In this document: one piece after another, positions 1 through 64,000 of the stretch | Layout of the letters: each line of letters begins with the position of its first letter | How positions within the stretch are numbered: position 1 is the first letter of the stretch | Assembly: GCA_027014125.1 (NCBI GenBank) | Contig: JALWEI010000028.1 | Coordinates: forward strand, 1-64,000 | Direction of reading: 5' to 3' | From: Acidilobaceae archaeon | Lineage (GTDB): Archaea; Thermoproteota; Thermoprotei_A; Sulfolobales; Acidilobaceae | Length of the DNA: 64,000 nucleotides | The notes under the pieces: generated by a model | The model's database searches: none | What the model was told of the DNA's origin: nothing | What the model saw: the letters and a program-made list of their open reading frames with translations, nothing else | Program-made: the position numbers and the translations under genes

Positions 1-3000
1 TCCTCTCAATAGATATCATATAGTACCCATAGGGTAGTATAATACTAGTATCATTAGTTTGTAGTATAACGCTTTTAATATAATTGCTATACTGGTATAC
101 TATTCTCAGTGTTATATTGTTTATCATGTAATCCTGTATTTCTGAGTCTGTTATATTTAGATTTATACTTGACTTAAACAACTCCCCTCTGAGCATGATA
201 TTGCCTGTTGAGTTGACCCATACATATCTAGTATAGCTGGTTACCCAGTCAACTACCTTTACTTCGTACAATCCATGCCTTAGCCCTACCTGCTCTCCTG
301 GTAGGGTTAAAACCTCGCTCCCCTCATATGGTACAACTAGCTTTATAAATATTTTTGAATTATTTAAAATTATATTATCTATTTTTAGTATATCATCATA
401 TGCTGTAGGCACTATAGCAATATTATAGGTAAGAGCCTGCAACATTATGTCTATCTTTGTATCTCTTGGAACAATTATGTTGTAGGTTTGACTGCTATAG
501 TGCGGAACTATAGCAGTTACATTGTAAATCCCCTTCGGTAAATAGTAGACATGACTCTGGTTTACTGTCGCGACAACGCTTCTATAGTTATCCTCGGCGT
601 ATAGCGATATTATTAACGACCCGTTCAATGCATAATATACTCCGTTGTTTACCGCATCGTAATCGACGAGCCTAAACTCTACTTTATATAGTATTGGATG
701 TAAATCTACATTTATTTCTACAGGACCTTCTCTTGGAATAGTGAATTGCCTCTGTTTATATTCTTCTTTAAACGCCACACCACTATATGATACCCCATCA
801 AATATTATTAGTGATATTACTCCACTACTGTCTGTCTGTCCCGATATTCTTGTGGATATTACAGTATACTCGTCTAATGTTGTTTCCTGCGAAGTTATTG
901 TTACATTCACATTAGACTGCGGGCCAGATACCAGCTTATAACCTGGATCTTTATATGGATCTCCTATTTTTTCTGGCGTGAACACCTTTATATTGACCTG
1001 TCTTAAAGCTATACTTAGGTTGACCTCCTCATACGGGAACTTGGATAATACATTATCAAGCTTTACCACACCGACATCTACTATCTTTACGTAGATGTCA
1101 ATCTGCTGCACTGGAAGATATATTACTGCCCTCCCATCCTTAACTGTTGTATTAAGAACAATGTTACCATTTTTGTCAACCGCATATATTATGATATCTC
1201 CTTCATACGGCTCTACATCTCCTTGAAGCGTCTTTACAGTCGTATTAAGATTCAATATAACAGGCTGTATCTCCTTTTCATTATGTATAAACTTAACTAA
1301 TTTCCCATCTGATATACCATATATTATATTAGAATCTGCATAGATTATCCTATAGTTACTTAGGCCCTCTATCTTGAGTGATTGATATCCTGGCGCACCC
1401 CTCCATAATGGTATCCACGAGTTTATGTCAACTAGCTGCATAGAACCATCCTCTGAAGCAACTGCCACATATTTCTTGCCAATCTCTTCTATTGATGATA
1501 TCATTGATTGCGATATTTTTAATGAATTATAGGCTACATATCTCTTCTCTTTTTCCACCCATTTTAACAGTATTAATCTGCCTTTGTCGGTTCCTATATA
1601 TATTCTTTCTCCATCAGGTGATATTTTTATCAAAGATACTTTATCTTTTACAGATACCTGCTGAACATATTTATTATTATATAGATAGTTTATTATATTG
1701 AAATTATCGTCAAGTGCATAGATATATACGTAATTACCTTGATCATTTGATACAGCAAATATTATTCTTGTTCTTTTATCCATACCATTTGGTGTTTTAT
1801 ATGGTTTTACTAGATCATATATAGGTTTACCTATTATAAACTTAGACTCTCCTGGTATAGGTAATATCTTAAATGCATATGCATTAGTATTATCTATATT
1901 TTGTGGCGCGTATAAGGCATTTATAGTAAGTACCCTGTTTGCGTTTATCACATTATCCGGGTTCACACCGGCCCTCACTAGGCAATCCGTTCTCGTCACT
2001 CCACCCGGGTTTAGTATTACTTGTCCTAGGTCTAGATGGTCTCCTTGTATTGTGAATTGTATTTTGTCGTAGTAGCATTGTGATTCTACTGTGATGTTAG
2101 TAGTATTATCTACTAGTCTAATTTCGTACGTGACTACCAGCGTGTACTCAACTGTGGGATATAGATCTTCTATTATAAGCTGGTATCCTAGGTTTTCTTG
2201 GCCTCCTCCTACCTCTCCCTGTTTTACTATTCCTTCCCTGTATAGTAGGTAGTAGGTTAGTTTCCTTATCTCGACTAGGTCTCCTACTTGCTGTGTTCCT
2301 GGTAATGCGGGTTCTACTGTTAGTGTATCCGTGTTGTTGTAGTATATTAGGGCTGTTAGTGTGCTCACGAATTTACTGGCTCCTGTCAGGGTTACTAGTA
2401 TCTTTGATGCATCATAGTAGTATGTGTTATAGTCTGTGTATACTCTAAGCGGAGCTGCCCATGCAACCATTAACCCGCTTATGTTGGATAATGGTTCTTC
2501 TCCTATTATCGGCCCGATCTCGGACCAGTATGGTTTACCTGGTTCATATACGTATACATACCTCTCTCCTCCTCCCACGTCTACGGTTGCTATAATCCTG
2601 TACTTACCCTGTGACTTTGCCACGAAGGTTTGCATTATCTGTGACGATTGCGCTGTGTAGTAATCTATCCTCTCGCGGCTGTCTCCTGACTTGAATGCCA
2701 CTATCTCCCCACTATCTGTACCCACGGCTACCCATGTTGGCATCGAGGAGTCGGATCCTATTGAGATCGCGTTGCCTATTAGTGACTCGGACCACAGCGT
2801 TAGCTTATCCTTTGCATTTATCAGAGATATGTGATCGTTTCCGGCTACAACAATCTGTCCGTTACCTATATAGGTTGCAACACCAATCCTGTTATAGGTG
2901 CTACTAGTTATCGACGCTTCATACAGATTATATATATTAGTTGGCTCGTACTCGAATGCTATTAACTCCTGGCTGGAACCTATTATTGCTGATAGTGGCT

Positions 3001-3049
3001 GTAATAGCATAACAGCTAGTATTAGTGGTAGCCAGTGACGTGCTCTCAT
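1..3049 (-). CDS. Very large secreted beta-propeller / Ig-like repeat protein (3' end outside window)
   Basis: The minus-strand frame stays open from the ATG at 3047-3049 to the window edge, about 1016 codons, so the C-terminus is missing. The protein starts with a signal peptide (MRARHWLPLILAVMLL then PLSA). Residues from about 20 to 150 and again about 370-560 contain WD40/PQQ-like blade sequence with phrases such as GNGQIVVAGNDH, VAVGTDSGEIVAF, ISPDGERIYIGTDKG and KYVAVASEDGS. The rest is beta-rich, low in Cys, with several Ig/PEGA-like stretches (for example YYLPKGIYNVTAIVP and SGVISLIIFDGV), typical of archaeal cell-surface proteins. A run GGGGGGAG lies about 8 nt before the ATG and a TATA-like box at 3072-3080 sits about 27 nt upstream. 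It is divergent from the E1-like gene. Ligand and exact role are unknown; an S-layer associated or adhesion protein is inference. Confidence 0.85.
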   Translation of the reverse strand, partial: MRARHWLPLILAVMLLQPLSAIIGSSQELIAFEYEPTNIYNLYEASITSSTYNRIGVATYIGNGQIVVAGNDHISLINAKDKLTLWSESLIGNAISIGSDSSMPTWVAVGTDSGEIVAFKSGDSRERIDYYTAQSSQIMQTFVAKSQGKYRIIATVDVGGGERYVYVYEPGKPYWSEIGPIIGEEPLSNISGLMVAWAAPLRVYTDYNTYYYDASKILVTLTGASKFVSTLTALIYYNNTDTLTVEPALPGTQQVGDLVEIRKLTYYLLYREGIVKQGEVGGGQENLGYQLIIEDLYPTVEYTLVVTYEIRLVDNTTNITVESQCYYDKIQFTIQGDHLDLGQVILNPGGVTRTDCLVRAGVNPDNVINANRVLTINALYAPQNIDNTNAYAFKILPIPGESKFIIGKPIYDLVKPYKTPNGMDKRTRIIFAVSNDQGNYVYIYALDDNFNIINYLYNNKYVQQVSVKDKVSLIKISPDGERIYIGTDKGRLILLKWVEKEKRYVAYNSLKISQSMISSIEEIGKKYVAVASEDGSMQLVDINSWIPLWRGAPGYQSLKIEGLSNYRIIYADSNIIYGISDGKLVKFIHNEKEIQPVILNLNTTVKTLQGDVEPYEGDIIIYAVDKNGNIVLNTTVKDGRAVIYLPVQQIDIYVKIVDVGVVKLDNVLSKFPYEEVNLSIALRQVNIKVFTPEKIGDPYKDPGYKLVSGPQSNVNVTITSQETTLDEYTVISTRISGQTDSSGVISLIIFDGVSYSGVAFKEEYKQRQFTIPREGPVEINVDLHPILYKVEFRLVDYDAVNNGVYYALNGSLIISLYAEDNYRSVVATVNQSHVYYLPKGIYNVTAIVPHYSSQTYNIIVPRDTKIDIMLQALTYNIAIVPTAYDDILKIDNIILNNSKIFIKLVVPYEGSEVLTLPGEQVGLRHGLYEVKVVDWVTSYTRYVWVNSTGNIMLRGELFKSSINLNITDSEIQDYMINNITLRIVYQYSNYIKSVILQTNDTSIILPYGYYMISIER

Positions 3050-3162
3050 CTTTAACTCCCCCCTTGGCGTGGGATTATACTACACATAGCTATAACTGTT
3101 AGGGTGTATCGATGTAGTAATTGAGCCACGCTTAACCTGGGGCCGTGAAGGGAGGGTGGGGT

Positions 3163-3903
3163 ATGTCCGTCTATGATAAGCTAGATCTAGAACGCTACTC
3201 TAGGCAGATACCGGTCTTCCACATGAACGGCCAGATTAGGCTGGCCGAGTCCACGGCAGCAGTAGTCGGTCTAGGAGGCCTTGGTAGCCTTATATCGTAC
3301 TACCTTGCAGCGGCTGGCGTTGGAAGGCTGGTCATAGTCGATGGGGAGAGTGTAGAACTCAGTAATCTGAACAGGCAGATACTCTACGAGACAGAGGATA
3401 TAGGATTACCGAAGGCCGTGCTCGCTGCGAAACGCCTCAAAGGGCTCAATCCGAATGTAGACGTGGTCCCACACCCAGAGCCTATTAATAGGAGCAATGT
3501 GTCTGATATTTTGAATGGCGTTGACGTTATTATAGATGCTTTGGATGACTGGAGTGCAAGGCTCATCTTAGACGAGTTTGCAGAGAAAACGGGTGTCCCC
3601 CTAATTCATGGAGCGGTGGATGGACTATTCGGCCAGGCGACGACCGTGGTCCCCGGCAAAACTCCGTGCTTAGCCTGTATAGCTCCTAAGAGGCTGGGTA
3701 ATAGGGGGTGTAGGGCAGCTGTGGGCCCTGTGGTTGGCTTGATCGCTTCTCTAGAGGCCCTAGAGGCTGTGAAGATACTTTCAGGACTGGAGCCGTCGAT
3801 GGCTGGCTATCTTGTTGTTGTAGATGCCCGAGACCTCCACGTTGACTTGATAAAGCTTGAGAAGGTTGATTGTGATACCTGTAGGTCTAGGATTTACTCG
3901 TAA
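3163..3903 (+). CDS. E1-like ATP-dependent sulfur-carrier activating enzyme (ThiF/MoeB/UbaA family)
   Basis: This family adenylates the C-terminal Gly-Gly of ubiquitin-like sulfur carriers. The 246-residue protein has the nucleotide loop GLGGLG at 36-41, Asp60, the NLNRQ motif at 68-72, and Asp125 in DALDDW. Two CxxC pairs (Cys169/172 and Cys237/240) fit the structural zinc, and Cys183 in the crossover loop is a candidate catalytic Cys. I chose the ATG at 3163 because GGAGGG lies 6 nt upstream; an in-frame GTG at 3145 would add six residues. There is no rhodanese domain, as in archaeal single-domain forms. A GG-ending ubiquitin-like protein and TtuA are encoded at 29.9-31.1 kb and are plausible partners. 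The 3' end overlaps the convergent phosphatidyltransferase gene by 17 bp. Confidence 0.93.
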   Translation: MSVYDKLDLERYSRQIPVFHMNGQIRLAESTAAVVGLGGLGSLISYYLAAAGVGRLVIVDGESVELSNLNRQILYETEDIGLPKAVLAAKRLKGLNPNVDVVPHPEPINRSNVSDILNGVDVIIDALDDWSARLILDEFAEKTGVPLIHGAVDGLFGQATTVVPGKTPCLACIAPKRLGNRGCRAAVGPVVGLIASLEALEAVKILSGLEPSMAGYLVVVDARDLHVDLIKLEKVDCDTCRSRIYS

Positions 3904-4588
3904 CTCTTTCCACATACAAATATATTATCGGTCCTATAATCATATACGCTATTAGTATATAGATTAGGGTTCTTGCAATTATTTCTACTATCATAATATT
4001 GTACGGTATTATTGCCATGAGGAGGACTATCGTTGCTCTCAATGATACTGCTGGGCTTGGCGTTCTCCCTTTCCTGGGTATTCTCCTGAAGTATCTTATT
4101 GGGAGGAGGCTGAGTATCGACCCTGCGACCAGTATTAGAGGGTTTATGTTGTATTTTATTATTGATGATATTATGAGTATTCCTGCATGGAAGAACATGG
4201 GTAACCCGCTAAAGTATTCTAGGCTTCTAACTCCTCTGTATATTAACCTGTAGAATGCTGTCGTTATGATTATTGACGAGTATATGGTTAGTAGTGTTAG
4301 GTGTATCGCGTCTTCCTTTGGCACCCAGCTCAGGTATATTATGAGGGGTGCTATTACTTGGCTGACCCTATCTATAGCCCTGTCTAGCATGAAGCCTTGT
4401 TGGCTCGCTTCCCCTAGCCTCCTGGCTATCCACCCGTCAAGTATGTCCATCAGGTATGCTATGAAGAGTATCCTTATGGCGGGCTCTATGTGGCCGAATA
4501 TTGCTATTGGTATGCTGGCTCCTGCCAGTGATAGTCCTGCTAGGGATACTATGTCTGCCTTGTTTATAGTCACTTTTCTATCCTCCAC
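3887..4588 (-). CDS. CDP-alcohol phosphatidyltransferase family membrane enzyme
   Basis: Integral membrane protein of 233 residues that should transfer a polar head group from or to a CDP-activated archaeal lipid. The full signature D-x2-D-G-x2-A-R-x8-G-x3-D-x3-D is present at residues 48-73 (Asp48, Asp51, Gly52, Ala55, Arg56, Gly65, Asp69, Asp73). Hydrophobic segments at about 15-45, 80-130, 140-165 and 185-225 give the usual six helices. The substrate (serine, inositol phosphate or glycerol) cannot be told from the sequence. Its start overlaps the end of cysS by 19 bp, so the two are probably co-transcribed. The 3' end overlaps the E1-like gene on the other strand. Confidence 0.9.
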   Translation of the reverse strand: MEDRKVTINKADIVSLAGLSLAGASIPIAIFGHIEPAIRILFIAYLMDILDGWIARRLGEASQQGFMLDRAIDRVSQVIAPLIIYLSWVPKEDAIHLTLLTIYSSIIITTAFYRLIYRGVRSLEYFSGLPMFFHAGILIISSIIKYNINPLILVAGSILSLLPIRYFRRIPRKGRTPSPAVSLRATIVLLMAIIPYNIMIVEIIARTLIYILIAYMIIGPIIYLYVERVTSKS

Positions 4589-6006
4589 TCGCTCTTGTCC
4601 TTGTAGTCTAGTACTTTTACCCCGAGCTGTGCTAGCCTCGACCTTATACTGTCTGCTAGGTCGTACATCCTCTTTTTCCTTAGCTCGGTGCGTACTTCTA
4701 GTATTAGGTCTATTAGCGGTTCTGCTAGTTCTCCTAGGGCTTTGTCTGTTTTCTCTAGTAGTATATCGTCTGCGAATGCATATACTCTATTGAATGAGTC
4801 TATTATCTTGAATGAGTATAGTAGTAAGGTCTGGCTCTCGCTGTATTTAACTCCCTTGTAGTATAGTTTTGTGAATTCCCATACTTCTCTTATTGCCTCT
4901 CCGAAGTTGAAATCGTTCGACATTGATTCATGCCATCTTAGGTGCGTGTTTCTGAGTTTTTCCAGTAAGTCAAGGTCTCTTTTATCTAGATAGTGCGTTG
5001 GCTCGCTTTTCTCTAGTCTCGTAGATACATCTAGGGCTATGTCCCTTAGCCTTTCATATAGTCTTTTTGCTTGCTCCATGCTCTGCGTGGAGTATTCAAG
5101 TTGCGTTCTGTAGTGCGCGCTTAGTAGCCATAGCCTTAGTGGTCCTGGCCCCCACTGGTTTATTGCATCTTTAAGTACGATGATGTTTCCCAGGCTTTTA
5201 CTCATTTTTTCTCCATGTATTGTTAGGTATCCTGTGTGCATCCAGTAGCGGACCCATGGAGTTTTTCCTAGGTACGCCTCGCTCTGCGCCCTCTCATTCT
5301 CATGGTGCGGGAAGATTAGGTCCATGGCTCCTCCATGTATATCTAGTTGACCCCCAGCGTATCTAGTGCTCATCACGCTGCATTCTATATGCCACCCAGG
5401 CCTTCCCCTGCCCCATGGACTGTCCCACCACGGTTCCCCGGGTTTAGCTGCTTTCCACAATGCAAAGTCGTAGGGAGATTTTTTCTCTGCTAGGAACTCT
5501 TCCTCCTGCCTCCACTGGTCCCTGCTTATTCTACCACTTAGCCTACCATAGTCGGGGTACTTGTCCACCTGGAAGTACACGTTTCCACTTTCTGTTGTGT
5601 ATGCGTATCCCTTGTCTATTAGCACCTGGATGAATTCTATTATCTCCTGTATGTGGTCCGTCACTTTAGGGTGTATATCTATCTTTACACCGATCCTTTC
5701 TAACTGGTTTAGATAATCTGTTCCATAATAGCTTGATACATCTTTCCATGTTTTATTCTCATCCCTGGCTTTCGCTATTATCTTATCGTCTATATCTGTT
5801 ATGTTTTGTATGTGAAACACGTTATATCCTCGTATACCTAGATACCTTTTTATCGCATCGAAGGACACGAAGGTTCTGGCATGCCCTATATGTGCATAGT
5901 CTTGGGGTGTGGGCCCGCACACATACATGTTAACATTGGGAGGGTTTAGTGGCTGGAACCTTTCTAGCCTTCTGCCTAGCGTATTCCTTACCCTGATCAC
6001 AGCCAC
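4570..6006 (-). CDS. cysS: Cysteinyl-tRNA synthetase
   Basis: Class I aminoacyl-tRNA synthetase charging tRNA-Cys. The 478-residue protein has HIGH at 39-42, KMSKS at 267-271 and the zinc ligands Cys30, Cys209, His234 and Glu238, matching the family. Length is normal for an archaeal CysRS. The C-terminal helical anticodon-binding region ends in a lysine-rich tail. It is the first gene of a two-gene minus-strand unit with the phosphatidyltransferase; tRNA-Arg lies upstream on the opposite strand. Confidence 0.97.
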   Translation of the reverse strand: MAVIRVRNTLGRRLERFQPLNPPNVNMYVCGPTPQDYAHIGHARTFVSFDAIKRYLGIRGYNVFHIQNITDIDDKIIAKARDENKTWKDVSSYYGTDYLNQLERIGVKIDIHPKVTDHIQEIIEFIQVLIDKGYAYTTESGNVYFQVDKYPDYGRLSGRISRDQWRQEEEFLAEKKSPYDFALWKAAKPGEPWWDSPWGRGRPGWHIECSVMSTRYAGGQLDIHGGAMDLIFPHHENERAQSEAYLGKTPWVRYWMHTGYLTIHGEKMSKSLGNIIVLKDAINQWGPGPLRLWLLSAHYRTQLEYSTQSMEQAKRLYERLRDIALDVSTRLEKSEPTHYLDKRDLDLLEKLRNTHLRWHESMSNDFNFGEAIREVWEFTKLYYKGVKYSESQTLLLYSFKIIDSFNRVYAFADDILLEKTDKALGELAEPLIDLILEVRTELRKKRMYDLADSIRSRLAQLGVKVLDYKDKSEWRIEK

Positions 6007-6115
6007 ACTCTTCTACCCATCTAACCCGGCAGCATCCCTGGGATTTTAGGCTCTATCGGGGCTTCAATGTAATTAATGATATAAATCGGGGCCGCTACTC
6101 CACTCCCTTGATGGT

Positions 6116-6228
6116 GGGCCCGTGGCCTAGCCAGGATAGGGCGCCGGCCTTCTAAGCCCCGGGAGGGGTGCCTGCGCGGGGGCGTGGACAGCCGGTGGTC
6201 CCGGGTTCAAATCCCGGCGGGCCCGCCA
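6116..6228 (+). tRNA. tRNA-Arg(TCT) with a canonical 37/38 intron, CCA encoded
   Basis: The acceptor GGGCCCG (6116-6122) pairs with CGGGCCC (6218-6224), followed by G73 and an encoded CCA (6226-6228). D stem is GCCT/GGGC, anticodon stem CCGGC/GCCGG, loop CTTCTAA with anticodon TCT at 6151-6153, and T arm CCGGG-TTCAAAT-CCCGG. A 35-nt intron (6155-6189) interrupts the loop after A37. It folds with a GCCCC/GGGGC hairpin, and the 3-nt bulges TAA and ACA place the cuts at the standard archaeal site, though the central helix has one mismatch. Confidence 0.93.
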
Positions 6229-6274
6229 GGTTACATTAAGCGGACTAGTTTTAACCCACACATCTCGCTTCCTT

Positions 6275-7207
6275 GTGGTGTGGTGGATAGGCATGGAGAT
6301 GCTTAGGTGGAATTGGCTGATAGAGTGGTCTACGCCGGCCAGTGCTCACATGCACGCTATCAAAAGGGTTATACATCATACTAGGAGCAGGTATCAGGAT
6401 ATTATGATTGTTGAGTATGAGGAGCTTGGCAAGGCACTTATTCTAGATGGCAAAACCCAGTCCACCCTGTATGACGAGCATGTCTACCACGAGGCCCTGG
6501 TGCATCCTGCCATGATTCTCCACGGAGAGCCTAGGCGCGTGCTTATACTGGGGGGCGGTGAGGGTGCAACCGCCCGTGAAGTACTACGGTTCAAGACTGT
6601 GGAGAAGGTTGTCATGGTTGATATAGACGACGTTGTTATTGATATAGTTAAGAGGTATTTACCCGAGATGCATTCCGGCGCATTCGATGATCCCCGGCTC
6701 GAACTAGTTATAGGAGACGGGTACAAGTACGTCATGGAGACTGGTGAGAAGTACGACGTTGTCATAGCGGACCTGGCCGATCCTCTAGAGGCGGGACCAG
6801 CGTATAAACTCTATACTAAGGAATTCTATGAGAGGATTAGCAGCATACTGGCTCCTGGCGGAGTTTTTGTAACCCAAGCAACCAGTCCTACACAGACTAC
6901 AATGACGCACGCCGTCATATATAACACGATTAAGAGTGTGTTCAAGTATGCTTCACCCTACCATGTTTACATCAAGAGCTTCGACGGCGTATGGGGCTTC
7001 GTTGTTGCATCCAACGAGAAGGATCCTGCAACCCTTACACCCGATATAATAGATAAGAGGATAGAGGAGCTAGTTGATGGGGATAACAGGTTTTACGATG
7101 GCATGAGCCATCTACATATGTTTACGATACTAAGGAATATAAGGAGGGAGATGGAGCAGTATAGAGAGGTGGCTACTCTAGATAAACCTGTATTCATGCC
7201 CGCGTGA
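6275..7207 (+). CDS. speE: Spermidine synthase (aminopropyltransferase)
   Basis: Transfers an aminopropyl group from decarboxylated SAM to putrescine or a related diamine or agmatine. The 310-residue protein has the N-terminal beta domain, the TQSTLYDEHVYHEALVHP segment typical of the family (residues 61-78), the GGGEGAT SAM-site loop (93-99) and the D-L-A-D-P catalytic region near 160. The GTG at 6275 lies about 25 nt after the TATA-like TTTTAA at 6249-6254, so a leaderless transcript is plausible; the ATG at 6293 is the alternative. Polyamines made here would also supply deoxyhypusine for the aIF5A at 31.1 kb. Confidence 0.95.
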   Translation: MVWWIGMEMLRWNWLIEWSTPASAHMHAIKRVIHHTRSRYQDIMIVEYEELGKALILDGKTQSTLYDEHVYHEALVHPAMILHGEPRRVLILGGGEGATAREVLRFKTVEKVVMVDIDDVVIDIVKRYLPEMHSGAFDDPRLELVIGDGYKYVMETGEKYDVVIADLADPLEAGPAYKLYTKEFYERISSILAPGGVFVTQATSPTQTTMTHAVIYNTIKSVFKYASPYHVYIKSFDGVWGFVVASNEKDPATLTPDIIDKRIEELVDGDNRFYDGMSHLHMFTILRNIRREMEQYREVATLDKPVFMPA

Positions 7208-7222
7208 CACGTGGAGGCAAGA

Positions 7223-7232
7223 GATTTTAAGA
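7223..7232 (+). promoter_or_regulatory. TATA box for the secretion ATPase operon
   Basis: GATTTTAAGA stands about 50 nt before the ATG of the ATPase gene, so transcription would begin near 7253 and leave a short leader. The region has no other coding potential. Confidence 0.45.
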
Positions 7233-7277
7233 ATCGTGTAAACCCCTTCTATTCACAGGATCAGTTGGGGGTCTAGT

Positions 7278-8915
7278 ATGGTCAAGCTTGGCAAATTTAC
7301 ACTAAAACTAAAATCTAGGCAGCAGAAGAAGGAGACCAAAGAAGCTGAGCAGAAAGTAGAGGATACTGAGGTAATAGAGAGGGAGATAAGAGATAGACTA
7401 CTCTCACTTGGAACAGAATATAAGATACTTGAGACCTACCCTATAGAGGATCCATGGGCAAGGGTCCATATACTAGAACACAAGAAGACAGGTAGCCTGC
7501 TATATTTCGTCGACGAGATTCCGCTAACCAAGGATGAAGAGGAGGCCTATAATAAGATATTGTCAATCCTATACTGGGAGCTCGAGCCTCCGCAGCCCGG
7601 CGATGATCCTAGGGAGCACTTCGAGAAACAGGCTAAGAAGATCGTTGCCAAGTTCAAGGTAAGGTTCGGATCCACTATACATCCTGGGATTAGCTGGGGC
7701 AAGATAGAGTACTATCTACTAAGGAATACCATAGGTTATGGCCCGATCAATGTGATAATGAAGGATCAGTATATCGAGGATATTAGCTGTGATGGGCTCG
7801 GGAAGCCTATATATGTCTGGCATCAGAGGTACGAGAGCATACCGACCAACATCGTATTCAAGAAGGAGGAGGAGCTGGACTCCCTGATACTGAAGCTAGC
7901 CCACAAGGCTGGGAAGCACGTCAGCGTAGCCCACCCCATCGTAGACGCAATACTCCCCGAGGGCCACAGGCTCGCGGCTACATACAAGAAGGAGGTGTCT
8001 ACCGGGGGCTCTACATTCACCATAAGGAAGTTCAAGGATACGCCTCTCAGCGTTATAGACCTGGTTAGGGGTAGGACCCTGAACAGCCTCCTAGCCAGCT
8101 ACTTCTGGCTCCTCATGGAGCACAACATGACCGGCATGATCATGGGCGTCACTGGCGCCGGGAAGACTACTATGCTAAACGCGCTAGCCACCCTGCTGAG
8201 GCCAACCATAAAGGTGGTCACCATAGAGGATACCCCCGAGCTGAGGCTAACCCTAGAGAACTGGGTTCAGCTTGTCGCGAGGCCGAGTTATGGATTCGAG
8301 AAGGGGGCTAGCGAGATAACACTGTATGACCTTGTAAAGGTAAGCCTAAGGTATAGGCCAGACATACTGGTGGTTGGAGAGGTTAGAGGCGAGGAGGCCA
8401 AGGTCCTATTCCAAGCCATAGCCACGGGGCACGGCGGTATCTCTACGATACACGCTGAGGATATCAACGCGATGGTGAAGAGGCTGATGAGCCCCCCAAT
8501 GGAGATACCGGAGGGATACATATCACTTCTAAACTTCGCCCTGGCCATAAGGAGGGTCAAGATAACAAACCCCGATGGTACATACAAGATCGCCAGAGTA
8601 GTCACAGACGTCTGGGAGGTGGTTGACTATAACAAGTTCATACAGATCTCGAAATGGGACGCCGCAACCAGGAAACACAAGGTGGACCTAGAGAGTAGCA
8701 TGCTCCTGTCAAAGATAGGAGAGCTAACTGGGAGGAGTATAGACGACCTGCTGGCGGAGATAGACAAGAGGGATATGATAATCAGGTGGATGGCCTACGA
8801 GGGCATAACAAACTACAAGAGGGTAGGAGAGATCATAGGTGAGTACTATAGGAGGCCTGATAAGGTCCTCAAGGAGGCTGCACGCGGCCTACGCCGCTTC
8901 GAGATGTATGAGTAG
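7278..8915 (+). CDS. Type II/IV secretion or archaeal type IV pilus assembly ATPase (GspE/ArlI/TadA superfamily)
   Basis: Hexameric cytoplasmic ATPase that drives pilus or related filament assembly. The 545-residue protein has a Lys/Glu-rich N-terminal tail, an N-terminal domain, then the RecA-like core with Walker A GVTGAGKTT (about 290-298), the Asp-box IEDTPE, Walker B in DILVVGEVRGEE (about 357-368) and the His-box GHGGISTIHAED. It is followed 20 nt downstream by the polytopic partner. No pilin, prepilin peptidase or ArlH-like gene occurs nearby, so this is not a motility (archaellum) operon; an adhesive pilus or DNA/protein secretion pilus is inference. Confidence 0.92.
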   Translation: MVKLGKFTLKLKSRQQKKETKEAEQKVEDTEVIEREIRDRLLSLGTEYKILETYPIEDPWARVHILEHKKTGSLLYFVDEIPLTKDEEEAYNKILSILYWELEPPQPGDDPREHFEKQAKKIVAKFKVRFGSTIHPGISWGKIEYYLLRNTIGYGPINVIMKDQYIEDISCDGLGKPIYVWHQRYESIPTNIVFKKEEELDSLILKLAHKAGKHVSVAHPIVDAILPEGHRLAATYKKEVSTGGSTFTIRKFKDTPLSVIDLVRGRTLNSLLASYFWLLMEHNMTGMIMGVTGAGKTTMLNALATLLRPTIKVVTIEDTPELRLTLENWVQLVARPSYGFEKGASEITLYDLVKVSLRYRPDILVVGEVRGEEAKVLFQAIATGHGGISTIHAEDINAMVKRLMSPPMEIPEGYISLLNFALAIRRVKITNPDGTYKIARVVTDVWEVVDYNKFIQISKWDAATRKHKVDLESSMLLSKIGELTGRSIDDLLAEIDKRDMIIRWMAYEGITNYKRVGEIIGEYYRRPDKVLKEAARGLRRFEMYE

Positions 8916-8935
8916 CGGTAGAGGGTGTCATCGGG

Positions 8936-10795
8936 ATGGTGATAGGCCGTCTAAGGAGGCGTAGGATCCGGAGACCCCCGTCTAGGGCGTATCGGAAGCC
9001 CGCTAGGAAGGCTTCCCTGCTGGAGATATTCGACTTCGTTGCGATGCAGTATTTCGGCAACATTGGCTACAAGCTCGCAAGGGCCTTCGAACTGGAGAAA
9101 GCCCTCAGGGAGGCGGGCCTCCTAATACACTATACACTATACGCGGCCAGAACTATAGCCGCTACAATACTCACCCTGCTGCTCGCAGTATACCTTACTA
9201 TAATAATAGCCCTGACCGATATATCCCTTGTTTTCAAGGTCATCGCCTCCATACTACTGCTCCTATCACCACTAGGGGTTCTGGGCTTCGCCCTGGCATA
9301 CCCTTCAGTTAAGAGGGGACAAAGAAAGGAGGGGACCGAGACCGAGCTCCCGTTCTTTGCAGCCTACCTAACAACTATGGTCAGATCCGGCGTCTCGGTG
9401 GCAAACGTTATTGATAGGGTTTCTAGACTTAAGATATTCAACGCCATGAGGAAGGAGGCGCTACTTATCAATAGAAACATTAACATGTTCGGTAAGGATC
9501 CTCTGGATGCTATAGAGGATGTAGCTATAAACCATCCCAGCTTCAGGTTTAGGGATTTCATGCTAGGCTATACAACCACCGTCAAGACGGGTGGCGACGT
9601 CGTCCACTACCTAGAGATCAGGACACAGGACATATTCCAGGCCAGGCTCTCCGAGATAAAGATTATAGCAGAAAGGATGAGCATGTTCACGGAGATATAC
9701 GTAACCATAGCAGTAATAATGACTATAGTATTCTACGTATTCTTCACTATAAGTAGCATATTCCCCAGCGCTGGAGGCTTCGGAGGCACCGCGCAGCTAA
9801 CCCTATTCAGCTTCGTAGTCCTACCTCTCCTAACCCTGATAATGATATACCTAATACACGCATACCAGCCCAAGACCCCGATAAGGATAACTAGCCCCTA
9901 CAGGGCTCTACTCCTAATAGGGTTCCCCCTGGCCATCTTCATCGGGCCTATGCTGTACATACTAACAGGGGCTAACAGGGTGTTCGAGGGCCAGATCAAC
10001 TATAACACAATACTGGCCTTCTCGGGCAGCCTAGCCGGGGGCCTGCTGGCCCTGAGCCTACCCCCGACGCTGTCCTACCGTGCATTTAAGAAGATGCATA
10101 AGGGCCTGGCAGAGGCTACTGCATCGTTCCTACGAGACCTAACGGAGATTAGGAAAACGGGGCTGAGCCCTGAGAAGAGTATCATAGCCCTCTCAACCAG
10201 GGACTATGGGCCTCTAAACAAGATAGTGGCAAGGATAGCCACCTCCCTCACCATAGGACTAAACCTCGAGCAGGCCCTGAGGGCGGCCCTTAGGGGGTAC
10301 AGGGACTGGCTACTCCTAGCCAATATGAGGTTCCTGTCAGACTCCATAGAGCTGGGTGGGGGTAGCCCTGAGACTCTGGATGCCCTGGCTAGGTATGCCC
10401 ATAACCTAACGGAGATAGAAAAGGAGATGAAGAAGAGATTGAGGAGCTACATTATGATGCCGTATATGGGGGCTGTACTCGTGGCGGCCTCAAGCATGCT
10501 CGTGTTGGGCTTTACCTCGCAGACCGTGACCACTGTTGGCGGAGGCGCTGCGGGTGGCCCGGTTGGTAGCGTTAATCCCGAGGAGATGGCTAGGGTCGCG
10601 CTACTGCTATCTCTCGGGTCTATACTGAACTCGTGGCTGATGGGCTTGGTTGCTGGGAAGATCCAGGATCAGACTCTTGCCGCGGGCTTCATGCACTCAT
10701 CTATACTAACCGTGGTTACGCTGGTAACGCTGGCAGTTACCATGAAAAACATAGGATTCTTGGTGGGTGCTCCGGGTGCGCCCCCACCGGCTTGA
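8936..10795 (+). CDS. Polytopic pilus/secretion membrane platform protein (GspF/TadC/ArlJ family), duplicated domain
   Basis: Membrane platform that pairs with the ATPase just upstream. The 619-residue protein carries two T2SSF-type cytoplasmic domains, at roughly 130-235 (TELPFFAAYLTTMVRSGVS) and 385-505 (TASFLRDLTEIRKTGLSPE). These are separated by groups of transmembrane helices at about 60-110, 250-360 and 500-600. A basic N-terminus (RLRRRRIRRPP) precedes them. Two GspF-type repeats are the norm for archaeal pilus ArlJ-like proteins. The ATG at 8936 directly follows the ATPase stop by 20 nt, so the two are translated from one message. Confidence 0.9.
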   Translation: MVIGRLRRRRIRRPPSRAYRKPARKASLLEIFDFVAMQYFGNIGYKLARAFELEKALREAGLLIHYTLYAARTIAATILTLLLAVYLTIIIALTDISLVFKVIASILLLLSPLGVLGFALAYPSVKRGQRKEGTETELPFFAAYLTTMVRSGVSVANVIDRVSRLKIFNAMRKEALLINRNINMFGKDPLDAIEDVAINHPSFRFRDFMLGYTTTVKTGGDVVHYLEIRTQDIFQARLSEIKIIAERMSMFTEIYVTIAVIMTIVFYVFFTISSIFPSAGGFGGTAQLTLFSFVVLPLLTLIMIYLIHAYQPKTPIRITSPYRALLLIGFPLAIFIGPMLYILTGANRVFEGQINYNTILAFSGSLAGGLLALSLPPTLSYRAFKKMHKGLAEATASFLRDLTEIRKTGLSPEKSIIALSTRDYGPLNKIVARIATSLTIGLNLEQALRAALRGYRDWLLLANMRFLSDSIELGGGSPETLDALARYAHNLTEIEKEMKKRLRSYIMMPYMGAVLVAASSMLVLGFTSQTVTTVGGGAAGGPVGSVNPEEMARVALLLSLGSILNSWLMGLVAGKIQDQTLAAGFMHSSILTVVTLVTLAVTMKNIGFLVGAPGAPPPA

Positions 10796-10807
10796 GGATT
10801 AACGGGG

Positions 10808-12019
10808 CTATATTTTTAGCCCGAATGCCTGGCGGACTAGCTGCCTCACTATTGTTAGCCTTTGTATCTCGTTTGTGCCCTCGTATATTGTTGTTATTAT
10901 AGCGTCTCTTAGATACCTCTCCACGCCAGTCTCCTTGTCTACACCGTAGCCTCCATGTATTTGTATTGCTTGCCTTGAGATCCACTCTGCCGCCTCTGTC
11001 GCGAATGCCTTGGCTAGGCTTGCCGCTACTATGAACTCTCTTCTTCCCTCATCTGCTAGGCTTGCTGCCCAGTATGTCAGTAGCCTGGCCGCCTCTAGCT
11101 TCATATACATGTTGGCTAGCTTATCTATTATCATCTCGAACTCTATGAGTCTCTGGCCGAATAGCTCCCTTTGCAGAGCATAGTTTAGTGCTTTCTCGAA
11201 TGTGGCCTGTGCTATGCCTACTGCTTGTGCTGCGATTCCTATTCTAGTATGGTCGTACGTGGATACTATTACTTTGAATCCCTCGTCTATCGGTCCTACT
11301 ATGTTCTCCTCTGGGACCTTCACATCGTCTAGTATTACCTCGTATGGCTGCTCTCCCCTCATTCCCATTACCTTGAACTGCTGCCCGATCTTGAGTCCTG
11401 GCGTGTCCTTCTCTACTACGAAGACCGTTATGCCCCACCACCGCTTCCCCTCCTTGGGGGGGTTGGTTCTTGCCGATACTACGAAGTAGTCTGCATCGGC
11501 AGCACCGCTTATGAAGACCTTCCTACCGTTTATGACGTAGTGTCCGTTCTCCTTCTTAGCCCGGGTCTGTATGCCTGCTACGTCGCTTCCGCCTGTTGGC
11601 TCTGTGTTTGCATGCGCACCTCTGGCTTCTCCTCTTGCTATTGGCGGTAGGTATTTCTTCTTGAGCTCTTCGCTTCCATAGAGTAGTATTGGGATCGCGA
11701 AGAGGTGGTTTACTCCTATTGTTACTGCCATTGCGGGTACTGCCCTTGCTACCTCTTCTGTGAGTATTGCTGTCAGTAGCTGGCCTCCTCCCTGGCCGTC
11801 ATATTCTTCTGGTATGCCTACTCCGAATAGGCCGAGCTCTGCTGCCTCTTTTAGGATCTCCTCTGGTATCCTGTTCGTCTCCTCGATCTCCTGCCATCTT
11901 GGTATTAGCTTCGACTCTACGAACTCCCTGACGCTCTTCCTAAATAACTCGTGTTCTTCTGTTATGTTTATTTTAAAATCCTCTACACTAGCGAATGGAA
12001 ACACCAATCCGCGCTCCAC
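10808..12019 (-). CDS. Acyl-CoA dehydrogenase
   Basis: FAD enzyme introducing the alpha,beta double bond into acyl-CoA. The 403-residue protein shows the N-terminal helical domain, the FAD-binding middle strand region (EPTGGSDVAG, then YVINGRKVFISGA) and the C-terminal helical domain with RQAIQIHGGYG. The segment YEGTNEIQ near residue 380 holds the usual catalytic Glu. The start is a GTG at 12019; no strong ribosome site is seen, and the true start could be a few codons inside. It is convergent with the pilus gene (12 bp gap). Acyl-CoA synthetase (40.99 kb) and thiolase (28.5 kb) genes elsewhere in the window could belong to the same fatty-acid or branched-chain pathway. Confidence 0.95.
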   Translation of the reverse strand: MERGLVFPFASVEDFKINITEEHELFRKSVREFVESKLIPRWQEIEETNRIPEEILKEAAELGLFGVGIPEEYDGQGGGQLLTAILTEEVARAVPAMAVTIGVNHLFAIPILLYGSEELKKKYLPPIARGEARGAHANTEPTGGSDVAGIQTRAKKENGHYVINGRKVFISGAADADYFVVSARTNPPKEGKRWWGITVFVVEKDTPGLKIGQQFKVMGMRGEQPYEVILDDVKVPEENIVGPIDEGFKVIVSTYDHTRIGIAAQAVGIAQATFEKALNYALQRELFGQRLIEFEMIIDKLANMYMKLEAARLLTYWAASLADEGRREFIVAASLAKAFATEAAEWISRQAIQIHGGYGVDKETGVERYLRDAIITTIYEGTNEIQRLTIVRQLVRQAFGLKI

Positions 12020-12190
12020 CCTTCATCTTTACGGGGTGGTGCTTGATATCCTTTCTTTCTACACAATAGTCTGATATATACTGCGGCTAGGGGCCCCAAA
12101 TAATATTTGGTGTGTGGAAGGCCCCCCTCCCTGGGGAAAAAGTGGAGTCGTGGGAGTCCTAGTATCCCTAGTATCAATTCCTTGGGTGTT
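12020..12190. other. Intergenic stretch with possible terminator
   Basis: This 171-bp gap lies between the acyl-CoA dehydrogenase start and the end of the membrane protein gene, both on the minus strand. It holds a minus-strand CTTTTT run at about 12136-12141, which could end the membrane protein transcript, and AT-rich sequence near 12090-12103 that may be the promoter for the dehydrogenase. No gene is visible. Confidence 0.35.
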
Positions 12191-13087
12191 TTACTCGGTG
12201 GCCTCCTCTTCCTCTTCTGTGGCTTCTATTTCTTCTATCTCCTCTGCCTCTCCTACTGCTCCGACTGGAACTATCTCCAGCAGGGAGCCTGTTAGTATTA
12301 GTAGTGAGCCTATTAGGAGTAGTGCGGATACTGTTCTGAACATATTTATCACTGCTCCTATGTTACCCTCTTGGATATGGTTTATAGCAACTCTCTCCCA
12401 TGATGATAGTGTCATATAGCCTAGTATTAGGAGGCCTAGCAGGAGTACCCCCCATCCTGCTGCTTGTACCATGTATGCTCTCTCCTCTACGTCCCTGTAT
12501 AGTTTGATTAGACCTACTGCTGTTAATCCGATTGAGTATACTATTGCTATTCCTTTTATTATATTACTTATATCTCTATATCTTACTCCAGCATCCGTCT
12601 CCCCGTTTATTATCATGTTTGTTGATGCTATTGATAGTGCTAGTCCTATGAGTGGTAGCAGTACTGCAAGTGCGGTTAGAGCAAGCTTTTTCCCGCCTTC
12701 TACTCCTATTACTTGGACTCCTAGGTATCCTATTAGTATTATTGATAGTGCTATTAGGAACTGTGTAATGGTTATGTATATCTTATGGTCTACCCATGCA
12801 CCGCTCGAGATCCCTGTGGGGGCTCCTTTTACGGCGCTTAGTTTGGGTATCTCTAGGCTTTGTATCGCGTCTAGGTCGTATCCGAATTCTTGCAGGTTTC
12901 CTACTACTATATTCTGAAATTCATATGCTGTTAGAAATGCGAATCCAAGCATTAGTATTCCTAGTGCTCTTACTATAGATTCCCTGCTTCTGTAGAATAC
13001 TGCTATTATTCCTAGCATCAGCCCGGTTAGTGTTAGTATTATTCCTATGCTGAGGAATAGTAGTAATGTTGGAAGCATGTACCCCAT
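12191..13087 (-). CDS. Unassigned seven-helix membrane protein with acidic tail
   Basis: Not recognised. The 298-residue protein has about seven hydrophobic segments: two near the N-terminus, an external-looking loop of about 45 residues, then TM3-TM7. It ends in a strongly acidic tail (EAEEIEEIEATEEEEE). I prefer the ATG at 13087 because GGTGAT stands about 6 nt before it; an in-frame GTG at 13096 is the alternative. It may share a message with nothing else, since the next gene upstream has its own promoter. The fold does not match a transporter or receptor family that I can name. Confidence 0.7.
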   Translation of the reverse strand: MGYMLPTLLLFLSIGIILTLTGLMLGIIAVFYRSRESIVRALGILMLGFAFLTAYEFQNIVVGNLQEFGYDLDAIQSLEIPKLSAVKGAPTGISSGAWVDHKIYITITQFLIALSIILIGYLGVQVIGVEGGKKLALTALAVLLPLIGLALSIASTNMIINGETDAGVRYRDISNIIKGIAIVYSIGLTAVGLIKLYRDVEERAYMVQAAGWGVLLLGLLILGYMTLSSWERVAINHIQEGNIGAVINMFRTVSALLLIGSLLILTGSLLEIVPVGAVGEAEEIEEIEATEEEEEATE

Positions 13088-13174
13088 TATTATCACCGCG
13101 GGACTTATGTAGTGTATCGATTGTTTAATAAGAATTTCGGTTATCGATGTTTATGTACTATATTATGTATAGTA

Positions 13175-13882
13175 TTATTGTTTTCTGGCTTTCTCTAAAT
13201 CTTTTTTAAGCTCATCGCCCCATTTATCTAGTGATGACCATGATACGCTATATAATACTAGATCTAATACTTTCTCGGTAATTGGTTCTAATAGTTTCAA
13301 TGCATCTTGGCCGCATATTGTATTTCCATCCTGCTCAGCCATCATTGAAAATATGTATCCGGATGAGTATACCATTCTTACCCTGACCTTGTCTACTCTT
13401 CCTACTATAAATATGAATGAACCGTTTGTGTGGAGGGATAGTAGTTTACCCTCTAAGTCTCTGTAGGTTCCCTTTACAACCCCTACAGCCTCTGCCATTG
13501 AGACTAGGACTGCTAGTAGTAGGCTATCGCATATCGCTTTTCCAGGCCTCCATTTTATCTTAACGCTGACCTCCTTTCTCTGCTGTACTGGCGTCAATGT
13601 TGGTCTGGCCTCTATCTTAGGTTGTACAGGTATGGGCTTTGGCTCCTCCTGCCTTTTCTCGGTCTGAACGGGGGGAGCCTCCGCTTTTGGTGCCTTGGGC
13701 TTTTGCGTCTCCTTCCCAGCCTTCTTTATGGGTCTCCGCGCGTATATAGAGCATCTCTTATAATTGCCCTTGCATGGGTACTTTAGTGTACTTACTTTTT
13801 TATTTATTATTGTACAGTACGCGACCGCTCCCTTCACGTTAGTGGCGTATGGGCATACCAAACGCGGGACCCCAATCCTCAC
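13175..13882 (-). CDS. Unassigned protein: N-terminal Cys cluster, Pro-rich linker, C-terminal globular domain
   Basis: Not recognised. The N-terminal 50 residues hold four Cys spaced C-x14-C-x12-C-x5-C with many basic residues, which suggests a metal site. A Pro/Lys/Glu/Gln-rich linker follows (about residues 60-110), then a domain of about 125 residues. The frame is open to an ATG at 13927, but a clear TATA box (13901-13910) lies inside that extension. The GTG at 13882 is about 24 nt from the box, exactly where a leaderless crenarchaeal transcript would begin, so I use it as the start. Confidence 0.7.
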   Translation of the reverse strand: MRIGVPRLVCPYATNVKGAVAYCTIINKKVSTLKYPCKGNYKRCSIYARRPIKKAGKETQKPKAPKAEAPPVQTEKRQEEPKPIPVQPKIEARPTLTPVQQRKEVSVKIKWRPGKAICDSLLLAVLVSMAEAVGVVKGTYRDLEGKLLSLHTNGSFIFIVGRVDKVRVRMVYSSGYIFSMMAEQDGNTICGQDALKLLEPITEKVLDLVLYSVSWSSLDKWGDELKKDLEKARKQ

Positions 13883-13900
13883 ATAATAACGCAATCTAGC

Positions 13901-13910
13901 TTTATATATA
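13901..13910 (-). promoter_or_regulatory. TATA box deciding the start of the Cys-cluster gene
   Basis: On the minus strand this reads TATATATAAA. Its centre is about 24 nt from the GTG at 13882, the distance expected between a crenarchaeal TATA box and the transcription start of a leaderless gene. Confidence 0.65.
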
Positions 13911-13999
13911 ACCCATAGCCCCCCCACCCAGTATTACTGGGGCTACCCTGGCCTCCAAGCCCCAGTACCACACTCCTATAAGAGGGGAGCTATCAGGCC

Positions 14000-15097
14000 T
14001 TGTACGGGCAAGGCAGGGGAGTCCTCCAGCTGGGGGCCCTACTCGGCATATACATGGCATGGTGGATCTATAGCGAGGCCCATGTAGCCTCGCTTCTAGG
14101 CTTGAGTAGTAAGGAGGGCCTGATAGCTGGGCTCCTTGTCTCGGTTACAGTATGGGTAAGACTTCAAGGAGTCCTACGCTTCTCAAGGTTTAGGGGCGTG
14201 GGTATCCGTAGGCTGACCATCATACTATCCCCCCTTATATCGTATACACTATTCTATATTACAATAGTCTCTTCTCATATAGCCGTGTCCCTACTATCAT
14301 TTATACTGTTTACTCTTTATATCGGCGTGATTTTAAGCATTTCCTCTTCAAAAATCTACAAAGAGATAGATCCGACCGAGTGGAATTCATCAATATTTAT
14401 ATTTAAGAGTGTAACTATTCTTTTCCAAATACTAACACTGATTATCTTAAAATTCACAAATATGAATATCTACGAATTTAATTATCAAGTACATATTATA
14501 TTGTTTATTCTAATAATGATATCAGTTTACGCATCTAAACACATATACGGTTTCATAATTCCCGAAACCTTATATAAACTACTTGATCTACTAAATCTTA
14601 GCCTAACAAATCCTAGAAAGGTAAAGATAATAACAGATAACGATATTAATAGTTTCAGTGCAATACTAGCCGGTTTATTTGTTCTAAAGATAATAATACT
14701 ACCTGAAGCTATCAAGAATGATCCTCTAACTACATTAATTTTATATGCACTATCATATTTTATAGGAACAAGGTTTGCCCTATTATACTTTGATAACCAA
14801 AAATTAATTTATTTGATATCAATTATATCATATTTCATTATAATTAGTATAGAACCTGTTCATGCTATCATTCTATTAGGATTTGTAATTGGATTCATTG
14901 AGGTTTCTATAATTTTACTAATATTAAATTATAAGCCTAGAGATATAGTTAAATCTAATTTATTCCAGTCTATGTGGATTATTGTTGGTTCTATCATTGT
15001 TGGTTTAATTTCAGAGGTTTTACCTAGTTATACTCCTTACTCTATATTACTTGTGCTGGTTTCCGGGTATTTATTTAGGGATAGGAGGACGTGGTAG
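14000..15097 (+). CDS. Unassigned AT-rich polytopic membrane protein
   Basis: Not recognised. The 365-residue protein is hydrophobic throughout, with about ten predicted helices, no Cys and no clear catalytic motif. The start is a TTG at 14000, about 24 nt after CCTATAAG (13974-13981), again fitting a leaderless message; an internal ATG at 14054 is possible. From about 14240 to the stop, base composition is far more AT-rich than the flanking genes and codon choice shifts to A/T-ending codons, a sign of foreign origin or relaxed selection. It ends 7 bp before the convergent 2-oxoacid oxidoreductase beta gene. Confidence 0.65.
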   Translation: MYGQGRGVLQLGALLGIYMAWWIYSEAHVASLLGLSSKEGLIAGLLVSVTVWVRLQGVLRFSRFRGVGIRRLTIILSPLISYTLFYITIVSSHIAVSLLSFILFTLYIGVILSISSSKIYKEIDPTEWNSSIFIFKSVTILFQILTLIILKFTNMNIYEFNYQVHIILFILIMISVYASKHIYGFIIPETLYKLLDLLNLSLTNPRKVKIITDNDINSFSAILAGLFVLKIIILPEAIKNDPLTTLILYALSYFIGTRFALLYFDNQKLIYLISIISYFIIISIEPVHAIILLGFVIGFIEVSIILLILNYKPRDIVKSNLFQSMWIIVGSIIVGLISEVLPSYTPYSILLVLVSGYLFRDRRTW

Positions 15098-15104
15098 TTC
15101 TTGC

Positions 15105-16016
15105 CTATCTATATAATGTTTCCATTGTTTCTATCCATCTCCATATGCTATCTATGTACTCTTCTATTCTTTTTATTGCTTCATTATTATTGATTATATG
15201 CTTGTATCTTCCTTGTAATTTAAGGTATTCTATTATTGGAATTCTATTTTCTTTCTTTTTATATTTTATTGATTGTTTGCTTATTTTGAATTTTCCTTGG
15301 TTGTATTCATATAGTGGGTATAGTCCTGTTTTTACTGCTAGTTGGCCTAGTTTTGGTGTGAGTGCTGGATCGAATCTCCACCCTATGGGACATGGAGCTA
15401 GTAGGTGTATGTATTTGAACCCTCTTATTTTTGATGCTGTCTTTACTTTTTGTATAAAGTCTGTGGGGTATCCTACGCTTGCCGTTGCTACATACTTTAC
15501 TCCATGTGCCATTAATATCATTGGTATGTTCTTCTTGTGCTCGGTTTTTCCGGTCCACGTTGTTGTGGTCCATGCCCCGTAGGGTGTTAGGCTACTTCTC
15601 TGGATTCCTGTGTTCATGTAGGCTTCGTTGTCTACGCATATGTATATTATGTCATCGTCTCTTTCTGCTGCTCCGCTTAGTGCTTGGAAGCCTATGTCTC
15701 CTGTGCCCCCGTCTCCTGCCCATACTACCACATTTACGTCCTCTCTTCCTAACGCTTCAAATGCTGCTTTCATTCCTGCTGCTGCGCTTGCGCCTGCGGC
15801 GAATACTATGTTTAGGATGCTACTGTGGATCCCTGCTTTTGGTGCTATTCCCTGTATAACGCTACTACACCCTGCTGGTATAACCATTACGAAGTTGTCT
15901 CCAAGCGCCATTTTTAGGTATCTCATTCCCATGGTTTCTGGGCATCCTGGGCATGCCGCGTTTCCCGGCATTATGTATTTTGTCTTCTTTGGTATATCTT
16001 TAATTGATATCACCAT
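15105..16016 (-). CDS. porB: 2-oxoacid:ferredoxin oxidoreductase beta subunit, cluster 1
   Basis: TPP-binding subunit of a four-subunit oxidoreductase that converts a 2-oxoacid and CoA to acyl-CoA, CO2 and reduced ferredoxin. The 303-residue protein has CPGCPE near the N-terminus (a [4Fe-4S] site with later Cys), the TPP motif GDGGTGDIGFQALSGA and DNEAYMNTGIQRS. It is last in the order gamma-delta-alpha-beta, and its ATG overlaps the alpha stop codon by one base (TAATG). The 3' third (15105-15300) is AT-rich. Pyruvate is a likely substrate, but branched-chain or 2-oxoisovalerate cannot be excluded. Confidence 0.94.
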   Translation of the reverse strand: MVISIKDIPKKTKYIMPGNAACPGCPETMGMRYLKMALGDNFVMVIPAGCSSVIQGIAPKAGIHSSILNIVFAAGASAAAGMKAAFEALGREDVNVVVWAGDGGTGDIGFQALSGAAERDDDIIYICVDNEAYMNTGIQRSSLTPYGAWTTTTWTGKTEHKKNIPMILMAHGVKYVATASVGYPTDFIQKVKTASKIRGFKYIHLLAPCPIGWRFDPALTPKLGQLAVKTGLYPLYEYNQGKFKISKQSIKYKKKENRIPIIEYLKLQGRYKHIINNNEAIKRIEEYIDSIWRWIETMETLYR

Positions 16017-17239
16017 TACATTACCACCTCCGCCCTCTCTATCTTACCTGGTTTGCCTCGTCTCCTGTATCTGGGTGGTAGCAGCCAGTGTAATGGCTCG
16101 TATACATGTCCTTGCTGTTCTACTTTTTCTATGAACTCTTTTGCTTGAGTGTAGAACGCTTCCGGTCCTACATCAACGCCTGTTAGGCCCGCTATTGTGC
16201 CCCTTATGCTTATTTTTGTACTGTATAGAGTTGATGAGACTTCTCCTAGCAGGATGCCGGTAGATCCCATCGATACTGCCCTATCGAATACTATTATCCC
16301 TTTTAGCCTCGATGCTATTTCGAGTAGTTCTTCTCTAGGCCATGGTCTTATGAATCTTATTCTTATTACCCCAACCTTGTATCCTTCACTTCTCAGCATC
16401 TCCACTGCCGTTTTGGCGTCTCCAGCCCAGCTTCCAGCTAGTAGTATAGCGTAGTCTGCATCTTCACATTTGTAGCATTCTAGTAGCCCGCCGTAGCTTC
16501 TTCCAAATGTTTTTCCATAGCTTTCATCAACCTCTTTTATCACTCTTTTTGCTTCATTCATTGCTACATGCATAGAGTATCTCATCATGAAGTGTTCGTC
16601 ATCGTCCGATATGTTACCCATTACTATTTTTGATTCTGGTGTTATCACGTATGGTTGTCTGCGTGGGGGTAGCCACGCATCCACCTCGTCCTGGCTTGGT
16701 ATGTCGACTGGCGCGCTTGTATGGGATAGTATGAAGCCGTCTAGCCCTATCATTACTGGTAGGTATACCCTTGGGTCCTCGCTTATCCTGAATGCTTGTA
16801 TGGTCATGTCTAGGACTTCTTGGTTTTCCTGGGCTATCCCTATGATCCACCCTGTATCCCTCTGGTCCATAATGTCTTGGTGGTCAACGTGGATGTTCCA
16901 TGGCGGCCCTATTGCCCTGGTCACCACCGCCATTACTAGGGGTATCCTGGATCCTGCTGCCCACCATACTACCTCGTGCATGTATAGGAGGCCGTGGCTT
17001 GATGTTGCAGTGAATGCTCTGGCCCCCGCGCTTGCTGCTGCGTAGGCTGCCGCTAGTGCGCTGTGCTCGCTCTCGACCCTCAGGACTCTCGCGTCTAGTA
17101 CGCCCTTGTCTGCCATTTCGCTTAGCTTCTCCATGATGGTGGTCTGCGGGGTTATAGGATACGCCGCTATCACCTTTACTCTGGAGAGTCTTACTGCCTC
17201 CGCTACTGCATGGTTCCCTGTGAGGACCTTCACGGGCAT
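16016..17239 (-). CDS. porA: 2-oxoacid:ferredoxin oxidoreductase alpha subunit, cluster 1
   Basis: The 407-residue alpha chain carries the pyrimidine-binding and transketolase C-like domains. AAYPITPQTTIMEKLSEM near residue 25 and EHSALAAAYAAASAGARAFTATSS are family hallmarks. I use the ATG at 17239, which has GAGGGGGG about 8 nt upstream; a GTG three codons earlier overlaps the delta gene. A 61-bp segment (17113-17173) is identical to the alpha gene of cluster 2. Confidence 0.95.
   Translation of the reverse strand: MPVKVLTGNHAVAEAVRLSRVKVIAAYPITPQTTIMEKLSEMADKGVLDARVLRVESEHSALAAAYAAASAGARAFTATSSHGLLYMHEVVWWAAGSRIPLVMAVVTRAIGPPWNIHVDHQDIMDQRDTGWIIGIAQENQEVLDMTIQAFRISEDPRVYLPVMIGLDGFILSHTSAPVDIPSQDEVDAWLPPRRQPYVITPESKIVMGNISDDDEHFMMRYSMHVAMNEAKRVIKEVDESYGKTFGRSYGGLLECYKCEDADYAILLAGSWAGDAKTAVEMLRSEGYKVGVIRIRFIRPWPREELLEIASRLKGIIVFDRAVSMGSTGILLGEVSSTLYSTKISIRGTIAGLTGVDVGPEAFYTQAKEFIEKVEQQGHVYEPLHWLLPPRYRRRGKPGKIERAEVVM
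17113..17173. repeat. 61-bp exact repeat shared by the two alpha-subunit genes, copy 1
   Basis: This stretch is base-for-base identical to 20340-20400, with immediate divergence on both sides. It encodes the conserved AAYPITPQTT / MEKLSEM region. Identity at third codon positions exceeds that of the flanks, which points to recent gene conversion. Confidence 0.9.
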
Positions 17240-17240
17240 C

Positions 17241-17531
17241 TTATGCACCCCCCTCGTCTACCATTTTGATCGCGTTGAAGGGGCACACCTCGGCGCATAT
17301 CCCGCATCCTTTGCAGTACTCGTATTCCACCGTCACCTTCCCCGTGTCTAGGATTATTATCGTGTCCTCGGGGCAGTATAGCCAGCATATTTGGCATCCT
17401 GTGCATTTGTCTGGGTCTACTACTGGCTTCTTTACCCTCCATGCCCCTGTTACTCCTGCTGAGCCGGGTTGGGGTGTGCTTAAAGGTGCTTTGAAGTATG
17501 TTCTCGGCTCTTCTATAATGGGCTGTTGCAT
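17241..17531 (-). CDS. porD: 2-oxoacid:ferredoxin oxidoreductase delta subunit (2x[4Fe-4S] ferredoxin), cluster 1
   Basis: The 96-residue electron-transfer subunit has two clusters, CTGCQICWLYCP and CKGCGICAEVCP, each with the C-x2-C-x2-C-x3-C-P spacing of bacterial-type ferredoxin domains. It follows the gamma gene by about 63 bp and overlaps the start region of the alpha gene. The N-terminal 30 residues have the Pro/Gly-rich lead normal for delta subunits. Confidence 0.95.
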   Translation of the reverse strand: MQQPIIEEPRTYFKAPLSTPQPGSAGVTGAWRVKKPVVDPDKCTGCQICWLYCPEDTIIILDTGKVTVEYEYCKGCGICAEVCPFNAIKMVDEGGA

Positions 17532-17594
17532 CCCGTGTGCCCCACCAGTTTAATTATCATAAATGGATTTATATATGTAGATACGTATTGATTC

Positions 17595-18152
17595 TTAACA
17601 CGTGTGTACGCTCTCAGCGGCGCTCTTCATCGCATCAATGTTTCTCTTGGCAACGTCCTCGGGGAACCTGGATGAGATGACCTCGGCGAGGCTGTCTAGG
17701 CTAACTATTCCTGTTGCCTTGGATAGGGCTCCGAGCATTACCGTATTTACAACTGGCCAGCCGCTGACCACTAGGCCCTTCCTCATAGCTATACCAGTGG
17801 CGTCTACGCAATACACCTTATAGTCGCCCTCTATCCCCGGGTTTCTCTTCGAATTCGCTACAAGTATCCCTCCTCTTTTTAGCCCCGACGTGACGTCTAC
17901 TAGCTCGAACAGCATGCTATCCAGGACTACTACTATGTCTGGCCTCTCTATCCTAGAGTGCACCTCTATCGGTTTTGTACTTATCCTAGCAAAGGCTACT
18001 ACAGGGGCTCCCCTACGCTCTGCCCCGAAGTGTGGAAAAGCTTGGGCGTACTTCCCCTCCCTGACCGCGGCATCCGCGAGTATATTAGCCGCGGTTACCG
18101 CTCCCTGGCCACCTCTACCATGGAACCTTATCTCTAGTAGGTCCTCCACCAT
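17595..18152 (-). CDS. porG: 2-oxoacid:ferredoxin oxidoreductase gamma subunit, cluster 1
   Basis: The 185-residue gamma chain begins MVEDLLEIRFHGRGGQGAVTAA, the diagnostic start of this family, and contains FGAERRGAPVVAFARIS and DSMLFELVDV. It is the first gene of the cluster 1 operon. The ATG at 18152 has GGGGGTG about 6 nt upstream. Confidence 0.95.
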   Translation of the reverse strand: MVEDLLEIRFHGRGGQGAVTAANILADAAVREGKYAQAFPHFGAERRGAPVVAFARISTKPIEVHSRIERPDIVVVLDSMLFELVDVTSGLKRGGILVANSKRNPGIEGDYKVYCVDATGIAMRKGLVVSGWPVVNTVMLGALSKATGIVSLDSLAEVISSRFPEDVAKRNIDAMKSAAESVHTC

Positions 18153-18324
18153 GATACACCCCCGGCTGGGCTAGGAGTGGCCCGGTTCTGTTGTATTGTT
18201 ACAGTAGAATATATGTGTAGGCCGCCTAGGAACCCCGGCGGTCATCGTAGGGCCCTCCTTGGGCCCACTACCGCGGGAGCGGGGCGGCGGCCCTGGAGTG
18301 TGGATAGGGGCTGGGTGTCTAATG
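18153..18324. other. Spacer between the two oxidoreductase operons
   Basis: The 172-bp spacer must hold the end of the cluster 2 transcript and the start of cluster 1. It is GC-rich in the middle, with the inverted repeat GGGCCC-tcctt-GGGCCC (18250-18266), and has an AT-richer part at 18190-18215 (TATTGTTACAGTAGAATATATG) that could carry the minus-strand promoter of cluster 1. No gene is visible. Confidence 0.4.
18250..18266. terminator. Inverted repeat, possible terminator or processing hairpin
   Basis: Two GGGCCC arms are separated by five bases and flanked by partly complementary GTAG/CTAC. It lies about 60 bp beyond the cluster 2 beta-subunit stop. Archaeal termination relies mainly on U-runs, which are missing here, so function is uncertain. 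Confidence 0.25.
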
Positions 18325-19284
18325 CTATTCTTCGGCTAGTGGCCCTATTACCTCCTCTCCAACCATCTTGTTGATCCTCTCAACCTCGCTATTGACGAGC
18401 TTCTGGATCTCCTCTATCTCCTCCTCTGTGAGCCCCTTGAACCTGCCCTGTGGCTTCAGGTAGTGCCTTACGTGTTTCCTCTTTGGTACCCTCACTGTGA
18501 CCCTAAACTCGCCGTGGTCGTACTCCCAGTTTATCCACATTGCTGTCTGCGTTGCTAGTCTGGCTAGTTTTATCCCTAGCCTTGGATCGAATTTCCATCC
18601 AGCTGTGCATGGCTGGAGGACGTGGATGAATGATGGGCCCTCTGCCTGGAGTCCTTTTATGAACTTGTTGTCCATATCTATGAAGTGTGCTACGTTCGTT
18701 GTTGCCACGTACGGTATCCTGTGCGCGGCTACGATTTCGCCTATGGGCTTCTTGACCTGTGGTTTGCCCCTCATCACTTTTCCTATGGGTGTAGTGGTGG
18801 TCCATGCATGCGCCGGGGTCGACCCACTCCTCTGTATGCCAGTGTTCATGTAGGCCTCGTTGTCGTATAGTACATACATTATCTTGTGGCCTCTTTCTAG
18901 CATACCGCTTAGCGCCTGGAATCCTATATCATATGTTCCCCCATCCCCTGCTAGTACTATCACTTTTATCTCCTTGGATGGGTCTATTACTCCTTTCTTC
19001 TTTAGCACACGTATCGCCGATTCTACCCCGCTGGCAACAGCTGCTGCGTTCTCGAATGCTACATGGATCCAGGGGACCTTCCACGACGTGTATGGATACA
19101 TTGTTGTCGATACCTCTACGCACCCTGTCGCGTTCACTACAATCGTGTTTCTCCCTGCAATCTTGAGCAGGTGCCTTACTATTGTAGATGCTGTACAGCC
19201 GGCGCAGAGGCCGTGGCCTGGCATGAATAATTCTTCCCTGGGAAGGTCCTGGGCCCTCCTAACTAGGTTTATCCTGACACTCAC
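18325..19284 (-). CDS. porB: 2-oxoacid:ferredoxin oxidoreductase beta subunit, cluster 2
   Basis: Second beta chain, 319 residues, with CAGCTAS near the N-terminus, GDGGTYDIGFQALSGM for TPP and DNEAYMNTGIQRSG. It starts 4 bp after the alpha stop codon. Compared with cluster 1 it has a longer basic and acidic C-terminal tail (LKPQGRFKGLTEEEIEEI). Paralogous clusters in heterotrophic archaea usually serve different 2-oxoacids (pyruvate, 2-oxoisovalerate, 2-oxoglutarate or aromatic); which is which cannot be read from the sequence. Confidence 0.94.
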   Translation of the reverse strand: MSVRINLVRRAQDLPREELFMPGHGLCAGCTASTIVRHLLKIAGRNTIVVNATGCVEVSTTMYPYTSWKVPWIHVAFENAAAVASGVESAIRVLKKKGVIDPSKEIKVIVLAGDGGTYDIGFQALSGMLERGHKIMYVLYDNEAYMNTGIQRSGSTPAHAWTTTTPIGKVMRGKPQVKKPIGEIVAAHRIPYVATTNVAHFIDMDNKFIKGLQAEGPSFIHVLQPCTAGWKFDPRLGIKLARLATQTAMWINWEYDHGEFRVTVRVPKRKHVRHYLKPQGRFKGLTEEEIEEIQKLVNSEVERINKMVGEEVIGPLAEE

Positions 19285-19287
19285 GCT

Positions 19288-20481
19288 CTACTCACCTCCC
19301 CTGACTCCCCAGTATATACTCCTTAGCGGTATCACTCCCTGGTCAAGGTAGTCTAGGACCTTGTTCACTATACCCATGATATCCTTCTCGAGTACTGTGC
19401 GTTGCCCTATGCCTGCTATAACGCTGAATACGTGTACCCCCATCCTTGCAGCTATCGGGTAGACCTCGAGGGCCACGGGTCCTTGTATGCTAGCTCCGTA
19501 ACTTATGGCTCTGTCTATTACTATTATTGTATCTATATCATGCATTAGATGAGTTAATTCCTCTGAGGGGAATGGCCTCCATTGTCTCAGCCTTATAGCT
19601 CCAATATCCAGCCCTTTATCCCTGATTATATCTACGGCTTCCTGCACCGTCCCGAATAGGCCTCCATAGGTTAGTATCGCTACCTCCGCATCATCCATCT
19701 TATATCCTTCTACTGGCTCGTACTTCCTACCCAGTACCTCGTGGAGCGTCTTTGAGGTCTCCTTGAGTACTAGCGATGCGTTCTGCATTGCCTTCACCTG
19801 CTGGTATTTTATCTCATAGTACCATCTTGGATCTGTTATTGTACCCATGGTGACCGGCTTGTCTATGTCTAGTGTTATCCTGTCTCTCCTGGGTACAAGT
19901 TCTCTTATTGCAGTAGGGTCTTCTGGTATGTTTAGGGGTTCGTAGGTGTGACTCATTAGGAATCCGTCGTAGGCTACCATGACTGGTAGGAGTACTCTCG
20001 GGTCCTCCGCCACCATGTAGGCCTGGATTATTGAGTCGTAGACCTCCTGCGCGGTTGATGCTATTAATGTTATCCATGACGTGTCCCTCGTGTTCATAAG
20101 GTCGCTGTAGTCGTTCCATATGCTGATCGGAGCGCTCAACGCCCTCGTGGGGACCGCCATAACTATAGGGAGCCTCATTCCTGATGCTATATGCAGCACC
20201 TCATGCATGAGCTCTAGTCCCTGGCTTGATGTCGCGGTGAATACCCTAGCTCCGGCTGCCGATGCTCCTACTACCGCGCTTAGAGCGCTGTGCTCGCTTT
20301 CCACATGTATCAACTCTGCGTCTATCTCCCCGTTTGCAACCATTTCGCTTAGCTTCTCCATGATGGTGGTCTGCGGGGTTATAGGATACGCCGCTATCAC
20401 GTCGACATCTACATCTCTTACAGCATATGCTACTGCGTGGTTACTGTTTAATGCGACGCGTTTCTGCTTAACCCTAAGCAT
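19288..20481 (-). CDS. porA: 2-oxoacid:ferredoxin oxidoreductase alpha subunit, cluster 2
   Basis: The alpha chain has AAYPITPQTTIMEKLSEM near residue 30, EHSALSAVVGASAAGARVFTATSSQG, and a C-terminal domain ending near GIGQRTVLEKDI. The frame is open to 20559, but that extension overlaps the delta gene. The ATG at 20481 lies just past the delta stop (20496-20498) with GGAGAGGAG immediately before it, so I use that, giving 397 residues. Confidence 0.95.
   Translation of the reverse strand: MLRVKQKRVALNSNHAVAYAVRDVDVDVIAAYPITPQTTIMEKLSEMVANGEIDAELIHVESEHSALSAVVGASAAGARVFTATSSQGLELMHEVLHIASGMRLPIVMAVPTRALSAPISIWNDYSDLMNTRDTSWITLIASTAQEVYDSIIQAYMVAEDPRVLLPVMVAYDGFLMSHTYEPLNIPEDPTAIRELVPRRDRITLDIDKPVTMGTITDPRWYYEIKYQQVKAMQNASLVLKETSKTLHEVLGRKYEPVEGYKMDDAEVAILTYGGLFGTVQEAVDIIRDKGLDIGAIRLRQWRPFPSEELTHLMHDIDTIIVIDRAISYGASIQGPVALEVYPIAARMGVHVFSVIAGIGQRTVLEKDIMGIVNKVLDYLDQGVIPLRSIYWGVRGGE
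20340..20400. repeat. 61-bp exact repeat shared by the two alpha-subunit genes, copy 2
   Basis: Identical to 17113-17173; see that copy. The two copies are direct repeats about 3.2 kb apart and could recombine to delete one operon. Confidence 0.9.
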
Positions 20482-20495
20482 ACTCCTCTCCACTT

Positions 20496-20816
20496 CTACT
20501 TCACCTCCTCTACAAAATCTATAGCATCCACTGGACACTCCTCTACACATATACCACATCCTTTACAATGATCATAGTCTATATCTAATATTATATCCCA
20601 TTTTCTCCCCCTAGAATCCACGTACTCTTGATCTATTATCCGTATAACACCATCTGGACAGTATACCCAGCATAGCATGCACCTTATACACTTATCATTG
20701 TTTATTATTGGCTTGAATGTCCTCCAATCTCCTGTGTGCCTCTCAACGCTATTCCCGGGCTCTACTATGATCCCTCCTGGGGGGAGCTCGCTCCACGAGG
20801 GTAGACTACTACTCAT
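20496..20816 (-). CDS. porD: 2-oxoacid:ferredoxin oxidoreductase delta subunit (2x[4Fe-4S] ferredoxin), cluster 2
   Basis: The 106-residue ferredoxin subunit has CIRCMLCWVYCP and CKGCGICVEECP, with a 16-residue longer spacer between clusters than the cluster 1 delta chain (VDSRGRKWDIILDIDYDH). The ATG at 20816 overlaps the end of the gamma gene by 8 bp, and GGTGGAG precedes it, so translation is probably coupled. Confidence 0.94.
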   Translation of the reverse strand: MSSSLPSWSELPPGGIIVEPGNSVERHTGDWRTFKPIINNDKCIRCMLCWVYCPDGVIRIIDQEYVDSRGRKWDIILDIDYDHCKGCGICVEECPVDAIDFVEEVK

Positions 20817-21390
20817 TCTCCACCACCACACTATTATACGCTATCCTCATACTTTCTATGTTACTAGAAATAAACCTCTTAGGTACTAAATCACTTATAA
20901 CATTCTCAAAAACATCTAAATCAGCCACGTCTACAAGCTTAGCAAACGCTCCAAGCATCGCAGTATTCACTATCGGCGTACCTAGCGTTTTCAATGCTAT
21001 ACCTGTCGCGTCTACAACTGCTATTCTAATATCGGGATCACCTAGCATCTTCCTAACCTCATCTATACTTCTCTTGGTATTAATCAGAAGTAGGCCCCCG
21101 GCCTTTATCCCGTCCAGATACATATCTGGAGGCAGGCTAGAGTCTAGTACCACAACAACGTCTGGCTCTAGTATGGGGGTTCTCGCCCTTATCGGCCTGG
21201 ATGATACCCTATTGTAGGCCCTAACTGGTGCTCCTCTACGTTCTGCTCCAAACTCTGGACTCGCAGTAGCGTATTTCCCAACTTCGACAGCAGCTTTGGC
21301 AATCGCTATAGCTGCCGTGACCGCACCTTGCCCTCCTCTTCCATGCCATCTTATCTCTAGGACCCCGTCGTTGTATGGGGTTTCGCCCAA
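20809..21390 (-). CDS. porG: 2-oxoacid:ferredoxin oxidoreductase gamma subunit, cluster 2
   Basis: The gamma chain has VLEIRWHGRGGQGAVTAAIA, FGAERRGAPVRAYNRVS and a nucleotide-fold core. An ATG at 21420 opens the frame, but AGGAGGG lies 8 nt before the TTG at 21390, which gives an N-terminus matching that of cluster 1, so I prefer the TTG. It is the first gene of the cluster 2 operon. Confidence 0.93.
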   Translation of the reverse strand: MGETPYNDGVLEIRWHGRGGQGAVTAAIAIAKAAVEVGKYATASPEFGAERRGAPVRAYNRVSSRPIRARTPILEPDVVVVLDSSLPPDMYLDGIKAGGLLLINTKRSIDEVRKMLGDPDIRIAVVDATGIALKTLGTPIVNTAMLGAFAKLVDVADLDVFENVISDLVPKRFISSNIESMRIAYNSVVVENE

Positions 21391-21497
21391 ATCTGCGCAC
21401 CCTCCTTTTTGCCTCCACATAGATATTCATATATGATAACACATATTTTAGTCTATAGACTCCCCATAAAATAATTAATATAATATAAATAAATTAT

Positions 21498-22337
21498 TTA
21501 TAACCTCTTGATCTCTATAGGAGTTCTAAGCCACACGTCTACCTGCATGAATGGTATCTCCACCCCACTATCACTTAGAGCCTTCTTAATCTTCCATGTA
21601 AGATCCCTGACTACAGCATACCACTCGCTGGAGGGCACCCACACCCTAGCTACAATCTCTACACCACTAGATCCTAGTGCAGAGACAAATATCTCGGGCT
21701 CAGGCTCTAGCATTACAAAGGGGTGATCATCTACAATACGCCTAATAATACTAATCGCCTTATCGGCGTCCTCCTTGTATGCTATAGATACAGAGAATTC
21801 TAGCCTTCTTACGGGAAACCTAGAATAGTTATATAGCTTAGATTCGAATACCTTATTGTTCGGGATCCTAAGCAATACACCATCTAGTGTCTTTATCTTA
21901 GTTGACATCACACTCATCTCCAGGATAATACCCTCTATGTCATCTATTAACACATGATCTCCTGGAACTATACTCTTCTCGCCAAGCAAGTATATGCCGG
22001 CAAAAAGGTTAGATAGAAGGGGCTGTAGCGCGAGGCCAACTATTATCCCGGCAAACCCTCCTGCTATAACAAGTGTTGTAAGGTCTATTCCCAGAGTACC
22101 TATAGCAATCATAAACCCTAAAAATATTATACTATAATATACTATTTTTATAATCGTCTCTGAGATCTGTCTTGGGAGTATCGTGTACAATATTCTAGAT
22201 AAGAATTTTTTAACAAAGTGTGCTATAACTAGAGAGGCAACTATGACTAGTATTAATATTGTGTACTGCCTAAACTCCGCTAACGTCTCGCTACCACTAA
22301 TTATATCTACTATAGTGGCACCCCCTAGTAGCCCCAC
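21498..22337 (-). CDS. MscS-type small-conductance mechanosensitive channel
   Basis: Membrane channel opening under membrane tension. The 279-residue protein has three N-terminal helices (about 20-110). The pore-lining TM3 is Gly/Ala-rich (IAGGFAGIIVGLALQPLLSNLFAGIYLL), followed by the MscS beta domain (VPGDHVLIDDIEGIILEM) and the alpha/beta C-terminal part. It overlaps the upstream DUF432-like gene by 13 bp, so the two are co-translated. The region after the stop (21421-21497) is AT-rich. Confidence 0.93.
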   Translation of the reverse strand: MGLLGGATIVDIISGSETLAEFRQYTILILVIVASLVIAHFVKKFLSRILYTILPRQISETIIKIVYYSIIFLGFMIAIGTLGIDLTTLVIAGGFAGIIVGLALQPLLSNLFAGIYLLGEKSIVPGDHVLIDDIEGIILEMSVMSTKIKTLDGVLLRIPNNKVFESKLYNYSRFPVRRLEFSVSIAYKEDADKAISIIRRIVDDHPFVMLEPEPEIFVSALGSSGVEIVARVWVPSSEWYAVVRDLTWKIKKALSDSGVEIPFMQVDVWLRTPIEIKRL

Positions 22338-23080
22338 ATCATATCACTCCTATTTAATAGTCTAGGCGGCCTTAACTCCGGCGGGTCCTCCAACTGCTCA
22401 AACCCGTCCTGTGGACCCTTTCCATATAATACTATAGCGGTTGATGAACCTAGTATATTTACTTCTATTTCTTGTGTTCTTGCGATCCATGTTCCTCTTT
22501 TATAAAATATTTTCAGTGGACTCGCATCTAGTAGTATCTTGTTTACCTCCCTTATACTTCTAGTCTCATTTCTTATTTTTATAGGTATAATAACATATCT
22601 TTCTTTGTATGACTCTCTCTCAACTAATTCTAGGCTGCAATATCGTGCAATTATTCCAGCTTGCTCTGTACCGTAAAGTACTAGTTTGTATTTCTCATGT
22701 AACGGTATTATATCTATTATATTAAAATTATTATTATATAATGCATATACTGCTAAGTCCAGCATCATTAACCCATATATTCGTATTTCAGAATTAGGTT
22801 TCACCAATAATTTGTTCAATCTACATAGTATAAATTGTGTTATATATTTAGGGTAGAATAGTGGGTATATTGGTCTTGTTTCAACAATTATATCTTTATC
22901 TATAATTATATTCTTTATAGTATCCTTTCCCTGGACACGTTTATATATATTGTGGTTACTGGTGCTCTCTACTTTAATTCTGTATCCACGTATTTCTATT
23001 TCGCCTAGTCGTATCCCATACATTCTGCATCCATTAGCGTCGATGCATGCAAACGCGGTTTTTACGGGTTCCCTAGGCAT
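22325..23080 (-). CDS. DUF432-like protein paired with MscS channel
   Basis: The 251-residue protein has no transmembrane segment or known catalytic motif. Its layout fits archaeal DUF432 proteins as I remember them: a beta-rich N-terminus, a mid part with LVLYGTEQAGIIARYCSLEL, then RSIREVNKILLDASPLKIFY and a C-terminal beta segment. Assignment is from memory of the family and not a search. It is the upstream member of a two-gene unit with the channel, so a regulatory or accessory role for the channel is inference. The centre (22700-22950) is AT-rich. Confidence 0.6.
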   Translation of the reverse strand: MPREPVKTAFACIDANGCRMYGIRLGEIEIRGYRIKVESTSNHNIYKRVQGKDTIKNIIIDKDIIVETRPIYPLFYPKYITQFILCRLNKLLVKPNSEIRIYGLMMLDLAVYALYNNNFNIIDIIPLHEKYKLVLYGTEQAGIIARYCSLELVERESYKERYVIIPIKIRNETRSIREVNKILLDASPLKIFYKRGTWIARTQEIEVNILGSSTAIVLYGKGPQDGFEQLEDPPELRPPRLLNRSDMMWGY

Positions 23081-23137
23081 GCCATTATAATTATCCCCCT
23101 TAGTGCTAAGACCGTGTTTCCCGGGATGAGGAGTGAT

Positions 23138-23914
23138 ATGTGGGAGCTGGCTTGGTATGTAGTAGTGGGTTTTGTTGCCGGGCTGCTTGATTACTCTGCG
23201 GGAGTAGGGTTTGGTCTTGTTGCTAGTGTTATGCTTGTCTCGTTATCTGGGGCTGATCCTAGGATTGCTGCTTCTGTGACTAGTTTGGTTCAGATAGTTA
23301 ATGCTATTCCTGTAACATTAAATCATTATTATAAGGGTAATATATCTATCTCTCGATATTATATTATTATTTCTCTTATTATAACGTTTACTTCGAGCAT
23401 TGGTGCCTTACTTGCTTTGCTATATTACATTCATCTCCCTCTAATCATTGTTAAGCATCTCTTCGTTGCCACAATTATTTTCATCACTATCCTTTCATGG
23501 TTGTCATATATTACCAGCTCCAATAGAGGTGCCGCTGGAATTAGTCCTAGGTGGGGCAGAGTTATTGCTGCTTTGGGTGGGTTCGTGGCTGGCGTGGAGA
23601 AGGCTGTATCCGGCGGCGGCTTTAGCGTTGTTCTAGTGCTGATTCAAAGGGCGGCTGGTATTGATATACGTAGCGCTATAGCTGGCCTGCCCATTGTCAA
23701 ACTTATACCATTCTCTCTGATATCGTTATTCTACATTTCATCAGGATTCTTCGATCTAACTATGTTTGCTTCCCTGCTAGCCGGCGGCCTAGCCTCAGCC
23801 TTGCTTGCCCCTAAGCTTCTTAAGAGGATCGATGAACGCATATCTCTTGCCATCGTATCTATATTGTCAATCGTTGCTGTACTGTCTATACTAGTCCTCC
23901 CCCTTCTCGGCTAA
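23138..23914 (+). CDS. TauE/SafE-family (sulfite/anion exporter-like) membrane protein
   Basis: Polytopic transporter of about eight helices. The repeat motif GLLDYSAGVGFGL near the N-terminus and its second copy GGFVAGVEKAVSGGGFSVVL at about 150-170 are the two internal repeats of the TauE/SafE family. I chose the ATG at 23138 because GAGG stands 6 nt upstream; a GTG at 23114 is also in frame. The substrate (sulfite, sulfoacetate or another small anion) is unknown. Its 3' end overlaps the convergent coiled-coil gene by 24 bp. Confidence 0.88.
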   Translation: MWELAWYVVVGFVAGLLDYSAGVGFGLVASVMLVSLSGADPRIAASVTSLVQIVNAIPVTLNHYYKGNISISRYYIIISLIITFTSSIGALLALLYYIHLPLIIVKHLFVATIIFITILSWLSYITSSNRGAAGISPRWGRVIAALGGFVAGVEKAVSGGGFSVVLVLIQRAAGIDIRSAIAGLPIVKLIPFSLISLFYISSGFFDLTMFASLLAGGLASALLAPKLLKRIDERISLAIVSILSIVAVLSILVLPLLG

Positions 23915-24391
23915 CTTGTATACCTGGTATGAGAGCTCGGCCGCGTATTTCAGCGCCGCTTTTGCTTTTAGTAGCTCTATTGTATTGTATAGGTTTATGA
24001 ATTTTATTTCTGCTATGCTATTGTCTGGCTTCTCCTCGATTACTAGTCTGGCCCTATCGTCGCGTGGTAGATCTCCTTGCTTCTCCTGTATGGCGTTTAT
24101 CTCCTCCTCCACGTTCTCCAGGTACTTCCTTACCTCCTGGGGCAGGGGCATTGGGAAGTCTGGAACAAGCCTTATATAGTCCTCGCCCCGGTAAAGCCTA
24201 GCGATCCTCCTTCTACCCATCTTTATCTCTTCCACCTTCTCTGACACGCTTATCCTTCCACGGTCTTCGATCATGCTTATAATACCCTTCATTACCTTCA
24301 ACTCTGCTTCTAGCTCTTCTATTCTCTTCTTGACCCACTCTATTATCTCGTCTTTTGTTGCTATCTCCCTAGGCTCCTTTAGCTGGCTCAA
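23891..24391 (-). CDS. Unassigned cytoplasmic coiled-coil protein
   Basis: Not recognised as a named family. The 166-residue, highly charged protein has an N-terminal coiled coil (about 10-55, IIEWVKKRIEELEAELKVMK). A basic segment follows (MGRRRIARLYRGEDYIRLV), then a second helical part at 85-110 and a C-terminal helix pair. No Cys, no membrane segment. It is a probable crenarchaeal lineage protein; a nucleic-acid or complex-scaffold role is a guess from charge only. Confidence 0.7.
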   Translation of the reverse strand: MSQLKEPREIATKDEIIEWVKKRIEELEAELKVMKGIISMIEDRGRISVSEKVEEIKMGRRRIARLYRGEDYIRLVPDFPMPLPQEVRKYLENVEEEINAIQEKQGDLPRDDRARLVIEEKPDNSIAEIKFINLYNTIELLKAKAALKYAAELSYQVYKLAEKGED

Positions 24392-24543
24392 TAGTTATCC
24401 CTCAACTCTAGATCGTAGCCTAGAGGTGGGGCTAGAGTGTGTCACCCCCAGTATTACCTATTGGGTCTAGTGTATGCCACTGTCAAATACCTGCTCCTCC
24501 AATATTAGCTCCAGGCTGCCTAACGGTTAATGGGCTGGTCTGC

Positions 24544-24993
24544 ATGGCTGTTAAGGTCGCTGTTGCATCCGATGATGGGAGTACAGTTGGCTGGGGCCAC
24601 TTTGCACATAACCGGTACTTCCTCGTCTATGAGGTTGGCGGCGGCTCGTTTAAGCTAGTGGAGAAGAGGTTCAACCCCTTCTCGGCTGTCCCTGACGTGG
24701 ACGACCCTGGCCGGGATAGTGATGACAGTTCTGATAGCCAGTTGGCTAGGCTCCATGGCATTGAGAAGTATAGTACCTTGAGGAAGCTAGCCTTGGGTGA
24801 TGTTTCTCTTATAATAGCCAGTGGAGGGTGTCCTACTAGTATCGTATACTTTACTGGGGAAGGAGTCAGGTTCGTATTTACCGAGCCTGGCATCGATGCT
24901 GGCGCCGTATTGAGGGAACTATCAAACTTCTCCCTTGACGACCTGCCCGCTATAGCTACATTCGAAAATGGCAGGCTTGTTCTAGATCTCTAG
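24544..24993 (+). CDS. NifX/NafY-type dinitrogenase cofactor-like protein
   Basis: The 149-residue protein begins VKVAVASDDGSTVGWGHFAHNRYFLVYEV, matching the NifB/NifX/NafY domain that binds iron-sulfur or molybdenum cofactors. Archaea carry many such stand-alone domains without nitrogenase, and none is present here. The frame is open from 24439, but the family starts at this ATG. It ends 12 bp inside the convergent GNAT gene. Confidence 0.82.
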   Translation: MAVKVAVASDDGSTVGWGHFAHNRYFLVYEVGGGSFKLVEKRFNPFSAVPDVDDPGRDSDDSSDSQLARLHGIEKYSTLRKLALGDVSLIIASGGCPTSIVYFTGEGVRFVFTEPGIDAGAVLRELSNFSLDDLPAIATFENGRLVLDL

Positions 24994-25806
24994 CACTTCT
25001 TCTAATTCTTTATAGACTAGTATGTTATAGTATTTATCCCCGATTTTTATGTTAGATATCAGTATATAATTATCCTTGTTTATGTACTTATCATATGCCT
25101 TCCTGGTGGCTTCACGCCATTGGATGGCGTGTTCTGGCCTCTCAAGCTTTATCTTGTCGATAGACCTAGGTATCTCGACGAGTACTGTAGCGGTGCGGCA
25201 GTCCAGCTTGACCTTCCCTGGTATAGACCCTGATGATTCTAGTGCTATGCAGTAGCTCCCATTAAGCTTAGCCTCAAGCCCGCTTGTTATAGCCCTTAGA
25301 ACCCTATTTGATGTCAGGTACCACTCGGCTTTCACTCTATCAGAGCCTAGCCCCCTGTTTATGGCGTCAGTTATCTCGCCATAGTAGTTTATGTGGTACT
25401 CCCTGGCTATTACCCCTAGCTTGTTCAGGTTGAACCTAGAGTTCAGCGACTGTAGAGGATCGAAGGTCCACTTGGCTAGGTCAAACCCCATACCTAGGAT
25501 CTCGCGCCTCTGCACTGTCTTGAGCCTGAACCCGACCCCCCTGTACTTGTACTCCTCGACGACCCCAGTGGCATGGCTGTAGAAGTAGGTGCCTGCGGGC
25601 CAACCGTAGGAGACTCCAGCCATCCTGCCCCCTATAAATGCCCCCAGAACTAGTCCCCCATTGTCTGCCAGACCCCGCAAGAGGTGGGCTGGGGCCGCCT
25701 CCTTATAGTCTTCCATCCTCCACGCCCTCCTCTGCACCTCCACAGCCTCTACAAACTCCTCCGGCCTGGCCAGCCTCCTAACCACCACCTCGCTCACTAG
25801 CCCCAC
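24982..25806 (-). CDS. GNAT-fold predicted acetyltransferase (COG3375-like)
   Basis: The 274-residue protein has the N-terminal GNAT fold: VQRRAWRMEDYKEAAPAHLL, GLVLGAFIGGRMAGVSYG, and a long helix after the acetyl-CoA pyrophosphate loop (YKYRGVGFRLKTVQRREILGMG). FDPLQSLNSRFNLNKLGV and YYGEITDAINRGLGSDR are typical of the COG3375 group of unknown substrate. The start is GTG at 25806 or the GTG three codons on, both close to GGGGTGGGG. Confidence 0.85.
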   Translation of the reverse strand: MGLVSEVVVRRLARPEEFVEAVEVQRRAWRMEDYKEAAPAHLLRGLADNGGLVLGAFIGGRMAGVSYGWPAGTYFYSHATGVVEEYKYRGVGFRLKTVQRREILGMGFDLAKWTFDPLQSLNSRFNLNKLGVIAREYHINYYGEITDAINRGLGSDRVKAEWYLTSNRVLRAITSGLEAKLNGSYCIALESSGSIPGKVKLDCRTATVLVEIPRSIDKIKLERPEHAIQWREATRKAYDKYINKDNYILISNIKIGDKYYNILVYKELEEVLEI

Positions 25807-25863
25807 CCCAAAGTGTGCTATATGGCGTGGTGCCTGGCTCCCCCTCTATAACGGGTTCGCACC

Positions 25864-25873
25864 GAATAAAATG
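25864..25873 (+). promoter_or_regulatory. TATA box of thyX, leaderless start
   Basis: GAATAAAATG is centred about 26 nt before the ATG at 25894, so the transcript probably begins at or next to the start codon. There is no ribosome-binding sequence in the intervening bases. Confidence 0.55.
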
Positions 25874-25893
25874 GGTCTGGGCATCTAGGGTTG

Positions 25894-26841
25894 ATGGTAA
25901 GAAGCCTAGTAGACCCCGGGATACGTGTCCGGCTCGTCTCGTATACGGTGGATGGGGAGAGGCTCGTCGCAGCTAGCAGCAAGGTGAGCCTCTCCAGGAA
26001 GCCGGTCGAGGACATACTCTCGATAAGCGATGGGGAGGTGGAGGAGTGGATAAGGGAGACCTACAAGAGGATGCACTTCAGCCCCTGGGAGCACAGCGTC
26101 TACACCTACCTCGTGGATGGCCTCTCTAGGGTGGCGAGCCACCAGCTCGTCAGGCACAGGATAGCCAGCTACACCCAGCAGAGCCACAGGTACACCGAGG
26201 GCTACCTCAGGGACATGGCGCTGGAGGCCTCCAGGCTCACCGGCAGGGACTGCCCGCCCAAGCCCAAGGGCCAATCCGCCGAGGCCTACAGTTGCTACAG
26301 CAGGGCCCTCATGGAGGCCTCCGAGACCCTTGGAGACGAGGAGGCGGCCCGGCTGGGGTGGAGGGCCTACGTGCCCCCGCCCCGCATAGCTAGGAGGGGC
26401 CTCCTAGGCGACTACTACAGGATCCTGATAAGGGCCACCGGAGAGTACTACAGGCTACTCTCGATGGGCGTGGCGAGGGAGGATGCGAGGCTCCTCATAC
26501 CCCACGCCGTGAGGACCAGGATAGTGGTGACGATGAACGCCAGGGAGCTGGTCCAGAGCTTCCTACCCCTCAGGATGTGCACCAAGGCACAGTGGGAGAT
26601 ACGCCACATAGCCTGGAGCCTCTGGAGGGAGCTAGTCAGGGTCCATCCCCGCCTCTTCAAGTGGGCCGGCCCCTCATGCGTCTACAGGGAGAACACCAGC
26701 AGGGATACACCAGTCCCTCTCCGGGACTACCTCGGCGGGCGGGCGGGCTTCACTATACCTAGGTGCCCCGAGGGAGTCGAGAAACCGGGAATACCGGCCT
26801 GCCTACGTGCAGCCGATCCAAGTGGATCCAGGGATGGCTAA
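25894..26841 (+). CDS. thyX: Flavin-dependent thymidylate synthase
   Basis: Makes dTMP from dUMP using methylene-THF (or an archaeal pterin) and FAD. The 315-residue protein has the ThyX motif [15 protein letters not shown] (residues 87-101), and later [15 protein letters not shown], both diagnostic. It is longer than most ThyX proteins, with a C-terminal extension containing Cys residues ([25 protein letters not shown]). The gene is much more GC-rich than neighbours such as 27304 onward. A TTG one codon upstream is possible; the ATG fits the TATA box spacing. It ends 4 bp inside UPF0147 on the other strand. Confidence 0.96.
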
Positions 26842-27113
26842 TCCCTTACCGTCTCCAGTATGCTGATTGCCTGCCAGATCTTGGTCCTAGCGTGGAACGG
26901 CATGTTGGGGTCCTGGCTCACCTCATCCAGCGCGCTGATAGCGTTAGCGGCCCTCACGGCTGGCGACAGCTTCATATCCCTAAGGTATGTGAGGGCGTTC
27001 GCGGCAGCCCTCCTTATATTCCTAGGGACTCCTGTATCATTTACTATACTAGCTAGAATGCTCATGGCGAACCTTATCTTGGCTTCATTGTCCACAGGAG
27101 CGGATGCCCCCAT
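26838..27113 (-). CDS. UPF0147 family protein
   Basis: The 91-residue all-helical protein contains the conserved core of the archaeal UPF0147 family: [22 protein letters not shown] and the C-terminal [17 protein letters not shown]. It is soluble, without Cys. Function is unknown across archaea. Confidence 0.9.
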
Positions 27114-27303
27114 ACCTGCTCACACCCCCTACCAGCTGATCCGTACTGGCTAGTGAACCTAATAAAAAACGTGATTATGCCTACCTGGAGGTCCACAACT
27201 ACCACAGGCCCGCTCCATTTGTTCATATAATAATATAGGAATATTGGGCATTGCATATGCCTGCCGGATTGAATTATTTTAGGAGTAGGTGGGGTGTATA
27301 CCG

Positions 27304-28104
27304 GTGCAGGCTACTACAATTGCTGGGATAGTAATTGCACTCATAGTAGGACTGGCTCTAGGCTATGCAACAGCTCCTGGCGGCGAGGAGCAGACTACTA
27401 CAGTGACATCCACCGTCACCCGGACTACAACGGAGACGAGCGTTAAGGTCATGGTTGAAACCGAGACCGAGTTTAAGACCGTGACTAACACAATAACACT
27501 CCCGATAACTGTCACCTCTACAACTACTAAGACGGTAAACCCGTTACCACCACTCGATGACCTACAGAAGGGGGTAACCCTTAGGCTAAAGGTTGGCTCA
27601 GCGGCTGGCAAGGGCCTAGCGGAGCTCGGCTTCAAGGATATTGCAGTAGTAGCACAGTCTAACCTGTACTGCATAGAGCTGGGCTCTGTGCTGGCGGCCG
27701 TCTTTACTAGTAACGGCGGGTCTGCTAAGCTCGTTGTGGTGGAGCCTGGGGTTAACGAGGCCGATGCAGCGTCTCTGATCGCTGATGCCGGGGTTGACGC
27801 AGTTGTGCTTGCATACGGCGGTAATAGTCCTTCTGAGAATATAGTGGACGGATTCAAGGGTATGGTGTCAGCGCTAATGAGCTCTGGGTATAAGGGTGCC
27901 GTAGTGGTGCATGCAGCTGCATTTGCTAGCATGGCTCTACAGCAGAGCTTGGCTGATGAGATGCTGTGTAGCTATCTGAAGGGTGTAGACGTGTATGTGT
28001 ACTTGCCTAAGCCCGATGAGGGAAGGCTGGACTTCTTCAAGGCCGTGATCGAGGATGATTGTAAGCTCACCTTGGAGAAGATCGCCGAGGTTAGTCTAGG
28101 ATAG
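27304..28104 (+). CDS. Membrane-anchored protein with Thr-rich stalk and a type I binding-protein-like domain
   Basis: The protein has an N-terminal signal anchor (ATTIAGIVIALIVGLALGYA), a Thr/Val-rich stalk of about 60 residues (probably O-glycosylated) and a C-terminal alpha/beta domain of about 175 residues. This domain resembles one lobe of a type I periplasmic ligand-binding protein (IAVVAQSNLYCIELGSVLAA, then DAGVDAVVLAYGG and GYKGAVVVHA). Two Cys residues near the end are unusual. I prefer the GTG at 27304, with AGGTGGGG upstream; a GTG at 27289 would add five residues. The family name is uncertain. Confidence 0.7.
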   Translation: MQATTIAGIVIALIVGLALGYATAPGGEEQTTTVTSTVTRTTTETSVKVMVETETEFKTVTNTITLPITVTSTTTKTVNPLPPLDDLQKGVTLRLKVGSAAGKGLAELGFKDIAVVAQSNLYCIELGSVLAAVFTSNGGSAKLVVVEPGVNEADAASLIADAGVDAVVLAYGGNSPSENIVDGFKGMVSALMSSGYKGAVVVHAAAFASMALQQSLADEMLCSYLKGVDVYVYLPKPDEGRLDFFKAVIEDDCKLTLEKIAEVSLG

Positions 28105-28154
28105 CTATCGTTTTTACCCTATCCTATTCTATAGCTGGTTTAGGGTATCAGTGG

Positions 28155-28553
28155 ATGGCAGGGGCCAGGATTCCCTACGTGTTTCGCCTCTACTTTGTTA
28201 TCATTAGCTTGGCTAAGCTGGCCTCTACTGCTAGCATGGTCTCGGGGCGGCTTGCCGACGTTGTGGCTTCATATGAGTCGTTGGGCATGGGTCTCCTGTT
28301 CTATCAGGCTTTCTCTTATATCCTTCTACTGGTTGTGACGGTGGTTAGGTCCTTGTGGGATGTTGTTCAGTATGTTGTGTTCATAGTTGTCCTTTCAGAG
28401 GTTTCCCTGTTAGCGTTTTCATTGTATAGTGAGGGTGTTAAAGCTACGATGGGGTACATATTGTTTACTGTCGGAAATATCGCTGTGCTATTATTATCGG
28501 TTGTTGCAGTAAGGGTTTCCCCATCCATGCATGATAGGGGTCAGAGCGAGTAG
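28155..28553 (+). CDS. Small four-helix membrane protein, unassigned
   Basis: Not recognised. The 132-residue protein has about four hydrophobic segments and few polar residues apart from a short C-terminal tail. It follows the binding-protein-like gene by 50 bp and is on the same strand, so the two may form a unit. The end overlaps the thiolase gene by 13 bp on the opposite strand. Confidence 0.65.
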   Translation: MAGARIPYVFRLYFVIISLAKLASTASMVSGRLADVVASYESLGMGLLFYQAFSYILLLVVTVVRSLWDVVQYVVFIVVLSEVSLLAFSLYSEGVKATMGYILFTVGNIAVLLLSVVAVRVSPSMHDRGQSE

Positions 28554-29713
28554 ATTACCACGTATGTATAGTGGCCCGTGCCTCCAACGTTGTGCGCTAG
28601 GCCTACTCCATTGTTTATGGGAGCCTGCCGTCCCTTCTCAACCTCCTGGCGGAGCTGCCTGGTTATCTCTACTGCCATGCTTACTCCCGTAGCCCCTATA
28701 GGGTGGCCTTTAGCCTTTAGGCCCCCGCTGAGGTTGACTGGTAGTACTCCTCCTATCATCGTCTGCTCTTCCCTGACCAGCTTGTATCCCTCGTCGGGCT
28801 TCGCTATACCTAGCTCCTCGTATGTCAGGATCTCCGCGATCGTGAATGCGTCATGGATCTCCGCCACGTCTATCTGCTTGTGGGGGGCCTCGGGGTCTAT
28901 GCCAGCCCTCTTATACGCCATTCTTGCAGCCTCCACGGAGGCCCTTCTTAGCTTGAAGTCTGGCCTCCTGCTTAGGTTTGAGGTGTCCGTGGCGTATCCC
29001 ACCCCCTTTATCCATACTGGGGTGTCGGTTAGCTTCCTAGCTACCTCCTCGCTTGCTAGGACTACTGCTGCTGCCCCATCTGTTATAGGGCTTGAGTCGT
29101 AGAGTTTTAGTGGCCATGCTATGTATCTAGACTTTAGGCAGTCCTCCATGGTTATCTTCCGGGGGAAGTGGGCCTTTGGGTTCATGCTGGCGTAGTAGTG
29201 GTTCTTCACTGCAACCCTGCACAGGTCCTCCTCTGTGGCACCTGTCCTGGCCATATATGCACTCGCGTATAGCGCATAGTACCCGGGGAATGTCAGGCCA
29301 AAGTTCTCGAACTCCCAGAAGTAGTTGCCAGCCCTGCCTATGAACTCCACCACTGTTGGGGTTGGACTCTCATTCATCTTCTCGACACCGACCACTAGAA
29401 CCAGGTCTGCTTGGCCGCTGGCCACCGCATCGTACCCTGTCTTTATCGCAGCTGTACCCGTGGCGCAGGCCGCCTCTACTCTGAGGGCCCCCTTCGGGTA
29501 GAGCCCCGCGTACTCGTTGACCACTATTGGGGTCATCGGCTCGCTGCTCCACCCGCCCGCGTGGCCGTATACAACGTAGTCTATATCCTTCTGCGTAACA
29601 CCCGCATCGGAGAGCGCCTCCTTAATAGCCTCCCATGCCATCTCAGCAAGGTTTACATCATTCCGGGATCCGAACTTGCCATGGCCCACTCCTACTATTG
29701 CAACTCTCCTCAT
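28541..29713 (-). CDS. Thiolase family acetyl-CoA C-acyltransferase
   Basis: Condenses or cleaves acyl-CoA. The 390-residue protein has the nucleophile Cys in VEAACATGTAAIKTG (about residue 84), EIHDAFTIAEILTYEELG and KGHPIGATG. The C-terminal general-base Cys of classical thiolases is replaced by HNVGGTG, as in the archaeal SCP2-type group. In many archaea this gene is beside HMG-CoA synthase and a DUF35 partner, but neither lies nearby. It could serve beta-oxidation with the acyl-CoA dehydrogenase at 10.8 kb. Confidence 0.93.
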   Translation of the reverse strand: MRRVAIVGVGHGKFGSRNDVNLAEMAWEAIKEALSDAGVTQKDIDYVVYGHAGGWSSEPMTPIVVNEYAGLYPKGALRVEAACATGTAAIKTGYDAVASGQADLVLVVGVEKMNESPTPTVVEFIGRAGNYFWEFENFGLTFPGYYALYASAYMARTGATEEDLCRVAVKNHYYASMNPKAHFPRKITMEDCLKSRYIAWPLKLYDSSPITDGAAAVVLASEEVARKLTDTPVWIKGVGYATDTSNLSRRPDFKLRRASVEAARMAYKRAGIDPEAPHKQIDVAEIHDAFTIAEILTYEELGIAKPDEGYKLVREEQTMIGGVLPVNLSGGLKAKGHPIGATGVSMAVEITRQLRQEVEKGRQAPINNGVGLAHNVGGTGHYTYVVIYSL

Positions 29714-29800
29714 AACTATACAACACCGTGCACCTATGGTGCCTAGTCAAGGTATTATAGGATACTATTGAGGCCCATTATGCCACCGTATGATACCGCC

Positions 29801-29809
29801 TTATATAAG
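29801..29809 (+). promoter_or_regulatory. TATA box for the ubiquitin-like protein / ttuA unit
   Basis: TTATATAAG is centred at about 29805, placing the transcript start near 29830 and leaving a leader of roughly 45 nt before the GTG at 29878. Confidence 0.55.
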
Positions 29810-29877
29810 CCCGGGGGGCTACTGGTGCACGCAAATATCCCTTCCCACCCGCCATGAGATGCGTGAGGGGGCCGCGT

Positions 29878-30078
29878 GTGAAGGTTAAGGTTAGGGTTGT
29901 CCCGGATGGGAGGCACTTGGAAGTTGAGGCGGGTGTTAAGGCCTTGGACCTACTCAAACTAGCTGGGATGAATAGTGAGAGCGGCGTCGTGCTGGTCAAT
30001 GGTAGGCCTGTCACTGAGGATTACAGGATCAGGGAGGGCGACGAGGTAACTGTTGTTAGGGTGCTCAGCGGTGGCTAA
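29878..30078 (+). CDS. Ubiquitin-like sulfur-carrier protein (SAMP/TtuB/MoaD-like) ending in Gly-Gly
   Basis: The 66-residue beta-grasp protein ends in the exposed di-glycine LSGG, the site that is adenylated and thiocarboxylated in TtuB, MoaD, ThiS and SAMP proteins. Motifs VLVNGRPVTEDYRIREGDEVTVV match the family. The GTG at 29878 has GAGGGGG 6 nt upstream; an ATG at 29854 would add eight residues. The gene runs directly into ttuA (8-bp overlap), which points to a sulfur-donor role in tRNA thiolation; the E1-like enzyme at 3.2 kb could activate it. Confidence 0.92.
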   Translation: MKVKVRVVPDGRHLEVEAGVKALDLLKLAGMNSESGVVLVNGRPVTEDYRIREGDEVTVVRVLSGG

Positions 30079-31069
30079 GTGTAGCATATGCGGCGGCCCG
30101 GCTGTAGCCTATATAAGGTACCAGAGGAGGTACCTGTGCGACCGGCATTTTGTGGAGTATGTAGAGTCTAAGATACGGAGGGCTATATCCAGGTATAAGA
30201 TGATAAGGCAAGGCTATAGGGTCCTTGTACCCGTCTCGGGGGGCAAGGATAGCGCCACCGTGCTTACGGCCTTGTCTAAGCTTTCAAGGGAGTTTGGGTT
30301 CGAGGTGGTTGCTCTCCACATAGACCTTGGCATAGGGGATTACTCTGTAAAGAGTAAGGAGGCCTCCATTAAAGCCGCTAACAAGCTTGGCGTCCCTCTG
30401 ATCGTCGTCAGCGTGAAGGAGATTACAGGGTACACTATACCAGAGCTCGCTAGGAAGGCTAGGCGCCCGGTGTGTAGCGTATGTGGCCTGGTTAAACGTT
30501 ACATCATAAACCTGGTGGCTGTAGAGCTTGGAGCTGACGCGGTGGCTCTCGGCCACAATGCCGACGATCTGGCAGTCTACAGTATGAAGTCGTTCATAAC
30601 CCAGGATCTCTCAAACATCTCCAAGCTTGGGCCCAAGACCGAGTCGATAAAGGGGCTGGCCGTGGGCAGGATACGCCCCCTCTACGAGGTCTACGAGAAG
30701 GAGTCATACCTCTATGCACTCCTCACCGAGACTCCCTTCCTCCACGAGGAGTGCCCTAACGTCGACTTTAGCTCCATGGAGAATAGGTTGAAGGTCCATA
30801 TCAACAGTCTGGAGGAGGAGAAGCCTGGAGTTAAGATTACCATGCTTAGGAATATGGCTAAAAGGATAAGGGATTACCCCAAGCCCCAGCTACCTATATC
30901 CAGGTGCAGGCACTGCGGCCTGTTATCTAGCGGGGACGAATGCTCCTTCTGTAGGCTGACTAAGAGGATAACTGGGCAGCCCCTGGGCCCTAGGGCTAGG
31001 GAGGTGGTGAGGAGCCTGGTTGCAAGCCTACAGCTGGCCCCTCGCCAGGATTCTGCTTATAAATCCTAG
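30071..31069 (+). CDS. ttuA: tRNA 2-thiouridine synthesis protein, TtuA/NcsA family
   Basis: Thiolates uridine in tRNA using sulfur from the ubiquitin-like carrier. The PP-loop is SGGKDS (about residues 58-63). Two zinc sites are visible, the N-terminal CSICG with a later C-x-x-H, and the C-terminal CRHCG with CSFC. CSVC near the middle and the Cys in HEECPNVD match the [4Fe-4S] ligands of TtuA. The GTG at 30071 overlaps the carrier gene stop, so expression is coupled; an earlier TTG at 30053 is possible. Whether it acts at position 54 (TtuA) or 34 (NcsA) cannot be decided from the sequence. Confidence 0.93.
31056..31064 (+). promoter_or_regulatory. TATA box of aIF5A inside the end of ttuA
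   Basis: CTTATAAAT lies over the last codons of ttuA, centred about 45 nt before the aIF5A ATG at 31105, so transcription would begin near 31085. It suggests aIF5A has its own message. Confidence 0.5.
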
Positions 31070-31104
31070 GAGGCTACTACACCCTCCACCTGGTGGGTAT
31101 AGGG

Positions 31105-31509
31105 ATGAGTGTCAACTACGCCACTCTAGGGGAGCTCAAGAAGGGGTCCTATATCGTTATTGACGGGGAGCCCTGTAGGATAGTAGAGATCTCGAGGGCC
31201 AAGACCGGGAAGCATGGGAGTGCTAAGGCCCACGTGGTTGCTATAGGCGTCTTCAGCGGCCAGAAGAAGACTATGGTTGCCCCTGTTGACACAAGAGTTC
31301 AGGTACCGGTTATAGAGAAGAGGCTTGCCCAGGTGCTTGCTGACATGGGTGACATGGTCCAGCTCATGGACCTGGAGACCTTCGAGACCTTCGAGGTGGA
31401 GAAGCCCACTGACGATCCCAACCTTGCCGAGAAGCTTGCCTCCGGCGTTAATGTGGAGTATTGGATTATAATGGGTAGGCCTAAGATTATAAGAATAAGG
31501 AGTAGCTAG
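31105..31509 (+). CDS. Translation factor aIF5A
   Basis: Hypusine-containing elongation factor relieving ribosome stalls at difficult peptide bonds. The 134-residue protein has an N-terminal SH3-like domain with the hypusine loop KTGKHG (Lys36) and a C-terminal OB fold. The ATG at 31105 lies about 8 nt after GGTGGG; a GTG at 31093 is also in frame. Spermidine for modification would come from the speE product in this window. It ends 4 bp inside the convergent TrmY-like gene. Confidence 0.96.
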
Positions 31510-31973
31510 GCTGGGAGCCCCGCTTCTACCCTATCAATTATAATATTAGCTAGGACAGGCATCAGCCATACCCTCAGCCTATCCATTTGGAGCCCAGCAT
31601 CGCTACACTCCTCGCCATACCATAGGACAATAGTAGAACCCTGCCCAGCGCCAACTATATCCTTCAGGCTTGTCCTCCCCCTGGGCCCCACGCAGGGGCC
31701 TGTGGGTGGTGCCTGGTTTTGCCCGGCGAGTCTTGCACCTAGCCTGGAGGCCTTGCCCTTGTAGGCGACTGCCTTCACCCACGCCTCGGCGCTTACCAGG
31801 TCTGGCCTAAGCTGCCTTATGCTACTCCCTGACGCTACTATCCATGTTCTCCCTATTCTGACCCATGCCTCCGTATCTGTCCTGACTCCGTGTGAGACTA
31901 GTAGTGATGATACTAGGAATAGGCCTGCCTCCTCCTCTGTTAGCCTATCTGCTGCCACGTGTATCCTCTTCAT
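31506..31973 (-). CDS. TrmY-like tRNA pseudouridine-54 N1-methyltransferase (SPOUT, DUF358)
   Basis: The 155-residue protein resembles the TrmY family. The stretch [18 protein letters not shown] followed by [19 protein letters not shown] matches the SHG-R-D and LRPD core, and the C-terminal glycine-rich part is where the SAM knot lies. The match is partial, so I keep confidence moderate. It forms a 4-bp ATGA overlap with srp54 upstream, so it is translated after that gene. TrmY methylates pseudouridine 54 to m1Psi54 in tRNA. Confidence 0.6.
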
Positions 31974-33292
31974 TGTAGCCCCAGCCTTTTTAGTATTCTT
32001 CTATCTCTTTTTAGCTTCTTCATTAGAGTCTTCATGCTTTTATAATATGATAATAGCTCTTTTACTTCTTCTACCCTAGTGCCTGACCCCATCGCGATCC
32101 TGCGCATTCTTCTCTTATCTATTATCTCGGGGTTATCTAACTCCTCATACGTCATGCTCTCTATTATGGCTAGCCACCTGTCTATCTTCTCTTCTCCTAG
32201 CTTAAGCTTCTCCTCATCCAACTGCGCTACTAGGCTGGCTCCTGGTAGCATTTGTAGTATCTTCCCTAGCGGCCCCATCTTCCTCATTGCTTTTAGCTGC
32301 CTGTATAGGGTTCGCATTGTCACCTTGCCTTTTAGCATGTCCTCGGTTACTTCCTCTAGCTTCTGCGCGTCCTCTAGGCTTCGTACTCTCTCGAGTAGCG
32401 ACTCTAGGTCTCCTAGGCCTAGTATGCGTGCCACGAACCTTTTGGGCCTGAATGGCTCTAGCTCGTCTATCTTCTCTCCTGTTCCTATGAATTTTATCTG
32501 GGCTCCTGTTGCCGCTACTGCTGATAGTACTCCTCCTCCCCTTGCTGTTCCGTCCATCTTTGTCACTATTATGGAACCTATGGGTGCGGTCTTGTGGAAT
32601 GCTGATGCCAGGTCATAGGCTTTCTGCCCGATTGCGGCGTCTATCACTAGTATGACTTCGTCTGGCTTTATCCTTTCTACTATACTCTTCATCTCCTCTA
32701 GGAGCGCCCTCTCTCCCCCATAACCGTGGCGCCCTGCCGTGTCTATGATTATGATCTCTGCACCCTTGGATAGTAGCTCCTTGACCCCCCTCTCGGCTAT
32801 CTCAGCCGGGTCTCCCTTGGTCTCACCGTAGAATAGGGCTCCCGCCTTGCTTGCGAGCGTCTTTAGCTGATCGTATGCCCCCGGCCTGTGGGTGTCTGCT
32901 GCGACCAGCCCTACCTTATACTTCATCTTTGTATAGTACCTTGCCAGCTTGCCTGCTGTTGTCGTCTTGCCCGATCCCTGTACGCCGAAGAGGATTATTA
33001 TCCAGGGGGTTTTCTTGGGCCTCACCTCTGGCTCGGCGTCTCCTCCGAATAGTGTTGATAGCTCCTCGTATACTATCTTAATGAACCAGTCACGCCTACT
33101 TACTCCCGGCGGTGGCTCCTCTTTGAGTGCTCTCTCCCTTATCCTCTTTGTTAGCTGGAATACCAGCTTGACGTTTACATCTGCCTTTATAAGCTCCCTC
33201 TGTAGGTCCTTTATGAATTCCTGCACCGCCTTCTGGTAGGTGCCTCCGCCTTTGATGAACTTCTGCACCGCCCTCCTGACACCGTCGAGCAT
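31970..33292 (-). CDS. srp54: Signal recognition particle 54 kDa protein
   Basis: GTPase of the co-translational targeting pathway. The 440-residue protein has an N-terminal helical domain, the GTPase G1 GVQGSGKTTTAGKLA, DTAGRHGYGGE, TKMDGTARGGG, and a Met-rich M domain (MRTLYRQLKAMRKMGPLGKI) for signal peptide and SRP RNA binding. Length is standard. It lies upstream of the TrmY-like gene. A basic C-terminal tail contacts 7S RNA in the family. Confidence 0.97.
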   Translation of the reverse strand: MLDGVRRAVQKFIKGGGTYQKAVQEFIKDLQRELIKADVNVKLVFQLTKRIRERALKEEPPPGVSRRDWFIKIVYEELSTLFGGDAEPEVRPKKTPWIIILFGVQGSGKTTTAGKLARYYTKMKYKVGLVAADTHRPGAYDQLKTLASKAGALFYGETKGDPAEIAERGVKELLSKGAEIIIIDTAGRHGYGGERALLEEMKSIVERIKPDEVILVIDAAIGQKAYDLASAFHKTAPIGSIIVTKMDGTARGGGVLSAVAATGAQIKFIGTGEKIDELEPFRPKRFVARILGLGDLESLLERVRSLEDAQKLEEVTEDMLKGKVTMRTLYRQLKAMRKMGPLGKILQMLPGASLVAQLDEEKLKLGEEKIDRWLAIIESMTYEELDNPEIIDKRRMRRIAMGSGTRVEEVKELLSYYKSMKTLMKKLKRDRRILKRLGLQ

Positions 33293-33407
33293 GGCTTACC
33301 CTCCGAGCCCCGTGGTACCCCGGGGAGGCTTCTAGCCCCATAGACATTATCGGCCTGGACATTATCTTCTTAACCCCGCCGGGCTAAATGACACCCATAT
33401 CCAGGGT

Positions 33408-34769
33408 GTGCCAGCGGTGGAGGAGGTTAAGATCCCGCTGGGCAGGGCTAAGGCCCCGTCGCTCCACAGCCACATAACCGGCCTGGGCCTCGACAAGGAT
33501 GGGAAGGCGCTGAAGGTTGCGGGAGGCCTAGTCGGGCAGGAGGAGGCTAGGGAGGCTGCGGGGATTATTATCGACATGATTAGGAAGGGCAAGCTGGGCG
33601 GCAAGGGCATACTAATAGCTGGCCCTCCGGGGACGGGTAAGACCGCCATAGCGATAGCCATAGCGAGGGAGTTGAGCAGTGATACCCCCTTCGTCGCCCT
33701 GAACGCCAGCGAGGTTTACAGTGTTGAGAAGAAGAAAAGCGAGGTCCTGATGCAGGCTGTTAGGAAGGCTATCGGCGTTAGGGTTAGGGAGAGGAAGAGG
33801 GTATATGAGGGTGTAGTAACGGAGATTAGGTATCTGAGGAAGAGGAGCAGGCTCTACCCCTATCCCGTAATAGCTGGGGCCGAGCTTGCCCTCGAGACGG
33901 ATGATGACTCCAGGCGCTTCACGGCAGGGCCCGAGATAGCAGAGCAGTTGTATAGGCTCAACGTTAGGAAGGGTGACGTGATCGAGATCGACGCGGATGA
34001 GGGTGTTGTCAGGAAGCTGGGTAGGGCTAGGGGCTACGAGTCCAGGGTGTTCGACATAGGAGGGGACGTGCTTGTGGACAAGCCCAGCGGAGAGGTGGAG
34101 AAGGTTAAGGAGGTAACTAGGATATTCACGCTGCACGACATAGACGTGAGCCTTGCACTCCAGAGGGCCGCTTTTACAAGCCTTTTCGGCGTATTGACTG
34201 CCGAGAGGGAGATAAGCGATGAGGTGAGGAGGAAAACCGATGAGATCGTTAAGAAGATGATCGACGAGGGTAGAGCCGAGATCGTGCCTGGAGTACTCTT
34301 TATCGATGACGCTCATCTGCTAGACCTGGAGTCGTACTCATTCATAACCAAGGCAATGGAGAGCGACTTCACCCCTATAATAATCCTAGCCACCAACAGG
34401 GGCATCACCAAGATCCGGGGAACCGACGTAGAGTCCCCCCACGGGATGCCTAGGGACCTGCTAGATAGACTTCTCATAATAACAACAAGGCCGTACACAC
34501 GGGAGGAGATACGAGAAATAATAAGGATCAGGGCCGACGAGGAGGAGGTTCCCCTAGTCGATGAGGCCTTGGAGAAGCTAGCCGATATAGGGGTGGAGAA
34601 CAGCCTCAGGTACGCCATACAACTGCTGGAGCCTTCCAGGATAATAGCCGAGAGGAGGGGGAGGCTCAAGGTTGAGCCTGAGGATGTGGATGCTGCTGCC
34701 CGTCTATTTAGTGACGTGAAGAGGAGTGTTGAGGCTATAGAGAGGTATAAGGACCTCATGCTGGCCTAG
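33408..34769 (+). CDS. TIP49/RuvB-like AAA+ ATPase (RuvBL family)
   Basis: The 453-residue protein is a TIP49-type helicase-related ATPase, with Walker A GPPGTGKT at 72-79 and the family's insertion domain between it and Walker B. Walker B is FIDDAHLLD near 299-307, with Asp where the family normally has Glu (FIDE). Sensor-1 ATNRG and the C-terminal lid are present. The start is a GTG at 33408. In archaea TIP49 is linked to chromatin or RNP assembly; a specific role is not known. It ends 5 bp from the convergent palm-domain gene. Confidence 0.92.
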   Translation: MPAVEEVKIPLGRAKAPSLHSHITGLGLDKDGKALKVAGGLVGQEEAREAAGIIIDMIRKGKLGGKGILIAGPPGTGKTAIAIAIARELSSDTPFVALNASEVYSVEKKKSEVLMQAVRKAIGVRVRERKRVYEGVVTEIRYLRKRSRLYPYPVIAGAELALETDDDSRRFTAGPEIAEQLYRLNVRKGDVIEIDADEGVVRKLGRARGYESRVFDIGGDVLVDKPSGEVEKVKEVTRIFTLHDIDVSLALQRAAFTSLFGVLTAEREISDEVRRKTDEIVKKMIDEGRAEIVPGVLFIDDAHLLDLESYSFITKAMESDFTPIIILATNRGITKIRGTDVESPHGMPRDLLDRLLIITTRPYTREEIREIIRIRADEEEVPLVDEALEKLADIGVENSLRYAIQLLEPSRIIAERRGRLKVEPEDVDAAARLFSDVKRSVEAIERYKDLMLA

Positions 34770-34774
34770 AGGGC

Positions 34775-35257
34775 CTACTCCTCTATGTATACAATGTCTC
34801 CTCCCCTGGCCTTGAGTTTTCTAAGGATCCTTGCAGCCCTCCTCCTGTAGGATGAGTATGCCTCCCTCCTGGTTCTGGCCGGCCTTGCTGTTAGGTGTTC
34901 TCGAACCGCTACTATTGTGATACTGGCTCCCTCACTCTTTACCTTTTTCCTAATCTCCTCTAGGTCCTCCTTGATCTCGTGTGGATCTACTAGTGGTATC
35001 TCTATTACCGCCTCCTCTGTGCCCCTCTCCCAGCTTAACCCGTATACTACTACTCCTCTCCACTTCCTGGCGAAGGCTTCTACAAGGTTGGAGAGGAGGC
35101 CTGTCACCCTGTTTGGCCTGTACTCATCTAGCCCATGCTTCTCCATGTATTCCTCCATATTGTCTAGGTCCATGATTACTAGTGTGCCAACCGTCAGGGG
35201 GGTCGGTGTGAGACTAGGCCTGTCACCATATCCATCCTTGGCTGCCCGCTTCCTCAT
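34775..35257 (-). CDS. Palm-domain (GGDEF / GTP cyclohydrolase III-like) nucleotide enzyme candidate
   Basis: The 160-residue protein has the layout of a single palm fold. There is a beta strand ending in MDLDN (Asp30, Asp32), a helix with R-x-NRVTGLLSNLVEAFARKWRGVVVYG, then an acidic turn ERGTEE, a strand AVIEIP, a helix DPHEIKEDLEEIRKKV, and a strand ASITIVAV. This resembles archaeal GTP cyclohydrolase III and minimal CRISPR-type polymerase domains; the assignment is by pattern only. GGTGGAGGGG stands just before the ATG at 35257, and a TATA box at 35310-35318 lies inside a longer open frame reaching 35308, so the ATG is the start. Divergent from tbp, convergent with TIP49. Confidence 0.6.
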   Translation of the reverse strand: MRKRAAKDGYGDRPSLTPTPLTVGTLVIMDLDNMEEYMEKHGLDEYRPNRVTGLLSNLVEAFARKWRGVVVYGLSWERGTEEAVIEIPLVDPHEIKEDLEEIRKKVKSEGASITIVAVREHLTARPARTRREAYSSYRRRAARILRKLKARGGDIVYIEE

Positions 35258-35309
35258 ACCCCTCCACCAACCCCCTTTGCGTGGGTTATTGGCTAGGCCC
35301 GGCTGCATG

Positions 35310-35318
35310 TTATATACT
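35310..35318 (-). promoter_or_regulatory. TATA box of the palm-domain gene
   Basis: AGTATATAA on the minus strand places the transcript start near 35286, leaving a 28-nt leader with a strong ribosome site before the ATG at 35257. Confidence 0.5.
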
Positions 35319-35332
35319 GTATTATTAGTAGG

Positions 35333-35340
35333 CTTTAAAT
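35333..35340 (+). promoter_or_regulatory. TATA box of tbp
   Basis: CTTTAAAT is centred about 37 nt before the ATG of tbp at 35374, placing the start near 35362. TTTAAAAG at 35354-35361 is a closer but less well spaced alternative. Confidence 0.45.
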
Positions 35341-35373
35341 AGTAGTCCGAGCGTTTAAAAGTACGGTGTAATT

Positions 35374-35973
35374 ATGAAGAAAGACGCTAAAGAGGGCAAA
35401 TCACATGACAAGTATCCCGAGCCTGAGCATAAAATTGAGAACATAGTTGCTACTGTCATTCTAGATCACCCACTTGACCTAAATCTAATAGAGACTAGGA
35501 TACCGGACGTGGATTACAATCCAGACCAGTTTCCAGGCCTAGTGTATAGACTTCAGAAGCCTAAGGTAACTGCTCTAATCTTCAAGTCGGGCAAGATGGT
35601 CATAACCGGGTCTAAGAGCGTGAAGGAGCTCGTAGTCTCGGTAAAGAGGATCCTGAGGACCCTTATGGAGCACGGGATAGAGATAAGGGGGAGGCCGCAG
35701 ATCCAGATTCAGAATATAGTCGCCTCTGCAAACCTTCACGTCTACATAGACCTGGAGAAGGCGGCATTTATACTCGAGAGGAGCATGTATGAGCCTGAGC
35801 AGTTCCCTGGGCTGATATATAGGATGGATAAGCCCCGGGTGGTCCTGCTCATATTCAGTAGTGGGAAGATGGTTATAACTGGTGCTAAGAGGGAGGAGGA
35901 GGTTGCAGAGGCTGTTAATACCATCTATAAGACCTTGAAGGAGAATAGCTGTATACTCGGCCCGGCCGATTAG
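35374..35973 (+). CDS. tbp: TATA-box binding protein
   Basis: General transcription factor that binds archaeal TATA boxes. The 199-residue protein consists of two direct repeats, with [17 protein letters not shown] / QFPGLVYRL / [11 protein letters not shown] and [17 protein letters not shown] / QFPGLIYRM / [12 protein letters not shown] 20-residue charged N-terminal tail precedes the first repeat and a short tail follows the second. Near-perfect repeat symmetry is typical of archaeal TBPs. Confidence 0.98.
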
Positions 35974-35977
35974 CAGG

Positions 35978-36733
35978 CTATCCTAGGATCTGCTCTAGTA
36001 TCTCCAGCCTAGCTAGCTCCATTATGCCCCCCGACTCGTCTACTATATATGGGACTGCGAGGTCTACGAGTCCCTGCTCCCTGATTAGGGGGGACAGGTA
36101 TGCTTCCCTAACGCTACTTATAATGTTTCCGGTCTGGTAGGTTCCCATAGCTGGTATTATGACTGCCGTGCCCCCGCTATCTAGTGGTACTCTTAGGAAT
36201 ACTGGGAATTTTACCCTTGAGCCTCCTACTCTTACCTGTATTGATGGGTGCTCGTGGCCTAGCACGATTACTCCACTAGTGTCCTTGGGCTTCTTGTGTC
36301 CATGTATAACATTGATGCCGTGTACCTCTATCTCGTCTTCTATGAATTCCGCTCCTTCAGATTTTATTATTGTCGATATGAAGTTGTCATGGTTCCCCCT
36401 GATCACGATCACCTCTTTATATAGAGTGAGCGCTTCTCTTATGAATGTTGAGACCTCTTCCCTCTCGCTTCTTAGCAGCTTGTTGAACGCGTGTTTGATG
36501 TCTCCCGCTATCACTAGTTTCCTCGTGCCGGGGGAGGCGTTTGCTATCTCCCTGAGAGTCTTGATGGCGTTTCTCAGCTGGACACGGGGTAGGTAGACTC
36601 CGTCCCGGGAGAGTGCTTCCTCGTATCCAAGGTGTAGGTCCGCTACTATAACGTAGTCTTGTATCCTTGCCGCTGGTAGTCCTGGTAGGGCGTGTATTCC
36701 GGGTGCTATCTCTACTTCACTGTTGGCCAGCAC
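35978..36733 (-). CDS. Calcineurin-like metallophosphoesterase (COG1407-like)
   Basis: The 251-residue cytoplasmic enzyme has all five dimetal motifs: DLHLGYEE, GDIKHAF, GNHDNF, HGHKKP and GHEHPS. It belongs to the archaeal ICC-like group (COG1407), whose substrates are unknown. It is convergent with tbp (4 bp gap) and has no obvious partner. Confidence 0.9.
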   Translation of the reverse strand: MLANSEVEIAPGIHALPGLPAARIQDYVIVADLHLGYEEALSRDGVYLPRVQLRNAIKTLREIANASPGTRKLVIAGDIKHAFNKLLRSEREEVSTFIREALTLYKEVIVIRGNHDNFISTIIKSEGAEFIEDEIEVHGINVIHGHKKPKDTSGVIVLGHEHPSIQVRVGGSRVKFPVFLRVPLDSGGTAVIIPAMGTYQTGNIISSVREAYLSPLIREQGLVDLAVPYIVDESGGIMELARLEILEQILG

Positions 36734-36826
36734 CTGGTATCCCCGGGAGGGGCTTGGTTGAGCTGTAGCGGTATTACCGTTTATGCCGTGTGATGGTGGT
36801 TAGGAGCCCGGGTGTGGGCGGTTGTG

Positions 36827-36933
36827 TGGCGGGCCCGCCGGGATTTGAACCCGGGACTTCCGCCCTACAGGCCAGGGCTCTGTAGGTCTACGGGTTAAGA
36901 GCCCGCCGCTCTACCAGGCTGAGCTACGGGCCC
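36827..36933 (-). tRNA. tRNA-Lys(CTT) with a non-canonical intron in the variable loop (45/46), CCA encoded
   Basis: Acceptor GGGCCCG/CGGGCCC, D stem GCTC/GAGC, anticodon stem GCGGG/CCCGT and loop CTCTTAA (anticodon CTT), T arm CCGGG-TTCAAAT-CCCGG, G73 and encoded CCA (36827-36829). There is no room for an intron in the anticodon loop. A 30-nt insert (36858-36887) sits in the variable loop and fits a perfect bulge-helix-bulge: central helix CCGT/GCGG, bulges AGA and AAG, inner hairpin CCTACAG/CTGTAGG. Splicing after the second bulge base gives the variable loop AGGTC. Confidence 0.92.
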
Positions 36934-36989
36934 ACCCCGCCCGTTTGGAGGGTCTATCGGCCTCTGGGGTTATTAACTATTACCCTGTG

Positions 36990-38042
36990 CTACCTGGCAA
37001 CGTAGATGTTATCCTTAGATCTGGCTATTCTGACTGTCATACTGGTTCCTGGGCTAGCCTTTCTGCCTAGGACAGCTATGATCCTCTTCCACCTGTAGTC
37101 TACTGCTAGCATCTCGCCCACGTGCCACCCCTCTCCTAGTATGTGGACTTTTACCCTGTCCCCGGGCTTATACTCCTCTGCAACCTTGGGCGCTCTCCTG
37201 AAGCCGATCTCCTCTGGGCCTACTCTGAGCCTGTACCCAGTCTCCTCTTCCAGCTTCTTCAGCCACTTGTAGAATCTGCTCCAGCTCCACGGCTTTACTC
37301 CTGGAGGGCTTCTACCCCACTTGTGGGCCTGGTAGTTCTGTATTAGCACTCCGGTCGGCCAGCCAGACTTTACACCGGCACCTGCTTCTTTGGCCCACTC
37401 TATTAGCCTCTTCATCTCTTCCTCGTTGAAGCCTGGTACTAGTACTGGGGTCAACACCACGTCTATCCTCGTATTCCTTATAGCCCATTCAGCCACCTCT
37501 AGTATCCTTGAGGGGTTGTACCATTGCACCCCTACTAGCGTCCTAGCCTTGCCTGTATCCACAGCGTCTATGCTTAGGTTTATCCTGTCTAGCCCTGCCT
37601 CTGCCAGCTTCCTTACCAGGCCCTTGGAGAGGAAGCCCCCGTGCGTCTCTATGGCTATCCTCTCCACCCACCTACTGGAGCGTAGCCTCTTGACAAGGTC
37701 TAGTATCCCCGGGTGGGATAGAGGCTCTCCCACCCCATCTATTAGGGCCTCTACCTTGACCCCCTTAGCCTCTGCAACCATATCGACCCAGTATGCTAGC
37801 CAGCTAGTGTCCACCATGAACTCTGCCTGCCTCGTCCTGCTACTTGGACCTGCATCGACGCTACAGAATATGCATGAGTGGGGGCACCATGTGTAGGGTC
37901 TTACCTGGAGCACGTTTGATCCACGATCGATAACCCCGAAGGCGATGTGGCCCATTAGGGGTATCGGTTTTCCTATCATAACTACTGGCCTACCAGCTAC
38001 TGTTCCAGCCCTAGTCAGGATCCTGTCTCTAATGTATAGCAT
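36990..38042 (-). CDS. Radical SAM enzyme with C-terminal TRAM-like domain (COG2100-like)
   Basis: The 350-residue protein has the [4Fe-4S] motif CPHSCIFC (Cys53, Cys57, Cys60, C-x3-C-x2-C) in WCPHSCIFCSVDAG, then IDGVGEPLSHP and THGGFLSKG, which follow the radical SAM barrel. The last 70 residues form a beta-rich domain (EYKPGDRVKVHILGEGWHVGE) resembling an RNA-binding TRAM. The substrate is unknown; the TRAM suggests RNA or tRNA modification (inference). Confidence 0.88.
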   Translation of the reverse strand: MLYIRDRILTRAGTVAGRPVVMIGKPIPLMGHIAFGVIDRGSNVLQVRPYTWCPHSCIFCSVDAGPSSRTRQAEFMVDTSWLAYWVDMVAEAKGVKVEALIDGVGEPLSHPGILDLVKRLRSSRWVERIAIETHGGFLSKGLVRKLAEAGLDRINLSIDAVDTGKARTLVGVQWYNPSRILEVAEWAIRNTRIDVVLTPVLVPGFNEEEMKRLIEWAKEAGAGVKSGWPTGVLIQNYQAHKWGRSPPGVKPWSWSRFYKWLKKLEEETGYRLRVGPEEIGFRRAPKVAEEYKPGDRVKVHILGEGWHVGEMLAVDYRWKRIIAVLGRKASPGTSMTVRIARSKDNIYVAR

Positions 38043-38124
38043 GCGGGCCCGGGCCTCCAGCCTGTGTGCCTGGTGGTAAGAGTATTATAGATTAGCTTGT
38101 ACTGGTAGCCCCGGTGTTGGGCGG

Positions 38125-38493
38125 ATGATGGGGTTTAATCCTAAGGATCTTAGAAGGGCCATGAAGAGGATGGGTATAAAGCTTGAGGAGTTGGATGCCG
38201 TTAGGGTTATTATAGAGCTGGATGACGGGTCCAGGCTCATAGTCTCGAGCCCCCAGGTCTCTGTTATGAGGATGAAGGGGCAGCCTCCCATGATCTACGT
38301 GGTCGGTGATATCTCGAAGGAGGAGCCGGTGGAGGAGGCTCCCGAGATCAGTGAGGAGGATGTGGCCCTTGTTGCCGAGCAAGCTGGGGTCTCGCTTGAA
38401 GATGCGAGGAAGGCCCTGGAGGAGGCGGGTGGCGATATCGCCGAGGCCATACTCAGGCTACAGGAGGGTAGGGGGACGGGTGGACAGACTTAG
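38125..38493 (+). CDS. Archaeal nascent polypeptide-associated complex protein
   Basis: Ribosome-associated chaperone. The 122-residue protein has the NAC beta-barrel domain (LDAVRVIIELDDGSRLIVSSP, then PPMIYVVGD) and a C-terminal UBA domain (DVALVAEQAGVSLEDARKAL). It is the archaeal homodimeric alpha-type NAC. Start is at the first of two adjacent ATGs. The last 41 bp overlap the convergent HTH regulator gene. Confidence 0.95.
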   Translation: MMGFNPKDLRRAMKRMGIKLEELDAVRVIIELDDGSRLIVSSPQVSVMRMKGQPPMIYVVGDISKEEPVEEAPEISEEDVALVAEQAGVSLEDARKALEEAGGDIAEAILRLQEGRGTGGQT

Positions 38494-39217
38494 ATCGTAG
38501 CCTCGTGATCATCTCATCCACACTCTTAGCTAGGCTGAGGATGAGTGGGACCCCGTCAAGCCTGGCGAGCTCTATGGCAAGCGGGTCGATATGCCTCCTG
38601 GGTCCATGTATGACTACAACGCTAGGCTTGACGGGTGATACCCTAACAGCAACCATTGGGCTCCTACCAGCCCTTACGCCGGTGAATATGATCGCCCTCT
38701 CTGGGGTTGTCCCGAATAGCGCGTAGAATTGTATCCCACTAAGCGATGCTATCGCTTTCAGGCTATCCACTACAGTATAGCCATACACAACCCTATCCGT
38801 ATGGAGCTCGGGGGTCAGCACCGTGCCTTGGACTAGGTCCGCGAGCTCGCTGACCGTCACTCCCCTGTCGAACTCGCTCATGTCTAACACTGACTCTAGG
38901 GGTACATTGAGTGTTCTACTAAGTATACTCACCTTCTCGTAGCCCCTCCTAGAATCCAACTCTATAAGACTTAGTACAAACCTCTTTATGAACTTGGATC
39001 CAGGATTCCTCCTACCCTTCTCATAATCACTAATGACACTGGATGAGATACCCATAACCCTCGCTATATCATGCTGACTCACCCCGAAATACTCTCTCCA
39101 CTTCCTCAACGCACTCCCAGGCTCGTCACTAAACACTATGTCACCAGAGATCCTCCTTGCTATCGCCTCTATCACATAACTCTTCACACTACCTTCAACC
39201 ATAGCCTTCCACCCCAT
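38453..39217 (-). CDS. HTH transcriptional regulator (COG1709-like)
   Basis: The 254-residue protein has an XRE-type helix-turn-helix at about 38-75 (WREYFGVSQHDIARVMGIS, then VISDYEKGRRNPG) and a C-terminal domain of about 120 residues with the LTPELHTDRVVYGYTVVDSL pattern of archaeal COG1709 regulators. Ligand and target are unknown. A palindromic TATA element at 39269-39280 could drive it. Confidence 0.9.
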   Translation of the reverse strand: MGWKAMVEGSVKSYVIEAIARRISGDIVFSDEPGSALRKWREYFGVSQHDIARVMGISSSVISDYEKGRRNPGSKFIKRFVLSLIELDSRRGYEKVSILSRTLNVPLESVLDMSEFDRGVTVSELADLVQGTVLTPELHTDRVVYGYTVVDSLKAIASLSGIQFYALFGTTPERAIIFTGVRAGRSPMVAVRVSPVKPSVVVIHGPRRHIDPLAIELARLDGVPLILSLAKSVDEMITRLRSKSVHPSPYPPVA

Positions 39218-39268
39218 CCATAACTAGACGACAAGAGTCTATAAACAAACCTAGCTCCCACTCTATAC

Positions 39269-39280
39269 GGTTATATAACC
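39269..39280. promoter_or_regulatory. Palindromic TATA box between the HTH gene and tRNA-Pro
   Basis: GGTTATATAACC is perfectly palindromic. It lies about 37 nt before the tRNA-Pro 5' end and about 57 nt before the regulator start on the other strand, so it might serve either direction. Confidence 0.5.
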
Positions 39281-39311
39281 CACAGGCAGATCAACACACT
39301 ACTGGAGTGGT

Positions 39312-39422
39312 GGGCCCGTCGTCTAGCCTGGCTAGGATGCGGGGTACGCTCCACCCGTGCCCGGGGGGAGCGCCCGACTCGGGACCCCGTGGTCCGGGGT
39401 TCAAATCCCCGCGGGCCCACCA
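39312..39422 (+). tRNA. tRNA-Pro(CGG) with a non-canonical intron at 32/33, CCA encoded
   Basis: Acceptor GGGCCCG/CGGGCCC, A73 and encoded CCA (39420-39422). D stem GTCT/GGAT and T arm CGGGG-TTCAAAT-CCCCG are intact. The anticodon stem CGGGG/CCCCG is split by a 33-nt intron (39346-39378). The bulge-helix-bulge is exact: central helix CGGG/CCCG, bulges GTA and ACT, inner hairpin CGCTCC/GGAGCG. Cutting after the second bulge base restores the loop TTCGGGA, with U33 and anticodon CGG. Confidence 0.9.
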
Positions 39423-39439
39423 CTATAGCGCACCTACAC

Positions 39440-40051
39440 CTAGTACCTCTCTATATAGTATCTACCACCGCACGGTGGTTTGCTATGGTCACTCACGGTG
39501 CTAGATAGTATGGAACATTTCTTACTATCCCTGTCATAAAATAGGCATTTCAAACATGATACACCATCCACACTTATATTTATATCTCCTATATTTATAT
39601 CTATAAGCTTTAAATGTAGTATATCCCCGTTATCATCGGAGCCGCAAACCTCCTCTATGCCTCTCCCTATTGCCTCAACGAATCTTTTGAAATCGCTGTT
39701 CATAGCGGCTTTTACTATTAAATTTCTAACTAGTCCAACATTAAATTCACATTCAAGTATTACTTTATCATTTTCATGTTTTATCTCAAATTTACATTTA
39801 TATTTTGAATCTGATGTACTTACGTATCTTATAGAAGTATTGTTTGCATGTATAACCATAGTCGTATCGAATATCCAAACCCTCCCAAATTTAACCCATT
39901 TAAATTTAATATTATATAAATTATTATCTAAAGGTTTTATTTCTTCCAGATTTTCTGTGCTACCGAATAGGGTGTGGGGATCTCTAAGTAAATGTATACA
40001 TTCCCGGAGTTTATCTGGATTTATATGCAATTGTTTAGTGTGTTTTAACAT
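39440..40051 (-). CDS. AT-rich unassigned protein: SRPBCC-like domain plus C-terminal Cys cluster
   Basis: The 203-residue protein has an N-terminal segment like a START/SRPBCC ligand-binding domain (LRECIHLLRDPHTLF, then NNLYNIKFKWV and an internal beta repeat, ending in a long helix). A C-terminal motif C-x2-C-x8-C-x12-C (SCLKCLFYDRDSKKC, then PPC) may bind zinc or an Fe-S cluster. Base composition is much more AT-rich than its neighbours. It lies just after tRNA-Pro, a frequent insertion site, so lateral acquisition is plausible. The fold call is tentative. Confidence 0.6.
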   Translation of the reverse strand: MLKHTKQLHINPDKLRECIHLLRDPHTLFGSTENLEEIKPLDNNLYNIKFKWVKFGRVWIFDTTMVIHANNTSIRYVSTSDSKYKCKFEIKHENDKVILECEFNVGLVRNLIVKAAMNSDFKRFVEAIGRGIEEVCGSDDNGDILHLKLIDINIGDINISVDGVSCLKCLFYDRDSKKCSILSSTVSDHSKPPCGGRYYIERY

Positions 40052-40354
40052 TTTGTGTCACCTGTATACCTGTGATTGCGTGTGTTACTAATGATAGTTA
40101 TAAGGTTATTGAATTAATTTCAATATTATAATTTTATGGTTTACGTTATACTGGTTGATTACTATTATAGATATTATATAATTATAGTTTATGTGATGTT
40201 GAATTTATTCTGTATGGTCAGGTCCATCCTCTGTCGTCATCGCTCGGGCAGCTCACCCACTCATCATCCCACGGTTCCAGGTGTAGGATGGTGGGATAAA
40301 GGAATATACATTTGATTGGCGTCTAGTTTTGTTGGGGTCTGGTGGGGTTTGTTG
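40052..40354. other. AT-rich gene-free stretch
   Basis: About 300 bp with no convincing gene. It contains AT-rich tracts at 40110-40205, where no ribosome site is visible, and TATA-like sequences (for example GAATATACA near 40302) that may serve the DtxR-like gene. An earlier TTG at 40316 leads the DtxR frame but lacks a good ribosome site. Confidence 0.4.
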
Positions 40355-40816
40355 AATAGGCATAGGGATCTGGTTACTGAGAGGAATATTGAGTATATGA
40401 GGGCTATATATAAGCTTGGGGGGAGGCCTGGGGGTTGTATAGTTAGGGTTGGTGATTTGGCTAAGGTTCTGGGCGTGTCTGCTTCTACCGTGAGCATTAT
40501 GATCCGGAGGTTGCAGTATAAGGGTTTGGTTAATGTTACCGAGGGTCAGGGTGTTTGCCTGACGAGGAAGGGGCTTCAGGTTTTGACTGAGTACATTTGG
40601 AAGCATGCTATAATAGAGTTGGTTATGGTTAGGGCTGGCGTGGATTCTGAGACTGCTAGGATGATTGCTAGGAAATTTGCTCCCGTGATGTCTGCCGATG
40701 ATGCGTGGACTATTGCTAGGGCTTTGGGTGTTCCTAGGGCTTGTCCTCATGGGAAGCTGATACCGTATCCTGGCACCCTTCTGGACCCTATGCAGGAGTA
40801 CTGTGGCTTGGAGTAG
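40355..40816 (+). CDS. DtxR/MntR-type metal-dependent transcriptional regulator
   Basis: Winged-helix repressor that uses Fe(II) or Mn(II). The 153-residue protein begins NRHRDLVTERNIEYMRAIY, then has the HTH (VRVGDLAKVLGVSASTVSIMIRRLQYKGLV) and the metal-site segment ending in PRACPHGKLIP, which matches CPHG in the family. No SH3-like third domain is present. The TTG at 40355 has GGTGGGG about 7 nt upstream; a TTG at 40316 would add 13 residues. It may control the Fe(III)-type ABC transporter at 47.9-52.5 kb (inference). Confidence 0.88.
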   Translation, partial: NRHRDLVTERNIEYMRAIYKLGGRPGGCIVRVGDLAKVLGVSASTVSIMIRRLQYKGLVNVTEGQGVCLTRKGLQVLTEYIWKHAIIELVMVRAGVDSETARMIARKFAPVMSADDAWTIARALGVPRACPHGKLIPYPGTLLDPMQEYCGLE

Positions 40817-40899
40817 GTGTGGATATTAATGTATGGCCCTTGGTTGCCCGGCATAAAACCCTTAAACCCCTCAGCTGTGTTGATCCTCCTATTGGGGTT

Positions 40900-40978
40900 G
40901 CGGCGGTCGTCTAGCCTGGACTAGGACGCCGGCCTGCCAAGCCGGAGGTCCCGGGTTCAAATCCCGGCCGCCGCACCA
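40900..40978 (+). tRNA. tRNA-Gly(GCC), no intron, CCA encoded
   Basis: Acceptor GCGGCGG/CCGCCGC, D stem GTCT with loop AGCCTGGACTA, anticodon stem CCGGC/GCCGG with loop CTGCCAA (anticodon GCC), T arm CCGGG-TTCAAAT-CCCGG, A73 and CCA. It is the only one of the four tRNA genes here without an intron. Confidence 0.95.
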
Positions 40979-40986
40979 TCCTGCCC

Positions 40987-42741
40987 TTACCGTTGCTGTG
41001 TTGTATTGGATCCTTCCTGTTTCCTGATCTCCTCCTCCCTTAGAACTCTCCTCAGTATCTTACCTACAGCCGTCTTCGGTAGGTCCTCTCTGAACTCTAC
41101 CATTTTTGGTACCTTATATGGTGCTAGGTGTTCCTTTGCATACTGTATTATGTCTTCCTCCGTCACTTTACCCTTGCACTCCTGTTTTAGCACCACGAAT
41201 GCCTTGGGCACCTCGTAGTATTCTGGGTGTGGTACTCCTATGACTGCCGCCTCTTTGATGCATGGGTGCTTGTATAGTACCTCTTCTATGTCTCTTGGGA
41301 ATACGCTGTATCCCTTGTACTTGATTATATCCTTCTTCCTGTCTACTATGTAGAAGTATCCCTCCTCGTCCATGTATGCTATGTCTCCTGTCCTAAGCCA
41401 TCTTCTGCCGCAGCACGTGAAGAAGACTTTCTGGTTCTCCTCAGGCCTGTTGTGGTATCCTTTCATTACTTGTGGGCCCGAGATGACTAGCTCTCCGGTC
41501 TCTCCTGGAGGCAGTATCACTGGCTCCTCTATGCTGGCAACCGCTGCCATGGTGCTTGGAACAGGCACTCCTATACTTCCCACCTTTGCCCTGCCTAGTA
41601 TAGGGTTGACGTGGGTTACGGGGCTGGTCTCTGTTAGGCCGTAGCCCTCCCTGAGCTTTGCCCCGGTTACCCTTTCGAACTCCTCAGCTACTGCTTTGGG
41701 TAGTGGTGCGGCCCCGCTTATGCACACCTCTAGGCTTCTCAGGTTATACCTGCTCCTCTTGGGGTGGTTTAGTATCGCTATGTACATGAGGGGGACGCCG
41801 TGGAATACTGTTGCCTTATGCTTTTGGATATCCTTCATGACGGTCTCTACATCCCATCTTGCATATGTTAGTATAGTGGCTGCCTTGTGGATCCCCGAGT
41901 TGAGGACAGCTGTCTGGCCGTAGATGTGGAACCATGGTAGGGCTCCTACGAAAACGTCCTCTCCCTTGACTCCCCTCTTGAACCATGCATCTATCTGGAT
42001 CACGTTTGCGAGGAGGTTGTAGTGTGTCAGTTCGGCCGCTTTCGGTGTCCCAGTCGTGCCTCCTGTGTACATGAGGGCGGCTACATCATTCTTTGGGTCT
42101 ATTCCCGGGTCTCCTGTGTATGGCTCCGCCGATGCCAGCTCCTCCTTGAATAGGGTGTGCTTGCCTCCTGTAGGTGGCTTTGGCGGCTTCGCCTTTAGCT
42201 TGTAGAGGAGTGATTTTATCCCTGGCAGGTAGTCCTGGATTCCCGTCCATATGACTTTGTCAACGCTGTCTGGGAGTCCTGCTAGGACCTTATCCCTGAA
42301 TATGTCTATTGCTACTAGGATCCTGGCTCCGTTGTCCTTTAGCTGCCTGTTTATCTCGTGGGGGCTGTAGAGGACATTCATGGGTGATACTGTAGCCCCT
42401 GCCATTAGGGTGCCGTAGTATGCTATTGCGAACTGGGGGCTATTGGGTAGGAATAGGGCTACCACATCTCCCCTGCCTACCCCGGCGCTCCGTAGCAGTC
42501 CCGCGAATCTGGATGCCGAGGAGTGGAGCTCCTTGTACGTCATCTTGTAGCCGTAGAAGTATATTGCAGTCCTATCCGGGTACCTTGCGGCAGACTCCTC
42601 TAGTATCGTATAGAGCGGCTTCTCCGGGACTTCAACCTCCTCCGGGACTCCCTCGTCGTATGCTTTGAGCCATGGTTTCGCCTCGTATCCCTTGTAGGCT
42701 GAGCTAGGATCCTGGGCCACTCTTGTCACACCGTTTTCCAT
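40987..42741 (-). CDS. AMP-forming acyl-CoA synthetase
   Basis: Activates a carboxylic (probably fatty) acid to acyl-CoA. The 584-residue protein shows YTGGTTGTPKAAELTH, GYGLTETSPV, YFYIVDRKKDIIKYKGYSVFP and KTAVGKILRR (A10 Lys), all in order. Length is typical of long-chain fatty-acid ligases. It could feed the acyl-CoA dehydrogenase and thiolase in the window. It ends 8 bp from the tRNA-Gly gene. Confidence 0.95.
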   Translation of the reverse strand: MENGVTRVAQDPSSAYKGYEAKPWLKAYDEGVPEEVEVPEKPLYTILEESAARYPDRTAIYFYGYKMTYKELHSSASRFAGLLRSAGVGRGDVVALFLPNSPQFAIAYYGTLMAGATVSPMNVLYSPHEINRQLKDNGARILVAIDIFRDKVLAGLPDSVDKVIWTGIQDYLPGIKSLLYKLKAKPPKPPTGGKHTLFKEELASAEPYTGDPGIDPKNDVAALMYTGGTTGTPKAAELTHYNLLANVIQIDAWFKRGVKGEDVFVGALPWFHIYGQTAVLNSGIHKAATILTYARWDVETVMKDIQKHKATVFHGVPLMYIAILNHPKRSRYNLRSLEVCISGAAPLPKAVAEEFERVTGAKLREGYGLTETSPVTHVNPILGRAKVGSIGVPVPSTMAAVASIEEPVILPPGETGELVISGPQVMKGYHNRPEENQKVFFTCCGRRWLRTGDIAYMDEEGYFYIVDRKKDIIKYKGYSVFPRDIEEVLYKHPCIKEAAVIGVPHPEYYEVPKAFVVLKQECKGKVTEEDIIQYAKEHLAPYKVPKMVEFREDLPKTAVGKILRRVLREEEIRKQEGSNTTQQR

Positions 42742-42888
42742 TGGATTCCTGTAGTTTTATATAGTTTAACTGGGGGCGGTCCCGCCTCGGGTTCGCTCGT
42801 CACCCCATGCACCCTGGGTCAGCAGCGATCAGGCCATGGCATCCCGCCCCCGTGGTTGGATGTGCGTCTTGCCGTGGGGTGATATTGG
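42742..42888. other. Gap before the acyl-CoA synthetase
   Basis: The 147 bp between the Cas4-like stop and the synthetase start holds the synthetase promoter; TATATAGTTTAA near 42756-42767 is AT-rich. No gene is visible. Confidence 0.35.
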
Positions 42889-43512
42889 TTACCTGTTTGC
42901 CATGCTATGTATGCATTGAGCGGAGTACTCGCAGGCGCCGCACTTGGCCGGGCTGGGTGATGGCCTGGCTAGGGCCCTATTCTTGGCGATCCTAACGGCT
43001 CTGGATAGTATGCGCTCCGCCTCCTCCCTGTTGTAGACCCTTGTCGAGGCTACCCATCCCTCTCCCCTCCCCGGTTTTAGCCCATGGATTATTGTGCGGC
43101 GTAGAGCCTCCTCTAGCGCCTTTGTGTCGGCTCCTACAACAACTGCCAGCCTGAGTATACCCTTAACCATGCCCTGCATATCAAGCAGTAGCGCCGCGGC
43201 CTTTAGGGGCACGAAGTCGCCCTCATATACCCTGGGAGCCCCTCTTAGGCTAGGCCTGAGTATCCCGTAGACATTGTTATCGCTGTATAGTAGGGCCCCC
43301 GGAGATATGGCTACCTCAACCCCATCTACAGTGCCGTGTATAACCTCTATCGTGGCCCGGATTCCAGCTTCTCCTATAACCTTCTCTAGAACCTTCCTTG
43401 AAGGCGGCTTAGGCCTCCTAGTAGGGTGCTCCTGTGATAGTACTGCTTTGTACTCGCAGTATGCTAGGTTTGATAGGTATGACCCCGTGATCACCGTCAA
43501 GCCTGGCTGCAC
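42889..43512 (-). CDS. Stand-alone Cas4-like protein with an apparently degenerate nuclease core
   Basis: The 207-residue protein has the Cys layout of Cas4/RecB Fe-S proteins: Cys19 in YLSNLAYCEYKAVL and Cys191, Cys194, Cys200 in KCGACEYSAQC. The usual catalytic E-x-K and its following Q-x3-Y are not seen; the corresponding stretch reads GDFVPLKAAALLLDMQGM. It may therefore be an inactive or structurally adapted PD-(D/E)xK protein. No cas genes or CRISPR array lie in the window. It is divergent from the DUF763 gene. Confidence 0.72.
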   Translation of the reverse strand: MQPGLTVITGSYLSNLAYCEYKAVLSQEHPTRRPKPPSRKVLEKVIGEAGIRATIEVIHGTVDGVEVAISPGALLYSDNNVYGILRPSLRGAPRVYEGDFVPLKAAALLLDMQGMVKGILRLAVVVGADTKALEEALRRTIIHGLKPGRGEGWVASTRVYNREEAERILSRAVRIAKNRALARPSPSPAKCGACEYSAQCIHSMANR

Positions 43513-43587
43513 CCACAGTATTATACCGTACTCTTTTATCTACTCACAAACCCTATAACCCGTAGCTCCGGATATTCTGCCAGGTGG

Positions 43588-44736
43588 ATGGTGGACTGGG
43601 GGTTGCCAGGATCAGCTGATCTGCCCCTCCATAGTGGCAAGGTACCTCCTTGGATGCTAAGACTAATGGAGAGGATGGCCGAGAGGATCGTGGAGACTAT
43701 TATTGAAGTTCATGGGGTCGAGGGGCTTATTAGGGGGCTCTCGGATCCCCTGTGGTTCCAGGCATTCAATAATGTAATCGGTATGGACTGGGATAGTAGT
43801 GGCAGTACGACTGTGGTAGTAGGAGTGTTGAAGAGTATATCGTGGAGGAGGCAGGATCTAGGATTCATAGTCCTCGGCGGCAAGGGTGCTATGATGTCTA
43901 GGGTTAAGGACGAAGCCGTAGAGGCTTCAAGGATCCTTGACTTGGATCCCGACTCGATAATGGTGGCTAGCAGGCTGGGTGCTAGGGCAGCGTCTAGCCT
44001 GCTACAGGACGGCTACACCCTGTACCACCACTCAGTAATAGCCTATCCTAGGGGCTTTGTGGTTATAGAGCAGGGCATGAATACCTCCAGCAGGATGGCC
44101 AGGAGGTACCATATAGACCGTATCGTAGTCGAGGAGCCGTTTAGCGGTATAGGAGGGGTAAGTGACGGTCTCCACCTAGACGCTACTAGTAGGGGTAGCA
44201 GACAGGCCCGTAGGGTGTTCTTAGACATAGTAGGGGAGGGGGCTCCCAGGGTTATCAGGCTCCTAAGGGAGGCCAATGCTATAGCCTCCCGGGGCGCTGG
44301 CCTGGATAGGTTCATAAACCCGGTCCGGGAGCCACAGGGTAGACGCTACTATAGGCCTGTGAGGCCCTCTAGGCAGCTTGTTAGGGCTATCGAGGACCTT
44401 ACAAGGTATAGTCCCTCAAGCGAGCTTGAGCTCGCTTTAGCACCGGGGCTAGGCCCCGCTGTTGTACGGGCATTAGCATTGATATCTGACTTGATATACT
44501 CTACCCCGGCGGATCGTAGGGATCCTGTTACCCATCCCTTGGATCCATTTATCTATGCTTATGCTGTGGGTGGTAAGGATGGAGTTCCCTATAGGTACAG
44601 CCCCGATACTGTTAAGCGCGTTATAGAGGTTATGGAGGATATAGTGGAGTCCTCTAGGCTAGGGTCTAGGGAGAAGCTTAGGGCCTTGGAGAGGCTTAGG
44701 AGTATGGTTAGGGGGACTCCTCGGGGTAGGCTCTAG
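43588..44736 (+). CDS. DUF763 protein
   Basis: The 382-residue protein has the DUF763 N-terminal signature GSADLPLHSGKVPPWM and then LSDPLWFQAFNNVIGMDWDSSGSTT, matching the archaeal/bacterial family of unknown function. C-terminal residues about 245-305 may bind nucleic acid (PSRQLVRAIEDLTRYSP). Some DUF763 proteins are linked by neighbourhood to DNA repair; nothing here proves it. It ends 29 bp inside the convergent XerA gene. Confidence 0.9.
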   Translation: MVDWGLPGSADLPLHSGKVPPWMLRLMERMAERIVETIIEVHGVEGLIRGLSDPLWFQAFNNVIGMDWDSSGSTTVVVGVLKSISWRRQDLGFIVLGGKGAMMSRVKDEAVEASRILDLDPDSIMVASRLGARAASSLLQDGYTLYHHSVIAYPRGFVVIEQGMNTSSRMARRYHIDRIVVEEPFSGIGGVSDGLHLDATSRGSRQARRVFLDIVGEGAPRVIRLLREANAIASRGAGLDRFINPVREPQGRRYYRPVRPSRQLVRAIEDLTRYSPSSELELALAPGLGPAVVRALALISDLIYSTPADRRDPVTHPLDPFIYAYAVGGKDGVPYRYSPDTVKRVIEVMEDIVESSRLGSREKLRALERLRSMVRGTPRGRL

Positions 44737-45568
44737 CGGGGGCGCCCCTGTAGAATATTGAGGAGTACTCCCTCCTCACGTCCTCCATGTTCATGTGCAG
44801 GTAGACCTCAGTGATCTTGATGTCACTGTGCCCTAGGAGCTTCTGTAGGGCTGGCAGGCTCATCCCCCTCCTGATCGCCTCTGTGGCGAACGTGTGCCTG
44901 AGCACGTGGGGTCTTACTCTAGCCGGGTCTACCCCGGCCCTCTCTGCTAGCCTCTTTAGCCTCTTATGCACTGCCTGGTATGTCATGTCTACTAGCTTCT
45001 CCCTTGGGCTGGGGTCTATTGTTTCTATGTAGGCTTTTATGAGGGCCCTGCTGGCTGGCCCTAGGAATACTATCCTCTCCTTGCCATACTTACCCCTTAT
45101 CCTGACTTCGCCCTTCTCCAGGTCTATGTCACGTATTCTTATTGATAGGAGTTCGCTTACCCTCATACCTGTCTCGGCTAGTATAGATACTATTAGTGCG
45201 TCGTAGATATCCCGTGCTGCCTCTATTAGTCTCTTGACTTCTTCCCATGATAGCGTGTCGGGTATAATGTGCCTCTTTCTTGGTATCACTGGTAGGTCTT
45301 CTCCCGCTATTCCTAGCCATGTTAGGAATCTCTTTACGAACAGAGTGTAGTAGTGTAGGGTGTTTTGCTGTGACTCCTTCTTCTGGCTCCTCCTTCTAGT
45401 TACTCCTTCTCTCCGTAGACTTGATATCCAGGACATGTAGTGGTCCTCGTCGATCTCTCTTACTGGCGTGTCTGGGCCTATGTGTGATGCGAAACTCCTT
45501 AGGGCTGCTCTATAGGTTTTTATTGTGGCGTCACTGGCTCCTGAGGCGGATAGCGCATCTAGGAACAT
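44708..45568 (-). CDS. xerA: Tyrosine recombinase XerA
   Basis: The 286-residue protein resolves chromosome dimers at dif. The catalytic residues are Arg in GMRVSELLSI, Lys in the hairpin RIRGKYGKERIVF, the HxxR HVLRHTF, His in LLGHSDIKIT and the nucleophile Tyr in TEVYLH. The N-terminal SAM-like domain is present. No integrase features, att site or mobile cargo surround it, so a housekeeping XerA is favoured over a phage integrase. Confidence 0.95.
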   Translation of the reverse strand: MFLDALSASGASDATIKTYRAALRSFASHIGPDTPVREIDEDHYMSWISSLRREGVTRRRSQKKESQQNTLHYYTLFVKRFLTWLGIAGEDLPVIPRKRHIIPDTLSWEEVKRLIEAARDIYDALIVSILAETGMRVSELLSIRIRDIDLEKGEVRIRGKYGKERIVFLGPASRALIKAYIETIDPSPREKLVDMTYQAVHKRLKRLAERAGVDPARVRPHVLRHTFATEAIRRGMSLPALQKLLGHSDIKITEVYLHMNMEDVRREYSSIFYRGAPARAYPEESP

Positions 45569-45698
45569 GTCTATGACCTCTCCTATTGTCTTCCTCCATA
45601 TGCTCTTTGGGGGTTTTCCTAGTCTTAGTCCTGCCAGCTTGGTGCACCGGTGTAAAAGAGGTTGTTGTGCCTGGGTATGTGGGTGGGTAGGGGCTGTG
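45569..45698. other. Gap between the secreted phosphoesterase and xerA
   Basis: 130 bp, GC-mixed, no gene seen. It must hold the xerA promoter and the end of the phosphoesterase message. Confidence 0.3.
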
Positions 45699-47855
45699 TT
45701 ACGTTCTGGACTTTATGACGAATATTGCTAGGGCTGCGACTGCTGCTAGCATTACTGCTATTGCCCATGCTGGCGGCTCGTTTCCTTGCTGTATCTGCGG
45801 TGTTTCTGTGGTTTGCTCTGCTTGTGGCTGTTGTGTTGTTGTCTTGGTTTGTTCGGTTGTCTCCTTTGCTTGTGTGGGGGTTTGTGTTGTTTCCTGGGTC
45901 TGTGTTGTGGTTGTGGCCTCTGTTGTAGTTGTTATTGTTGTGGTGGTTGTTGTCGTGGTTGTCTCTGTTGTCTGTGTTTGTGTCTCTGTCGTGGTTGTTT
46001 GGGTTTGCCTCTTTCTCGGCTTTACATCGAATTCTATAGTTTTTGATTCTCCCTTGTTATTGTTGAAGTCGTATGCGTATGCTTTTACCTTGTAGTGTCC
46101 TGGGTCTGTTATCTTGAATACCGCCATGTATACTCCTTTGGTGTTTGTTATGAGTCCTGGCAGCTCTTGTGTTGTACCGTCTGGCTTCTCTATTACTATA
46201 GTTACGTTCTTTATTCCCCATCCAGGGTCGTCTGCTCTTATGTTCATTGTTACTAGCTTGCCTTGTCTAGGCTTTTTGGGGGACATTCCTGTTATCTCTA
46301 CGGTGGGGGGCTCCTTGTCTATGTATGATGCCAGTGTTATGGCTCCCTTGCCCGTGGCATTTACTGTTGCTATGAATAGGTGGTATATGCCCGCATCATA
46401 GTATACTACATTCTTCACCCTGTCTACGTCGCCGTATAGCTTGTAGTTTGAGGGGTCCACAGTCTTGTTCATATAGAATACTAGTATTACCTCACCTGTG
46501 TCTAGGTCCTCGAAGCCTTCTGTGTCTATCGTCCACGTGACCGCAGTGCTGTACTTGTCTGTGTGCTCTATGACCATGAATCTCTCTGTGTTGATGCTTC
46601 CCGAGGTGAAGAAGTAGGGCCTGTTTGAGGGTATGTATACGCTAGCTGTCCCGTTTGTATAGATGTCTACCACCTTTGCGCCCCAATAGTACCCGTCTGG
46701 GTATCCATGGTTTGCGGTTGTTGTTGTTATGAAGTATACGCGGCTCCCGTCTTCCCTGCTCCATACAGCATCTGCATCCCTGTGTACGTGGCCTGTCATA
46801 ACTGCTATTAGATTCTTGTTCTCGTTCATTATCTCGAAGAACCTCTTTGCCTGGTCCCATCCAAGCTCTCTCCAGCTATAGTATAGCTCGTTCCTGTTGT
46901 CCTCCGCCATTCCCTTGTAGAATCCTGCCCTGTTGAATATTGGGTGGTGCATCATCACTATCCCGTACTTATCCTTGTACTTGTGTAGCGTGTTATTGAG
47001 GAAGTCTAGCTGGAAGTCCTCGGGGTATCCTACGCCCCTGGTGTCTAGGCCTATGAATACGAAGTCGCCGTATACGAAGCTCCAGTATCTTAGGCTGTTC
47101 TGGTATCTACCATATAGGTAGTCTAGGAACGACTTTAGGGTTGCAACCTGGGCCCAGTCATGGTTTCCTGGTACTATTATAGTTGGGACTAGTAGCTGGT
47201 TCATCTGTGAGAAGTAGTCCTTGTGCGATACCATATCACTCCCTACATCCGCCTGGTCCCCAGTTACTACTACAATGTCTACTCCGTAGAGGAGCGCCAT
47301 CGTGTTTATCAGTGCTATGTACCTTGTGTTCTTGTACGTGTTTGGTATGCCCTTGTTTACTGCCCCGAAGTGCTGGTCTGTGATGTGGAATACCCTTATG
47401 TGGCCCCTAGGGCCATCCCCTACTATTACAGACCTTGGCATGATGGCCTGGCCGCCCTCATACTCTACTACCAGGGTATAGAGTCCATCCTCAACGTTGT
47501 CTGGGATTGTAGCTGTTATCCTCTGAACCGTATAGTTATGCCCCTCCTCGGGGTAGAATACCTCTAGCCCCCCTACCTCTGCCAGGTTGAGGGTGTAAGT
47601 TTTGTTGAGCCCGTAGAGCGTTGCCCCTTGTATATTGAGCTCCTGGCTGGTCCTTACTAGTATCGTTAGCTCCCCGCCGGGGGATACTACCTCTGGTAGA
47701 CCATAGAATGGCCTCACAATGTATGGGTCATCCTCTGTGAATACTAGTACCGAGGAGCCCGTCCTTGGATAGGCCATGGGGAGTAGGAGTAGGGCGATGA
47801 GTAGCATCCCAGTTATGAGTGTAACTAGCCTTCTAGTATCCACTAGTTTCACCAT
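45699..47855 (-). CDS. Secreted, membrane-anchored metallophosphoesterase with Thr-rich stalk
   Basis: The 718-residue exported enzyme starts with a signal peptide (LITGMLLIALLLLPMAYP) and has a beta-rich N-terminal domain. The calcineurin-like core follows with HITDQHFGA, VVTGDQAD, VPGNHDW, MMHHPIFN and GHVHRDAD. After an Ig-like domain comes a stalk of about 70 Thr/Gln/Glu residues, then a C-terminal helix (AIAVMLAAVAALAIFVI) and KSRT. It probably acts on the cell surface in nucleotide or phosphoester use. It is the gene downstream of the iron-type ABC transporter on the same strand. Confidence 0.92.
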   Translation of the reverse strand: MVKLVDTRRLVTLITGMLLIALLLLPMAYPRTGSSVLVFTEDDPYIVRPFYGLPEVVSPGGELTILVRTSQELNIQGATLYGLNKTYTLNLAEVGGLEVFYPEEGHNYTVQRITATIPDNVEDGLYTLVVEYEGGQAIMPRSVIVGDGPRGHIRVFHITDQHFGAVNKGIPNTYKNTRYIALINTMALLYGVDIVVVTGDQADVGSDMVSHKDYFSQMNQLLVPTIIVPGNHDWAQVATLKSFLDYLYGRYQNSLRYWSFVYGDFVFIGLDTRGVGYPEDFQLDFLNNTLHKYKDKYGIVMMHHPIFNRAGFYKGMAEDNRNELYYSWRELGWDQAKRFFEIMNENKNLIAVMTGHVHRDADAVWSREDGSRVYFITTTTANHGYPDGYYWGAKVVDIYTNGTASVYIPSNRPYFFTSGSINTERFMVIEHTDKYSTAVTWTIDTEGFEDLDTGEVILVFYMNKTVDPSNYKLYGDVDRVKNVVYYDAGIYHLFIATVNATGKGAITLASYIDKEPPTVEITGMSPKKPRQGKLVTMNIRADDPGWGIKNVTIVIEKPDGTTQELPGLITNTKGVYMAVFKITDPGHYKVKAYAYDFNNNKGESKTIEFDVKPRKRQTQTTTTETQTQTTETTTTTTTTTITTTTEATTTTQTQETTQTPTQAKETTEQTKTTTQQPQAEQTTETPQIQQGNEPPAWAIAVMLAAVAALAIFVIKSRT

Positions 47856-47902
47856 GTAGTAGCGGCCGTGTAGTGGGGGTAAAATAGGTCTCGCAGTACC
47901 TC

Positions 47903-48979
47903 CTAGTCTTCTACTGCCTCCTCTATGCTATACAGTTTTACATCCTCCGGGTTTACGTAGACCTGGATCTGGTCTCCCCTCGATACCTTGAACTTGGGCC
48001 TAAGGTAGACTGTTATAGGCCCGGCTGGAGTAGATAGCTTGACCTGGTTGAACACGCCTAGGAACATGACCAGGTCCACCTTGCCCTGGATAACGTTGAC
48101 CCCGCCATCACCTGCTAGGGTGAAGTCCTCGGGCCTGATAACGGCTACAACCTCCTCGCCCTGCCTGAACCTGCGGCCTGAGGCGCTTATGCCGAAGATT
48201 GTTAGGCCCCCGGCCCTGACCCTGTAGACTCCGTCCTCTGAGGCCTCTATGACTCCTCTGAGGGTAGTGGTTCTGCCTATGAATGTCGCGACGAAGTAGC
48301 TCCTCGGATTCCTGTATATGCCCTGAGGCGTGTCTACCTGGAGCACCTTCCCCTTGTTCATAACCGCTATCCTATCGCTTATGCTCATAGCCTCCTCCTG
48401 GTCGTGTGTCACATATATAGTAGTTATCCCTAGCCTCCTCTGGAGCGATACTATCTCCTCCCTCATCCTGAGCCTTAGCTTAGCGTCAAGGTTGCTAAGG
48501 GGCTCATCTAATAGTAGGACTCTGGGCTCTACAACTATAGCCCTAGCCAGGGCCACCCTCTGCTGCTGTCCTCCGCTTAGCTGTAGGGGGTACCGGTCCT
48601 CTAGGCCCGATAGCCCTACTAGTTCTAGGGCTTCCTTGACCCTCTTCCTTATCTCGCCCTTAGGGACCTTCCTTAGCTTGAGCCCGTAGGCCACGTTGTC
48701 AAATACTGTCATGTGGGGCCATAGGGCGTAGTTTTGGAATACCATTGCTGTGCCTCGTAGGTGTGGCTTCAGGTTTGTAACATCCTCGTCGTCGAACATT
48801 ATCTTTCCGCTGTCTGGCCTCTCGAATCCTGCTATTATCCTTAGGGTGGTAGTCTTCCCGCACCCGCTGGGGCCTAGTAGCGTGAATATCTCCCCGTCGC
48901 CTATCTCTAGGCTGACGTTGTCTACAGCTGTCACCCCGCTATACCTCTTGGTGACACCGCTTAACGTTACCCTTACCAT
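47903..48979 (-). CDS. ABC transporter ATPase, Fe(III)/thiamine type
   Basis: The 358-residue ATPase has Walker A GPSGCGKTT, signature LSGGQQQR, Walker B VLLLDEPLSNLDA and the H-loop VTHDQ. A C-terminal TOBE domain follows (RPEDFTLAG). It matches FbpC/PotA-type importers. It follows the fused permease by 6 bp, and the substrate-binding protein lies upstream. Confidence 0.94.
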   Translation of the reverse strand: MVRVTLSGVTKRYSGVTAVDNVSLEIGDGEIFTLLGPSGCGKTTTLRIIAGFERPDSGKIMFDDEDVTNLKPHLRGTAMVFQNYALWPHMTVFDNVAYGLKLRKVPKGEIRKRVKEALELVGLSGLEDRYPLQLSGGQQQRVALARAIVVEPRVLLLDEPLSNLDAKLRLRMREEIVSLQRRLGITTIYVTHDQEEAMSISDRIAVMNKGKVLQVDTPQGIYRNPRSYFVATFIGRTTTLRGVIEASEDGVYRVRAGGLTIFGISASGRRFRQGEEVVAVIRPEDFTLAGDGGVNVIQGKVDLVMFLGVFNQVKLSTPAGPITVYLRPKFKVSRGDQIQVYVNPEDVKLYSIEEAVED

Positions 48980-48985
48980 GCCCTG

Positions 48986-50818
48986 CTACACCCCTATGAA
49001 GGCGTACCTCTGCTTCAACAGTATGTTAGTGACTGTTATCACTAGCAGCTGCACCGTGAGTATTAGGGTCGCCATTGCCGCCACTATATGTATATAGTTG
49101 CCGCCCCCGTATCCACCGGTTAGATATTCGTACATAACCGCGGTCATGGGGGCGTACCCCTCGTCTATAGGGTGTATCCTCCCCACCGTTATGCTGGTGC
49201 TAACTTCAGCCACGCTATAGACGAAGCTGATGAGGGCGCCGCTGAATATGTTTATCCCTATTAGTGGTATAACTATGGTGGCCAGTACCCTCGCCCTAGA
49301 GGCTCCAAGGTTCATCGCCGACTCCTCTAGCGCCTCATGCACTTGCTGGAGGCCTGCATAGATCGCTCTAGTCGTGAATGGGCTCCTTCGTACGGCGTAT
49401 GCTAGTATTAGTAATAGTGCAGGGCTGTACTCTATAGGATTCAGCATTGAGAACGGCCACACCTCCGAGGCCCTGCTGAAGCCGTAGAGTATTATGAGGC
49501 CCGTGGCCAGCGCTAGCCCGGGTATTGCTATAGGGATAGTAGAGAGTAGGTCCACAAGCCAGGCCAGCCTGGACTTGACCCTGCTAGCCACGTAGGCGCT
49601 GGACACCGCTATTACTATTATCACTAGCACCGCTGACCCTGCGTAGACCAGGCTGTTCTTCAGGGCTGTCAATGTTACTGGCTCGGAGAAGATGTACCTG
49701 AAGTTGTCTAGGGTCAAGCCCGTGGGGGTTACTCCTATCCACTGCTCGGTGAATGCGTACACAAGCACGCCAAACTGTGGTATGGCGCTAAACAGGGTCC
49801 AGGGAGCCATGAGGAGGTATATGAGTAGGTACCCGAGGAGTGAGGGTTTGAACCTGCGGGGGGTCCACCTGCCCCCCCTCACCACCATGGCGTACTGCCT
49901 CAGGCTAACATACCTCTTTATCGCGATAAACCAGGTTGATGCAGTCACCACAAGTATGAGGGCCAGGATTACCGTGTCTGGGCTTAGCTCCATTATTGTT
50001 GCCGATGATAGTATCTCCTTCACTATCCTAATTGATATCACGTCCTCGACCTTAAATGCCAAGGGTGCTGCAAGGTCCTCCATGGAGAATATGAATACTA
50101 TAGCGGCCCCCGATGCCAGGCCTGGCATGCTTAGGGGTAGTGTCACAGACCTGAAGAGTTTGAGGCCGCTGGCACCCAGGTTTTCTGCCTGCTCCTCGAG
50201 GCTCGGGTCTATCTGCACCATGCTGGAGTACACGTTCAGGTATACTATGGGCCAGAACATCATGGTCTGTGCTAGGATCATGCCAGCAATATCCTGGAAC
50301 TCTATAGTGAAGCCTAGGTGGCTCGTTATGCTGGATATTATCCCACCGTCCCCTAGGAACTTGTATATAACGAATGCGTTGACGAATGGAGTGTATAGTA
50401 GTGGCACTATAACTAGTACTCTTAGAATATTCTTACCTGGAAAGTCGTATCGTGCCATAGCTAATGCTACAAGTACTCCTATTATTGATGTAAATATTGT
50501 TACTAGTATTGCTGCCATTATAGTATTTAATATTATACCATAATTTCTCCATGTAAATATTATATGAGTCACGCCATCTCTGTCTAGGGTTATTATCCAT
50601 TCATCTCCAATTGGCTCTAGTGATATATAGGGGTAGTCTAGATACGATTTTAGGAGGTCGGTTGTTAGTATGTTTCTTGGAGAGAGGAATAGTGAGGCTA
50701 GGGGCGCTATAAGGAATAGTGCGAAGATTAGTAGGGATATTGTTAGCATAACTATTATTACTGGGTCTACTGGTAGCTTGTCCAGCAGGCTCGCTGCCCT
50801 GGGCCCCTTTTTGCCCAT
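48986..50818 (-). CDS. ABC transporter permease, two fused membrane domains (FbpB/ThiP type)
   Basis: The 610-residue protein is a fusion of two permease halves, each with the EAA-like cytoplasmic loop: EEQAENLGASGLKLFRSVTLPLS and LEESAMNLGASRARVLATIVIPL. Each half has about six helices, and a loop of about 50 residues follows TM1. Permeases of this FbpB/ThiP group usually carry both halves in one chain. It starts 22 bp after the binding-protein gene. Confidence 0.93.
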   Translation of the reverse strand: MGKKGPRAASLLDKLPVDPVIIVMLTISLLIFALFLIAPLASLFLSPRNILTTDLLKSYLDYPYISLEPIGDEWIITLDRDGVTHIIFTWRNYGIILNTIMAAILVTIFTSIIGVLVALAMARYDFPGKNILRVLVIVPLLYTPFVNAFVIYKFLGDGGIISSITSHLGFTIEFQDIAGMILAQTMMFWPIVYLNVYSSMVQIDPSLEEQAENLGASGLKLFRSVTLPLSMPGLASGAAIVFIFSMEDLAAPLAFKVEDVISIRIVKEILSSATIMELSPDTVILALILVVTASTWFIAIKRYVSLRQYAMVVRGGRWTPRRFKPSLLGYLLIYLLMAPWTLFSAIPQFGVLVYAFTEQWIGVTPTGLTLDNFRYIFSEPVTLTALKNSLVYAGSAVLVIIVIAVSSAYVASRVKSRLAWLVDLLSTIPIAIPGLALATGLIILYGFSRASEVWPFSMLNPIEYSPALLLILAYAVRRSPFTTRAIYAGLQQVHEALEESAMNLGASRARVLATIVIPLIGINIFSGALISFVYSVAEVSTSITVGRIHPIDEGYAPMTAVMYEYLTGGYGGGNYIHIVAAMATLILTVQLLVITVTNILLKQRYAFIGV

Positions 50819-50840
50819 TACCGCATCAGTCCCCGCTGGT

Positions 50841-52490
50841 CTATCTCCTCAGTATGATTGCTGCGGCAGCTACTATCACGATGATTACTATTAGTGCTAT
50901 TACGGTTCTTGAGGCTCCTCCCTCCTGCTCTGTCTGGGTAGTGGTGGCCTCTTGTGCTGTCTCTTGTACTTCTTGTGTCTGGGTGGCCTGTTGTGTTGCT
51001 CCTGTTGCTGTTGTCTTCTCCTGGGTCTTAGTCTCCTCCTTTACTGCTCCTGGTGTTCTGGTTTTCTCTATCTCCTTTAGCTCGTCTAGCATGTTCTTGT
51101 ATTTCTCGGTTGCCGCCTTCTTCCACGCGTTAGAGTACTTAACTAGTGCCTCTGACTGTATCTGTGGATCCTTTAGTTTCTTGGTTACCTCTATCGCGTT
51201 TTCCATTGTCCAGGTTACCTTCTCCCCCGTGTATGGATCCGTGTATGTTAGCGGTGCTCCTAGCTTCTTGGCGTACTCGTTGAACTCCTCCTCTGTTATG
51301 TATCCCTCCATGTATAGCTTGACTAGCTTCTTCCATACCTCCTTTAGGAGAGAGTTCAGGTCTACTAGCACCGCCTTAAAGTACTGCTGCATCCCCTTCT
51401 CATATTTTAGCGCTAGTGCGTCGTCGAACTTGATCCCCTGCACTCCGGATATGTGGTCGTATATGTTCTTGAGGTCCTGCCTCTCTTTACCCTCTGGCAG
51501 GTTGAAGGCGTTGGGGTTAGCTGGGAGCCTGTTTATGTTGGGGTCGAACCATATCTTCTGGCCCTCTGTTAGTACCCATGCTATGAAGGCTTGAGCCGCC
51601 TCTGGGTTGGAGCTTGTTGTTAGGAGTGCTATCGGGTCCCCGTTTACTATGGACTCTCCTGGGGGTAGTATGTACTCGCATGCTGGGTTTGTCTTCATCG
51701 CCGTGTATCCGTAGAAGTCTATTGTGATCCCTACTCCTACTCTTCCTAGTATTACGTCGTCTCTTACATCCGAGCTGCCTCCCTCCACTAGGCTGTTTGC
51801 CGCCATTAGTGTTAGGTTTATCCACCCGTTCTCCCATCCGTATGCCTGTAGTATTATCTCGTACATCCTTGTATTGGAGGTTGACCTTGTCGGGTCTGCT
51901 ATTGCTATGACCGGCTTATTCTCCTTGACGAGGGGCTCAGCATATACGGGGCTTGCTAGGTCTGCCCACCTCTTCGGTACTGGTAGCCCGTACTTGTTTA
52001 GAACGTCATGGTTTACCGTGAAGCCGAAGCTTGCTATGCTTGCGGCCACCCAGTAGATCTTGCTGTCACTGATCCTCTTCATTGGCGCCCCTGCGTATGT
52101 GTCTGGTATCTGGCTGGCGGCGTCTAGGGCTAGCTGGCTTGTTAGGGGGGCTAGTAGGCCGGCCTCGTATAGGTTGTCGAATAGTGTGGGTCCTCCTCCC
52201 CACGCCACGTCTATGTTGTTACCCTTGTTGGCGGCCCTCTCTATGGCGCTTACCCACAGCGTCGGGTCGAACGAGTAGAATTTTATATCAACTATATTAT
52301 ACTGTTTTGCTATATCTGATTTGAGGAACTCCTCCTTTGCCTTATTCAGTATCTCTCCGGGGTGCCTTGTTATGATCCTAATGACTACGCCCTCCTGGGC
52401 TGATGCGCCTAGGGCTAGGAGGGGGCCAGCAAGTATCATAGCTATGAGGAGTAGGCTAGCCAGGCCCAGCCACTGGCTGCGACGCACCAC
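50841..52490 (-). CDS. ABC transporter extracellular substrate-binding protein, Fe(III)-type
   Basis: The 549-residue protein has a signal peptide (GLASLLLIAMILAGPLLALGA), then a bacterial solute-binding fold (IRIITRHPGEILNKAKEEF, DVAWGGGPTLFDNLYEAG, VAIADPTRSTS). A C-terminal extension is helical and charged, then a Thr/Gln-rich stalk and a terminal helix (TVIALIVIIVIVAAAAIIL) tether it to the membrane. The ligand is probably Fe(III) or a related cation or thiamine; sequence alone does not settle it. Confidence 0.9.
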   Translation of the reverse strand: MVRRSQWLGLASLLLIAMILAGPLLALGASAQEGVVIRIITRHPGEILNKAKEEFLKSDIAKQYNIVDIKFYSFDPTLWVSAIERAANKGNNIDVAWGGGPTLFDNLYEAGLLAPLTSQLALDAASQIPDTYAGAPMKRISDSKIYWVAASIASFGFTVNHDVLNKYGLPVPKRWADLASPVYAEPLVKENKPVIAIADPTRSTSNTRMYEIILQAYGWENGWINLTLMAANSLVEGGSSDVRDDVILGRVGVGITIDFYGYTAMKTNPACEYILPPGESIVNGDPIALLTTSSNPEAAQAFIAWVLTEGQKIWFDPNINRLPANPNAFNLPEGKERQDLKNIYDHISGVQGIKFDDALALKYEKGMQQYFKAVLVDLNSLLKEVWKKLVKLYMEGYITEEEFNEYAKKLGAPLTYTDPYTGEKVTWTMENAIEVTKKLKDPQIQSEALVKYSNAWKKAATEKYKNMLDELKEIEKTRTPGAVKEETKTQEKTTATGATQQATQTQEVQETAQEATTTQTEQEGGASRTVIALIVIIVIVAAAAIILRR

Positions 52491-52547
52491 AGGCCACCGT
52501 TAATCCTGGTCTTCCTGAGTGTATAAATGCTAGTGATGGTGCACTGG

Positions 52548-53054
52548 TTACCCTACCGTGGCCTGCTCCTGGCCGTAGGACGAGTGGCATCCCTTCAGTA
52601 TCGTGTATATCTCTATAACGGGGACCTTAACCGTCTCTCCTTCCAGAGTTATTGATATCGCCTCTCCCGGCTTGTATACACCATCTACGACTATAGTCGG
52701 GTCTATTATAGGGGATCCTCCATACCTTGATAGGAACTCTGATGCGGGGTATACTGCCGCCACCCTGAAGCCGTTGTCGCCCTCGAGTAGGAAGATCACT
52801 ATCGAGTCCCTGTTGCCAGCCTTGGCTATACCATAGGGGCCCCGGGCGTCTAACCTATACTCCTCCCCATTATACACCAGGGCCCCGCTCCCAATGCCCA
52901 GGCTGACCACGTTCCCCCTAACCGTTACCCTTGTGGGCGAGTCCACGCTGGCTAGGCTACCCACCTCGTTGTACTTGGATGCGTTTATGGATGCGTACCC
53001 TATCCCGGCTATGAGTACTGCCATTATCACTGCTAGCAGTATGGGCCTATTCAC
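52548..53054 (-). CDS. ccmE: Cytochrome c heme chaperone CcmE, CxxxY variant
   Basis: Binds heme covalently and hands it to apocytochrome. The 168-residue protein has one N-terminal anchor (ILLAVIMAVLIAGIGYA), an OB-like beta barrel and the C-terminal heme-attachment site. In place of the bacterial HxxxY motif it has CHSSY (Cys156, Tyr160), the C-x3-Y form of the archaeal System I variant that lacks CcmH. The ATG overlaps the ccmC stop by 4 bp. A binding-protein gene follows 57 bp downstream on the same strand. Confidence 0.92.
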   Translation of the reverse strand: MNRPILLAVIMAVLIAGIGYASINASKYNEVGSLASVDSPTRVTVRGNVVSLGIGSGALVYNGEEYRLDARGPYGIAKAGNRDSIVIFLLEGDNGFRVAAVYPASEFLSRYGGSPIIDPTIVVDGVYKPGEAISITLEGETVKVPVIEIYTILKGCHSSYGQEQATVG

Positions 53055-54061
53055 CGCCTGCCACCCAAGAGGTGGAGGGAGGCGGATAGTAATATAGTGT
53101 ATACTATGAATGTGAAGGGGGTGCTCCAGTGGTAGAGGATCTCTATGTTGTCCCCGTCGATCCTGACTATGTGGCCTATTAGCGTGCTTTGGCCGTCTCT
53201 GGTTAGCGGGGGGCTTATAGGAGGCTCTACGGGTCTATCGAAGCCTATAGTCTCCCCGCTTGATAGCGTAATACTTGTGATCTTGCCCTCGCTGGTTGTA
53301 GTGGCGTTAACTACCCTAGCACTATCACCCGTTACAGCTGGGTAGTAGGTGTACCCCGCGATTGCTATTCCTACTAGGAGTATCGCGAGGGGGATAATCC
53401 TAGGCACCCTGATGCCTCCACGGGCGTGGAGTATCGGGGCTAGCGCTGCTATTGACGCTAGCAGGAGTATCCTCATACCCAGCAGTATGCCACCCGGCCC
53501 GCCTCCTGCGAACTCCGCGATAGCCTCCCCTGTCGGGTGGAGGCTCTCTAGAACCCTGGAGGCTAGGAAGCTTATAGGTATCATCACAAACGCTGCTATC
53601 GCATATGCCGCCCCCACCCTGCCTGCCCTGTCAGGATCCGGTATGCTACTCTTTAGCGGGAAGTATGCCAGGTAGGATAGGAATAGTAGTAGCACTGCTG
53701 TCTGCTTGGGATCCCAGTTCCACGGGGCGCCCCAGGACTCGCTGGCCCACGCGCTACCCGTTACCAGAGTTGCTGCCCCGAACATTATCCCGTATTTGAC
53801 ATACGAGTCTGCAAGGACCTCGTAGCGTTTATCCCCGCTCCTCAGGTATAATATAGAGGAGATTAGGGCCCCGGTGAATACCACGTATGTTGATATAGCT
53901 ATGGGCACATGTATATAGATATTCTTGTAGGCCATGGGCGTGCCCAGCGTAACCCTAACCGGTATCGGCGCCTCGAGGACGGCATAGGACGCAACTGCCA
54001 CATCAACTATAACTAACAACAATAGTATTAGTAGTAGTGTTCTATCCCTACTGTGCCCCAT
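53051..54061 (-). CDS. ccmC: Heme handling protein CcmC, with long C-terminal part
   Basis: Loads heme onto CcmE. The 336-residue protein has the WWD motif WGAPWNWD (residues 110-117), His51 near the second helix and a His near 174 (ESLHPTG) as possible heme ligands. It is about 100 residues longer than bacterial CcmC; an extra segment (about 235-310) of beta character (ITSITLSSGETIGFDRP) sits before the last helix and may be outside the cell. It lies directly between ccmF and ccmE. Confidence 0.93.
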   Translation of the reverse strand: MGHSRDRTLLLILLLLVIVDVAVASYAVLEAPIPVRVTLGTPMAYKNIYIHVPIAISTYVVFTGALISSILYLRSGDKRYEVLADSYVKYGIMFGAATLVTGSAWASESWGAPWNWDPKQTAVLLLFLSYLAYFPLKSSIPDPDRAGRVGAAYAIAAFVMIPISFLASRVLESLHPTGEAIAEFAGGGPGGILLGMRILLLASIAALAPILHARGGIRVPRIIPLAILLVGIAIAGYTYYPAVTGDSARVVNATTTSEGKITSITLSSGETIGFDRPVEPPISPPLTRDGQSTLIGHIVRIDGDNIEILYHWSTPFTFIVYTILLSASLHLLGGRR

Positions 54062-54172
54062 AGCCGTACATCCCTAGCCTAACACGGCATCCCAGGAGTA
54101 ATTACCCTTTAACAACGTAACGTACAGGAGCCCCAATACCCGGCTATATTTGATATATACAAGATAATGCTC

Positions 54173-57058
54173 TCAGGAACCCGTCCTGTAGGCGAGGAGC
54201 GTAGCCACCCCTCCTAGAACCATAACTGCCACGCCGACCCATACTAGGTTAACCCAGGGCACATACTTAACCGCGACGACTATTCCCCCGGTGTTAATAG
54301 TGGATTCCTCCGGGTCGAACTCCTCAGATAGTAAGTACAGGTCTATTATGCCACGTTCAACCTGGATCCCCACACTATTTGGATCCAGGCTCCCTGCACC
54401 ACCCACTACATGCCCGGCCGCCATAACGGCTACTAGGCTAATGTACTCGGCCTCGCTAAGCCCTGTCCTAGCCTCTTTTAGATAATATGGCAGGAGCTCA
54501 TGGTACACCCCGAAGAATCCATTTACCTGTGGAGGCCTAACATTGATGTAAAGGTCTCCTAGGCCGTCCTTAATTATTAATGTATCCGTCACAAGCCCAT
54601 GTATACCCAGGGCCTCCCCATTCGCCTCGAACCTAATCACTGCCTCTCTCGTAATAGTTTCCCCTCCAGCATCTACCTCAAGCATCACCCTAAGCCTGAC
54701 ACCATCAAGCACGCTCGACGGCAGAGGCAATAGACCCGGGCCACTAGACGATATAGAATATAGTATACCAGGATCTAGTAGTACGTCAGCTAATGTAGAG
54801 TTAACAACACTACTCATCACACTACCGCTACCAAACCTAGCTATACTATACAGGTATAGTCCATAGTCATAGACACCTGGTACCTCGATGCTGACCCCAC
54901 TATACCCTATAGCCCCCTTTGTAACGAGGATAACTGGCGACGTCATAGTAATCACACTATTTCCTATTCTAACATCGTCTGATGCAACTATCATCCTATC
55001 TATCCTTATCGAAATATCCTTGAAAATCATGGACACGTTGTCTTTAAACTCTACTAGATAATATTTGCCATATTCTATGAGACTAACGTTTGTTAGATTA
55101 GATGATTCTATGCTAATACTACTTGCGTTTATCAACAATGATATATATGAATATTTATCGGTTAAGTTTTGCCGACTCGGTATATCTATACTAACTACTA
55201 CAGATATATTATTAATTATAATATTTATTTTTTCATTGTCTATTATCCTCGCTGTATTATTCTCTGTAATTATACTTATCGAGCCTACACTATTTAGATA
55301 GACATCAACATCTTTAATATTATTAATAATTGTAATAATTTTTTCAATTGTTTTTAATGTTTCATTGTTACTGATTTCTTCTTGCGCTAGCATTAACTCT
55401 TTTACTAGTGATGCCATGTCGTCTTTTAGCATACTTATTCCTTGCCATGCTGCTAGTGCTGTTACTCTCTTTCCTGCTATATGGGTATACAGGTCTATAA
55501 CCCCATTATTCTTTTCATATTTATAATCTATTATTTTTATACTTATGTCTCCTATGCTTATTGATTCTCCCTTTTTTAGATTATATTTTTCTAGGTATGT
55601 GTCGTTGAATGCATATGTTCCACTTAATAGTATCCCTATGTACGTTATCGCTATTCCTATATGTATTGTCTTTAGCATTAGGTCTCTGCTTCTCTTATTT
55701 TTACCTATTATTATTGATGTTGCTAGCATGGATAGTACTATGAGTGATATTGTTAGCCCTGTCGTCATCATTATGTTGGTGCTTGTTGGTGCCAGTGGCG
55801 CTATTTTGTATCCCGTGGCTACTATTATTGATGTTATCGTTACTATGATTATTAATGTTAAATATATTATTATTCCTCTTGTTTTTAGCTCTTTTGATAG
55901 GAAGTATGTGGGGATTAATGCTAGGGCTGCGGTGAATAGTGGATAGAGGATTGGGTGGTAGAATCTGACTCCCTCGGCCATTGTTGGTACTGTTGCCTCT
56001 ATTCCTATGACTGTTAGTAGGGATGGTGCCATTAGTGATGCGTATACGAATATTGCTATTAGTATTAGCAGTGCTCCTGCTATTGATATGGTTATCCCCG
56101 GTATGCTCCTTTTTCTCATCGTAGCCGCTATGGTGTTTATGACGTTGTATACCTGCTCGTCCACGGCTATTATGTACAGCATTATTCCTAGGAGCACTAT
56201 AGAGACGGCTAGGAGTACTGCGGTTCCGATGTTGGCTGCTGCGAAGCTGTGGAGTGGGCTTAGCCCGCTTCTCGTCACGTATAGCGCTAGGGGGATGCTG
56301 CTTGCTAGTAGGAGCAGCATTGGCCTCCTCATTCCCGAGATGGGGCCTATTGAGTGGATTACCGCTACTGCCGCTAGCCATACGGATAGCTGGGATATCT
56401 CCACCGGGTCCCAGGCCCAGTAGCCTCCCCAGCCAAACGTCTCATAGCTCCAGTAGCCGCCTAGTGTTATGCCCAGTGTGAGTAGGATCCAGCCTGCGAG
56501 GAGTAGCCTGGTCGCCCTGACGCCTGTTAGGATTGCTATTGCCGCGGTGAGTAGCATGCTGTAGCCTGCGAATGTTGTGGGCGGGTGTACAAGGATCCAG
56601 TAGCTCTTCAGGAGCGGGTTTATCCCTATCCCCCCTCCCTCTTCCATTACATCGAACGCCCCGTTGAGGAGTGCTGCCACCATCGATGCTAGTAGTAGGG
56701 CCGCCATTGCACCGGTGAACCTGTGGTTAGCCCCCCGCCTCATGAGATGTAGGGTGGAGGCTGCTGTTAGGGCTGAGAATAGGTAGAGGCTTGAGCCTCC
56801 CCCTGACCATGATGCCGCCCATCTTATAAGGGGGTCTAGCCCATCGTTGGAGTTTCTCGCGACCTCCGCCAGCCTATAGTCTAGTGTTATGAATGGTATC
56901 GTATATATTATCCATCCCGCCGCGGCTAGTGTTGCACCTATAACTAGTAGCCTTGTATGGCCCTCCTTGTCTCTTAGTGCCAGGTTGACTAGGCTGGCGG
57001 CTAGTGCAAGTATTGATAGTAGTGGTAGTATGGTTGCGTAGTGTATGCCTATGTGCAC
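54173..57058 (-). CDS. ccmF: Heme lyase subunit CcmF, with enlarged external domain
   Basis: Attaches heme to apocytochrome c. The 961-residue protein has the CcmF helices and WWD motif WGGYWAWD (about 210-217), PLLKSYWILVHPPTTFAGY and HSFAAAN. The region between the later helices, about residues 490-870, is a large soluble domain rich in Ile, Asn, Ser and Asp, coded by AT-rich DNA; bacterial CcmF is much shorter. I prefer the GTG at 57058, with GGAGGGTG about 6 nt upstream, over the GTG at 57067. It is first in the ccmF-ccmC-ccmE order. Confidence 0.93.
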   Translation of the reverse strand: MHIGIHYATILPLLSILALAASLVNLALRDKEGHTRLLVIGATLAAAGWIIYTIPFITLDYRLAEVARNSNDGLDPLIRWAASWSGGGSSLYLFSALTAASTLHLMRRGANHRFTGAMAALLLASMVAALLNGAFDVMEEGGGIGINPLLKSYWILVHPPTTFAGYSMLLTAAIAILTGVRATRLLLAGWILLTLGITLGGYWSYETFGWGGYWAWDPVEISQLSVWLAAVAVIHSIGPISGMRRPMLLLLASSIPLALYVTRSGLSPLHSFAAANIGTAVLLAVSIVLLGIMLYIIAVDEQVYNVINTIAATMRKRSIPGITISIAGALLILIAIFVYASLMAPSLLTVIGIEATVPTMAEGVRFYHPILYPLFTAALALIPTYFLSKELKTRGIIIYLTLIIIVTITSIIVATGYKIAPLAPTSTNIMMTTGLTISLIVLSMLATSIIIGKNKRSRDLMLKTIHIGIAITYIGILLSGTYAFNDTYLEKYNLKKGESISIGDISIKIIDYKYEKNNGVIDLYTHIAGKRVTALAAWQGISMLKDDMASLVKELMLAQEEISNNETLKTIEKIITIINNIKDVDVYLNSVGSISIITENNTARIIDNEKINIIINNISVVVSIDIPSRQNLTDKYSYISLLINASSISIESSNLTNVSLIEYGKYYLVEFKDNVSMIFKDISIRIDRMIVASDDVRIGNSVITMTSPVILVTKGAIGYSGVSIEVPGVYDYGLYLYSIARFGSGSVMSSVVNSTLADVLLDPGILYSISSSGPGLLPLPSSVLDGVRLRVMLEVDAGGETITREAVIRFEANGEALGIHGLVTDTLIIKDGLGDLYINVRPPQVNGFFGVYHELLPYYLKEARTGLSEAEYISLVAVMAAGHVVGGAGSLDPNSVGIQVERGIIDLYLLSEEFDPEESTINTGGIVVAVKYVPWVNLVWVGVAVMVLGGVATLLAYRTGS

Positions 57059-57188
57059 TAGGTGCACCCTCCACTATCCATGCCGGGGGCAGGGGGCGGG
57101 GCTGGAGGGTATAGGCGTTGCTCAATACAAGTATATCGGTTGGGCTTTTGCTAACCCGTTTTTACCTTACCCGGGGCTCGTGTGTCGC

Positions 57189-57767
57189 GTGGAGGAGGGT
57201 AGACCGGGTTTGGTGTCGAAGAAGGATGCCTCGGAGGTGCTCAGGATCCTCCTAGACGAGGGTTTCAGGTTCACCATTATCGGTGGTACAGTTGTGGAGC
57301 TCAACCTTGGCTCCAAGGATCTTGGGGACGACCTGGACCTATTCTCCGAGGAGCCTAGCGCCCTCGAGGAGGAGGAGTTCATACGTGTAGCGGAGGCCAG
57401 ATCCTGGGTCCTGGGCCAGACATGGCTTGGCACCCCCCGGCTGGTTGCAAGGGCTCCCGGGGGCGAGGTCCCCGTGGAGTTCTATGACAACCTGTACGAC
57501 TTCTATGTCCCCCCGGAGATCCTCGAGGACGCCGTTAGGACCATGATTGGCGGGGTGAGGGTTAGGGTAGTCAGGCTTGAGGATCATATAGTGCTCAAAG
57601 CCAATAGCGGTAGGGGGAGTGATATTGAGAGGCTGAAGGAGATAGCTAGGCTTGCCAAGAAGGGTAGGCTTAGGATTGATCCGAACAGGGTGATCGAGAC
57701 TGTGAACTTATTCGATGAGCCCCAGGTCCTGCTCAGGAGGCTGCGGGACGCTGGCTTCAGGCTCTAG
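57189..57767 (+). CDS. Nucleotidyltransferase-fold protein
   Basis: The 192-residue protein has the pol-beta-type motif GG (32-33), and DDLDLF with Asp48 and Asp50, the usual metal ligands. A helical C-terminal region follows (LEDHIVLKANSGRGSDIERLKEIARLA). It resembles the COG1708/COG2844-like archaeal group that transfers a nucleotide to an unknown acceptor. The start is uncertain: the GTG at 57189 fits a TATA-like run near 57156-57164; a GTG at 57180 and later codons are alternatives. It ends 11 bp inside the phosphoribosyltransferase gene. Confidence 0.75.
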   Translation: MEEGRPGLVSKKDASEVLRILLDEGFRFTIIGGTVVELNLGSKDLGDDLDLFSEEPSALEEEEFIRVAEARSWVLGQTWLGTPRLVARAPGGEVPVEFYDNLYDFYVPPEILEDAVRTMIGGVRVRVVRLEDHIVLKANSGRGSDIERLKEIARLAKKGRLRIDPNRVIETVNLFDEPQVLLRRLRDAGFRL

Positions 57768-58434
57768 CCCTATAAACCCCGTCCTCTACCTTTAGCACTC
57801 CCTTCGATATGGCTCTCCTTAGGGCTTCATCCCAGTACCATCCAAGGTCCTCGGGCTTCACTCCATACCACTCTATGAATATTGCCTTCAACTCGTCCAG
57901 GCTTGCCCCGCGTTTTAGCCTATCATCCTCCCTGGCCATCCTGGCTATGAACTGGGTGACGTCCTCCAGCCTTGTCCATGGATACTGGAACCAGGTCCAG
58001 TCCCTAACCTCTAGGTAATAGTAATCTGGCTTGTACTTTGCGACGGTGCTGATCCATTGTAGGGCCGCGGTTCTTGCCTGGCTTGGCCTCCACTCCCTCT
58101 CAACGAAGTCTTTGGCCAGCATCAGCGTTTCCCCCGTATCTACTATGTCGTCCACTATCAACACGTTCTTGCCTGTGGCGTCTATCTTGTAGGGGTACTT
58201 GAGTATAGCCCTCTCCGCCGCCTTGGCCGCCTCGACCCAGTGCTGGCTCTGCACCGCCAGCAGGTCACTCACATCCAGGAAATCGCACAGTAGCCTGGCG
58301 GGGACGAAGCCGCCCCTAGATACCGCCACTACTAGGTCCGGGGTCCACCCCGACTCTTCTATCCTCCTAGCCAGCCCCCTGCTCCACTCCACTATCTCAT
58401 CCCAGCTTACCAGCTTGACTGGCACCTTTGCCAT
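57757..58434 (-). CDS. Phosphoribosyltransferase (purine salvage type)
   Basis: Uses PRPP to make a nucleotide from a free base. The 225-residue protein has the PRPP motif VLIVDDIVDTGET (Asp95, Asp96), SRGGFVPARLL at the N-terminal side, and a helical C-terminus. This layout fits the archaeal Gpt/Hpt-like (COG2236) group; the base (guanine, hypoxanthine or xanthine) is not clear. The frame is open to 58476, but a TATA box (58467-58476) covers that extension, so I use the ATG at 58434. Confidence 0.9.
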   Translation of the reverse strand: MAKVPVKLVSWDEIVEWSRGLARRIEESGWTPDLVVAVSRGGFVPARLLCDFLDVSDLLAVQSQHWVEAAKAAERAILKYPYKIDATGKNVLIVDDIVDTGETLMLAKDFVEREWRPSQARTAALQWISTVAKYKPDYYYLEVRDWTWFQYPWTRLEDVTQFIARMAREDDRLKRGASLDELKAIFIEWYGVKPEDLGWYWDEALRRAISKGVLKVEDGVYRARA

Positions 58435-58466
58435 GCCGCTGCACCGGTTAGTTGACGCTGGGTTGA

Positions 58467-58476
58467 GGTATATCAA
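58467..58476 (-). promoter_or_regulatory. TATA box of the phosphoribosyltransferase gene
   Basis: TTGATATACC on the minus strand places the transcript start near 58445, which excludes the upstream ATG at 58476 and supports the ATG at 58434. Confidence 0.5.
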
Positions 58477-58528
58477 TCCTAAGGGTCCCCTCTTTTGCTG
58501 GGTTAGCCTCTAGTATACTTAGCAAAAC

Positions 58529-58537
58529 TTTTATATT
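58529..58537 (+). promoter_or_regulatory. TATA box of the subtilisin-like protease gene
   Basis: TTTTATATT is centred near 58533. Transcription would begin near 58560, giving a leader with GGGTGA before the ATG at 58599. Confidence 0.5.
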
Positions 58538-58598
58538 AGATGCCATATATGTGGCTATATGACTGATACATATAGACTATGATATGGGTGACCCCGAT

Positions 58599-61500
58599 AT
58601 GTATAAACAGAAGATATTGGTAGCGGTACTAATTCTAGTCATGACGCTACCACTGGCGGCACCACTAACTGGGATAGGAGCTCAGGCAAGCATAACACCG
58701 ATATCACCCCCAGGTAAGAGTGATGTCATCAACACATTCAAAGGGCAACCGGTTAAGTATAGTGGTGAGATCATCAATGAGGTTATGGCTAAGCTGAGCC
58801 CCAAGATACTGGATACCACATACCTCCAGGGTATAATGGAGACCATGCTATTCGATAATAAGGACTATACCACGTTCGGCCTAATAGTTAACATCGGCCT
58901 GGACGACTTTGACGAGGGTCTTAGGAGCCTAAAGAAGGTGGTCGACAGGTATGGAGACAAGTATGCATCCATAACCCAGGTGTGGCCCAAGCTTGGTATG
59001 GCCTTCGTCGAGGTTGACTCATCCAACCCAAGCTTCGTTATGAGGCTTGCAACTGCTATAGCCACTATAGGAGCCGTTGACTATGTTGATGTTAACGACC
59101 TGGCCCATATTACTATATTTGACTCGCACTACCTCCTACAGACCGCCCAAGTCTACAGTGCACTGGGTGTCAATGGCACCGGTGTAACTGTTGCCGTATT
59201 AGACACTGGCATAGAGGAAGCGCATCCAGAGCTTAATGGTAGCGTCATTGCATGGGCCGACTTCGTAAACGGCCAACCAGATCCCTATGACGATGAGGGA
59301 CACGGCACGTTCGTGGCAGGCATCATAGCAGCCCGCGGTGTACTACCATGGACCAATGGCAACGGTGTATGGCACTCTATCAACTTCAATGATGACTCGG
59401 AGTTCAACTATCCAGGCACAGCAAACCTGACATACGCCATAGACGTTGCCGCATATGCGGGTTCGAATGTAACATTGAACTTTACACAAAGGTACTGGAT
59501 AGAGAGCGGATTTGATTATGGATACGTCTACTACTGGTTCGACTCCAACACGACCCCAGTGGAGCTAGCCAGCTACACCGGGACCAACTTCACCCTGCAC
59601 ACCGAATCATTCAACATATCAGTCGATGCCGGGGCAACTACCCTCTACATAAGCTTCCAGTACGACCCCGACTTCAGCGTGCAGTACGGCGGCTGGTGGC
59701 TGGACGACATAATAGTATACAACGCTAGCGACCCAGCCGATATAATATTTGTGGATGACGTCGAGGGCCCGATGCCGCCTGAGGTCGTTAACAGCTACCT
59801 ATGGTCCAGGACTACCAACAGGCTGATGGGGATGGCCCCAGGTGCTAGCCTGGTCGGCGTGAAGGTTTGCGACAGCGGTGGATCCTGTACAACCACGGCC
59901 ATCCTAAGCGGTATAGAGTTTGCGATAAACCAGAGTGTCGATATAATCAGTATGAGCCTAGGAGGCCCCGTAGCTGGGTACGACTCCATGATGACTGCAA
60001 TCGATATAGCCAACTACGTGTACAACATCACCCCAGTAATAGCGGCAGGAAACGAGGGCCCGGGCTACTACACGATAGCCAGCCCGGCAGCAGCCATGGG
60101 AGCTATAGCAGTTGGCGCAGCTACAAAGACCAACACTATAGCATGGTTCAGCAGCAAGGGTCCCAACCCGGTCAACTATGACATAAAGCCGGATATAACC
60201 GCGTATGGCAGATACATAATATCCACGATTGCAGCCCAGCCCTTCGGCTACCCGCCGGGCACATACCTCTTCGCATCTGGTAGCGGTACAAGCTTCAGCA
60301 CGCCAATGGTTAGCGGCCTGGTCGCGCTCATAAAGCAGGCCCACCCAGACTGGAGCCCCGAGATGATAAGGTCAGCCCTTATATCGACAGCTACCGACCT
60401 AGAGTACTCCAGCTATACTGGAGCTGCTATGATGAACCCCTACGTGCAGGGCGGCGGCCTAGCCAACATATGGAGGGCCATAAACACACAGTTCCTACCC
60501 ATACCAGCCAAGGTCAGCTTTGGATCAGTAGATGCAAGGGAGAACCTGACCAGCCTCATAAACCTGATCAGCCTTGACCCAGGAGTGACCACTGCCACCG
60601 TTGCCGGGCTAGAGCTCTACGCCCTAGACGGGACAGACGTGTCCTCATGGATAGTATCCCCAGCAGTAGGAGACACCATAACACTGAATGGCACGCTAAA
60701 CCTGACCGTATCCATACCAGCTAACCCGATAAGGGATATGCTGTACTGGGGTAGGGTAAACCTCTCGGTGGCCGGGGACTACTATCAGGTGATATTCGGC
60801 TTCTACATACCACAGTACTACTGGGTCAACGGTACGGTGTATGACGTGGTGACCGGCGCCCCACTGGCCGGTGTTGCCGTGTACGCCGTGAGCCCAGACC
60901 TCTCAATCACATATAACGCGACCGTGACCAATGCTACTGGCCAGTTCTCCATGCTTGTCAGGGGAGGCGATATAAGGATACAGGCAAGCATACCCACAGG
61001 CTACTACGAGTACTACTCAACAGTATTCACCCTAGACGATAACATAACATACGACGTATTCATGACACCCAGGGTCAGCTATAACCCGCTAAACGCGCTG
61101 GTGGTGTATGACTCATTCTATGGTATGTGGACAGGCTCCCCACTATACGCACCCGACATGACTCCAGTACTAGCGCTAAACGGCACTCTAGGCATAAACA
61201 TGACCCTATGGAACACAACGATCCAACAGGTCGCGGTTGATGCAATACTGAGCGGCGACTTCCCCGTTGTTGCATGGTTCAGCGGTGGAATATGGTACCC
61301 ATTCGCAGACTCGCTAGACGCCATTGGGCTAATCATCTTCTCACTATTCTATGATGGAGGCCTACTAGTAGAGGGAGGCGAAATAGGATGGTTCTGGGGC
61401 GGATCCATAGTAATGCAATACGTTGCTCATGCCAACTTCGTATCTGACTTAGGTAAATCTGTGTACGAGATCAACATAACTAGGAGCCACCCGCTAACAT

Positions 61501-62594
61501 GGTTCCTACCAGCAACATCATTCACCATAAACACTAGCACCGGGGCCATAGGACAGGCATACCCAGACCAAGTAGTCCCAGCCTATGGCGGGTTCGACAT
61601 AGCCAACTGGTCTATAATAGGAGACACTGCCATAGTAGCATATGACGGTAGGCCCACCGGAGAGTCTAGGACTGTGTACTACGCGTTCCCATACGACGCT
61701 ATACTAGACCCCGTAATGCAGGCCGCACTGCTGAACTACACTCTGATATGGCTCTTCGATAGGGGCGCGCCAGTCTACACTAGCCCGAGTGTGAATGTGA
61801 GTATAAACGTTGTAACCGGCACAGCCACCGCGTACTGGACTATCTTCGACGACCAGCCATTCAACATAGTATCATACAACCTCTACCTCAACGGGACAAT
61901 GATAGCCTCCAACCTGCCAGCATCAACCACGAGCTTCGACCTGACCCCATACGTCACCCCAGGCAACTACTACATATTCACCATAGAGGCGGTTGACGTG
62001 CTCAACGAGACAACAAGGGTAGACACCTGGTTCTACATGATGCCTCCAGGCCTGACAGGGGCCGCCTTCGGCTACCCATACAGCGGCGTGTTCAGCGGCA
62101 CCGCGCCGGTTGGCGGCGGGGCAACGTTCACCATTAACGTGAGCTCCGCCCCTGTAGGACTGCAACTACTAGAACTGGACTCCCTGCCGGCCAACGCCTG
62201 GAATGCACTGCCAGCCGAGGCCGATGTACTGTACTTCGACGTTGCCATGGTCAACGCTAGCGGGGCCTCATGGCTCGTGATAAACATAACCTACCCAGAA
62301 CCAGCACCACCGCTGACAGAGGACATAGTGCCGATGTGGTTCGACGGGACCATGTGGAGGGAGGTATCACACTACAGCGTGGATCCAGCAAGCAACACCG
62401 TCACCATATGGATCAATGCCACAGGGACAAGCCCGACCCTGGCAGACCTGACTGGTACACCATTCAGGCTATACTCGATGCCTGCACCGCTGGTCGGAGG
62501 CGAGGCTATCGTCTCAGCCAGCGGCACGCCACTGGCAATAGCTATGGTCGGAGTAGCGCTCCTACTAGTTGCACTGGCATCCAGGAGGAGGTAA
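58599..62594 (+). CDS. Secreted subtilisin-like (S8) serine protease with C-terminal membrane anchor
   Basis: The 1331-residue protein has a signal peptide (KILVAVLILVMTLPLAAPL), a propeptide of about 170 residues, then the S8 core: Asp202 in VAVLDTG, His235 in EGHGTFVAG, Asn485 in AAGNEGPG and Ser565 in GSGTSFSTP. An insert of about 160 residues (about 246-408) with a beta-sandwich look lies between His and the core strands, as in pyrolysin-type enzymes. C-terminal beta domains and a helix (AIAMVGVALLLVALA) with RRR follow. The ATG at 58599 has GGGTGA about 6 nt upstream; an earlier ATG at 58584 is in frame. Confidence 0.95.
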   Translation: MYKQKILVAVLILVMTLPLAAPLTGIGAQASITPISPPGKSDVINTFKGQPVKYSGEIINEVMAKLSPKILDTTYLQGIMETMLFDNKDYTTFGLIVNIGLDDFDEGLRSLKKVVDRYGDKYASITQVWPKLGMAFVEVDSSNPSFVMRLATAIATIGAVDYVDVNDLAHITIFDSHYLLQTAQVYSALGVNGTGVTVAVLDTGIEEAHPELNGSVIAWADFVNGQPDPYDDEGHGTFVAGIIAARGVLPWTNGNGVWHSINFNDDSEFNYPGTANLTYAIDVAAYAGSNVTLNFTQRYWIESGFDYGYVYYWFDSNTTPVELASYTGTNFTLHTESFNISVDAGATTLYISFQYDPDFSVQYGGWWLDDIIVYNASDPADIIFVDDVEGPMPPEVVNSYLWSRTTNRLMGMAPGASLVGVKVCDSGGSCTTTAILSGIEFAINQSVDIISMSLGGPVAGYDSMMTAIDIANYVYNITPVIAAGNEGPGYYTIASPAAAMGAIAVGAATKTNTIAWFSSKGPNPVNYDIKPDITAYGRYIISTIAAQPFGYPPGTYLFASGSGTSFSTPMVSGLVALIKQAHPDWSPEMIRSALISTATDLEYSSYTGAAMMNPYVQGGGLANIWRAINTQFLPIPAKVSFGSVDARENLTSLINLISLDPGVTTATVAGLELYALDGTDVSSWIVSPAVGDTITLNGTLNLTVSIPANPIRDMLYWGRVNLSVAGDYYQVIFGFYIPQYYWVNGTVYDVVTGAPLAGVAVYAVSPDLSITYNATVTNATGQFSMLVRGGDIRIQASIPTGYYEYYSTVFTLDDNITYDVFMTPRVSYNPLNALVVYDSFYGMWTGSPLYAPDMTPVLALNGTLGINMTLWNTTIQQVAVDAILSGDFPVVAWFSGGIWYPFADSLDAIGLIIFSLFYDGGLLVEGGEIGWFWGGSIVMQYVAHANFVSDLGKSVYEINITRSHPLTWFLPATSFTINTSTGAIGQAYPDQVVPAYGGFDIANWSIIGDTAIVAYDGRPTGESRTVYYAFPYDAILDPVMQAALLNYTLIWLFDRGAPVYTSPSVNVSINVVTGTATAYWTIFDDQPFNIVSYNLYLNGTMIASNLPASTTSFDLTPYVTPGNYYIFTIEAVDVLNETTRVDTWFYMMPPGLTGAAFGYPYSGVFSGTAPVGGGATFTINVSSAPVGLQLLELDSLPANAWNALPAEADVLYFDVAMVNASGASWLVINITYPEPAPPLTEDIVPMWFDGTMWREVSHYSVDPASNTVTIWINATGTSPTLADLTGTPFRLYSMPAPLVGGEAIVSASGTPLAIAMVGVALLLVALASRRR

Positions 62595-62628
62595 CATAAT
62601 ACCTATTAACATAATTAATAATCTAATA

Positions 62629-62634
62629 TTTTTT
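62629..62634 (+). terminator. U-run terminator after the protease gene
   Basis: The transcript reads AUAUUUUUUCU about 35 nt past the protease stop, in an AT-rich stretch with no hairpin needed. This matches archaeal intrinsic termination. Confidence 0.4.
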
Positions 62635-62660
62635 CTACTTATTTATTCCTTGATAACAAC

Positions 62661-62670
62661 CTTTATATCC
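62661..62670 (+). promoter_or_regulatory. TATA box of the AsnC-domain gene
   Basis: CTTTATATCC is centred about 30 nt before the ATG at 62696, compatible with a leaderless or near-leaderless message for the AsnC/TiaS unit. Confidence 0.5.
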
Positions 62671-62695
62671 CACCATGGCCATACATTATGGTTAG

Positions 62696-62962
62696 ATGGA
62701 TAGGTGGGTGGCTAAGGTGCCCAGCCAGGCAATAGTCATGATAAACACGGATGTAGGTAAGGAGAATGAGATCCTGGAGAAGCTATTCGCCCTGCCCGAG
62801 GTAAAGGAGGTATACATGGTATACGGTATACACGACCTGATAGCTGTAGTTGAGGCCGAGGATATGGATACACTGAGGAGCCTGATAACAGAGAAGATAA
62901 GGAAGATGGACGGGGTCAAGAGCACCCTGACCAGCATAGTAGTGATAAGGAAGGCCAAATAG
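62696..62962 (+). CDS. Stand-alone Lrp/AsnC ligand-binding (RAM) domain protein
   Basis: The 88-residue protein matches only the effector-binding part of Lrp/AsnC regulators (IVMINTDVGKENEILEKLFALPEV, VYGIHDLIAVVEAEDMDTL, VKSTLTSIVVIRKAK), with no DNA-binding domain. Stand-alone SraM/RAM proteins are common in archaea and may bind amino acids. The ATG at 62696 fits the TATA box; a GTG at 62717 is possible. The tiaS gene starts 3 nt after its stop. Confidence 0.9.
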   Translation: MDRWVAKVPSQAIVMINTDVGKENEILEKLFALPEVKEVYMVYGIHDLIAVVEAEDMDTLRSLITEKIRKMDGVKSTLTSIVVIRKAK

Positions 62963-62964
62963 GG

Positions 62965-64000
62965 ATGCCCCAAGGCCACACGGTAACGGTTGCATTCGAC
63001 GATATAGATAACCGGGTTAGCGGGTGCACAACCCACTTCACAACACTTTTCTTACTCGAAGCATCGAGGCACGTAGACTATCTGCTAGACTATCCCCTAC
63101 TAGTCAGGCTAAACCCGGCCATACCATGGAAGACCAGGGGAAACGCTGCAACCGCGGTAAGGATGAGGACCAGCCTGAGCCCCGAGGAGGTGCTGGAGCT
63201 CGCCTCCTGGATGGCAGAGGAATACACCTCCGGGAGGCCACGTGCCAGCGGTAAGAGGCCCGGAATAGTTGTCGTAGAGGGGGAGCCGTGGAGCGACCCG
63301 AGGCTGAGGAGCCTGTACAGGGAGGCCCTAACCGGTGTGGTAGACCCTGCCCGTGTGTCTAGGCTCCTTGGCAGGGTTGGTGCACTATACCGTGGGGGCA
63401 GGGGGATTGTCGGCGCCACCGCAGCCACAGCTGCACTGGCCCCAGGTGACCCCTATACCTTTGAGGTGATCGGGTACCGCGCCCCCGGCTCGTGGGTTCC
63501 CGGTAGGAGGGCCCCGTGGAGCATATACTCTACAGGATCGTGGCCCTCCTGCACGTTTAATAATGTGGAGTGGACTAGCCTCGAGGCTTCTGCTGCGCCT
63601 GGTGGCGCTGATCCTGTGCTTGCTGGAGTGAGGGGGTTCTGCCCTTTTACCGGGTGGTGTAGGTCCTCGGGGGCCGTGTTTTGCACGGTTTTTAGGAGTA
63701 ATCAGCATACTGGGGCCCACCATGCACTGTTAACCCCCCGGTTTATACCGTATAGTGTGGGCTATACCATAGCAACGATCGCTGGCGACCCCGTGGTGCT
63801 TCCGAAGGGGCACACTGTGGTGGAGGCCGTTGCCCTGGGTAGGCGCGTGGACCTAGTGTTCTTCAGGGAGACGTGGCCTCTTAGCATGGCTGCGAGGAGG
63901 CTTAGGGAGGGCGATATTGTTGGGGTGGTGGCCCATGTTAGGCCTTACCGGTCTAGGGGTAGGCCTGTCCTGGCGGTCGAACTCCTAGACGTTCTACACC
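62965..64000 (+). CDS. tiaS: tRNA-Ile2 agmatidine synthetase TiaS (3' end outside window)
   Basis: Uses agmatine and ATP to modify C34 of tRNA-Ile2 to agmatidine so that it reads AUA. The frame opens at ATG 62965 and stays open to the window end (345 codons). The N-terminus VAFDDIDNRVSGCTTHFTTLFL and LNPAIPWKTRGNAATAV match the conserved TiaS core. An OB-fold follows late (RLREGDIVGVVAHVRP), and the C-terminal zinc ribbon should lie beyond the window. It is in a unit with the AsnC-type gene. AUA codons are very common here, so the enzyme is needed. Confidence 0.93.
   Translation, partial: MPQGHTVTVAFDDIDNRVSGCTTHFTTLFLLEASRHVDYLLDYPLLVRLNPAIPWKTRGNAATAVRMRTSLSPEEVLELASWMAEEYTSGRPRASGKRPGIVVVEGEPWSDPRLRSLYREALTGVVDPARVSRLLGRVGALYRGGRGIVGATAATAALAPGDPYTFEVIGYRAPGSWVPGRRAPWSIYSTGSWPSCTFNNVEWTSLEASAAPGGADPVLAGVRGFCPFTGWCRSSGAVFCTVFRSNQHTGAHHALLTPRFIPYSVGYTIATIAGDPVVLPKGHTVVEAVALGRRVDLVFFRETWPLSMAARRLREGDIVGVVAHVRPYRSRGRPVLAVELLDVLH

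Follow-up and report, generated by a model that had tools for sequence, protein, structure and literature searches.

The window, that is, the whole stretch of 64,000 nucleotides analysed here, carries a small minus-strand gene encoding a GGDEF-like palm protein. It lies between the genes for TIP49 and the TATA-box-binding protein (TBP), in the following arrangement:

33408..34769, plus strand: TIP49 (RuvB-like) ATPase, convergent neighbour (PF06068, 1.5e-137)
34775..35257, minus strand: GGDEF-like palm protein gene, 160 aa, stop codon within the coordinates (from the open reading frame, its family, AlphaFold2, Foldseek and hhalign)
35258..35269, minus strand: Shine-Dalgarno-like stretch GGTGGAGGGGT upstream of the palm-gene ATG (read from the sequence)
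35374..35973, plus strand: tbp, TATA-box-binding protein, divergent neighbour (PF00352, 3.2e-65; NF001592, 1e-98)
35978..36733, minus strand: calcineurin-like phosphoesterase (TIGR00024, SbcD_rel_arch), a frequent neighbour of the palm gene

The first-pass annotation had delimited the gene in the same way, and the reading frame agrees with it, starting at an ATG at 35257 and stopping at 34775. This ATG corresponds to the start common to near relatives (MxKRAA...); a second in-frame ATG upstream, at 35308, would give a protein of 177 aa. The annotation had also described the gene as standing between TIP49 and TBP without CRISPR genes, which matches the annotated flanks and the absence of any CRISPR gene among the annotated neighbours. 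Is this small frame a gene at all? The dN/dS values from comparison with three relatives are 0.10, 0.11 and 0.22 and homologues occur across dozens of genera, so the frame is not a product of chance. The palm gene is a real gene under purifying selection.

How widespread is the family? A protein search of 60 relatives, in which no motif was required, returned 31 convincing homologues. A motif-guided scan of 84,980 species returned 61 loci, all in Thermoproteota-group archaea (Acidilobaceae, Pyrodictiaceae, Desulfurococcaceae, Aeropyrum and Thermodiscus, plus Methanomethylicota, Geoarchaeota and Culexmicrobium bins). Within the order, profile searches found the gene, always in single copy, in 47 of 118 high-quality genomes and, with all quality levels counted, in 28 of 52 genera; across the phylum 14 of 200 genomes have it, and a few deeper Thermoproteota lineages also carry it. 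No family in Pfam or NCBIfam covers the protein, and no member scores above a curated cut-off. A viral origin was considered and rejected: a motif scan of 2.9 million viral contigs found no relative, and the only sensible matches in a viral structure library were GGDEF-like phage proteins. Of note, one locus (L026, G006:C20:1777-2199) has an in-frame TGA that breaks the frame early and is a possible pseudogene; the copy in the second genome of that genus (G018) is intact but divergent.

What kind of protein is it? A palm domain had been proposed from the letters of the translation (MDLDN, VVVYG, an acidic turn, AVIEIP and a later helix and strand), with likeness to GGDEF domains, the minimal CRISPR polymerase mCpol and GTP cyclohydrolase III (GCH III). 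All of these elements are found in the frame, the acidic turn being SWERGTEE. An AlphaFold2 model built with 53 aligned members has a pLDDT of 90.2 and a pTM of 0.82, and that of a Methanomethylicota member reaches 95.3 and 0.89. Both models show the order β1-α1-α2-β2-β3-α3-β4-α4-β5, the canonical GGDEF topology, which is also that stated for the diguanylate cyclase DgcR (PMC8041772). Foldseek searches of the PDB with the window protein gave 16 matches below 0.001, made up of GGDEF proteins, class III adenylyl cyclases and Pyrococcus Cmr2/Cas10; the mCpol OptS was matched at 1e-3 and GCH III at 2.5e-3, with TM values of about 0.5-0.59. For the Methanomethylicota member the first eight matches were GGDEF proteins (best E 1.5e-6, TM up to 0.67), and mCpol was found at 3.9e-5. 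The palm fold thus stands, within a group that comprises GGDEF proteins, class III cyclases, Cas10, mCpol and GCH III. No sensor domain is fused to it.

By sequence, closeness to GCH III, also named in that proposal, was not borne out. Profile-profile comparison with hhalign placed the family nearest to GGDEF diguanylate cyclases: against eight E. coli GGDEF domains the probability was 94%, with P 1.5e-7 and a score of 50.1 over 126 columns, while 29 unrelated neighbour families scored at most 23.1, reversed columns 19.2 and 100 column shuffles at most 23.7. Against GCH III of the same genomes the score was 17.0 and the probability 0.5, and the protein has no Pfam match to GCH III (PF05165). 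GCH III shares the palm fold; however, it consists of two palm-like halves, about 240 aa in all, whereas the palm protein is one domain of 160 aa. Could the gene replace GCH III? This was ruled out, as a full GCH III is encoded at C35:58590-59270 of the same genome; GCH III occurs in 45 of the 60 relatives. Pfam GGDEF weakly matches 4 of 53 members and GGDEF_GdpP 3 of 53; the best PF00990 match of any member has an E value of 0.046, below the gathering cut-off, and the best GGDEF_GdpP match 6.6e-4. In PDB profile searches 3ign and 7e6g align in register with the family, ranked below designed proteins. These top matches, de novo TIM barrels and sr312, were set aside as compositional or short-motif similarity that is absent from the leading fold results. 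A weak phmmer match to aRF1 domain 3 (0.13; aRF1-length frames were hit as well) had no profile or fold support and was taken as chance, and DUF429, NifU, SecD, DALR and CARF3 were each matched by a single or a few members, below cut-off.

Among other palm enzymes, mCpol (OptS of Panoptes, a 2',3'-c-di-AMP synthase) is alike in being a stand-alone minimal palm with an Asp on strand 1 and a hairpin acid, and its structure 9pd0 is a fold match; it is shorter (about 120 aa versus 142-160 aa for the palm protein), and there is no sequence match between the two. A nucleotide-gated effector (2TM-β, CARF or SAVED) or CBASS, as in the mCpol operon, was not found when the genes around the palm gene were clustered or annotated. 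Thg1 and Cas10 belong to the same palm superfamily and have the acidic dyad in the hairpin, but the palm protein is a single domain that ends after β5 and does not have their extra modules.

Are the residues needed for catalysis kept? The codons in question are:

35162..35170, minus strand: D30-L31-D32 at the end of strand β1 (MDLDN), with D30 and D32 invariant in 52 of the 52 members covering the site
35102..35113, minus strand: N49-R50-V51-T52, with N49 and T52 invariant, located by alignment to GGDEF
35012..35026, minus strand: R78-G79-T80-E81-E82 in the β2-β3 hairpin, counterpart of GG[D/E]EF, invariant in 53 of 53
34811..34813, minus strand: K149 in α4, by alignment the counterpart of the γ-phosphate lysine, invariant in 53 of 53

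Conservation figures from the motif-guided scan are biased because the scan required the motif, but an alignment made from the motif-free search matches has the same invariant residues: D30, D32, N49, T52, R78, G79, T80, E81, E82 and K149. In DgcR, the metals are held by D174, E217 and E218, the γ-phosphate by K289 and R293 and the guanine by N182 and D191, with K179 near the α-phosphate (PMC8041772). The hhalign alignment and the motif spacing were used to read the corresponding residues. D174 and E217-E218 align with D30 and E81-E82, which would accordingly pair as metal ligands by analogy with solved GGDEF enzymes, and K289 aligns with K149. The palm protein thus shares with the GGDEF diguanylate cyclases (PF00990; PleD, WspR, DosC and DgcR) the fold topology, the profile-profile match, the Asp ending β1, the acidic pair in the β2-β3 hairpin and the Lys in α4. 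It differs in that the phosphate-binding R293 is replaced by G153, the base-contact Asn (N182) is lost (residue 38 is V, T, I or M), the base-contact Asp (D191) is the invariant N49 and the position of K179 (residue 35) is variable. The hairpin is about six residues longer, there is no sensory domain, and R78 and T52 are invariant residues with no GGDEF counterpart. Is it then a canonical diguanylate cyclase? Its sequence argues that it is not: RGTEE[AV] replaces the literal GG[D/E]EF in 53 of 53 members, the Pfam gathering cut-off is not reached and the guanine-contact Asn and Asp are both changed. With one guanine contact lost and Asn in place of Asp at the other, no substrate is predicted. 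N49 leaves the base open, since in Hypr GGDEF enzymes it is the residue at the D191 position, Ser versus Asp, that sets the purine preference (PMC6456294).

The resemblance to GGDEF was apparently remarked on earlier, if only briefly. Galperin (2005, PMC1183210) classed two proteins, MK0296 and APE1864 of Aeropyrum, as truncated GGDEF sequences. Anantharaman et al. (2010, PMC2904730) describe an archaeal family of small GGDEF-like proteins, with MK0296 as its type member and three acidic residues, for which they predict activity but consider signalling unlikely. By description this family is like the palm family: archaeal, short, with the acids kept and no signalling domains. The Aeropyrum pernix K1 member of the palm family lies at about 1.1783-1.1789 Mb, close to the position of APE1864 obtained by interpolation, and from this map position we infer that APE1864 is that member. 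The portions consulted of PMC1183210 and PMC2904730 give no distribution, neighbourhood, structure or function for these proteins. Thus, where the first-pass annotation had envisaged an undescribed archaeal enzyme, the family is uncharacterised in the literature searched, but its GGDEF likeness seems already to have been mentioned twice, in 2005 and 2010.

No cyclic-dinucleotide or other nucleotide signal pathway is known in crenarchaea outside type III CRISPR. No GGDEF protein above the Pfam cut-off was found in the 60 relatives, EAL, PilZ and DAC (DisA) domains were absent from 40 relatives, and no receptor, effector or degrading enzyme for a cyclic dinucleotide was identified. Archaea are regarded as having next to no GGDEF proteins, and a search for c-di-GMP in S. 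acidocaldarius was negative (PMC8646023); Sulfolobus-like genomes in our sample seem to have no palm gene. The palm protein combines the fold and active-site acids of c-di-GMP-making enzymes, therefore it is predicted to be, probably, a nucleotide-condensing enzyme, in microbes thought to have no such enzymes. From sequence and model it likely works like a GGDEF or mCpol enzyme. The reading that we favour, with confidence slightly above even, is a divergent, active and dimeric GGDEF-type nucleotide cyclase whose product would be a cyclic dinucleotide. The computed basis of this reading is the family itself, its fold, the conserved acids, the lack of a fused sensor and the absence of the c-di-GMP and c-di-AMP proteins searched for; activity, dimerisation, metal binding and product are what we infer from it. 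How could such an enzyme work? One protomer would bind an NTP with two Mg2+ held by D30 in β1 and E81-E82 in the hairpin, with K149 sitting on the triphosphate. Two protomers would be arranged face to face, like those of diguanylate cyclases and mCpol, and the 3'- or 2'-OH of each NTP would attack the α-phosphate of the other, yielding a cyclic dinucleotide.

Might the protein instead make cAMP or cGMP, or open or hydrolyse a purine NTP in the way of GCH III, with a cofactor or metabolic role? We consider this unlikely. The fold neighbours do include class III adenylyl cyclases and GCH III, it is not known by what means most archaea produce cAMP (PMC8646023), and the presence of GCH III in most palm-bearing relatives is compatible with a shared biosynthetic lifestyle. 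However, the profile is far nearer to GGDEF (50.1) than to GCH III (17.0), the genome has a complete GCH III gene at another locus, and an acid dyad in the hairpin is the polymerase/GGDEF pattern, whereas nucleotide cyclases have a single acid (PMC2904730).

The neighbourhood offers further hints. Genes for information processing surround the palm gene (tbp, TIP49, SRP54, aIF5A, NAC and TtuA). Of 59 loci, 32 have tbp and 30 have the TIGR00024 phosphoesterase at most two genes away; 31 of the 60 relatives carry the palm gene, and in 20 of these it is no more than 1.6 kb from tbp. TIP49 is near in only 3 of 59 loci and is not a conserved neighbour. The arrangement of the palm gene and tbp varies between codirectional, divergent and convergent. 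Do the palm gene, tbp and the phosphoesterase form a functional operon? The association is suggestive, but of 26 genomes that have no palm gene, 14 still have tbp and the phosphoesterase at most 2 kb apart, so this pair is independent of it and the operon was rejected. The linkage to tbp appears to be ancestral, whether or not it has a function. At L070, L076, L087 and G042:C1:293988-295531 the palm gene directly adjoins the phosphoesterase with no tbp between them (the distance to tbp in G042 is 65 kb), which may point to a tie between the palm gene and the phosphoesterase that does not involve tbp; this enzyme is a possible partner of the palm protein.

Persistence of the tbp linkage through all three arrangements would also suit a regulator that binds nucleotides but either lacks catalysis or hydrolyses them weakly, comparable to the degenerate GGDEF domain of GdpP; its target might be TBP or the phosphoesterase. 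The altered GGDEF motif and base-binding residues, and the place of GGDEF_GdpP among the better weak Pfam matches (6.6e-4), point the same way, but invariance across lineages of the acids that align with the GGDEF metal ligands, and of the phosphate lysine, would be unusual for a dead domain, and we regard this reading as improbable. A shade less probable still is a housekeeping nucleotidyltransferase acting on RNA or DNA ends like the Thg1 and Cas10 palms, which would fit the information-processing genes nearby and the view of PMC2904730 that the archaeal GGDEF-like family is active and unlikely to signal, with RNA as a possible substrate of some GGDEF relatives, but which is opposed by a length of 142-160 aa with no fingers or C-terminal nucleic-acid-binding module, by the absence of Thg1 from the Pfam matches and from the best 50 Foldseek matches, and by a neighbourhood that, tbp and the phosphoesterase apart, differs between lineages.

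Returning to the GGDEF-type nucleotide cyclase, a more extended version would make it, though lacking the canonical GGDEF motif, the source of a cyclic dinucleotide or other nucleotide messenger in Desulfurococcales and related Thermoproteota; the messenger would possibly be degraded by the phosphoesterase and tied to tbp expression. This version we hold to be doubtful. A conserved, single-copy, small and probably thermostable predicted enzyme with its acids intact makes the question of nucleotide second messengers in crenarchaea testable, and the family bears on the origin of bacterial GGDEF, Cas10 and mCpol from a common palm ancestor.

Other features of the window were recorded along the way. 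A 155-aa protein beside SRP54 (31506-31973, minus strand) and a 203-aa protein with a cysteine-rich C-terminus, CLKCLFYDRDSKKC (39440-40051, minus strand), have no Pfam match at 0.001, and ARAGORN places a tRNA-Gly (gcc) at 40900-40978 on the plus strand. A Radical SAM protein (36990-38042, minus strand), is weakly MoaA-like and under all NCBIfam cut-offs; in relatives its gene is among those seen more often near the palm gene.
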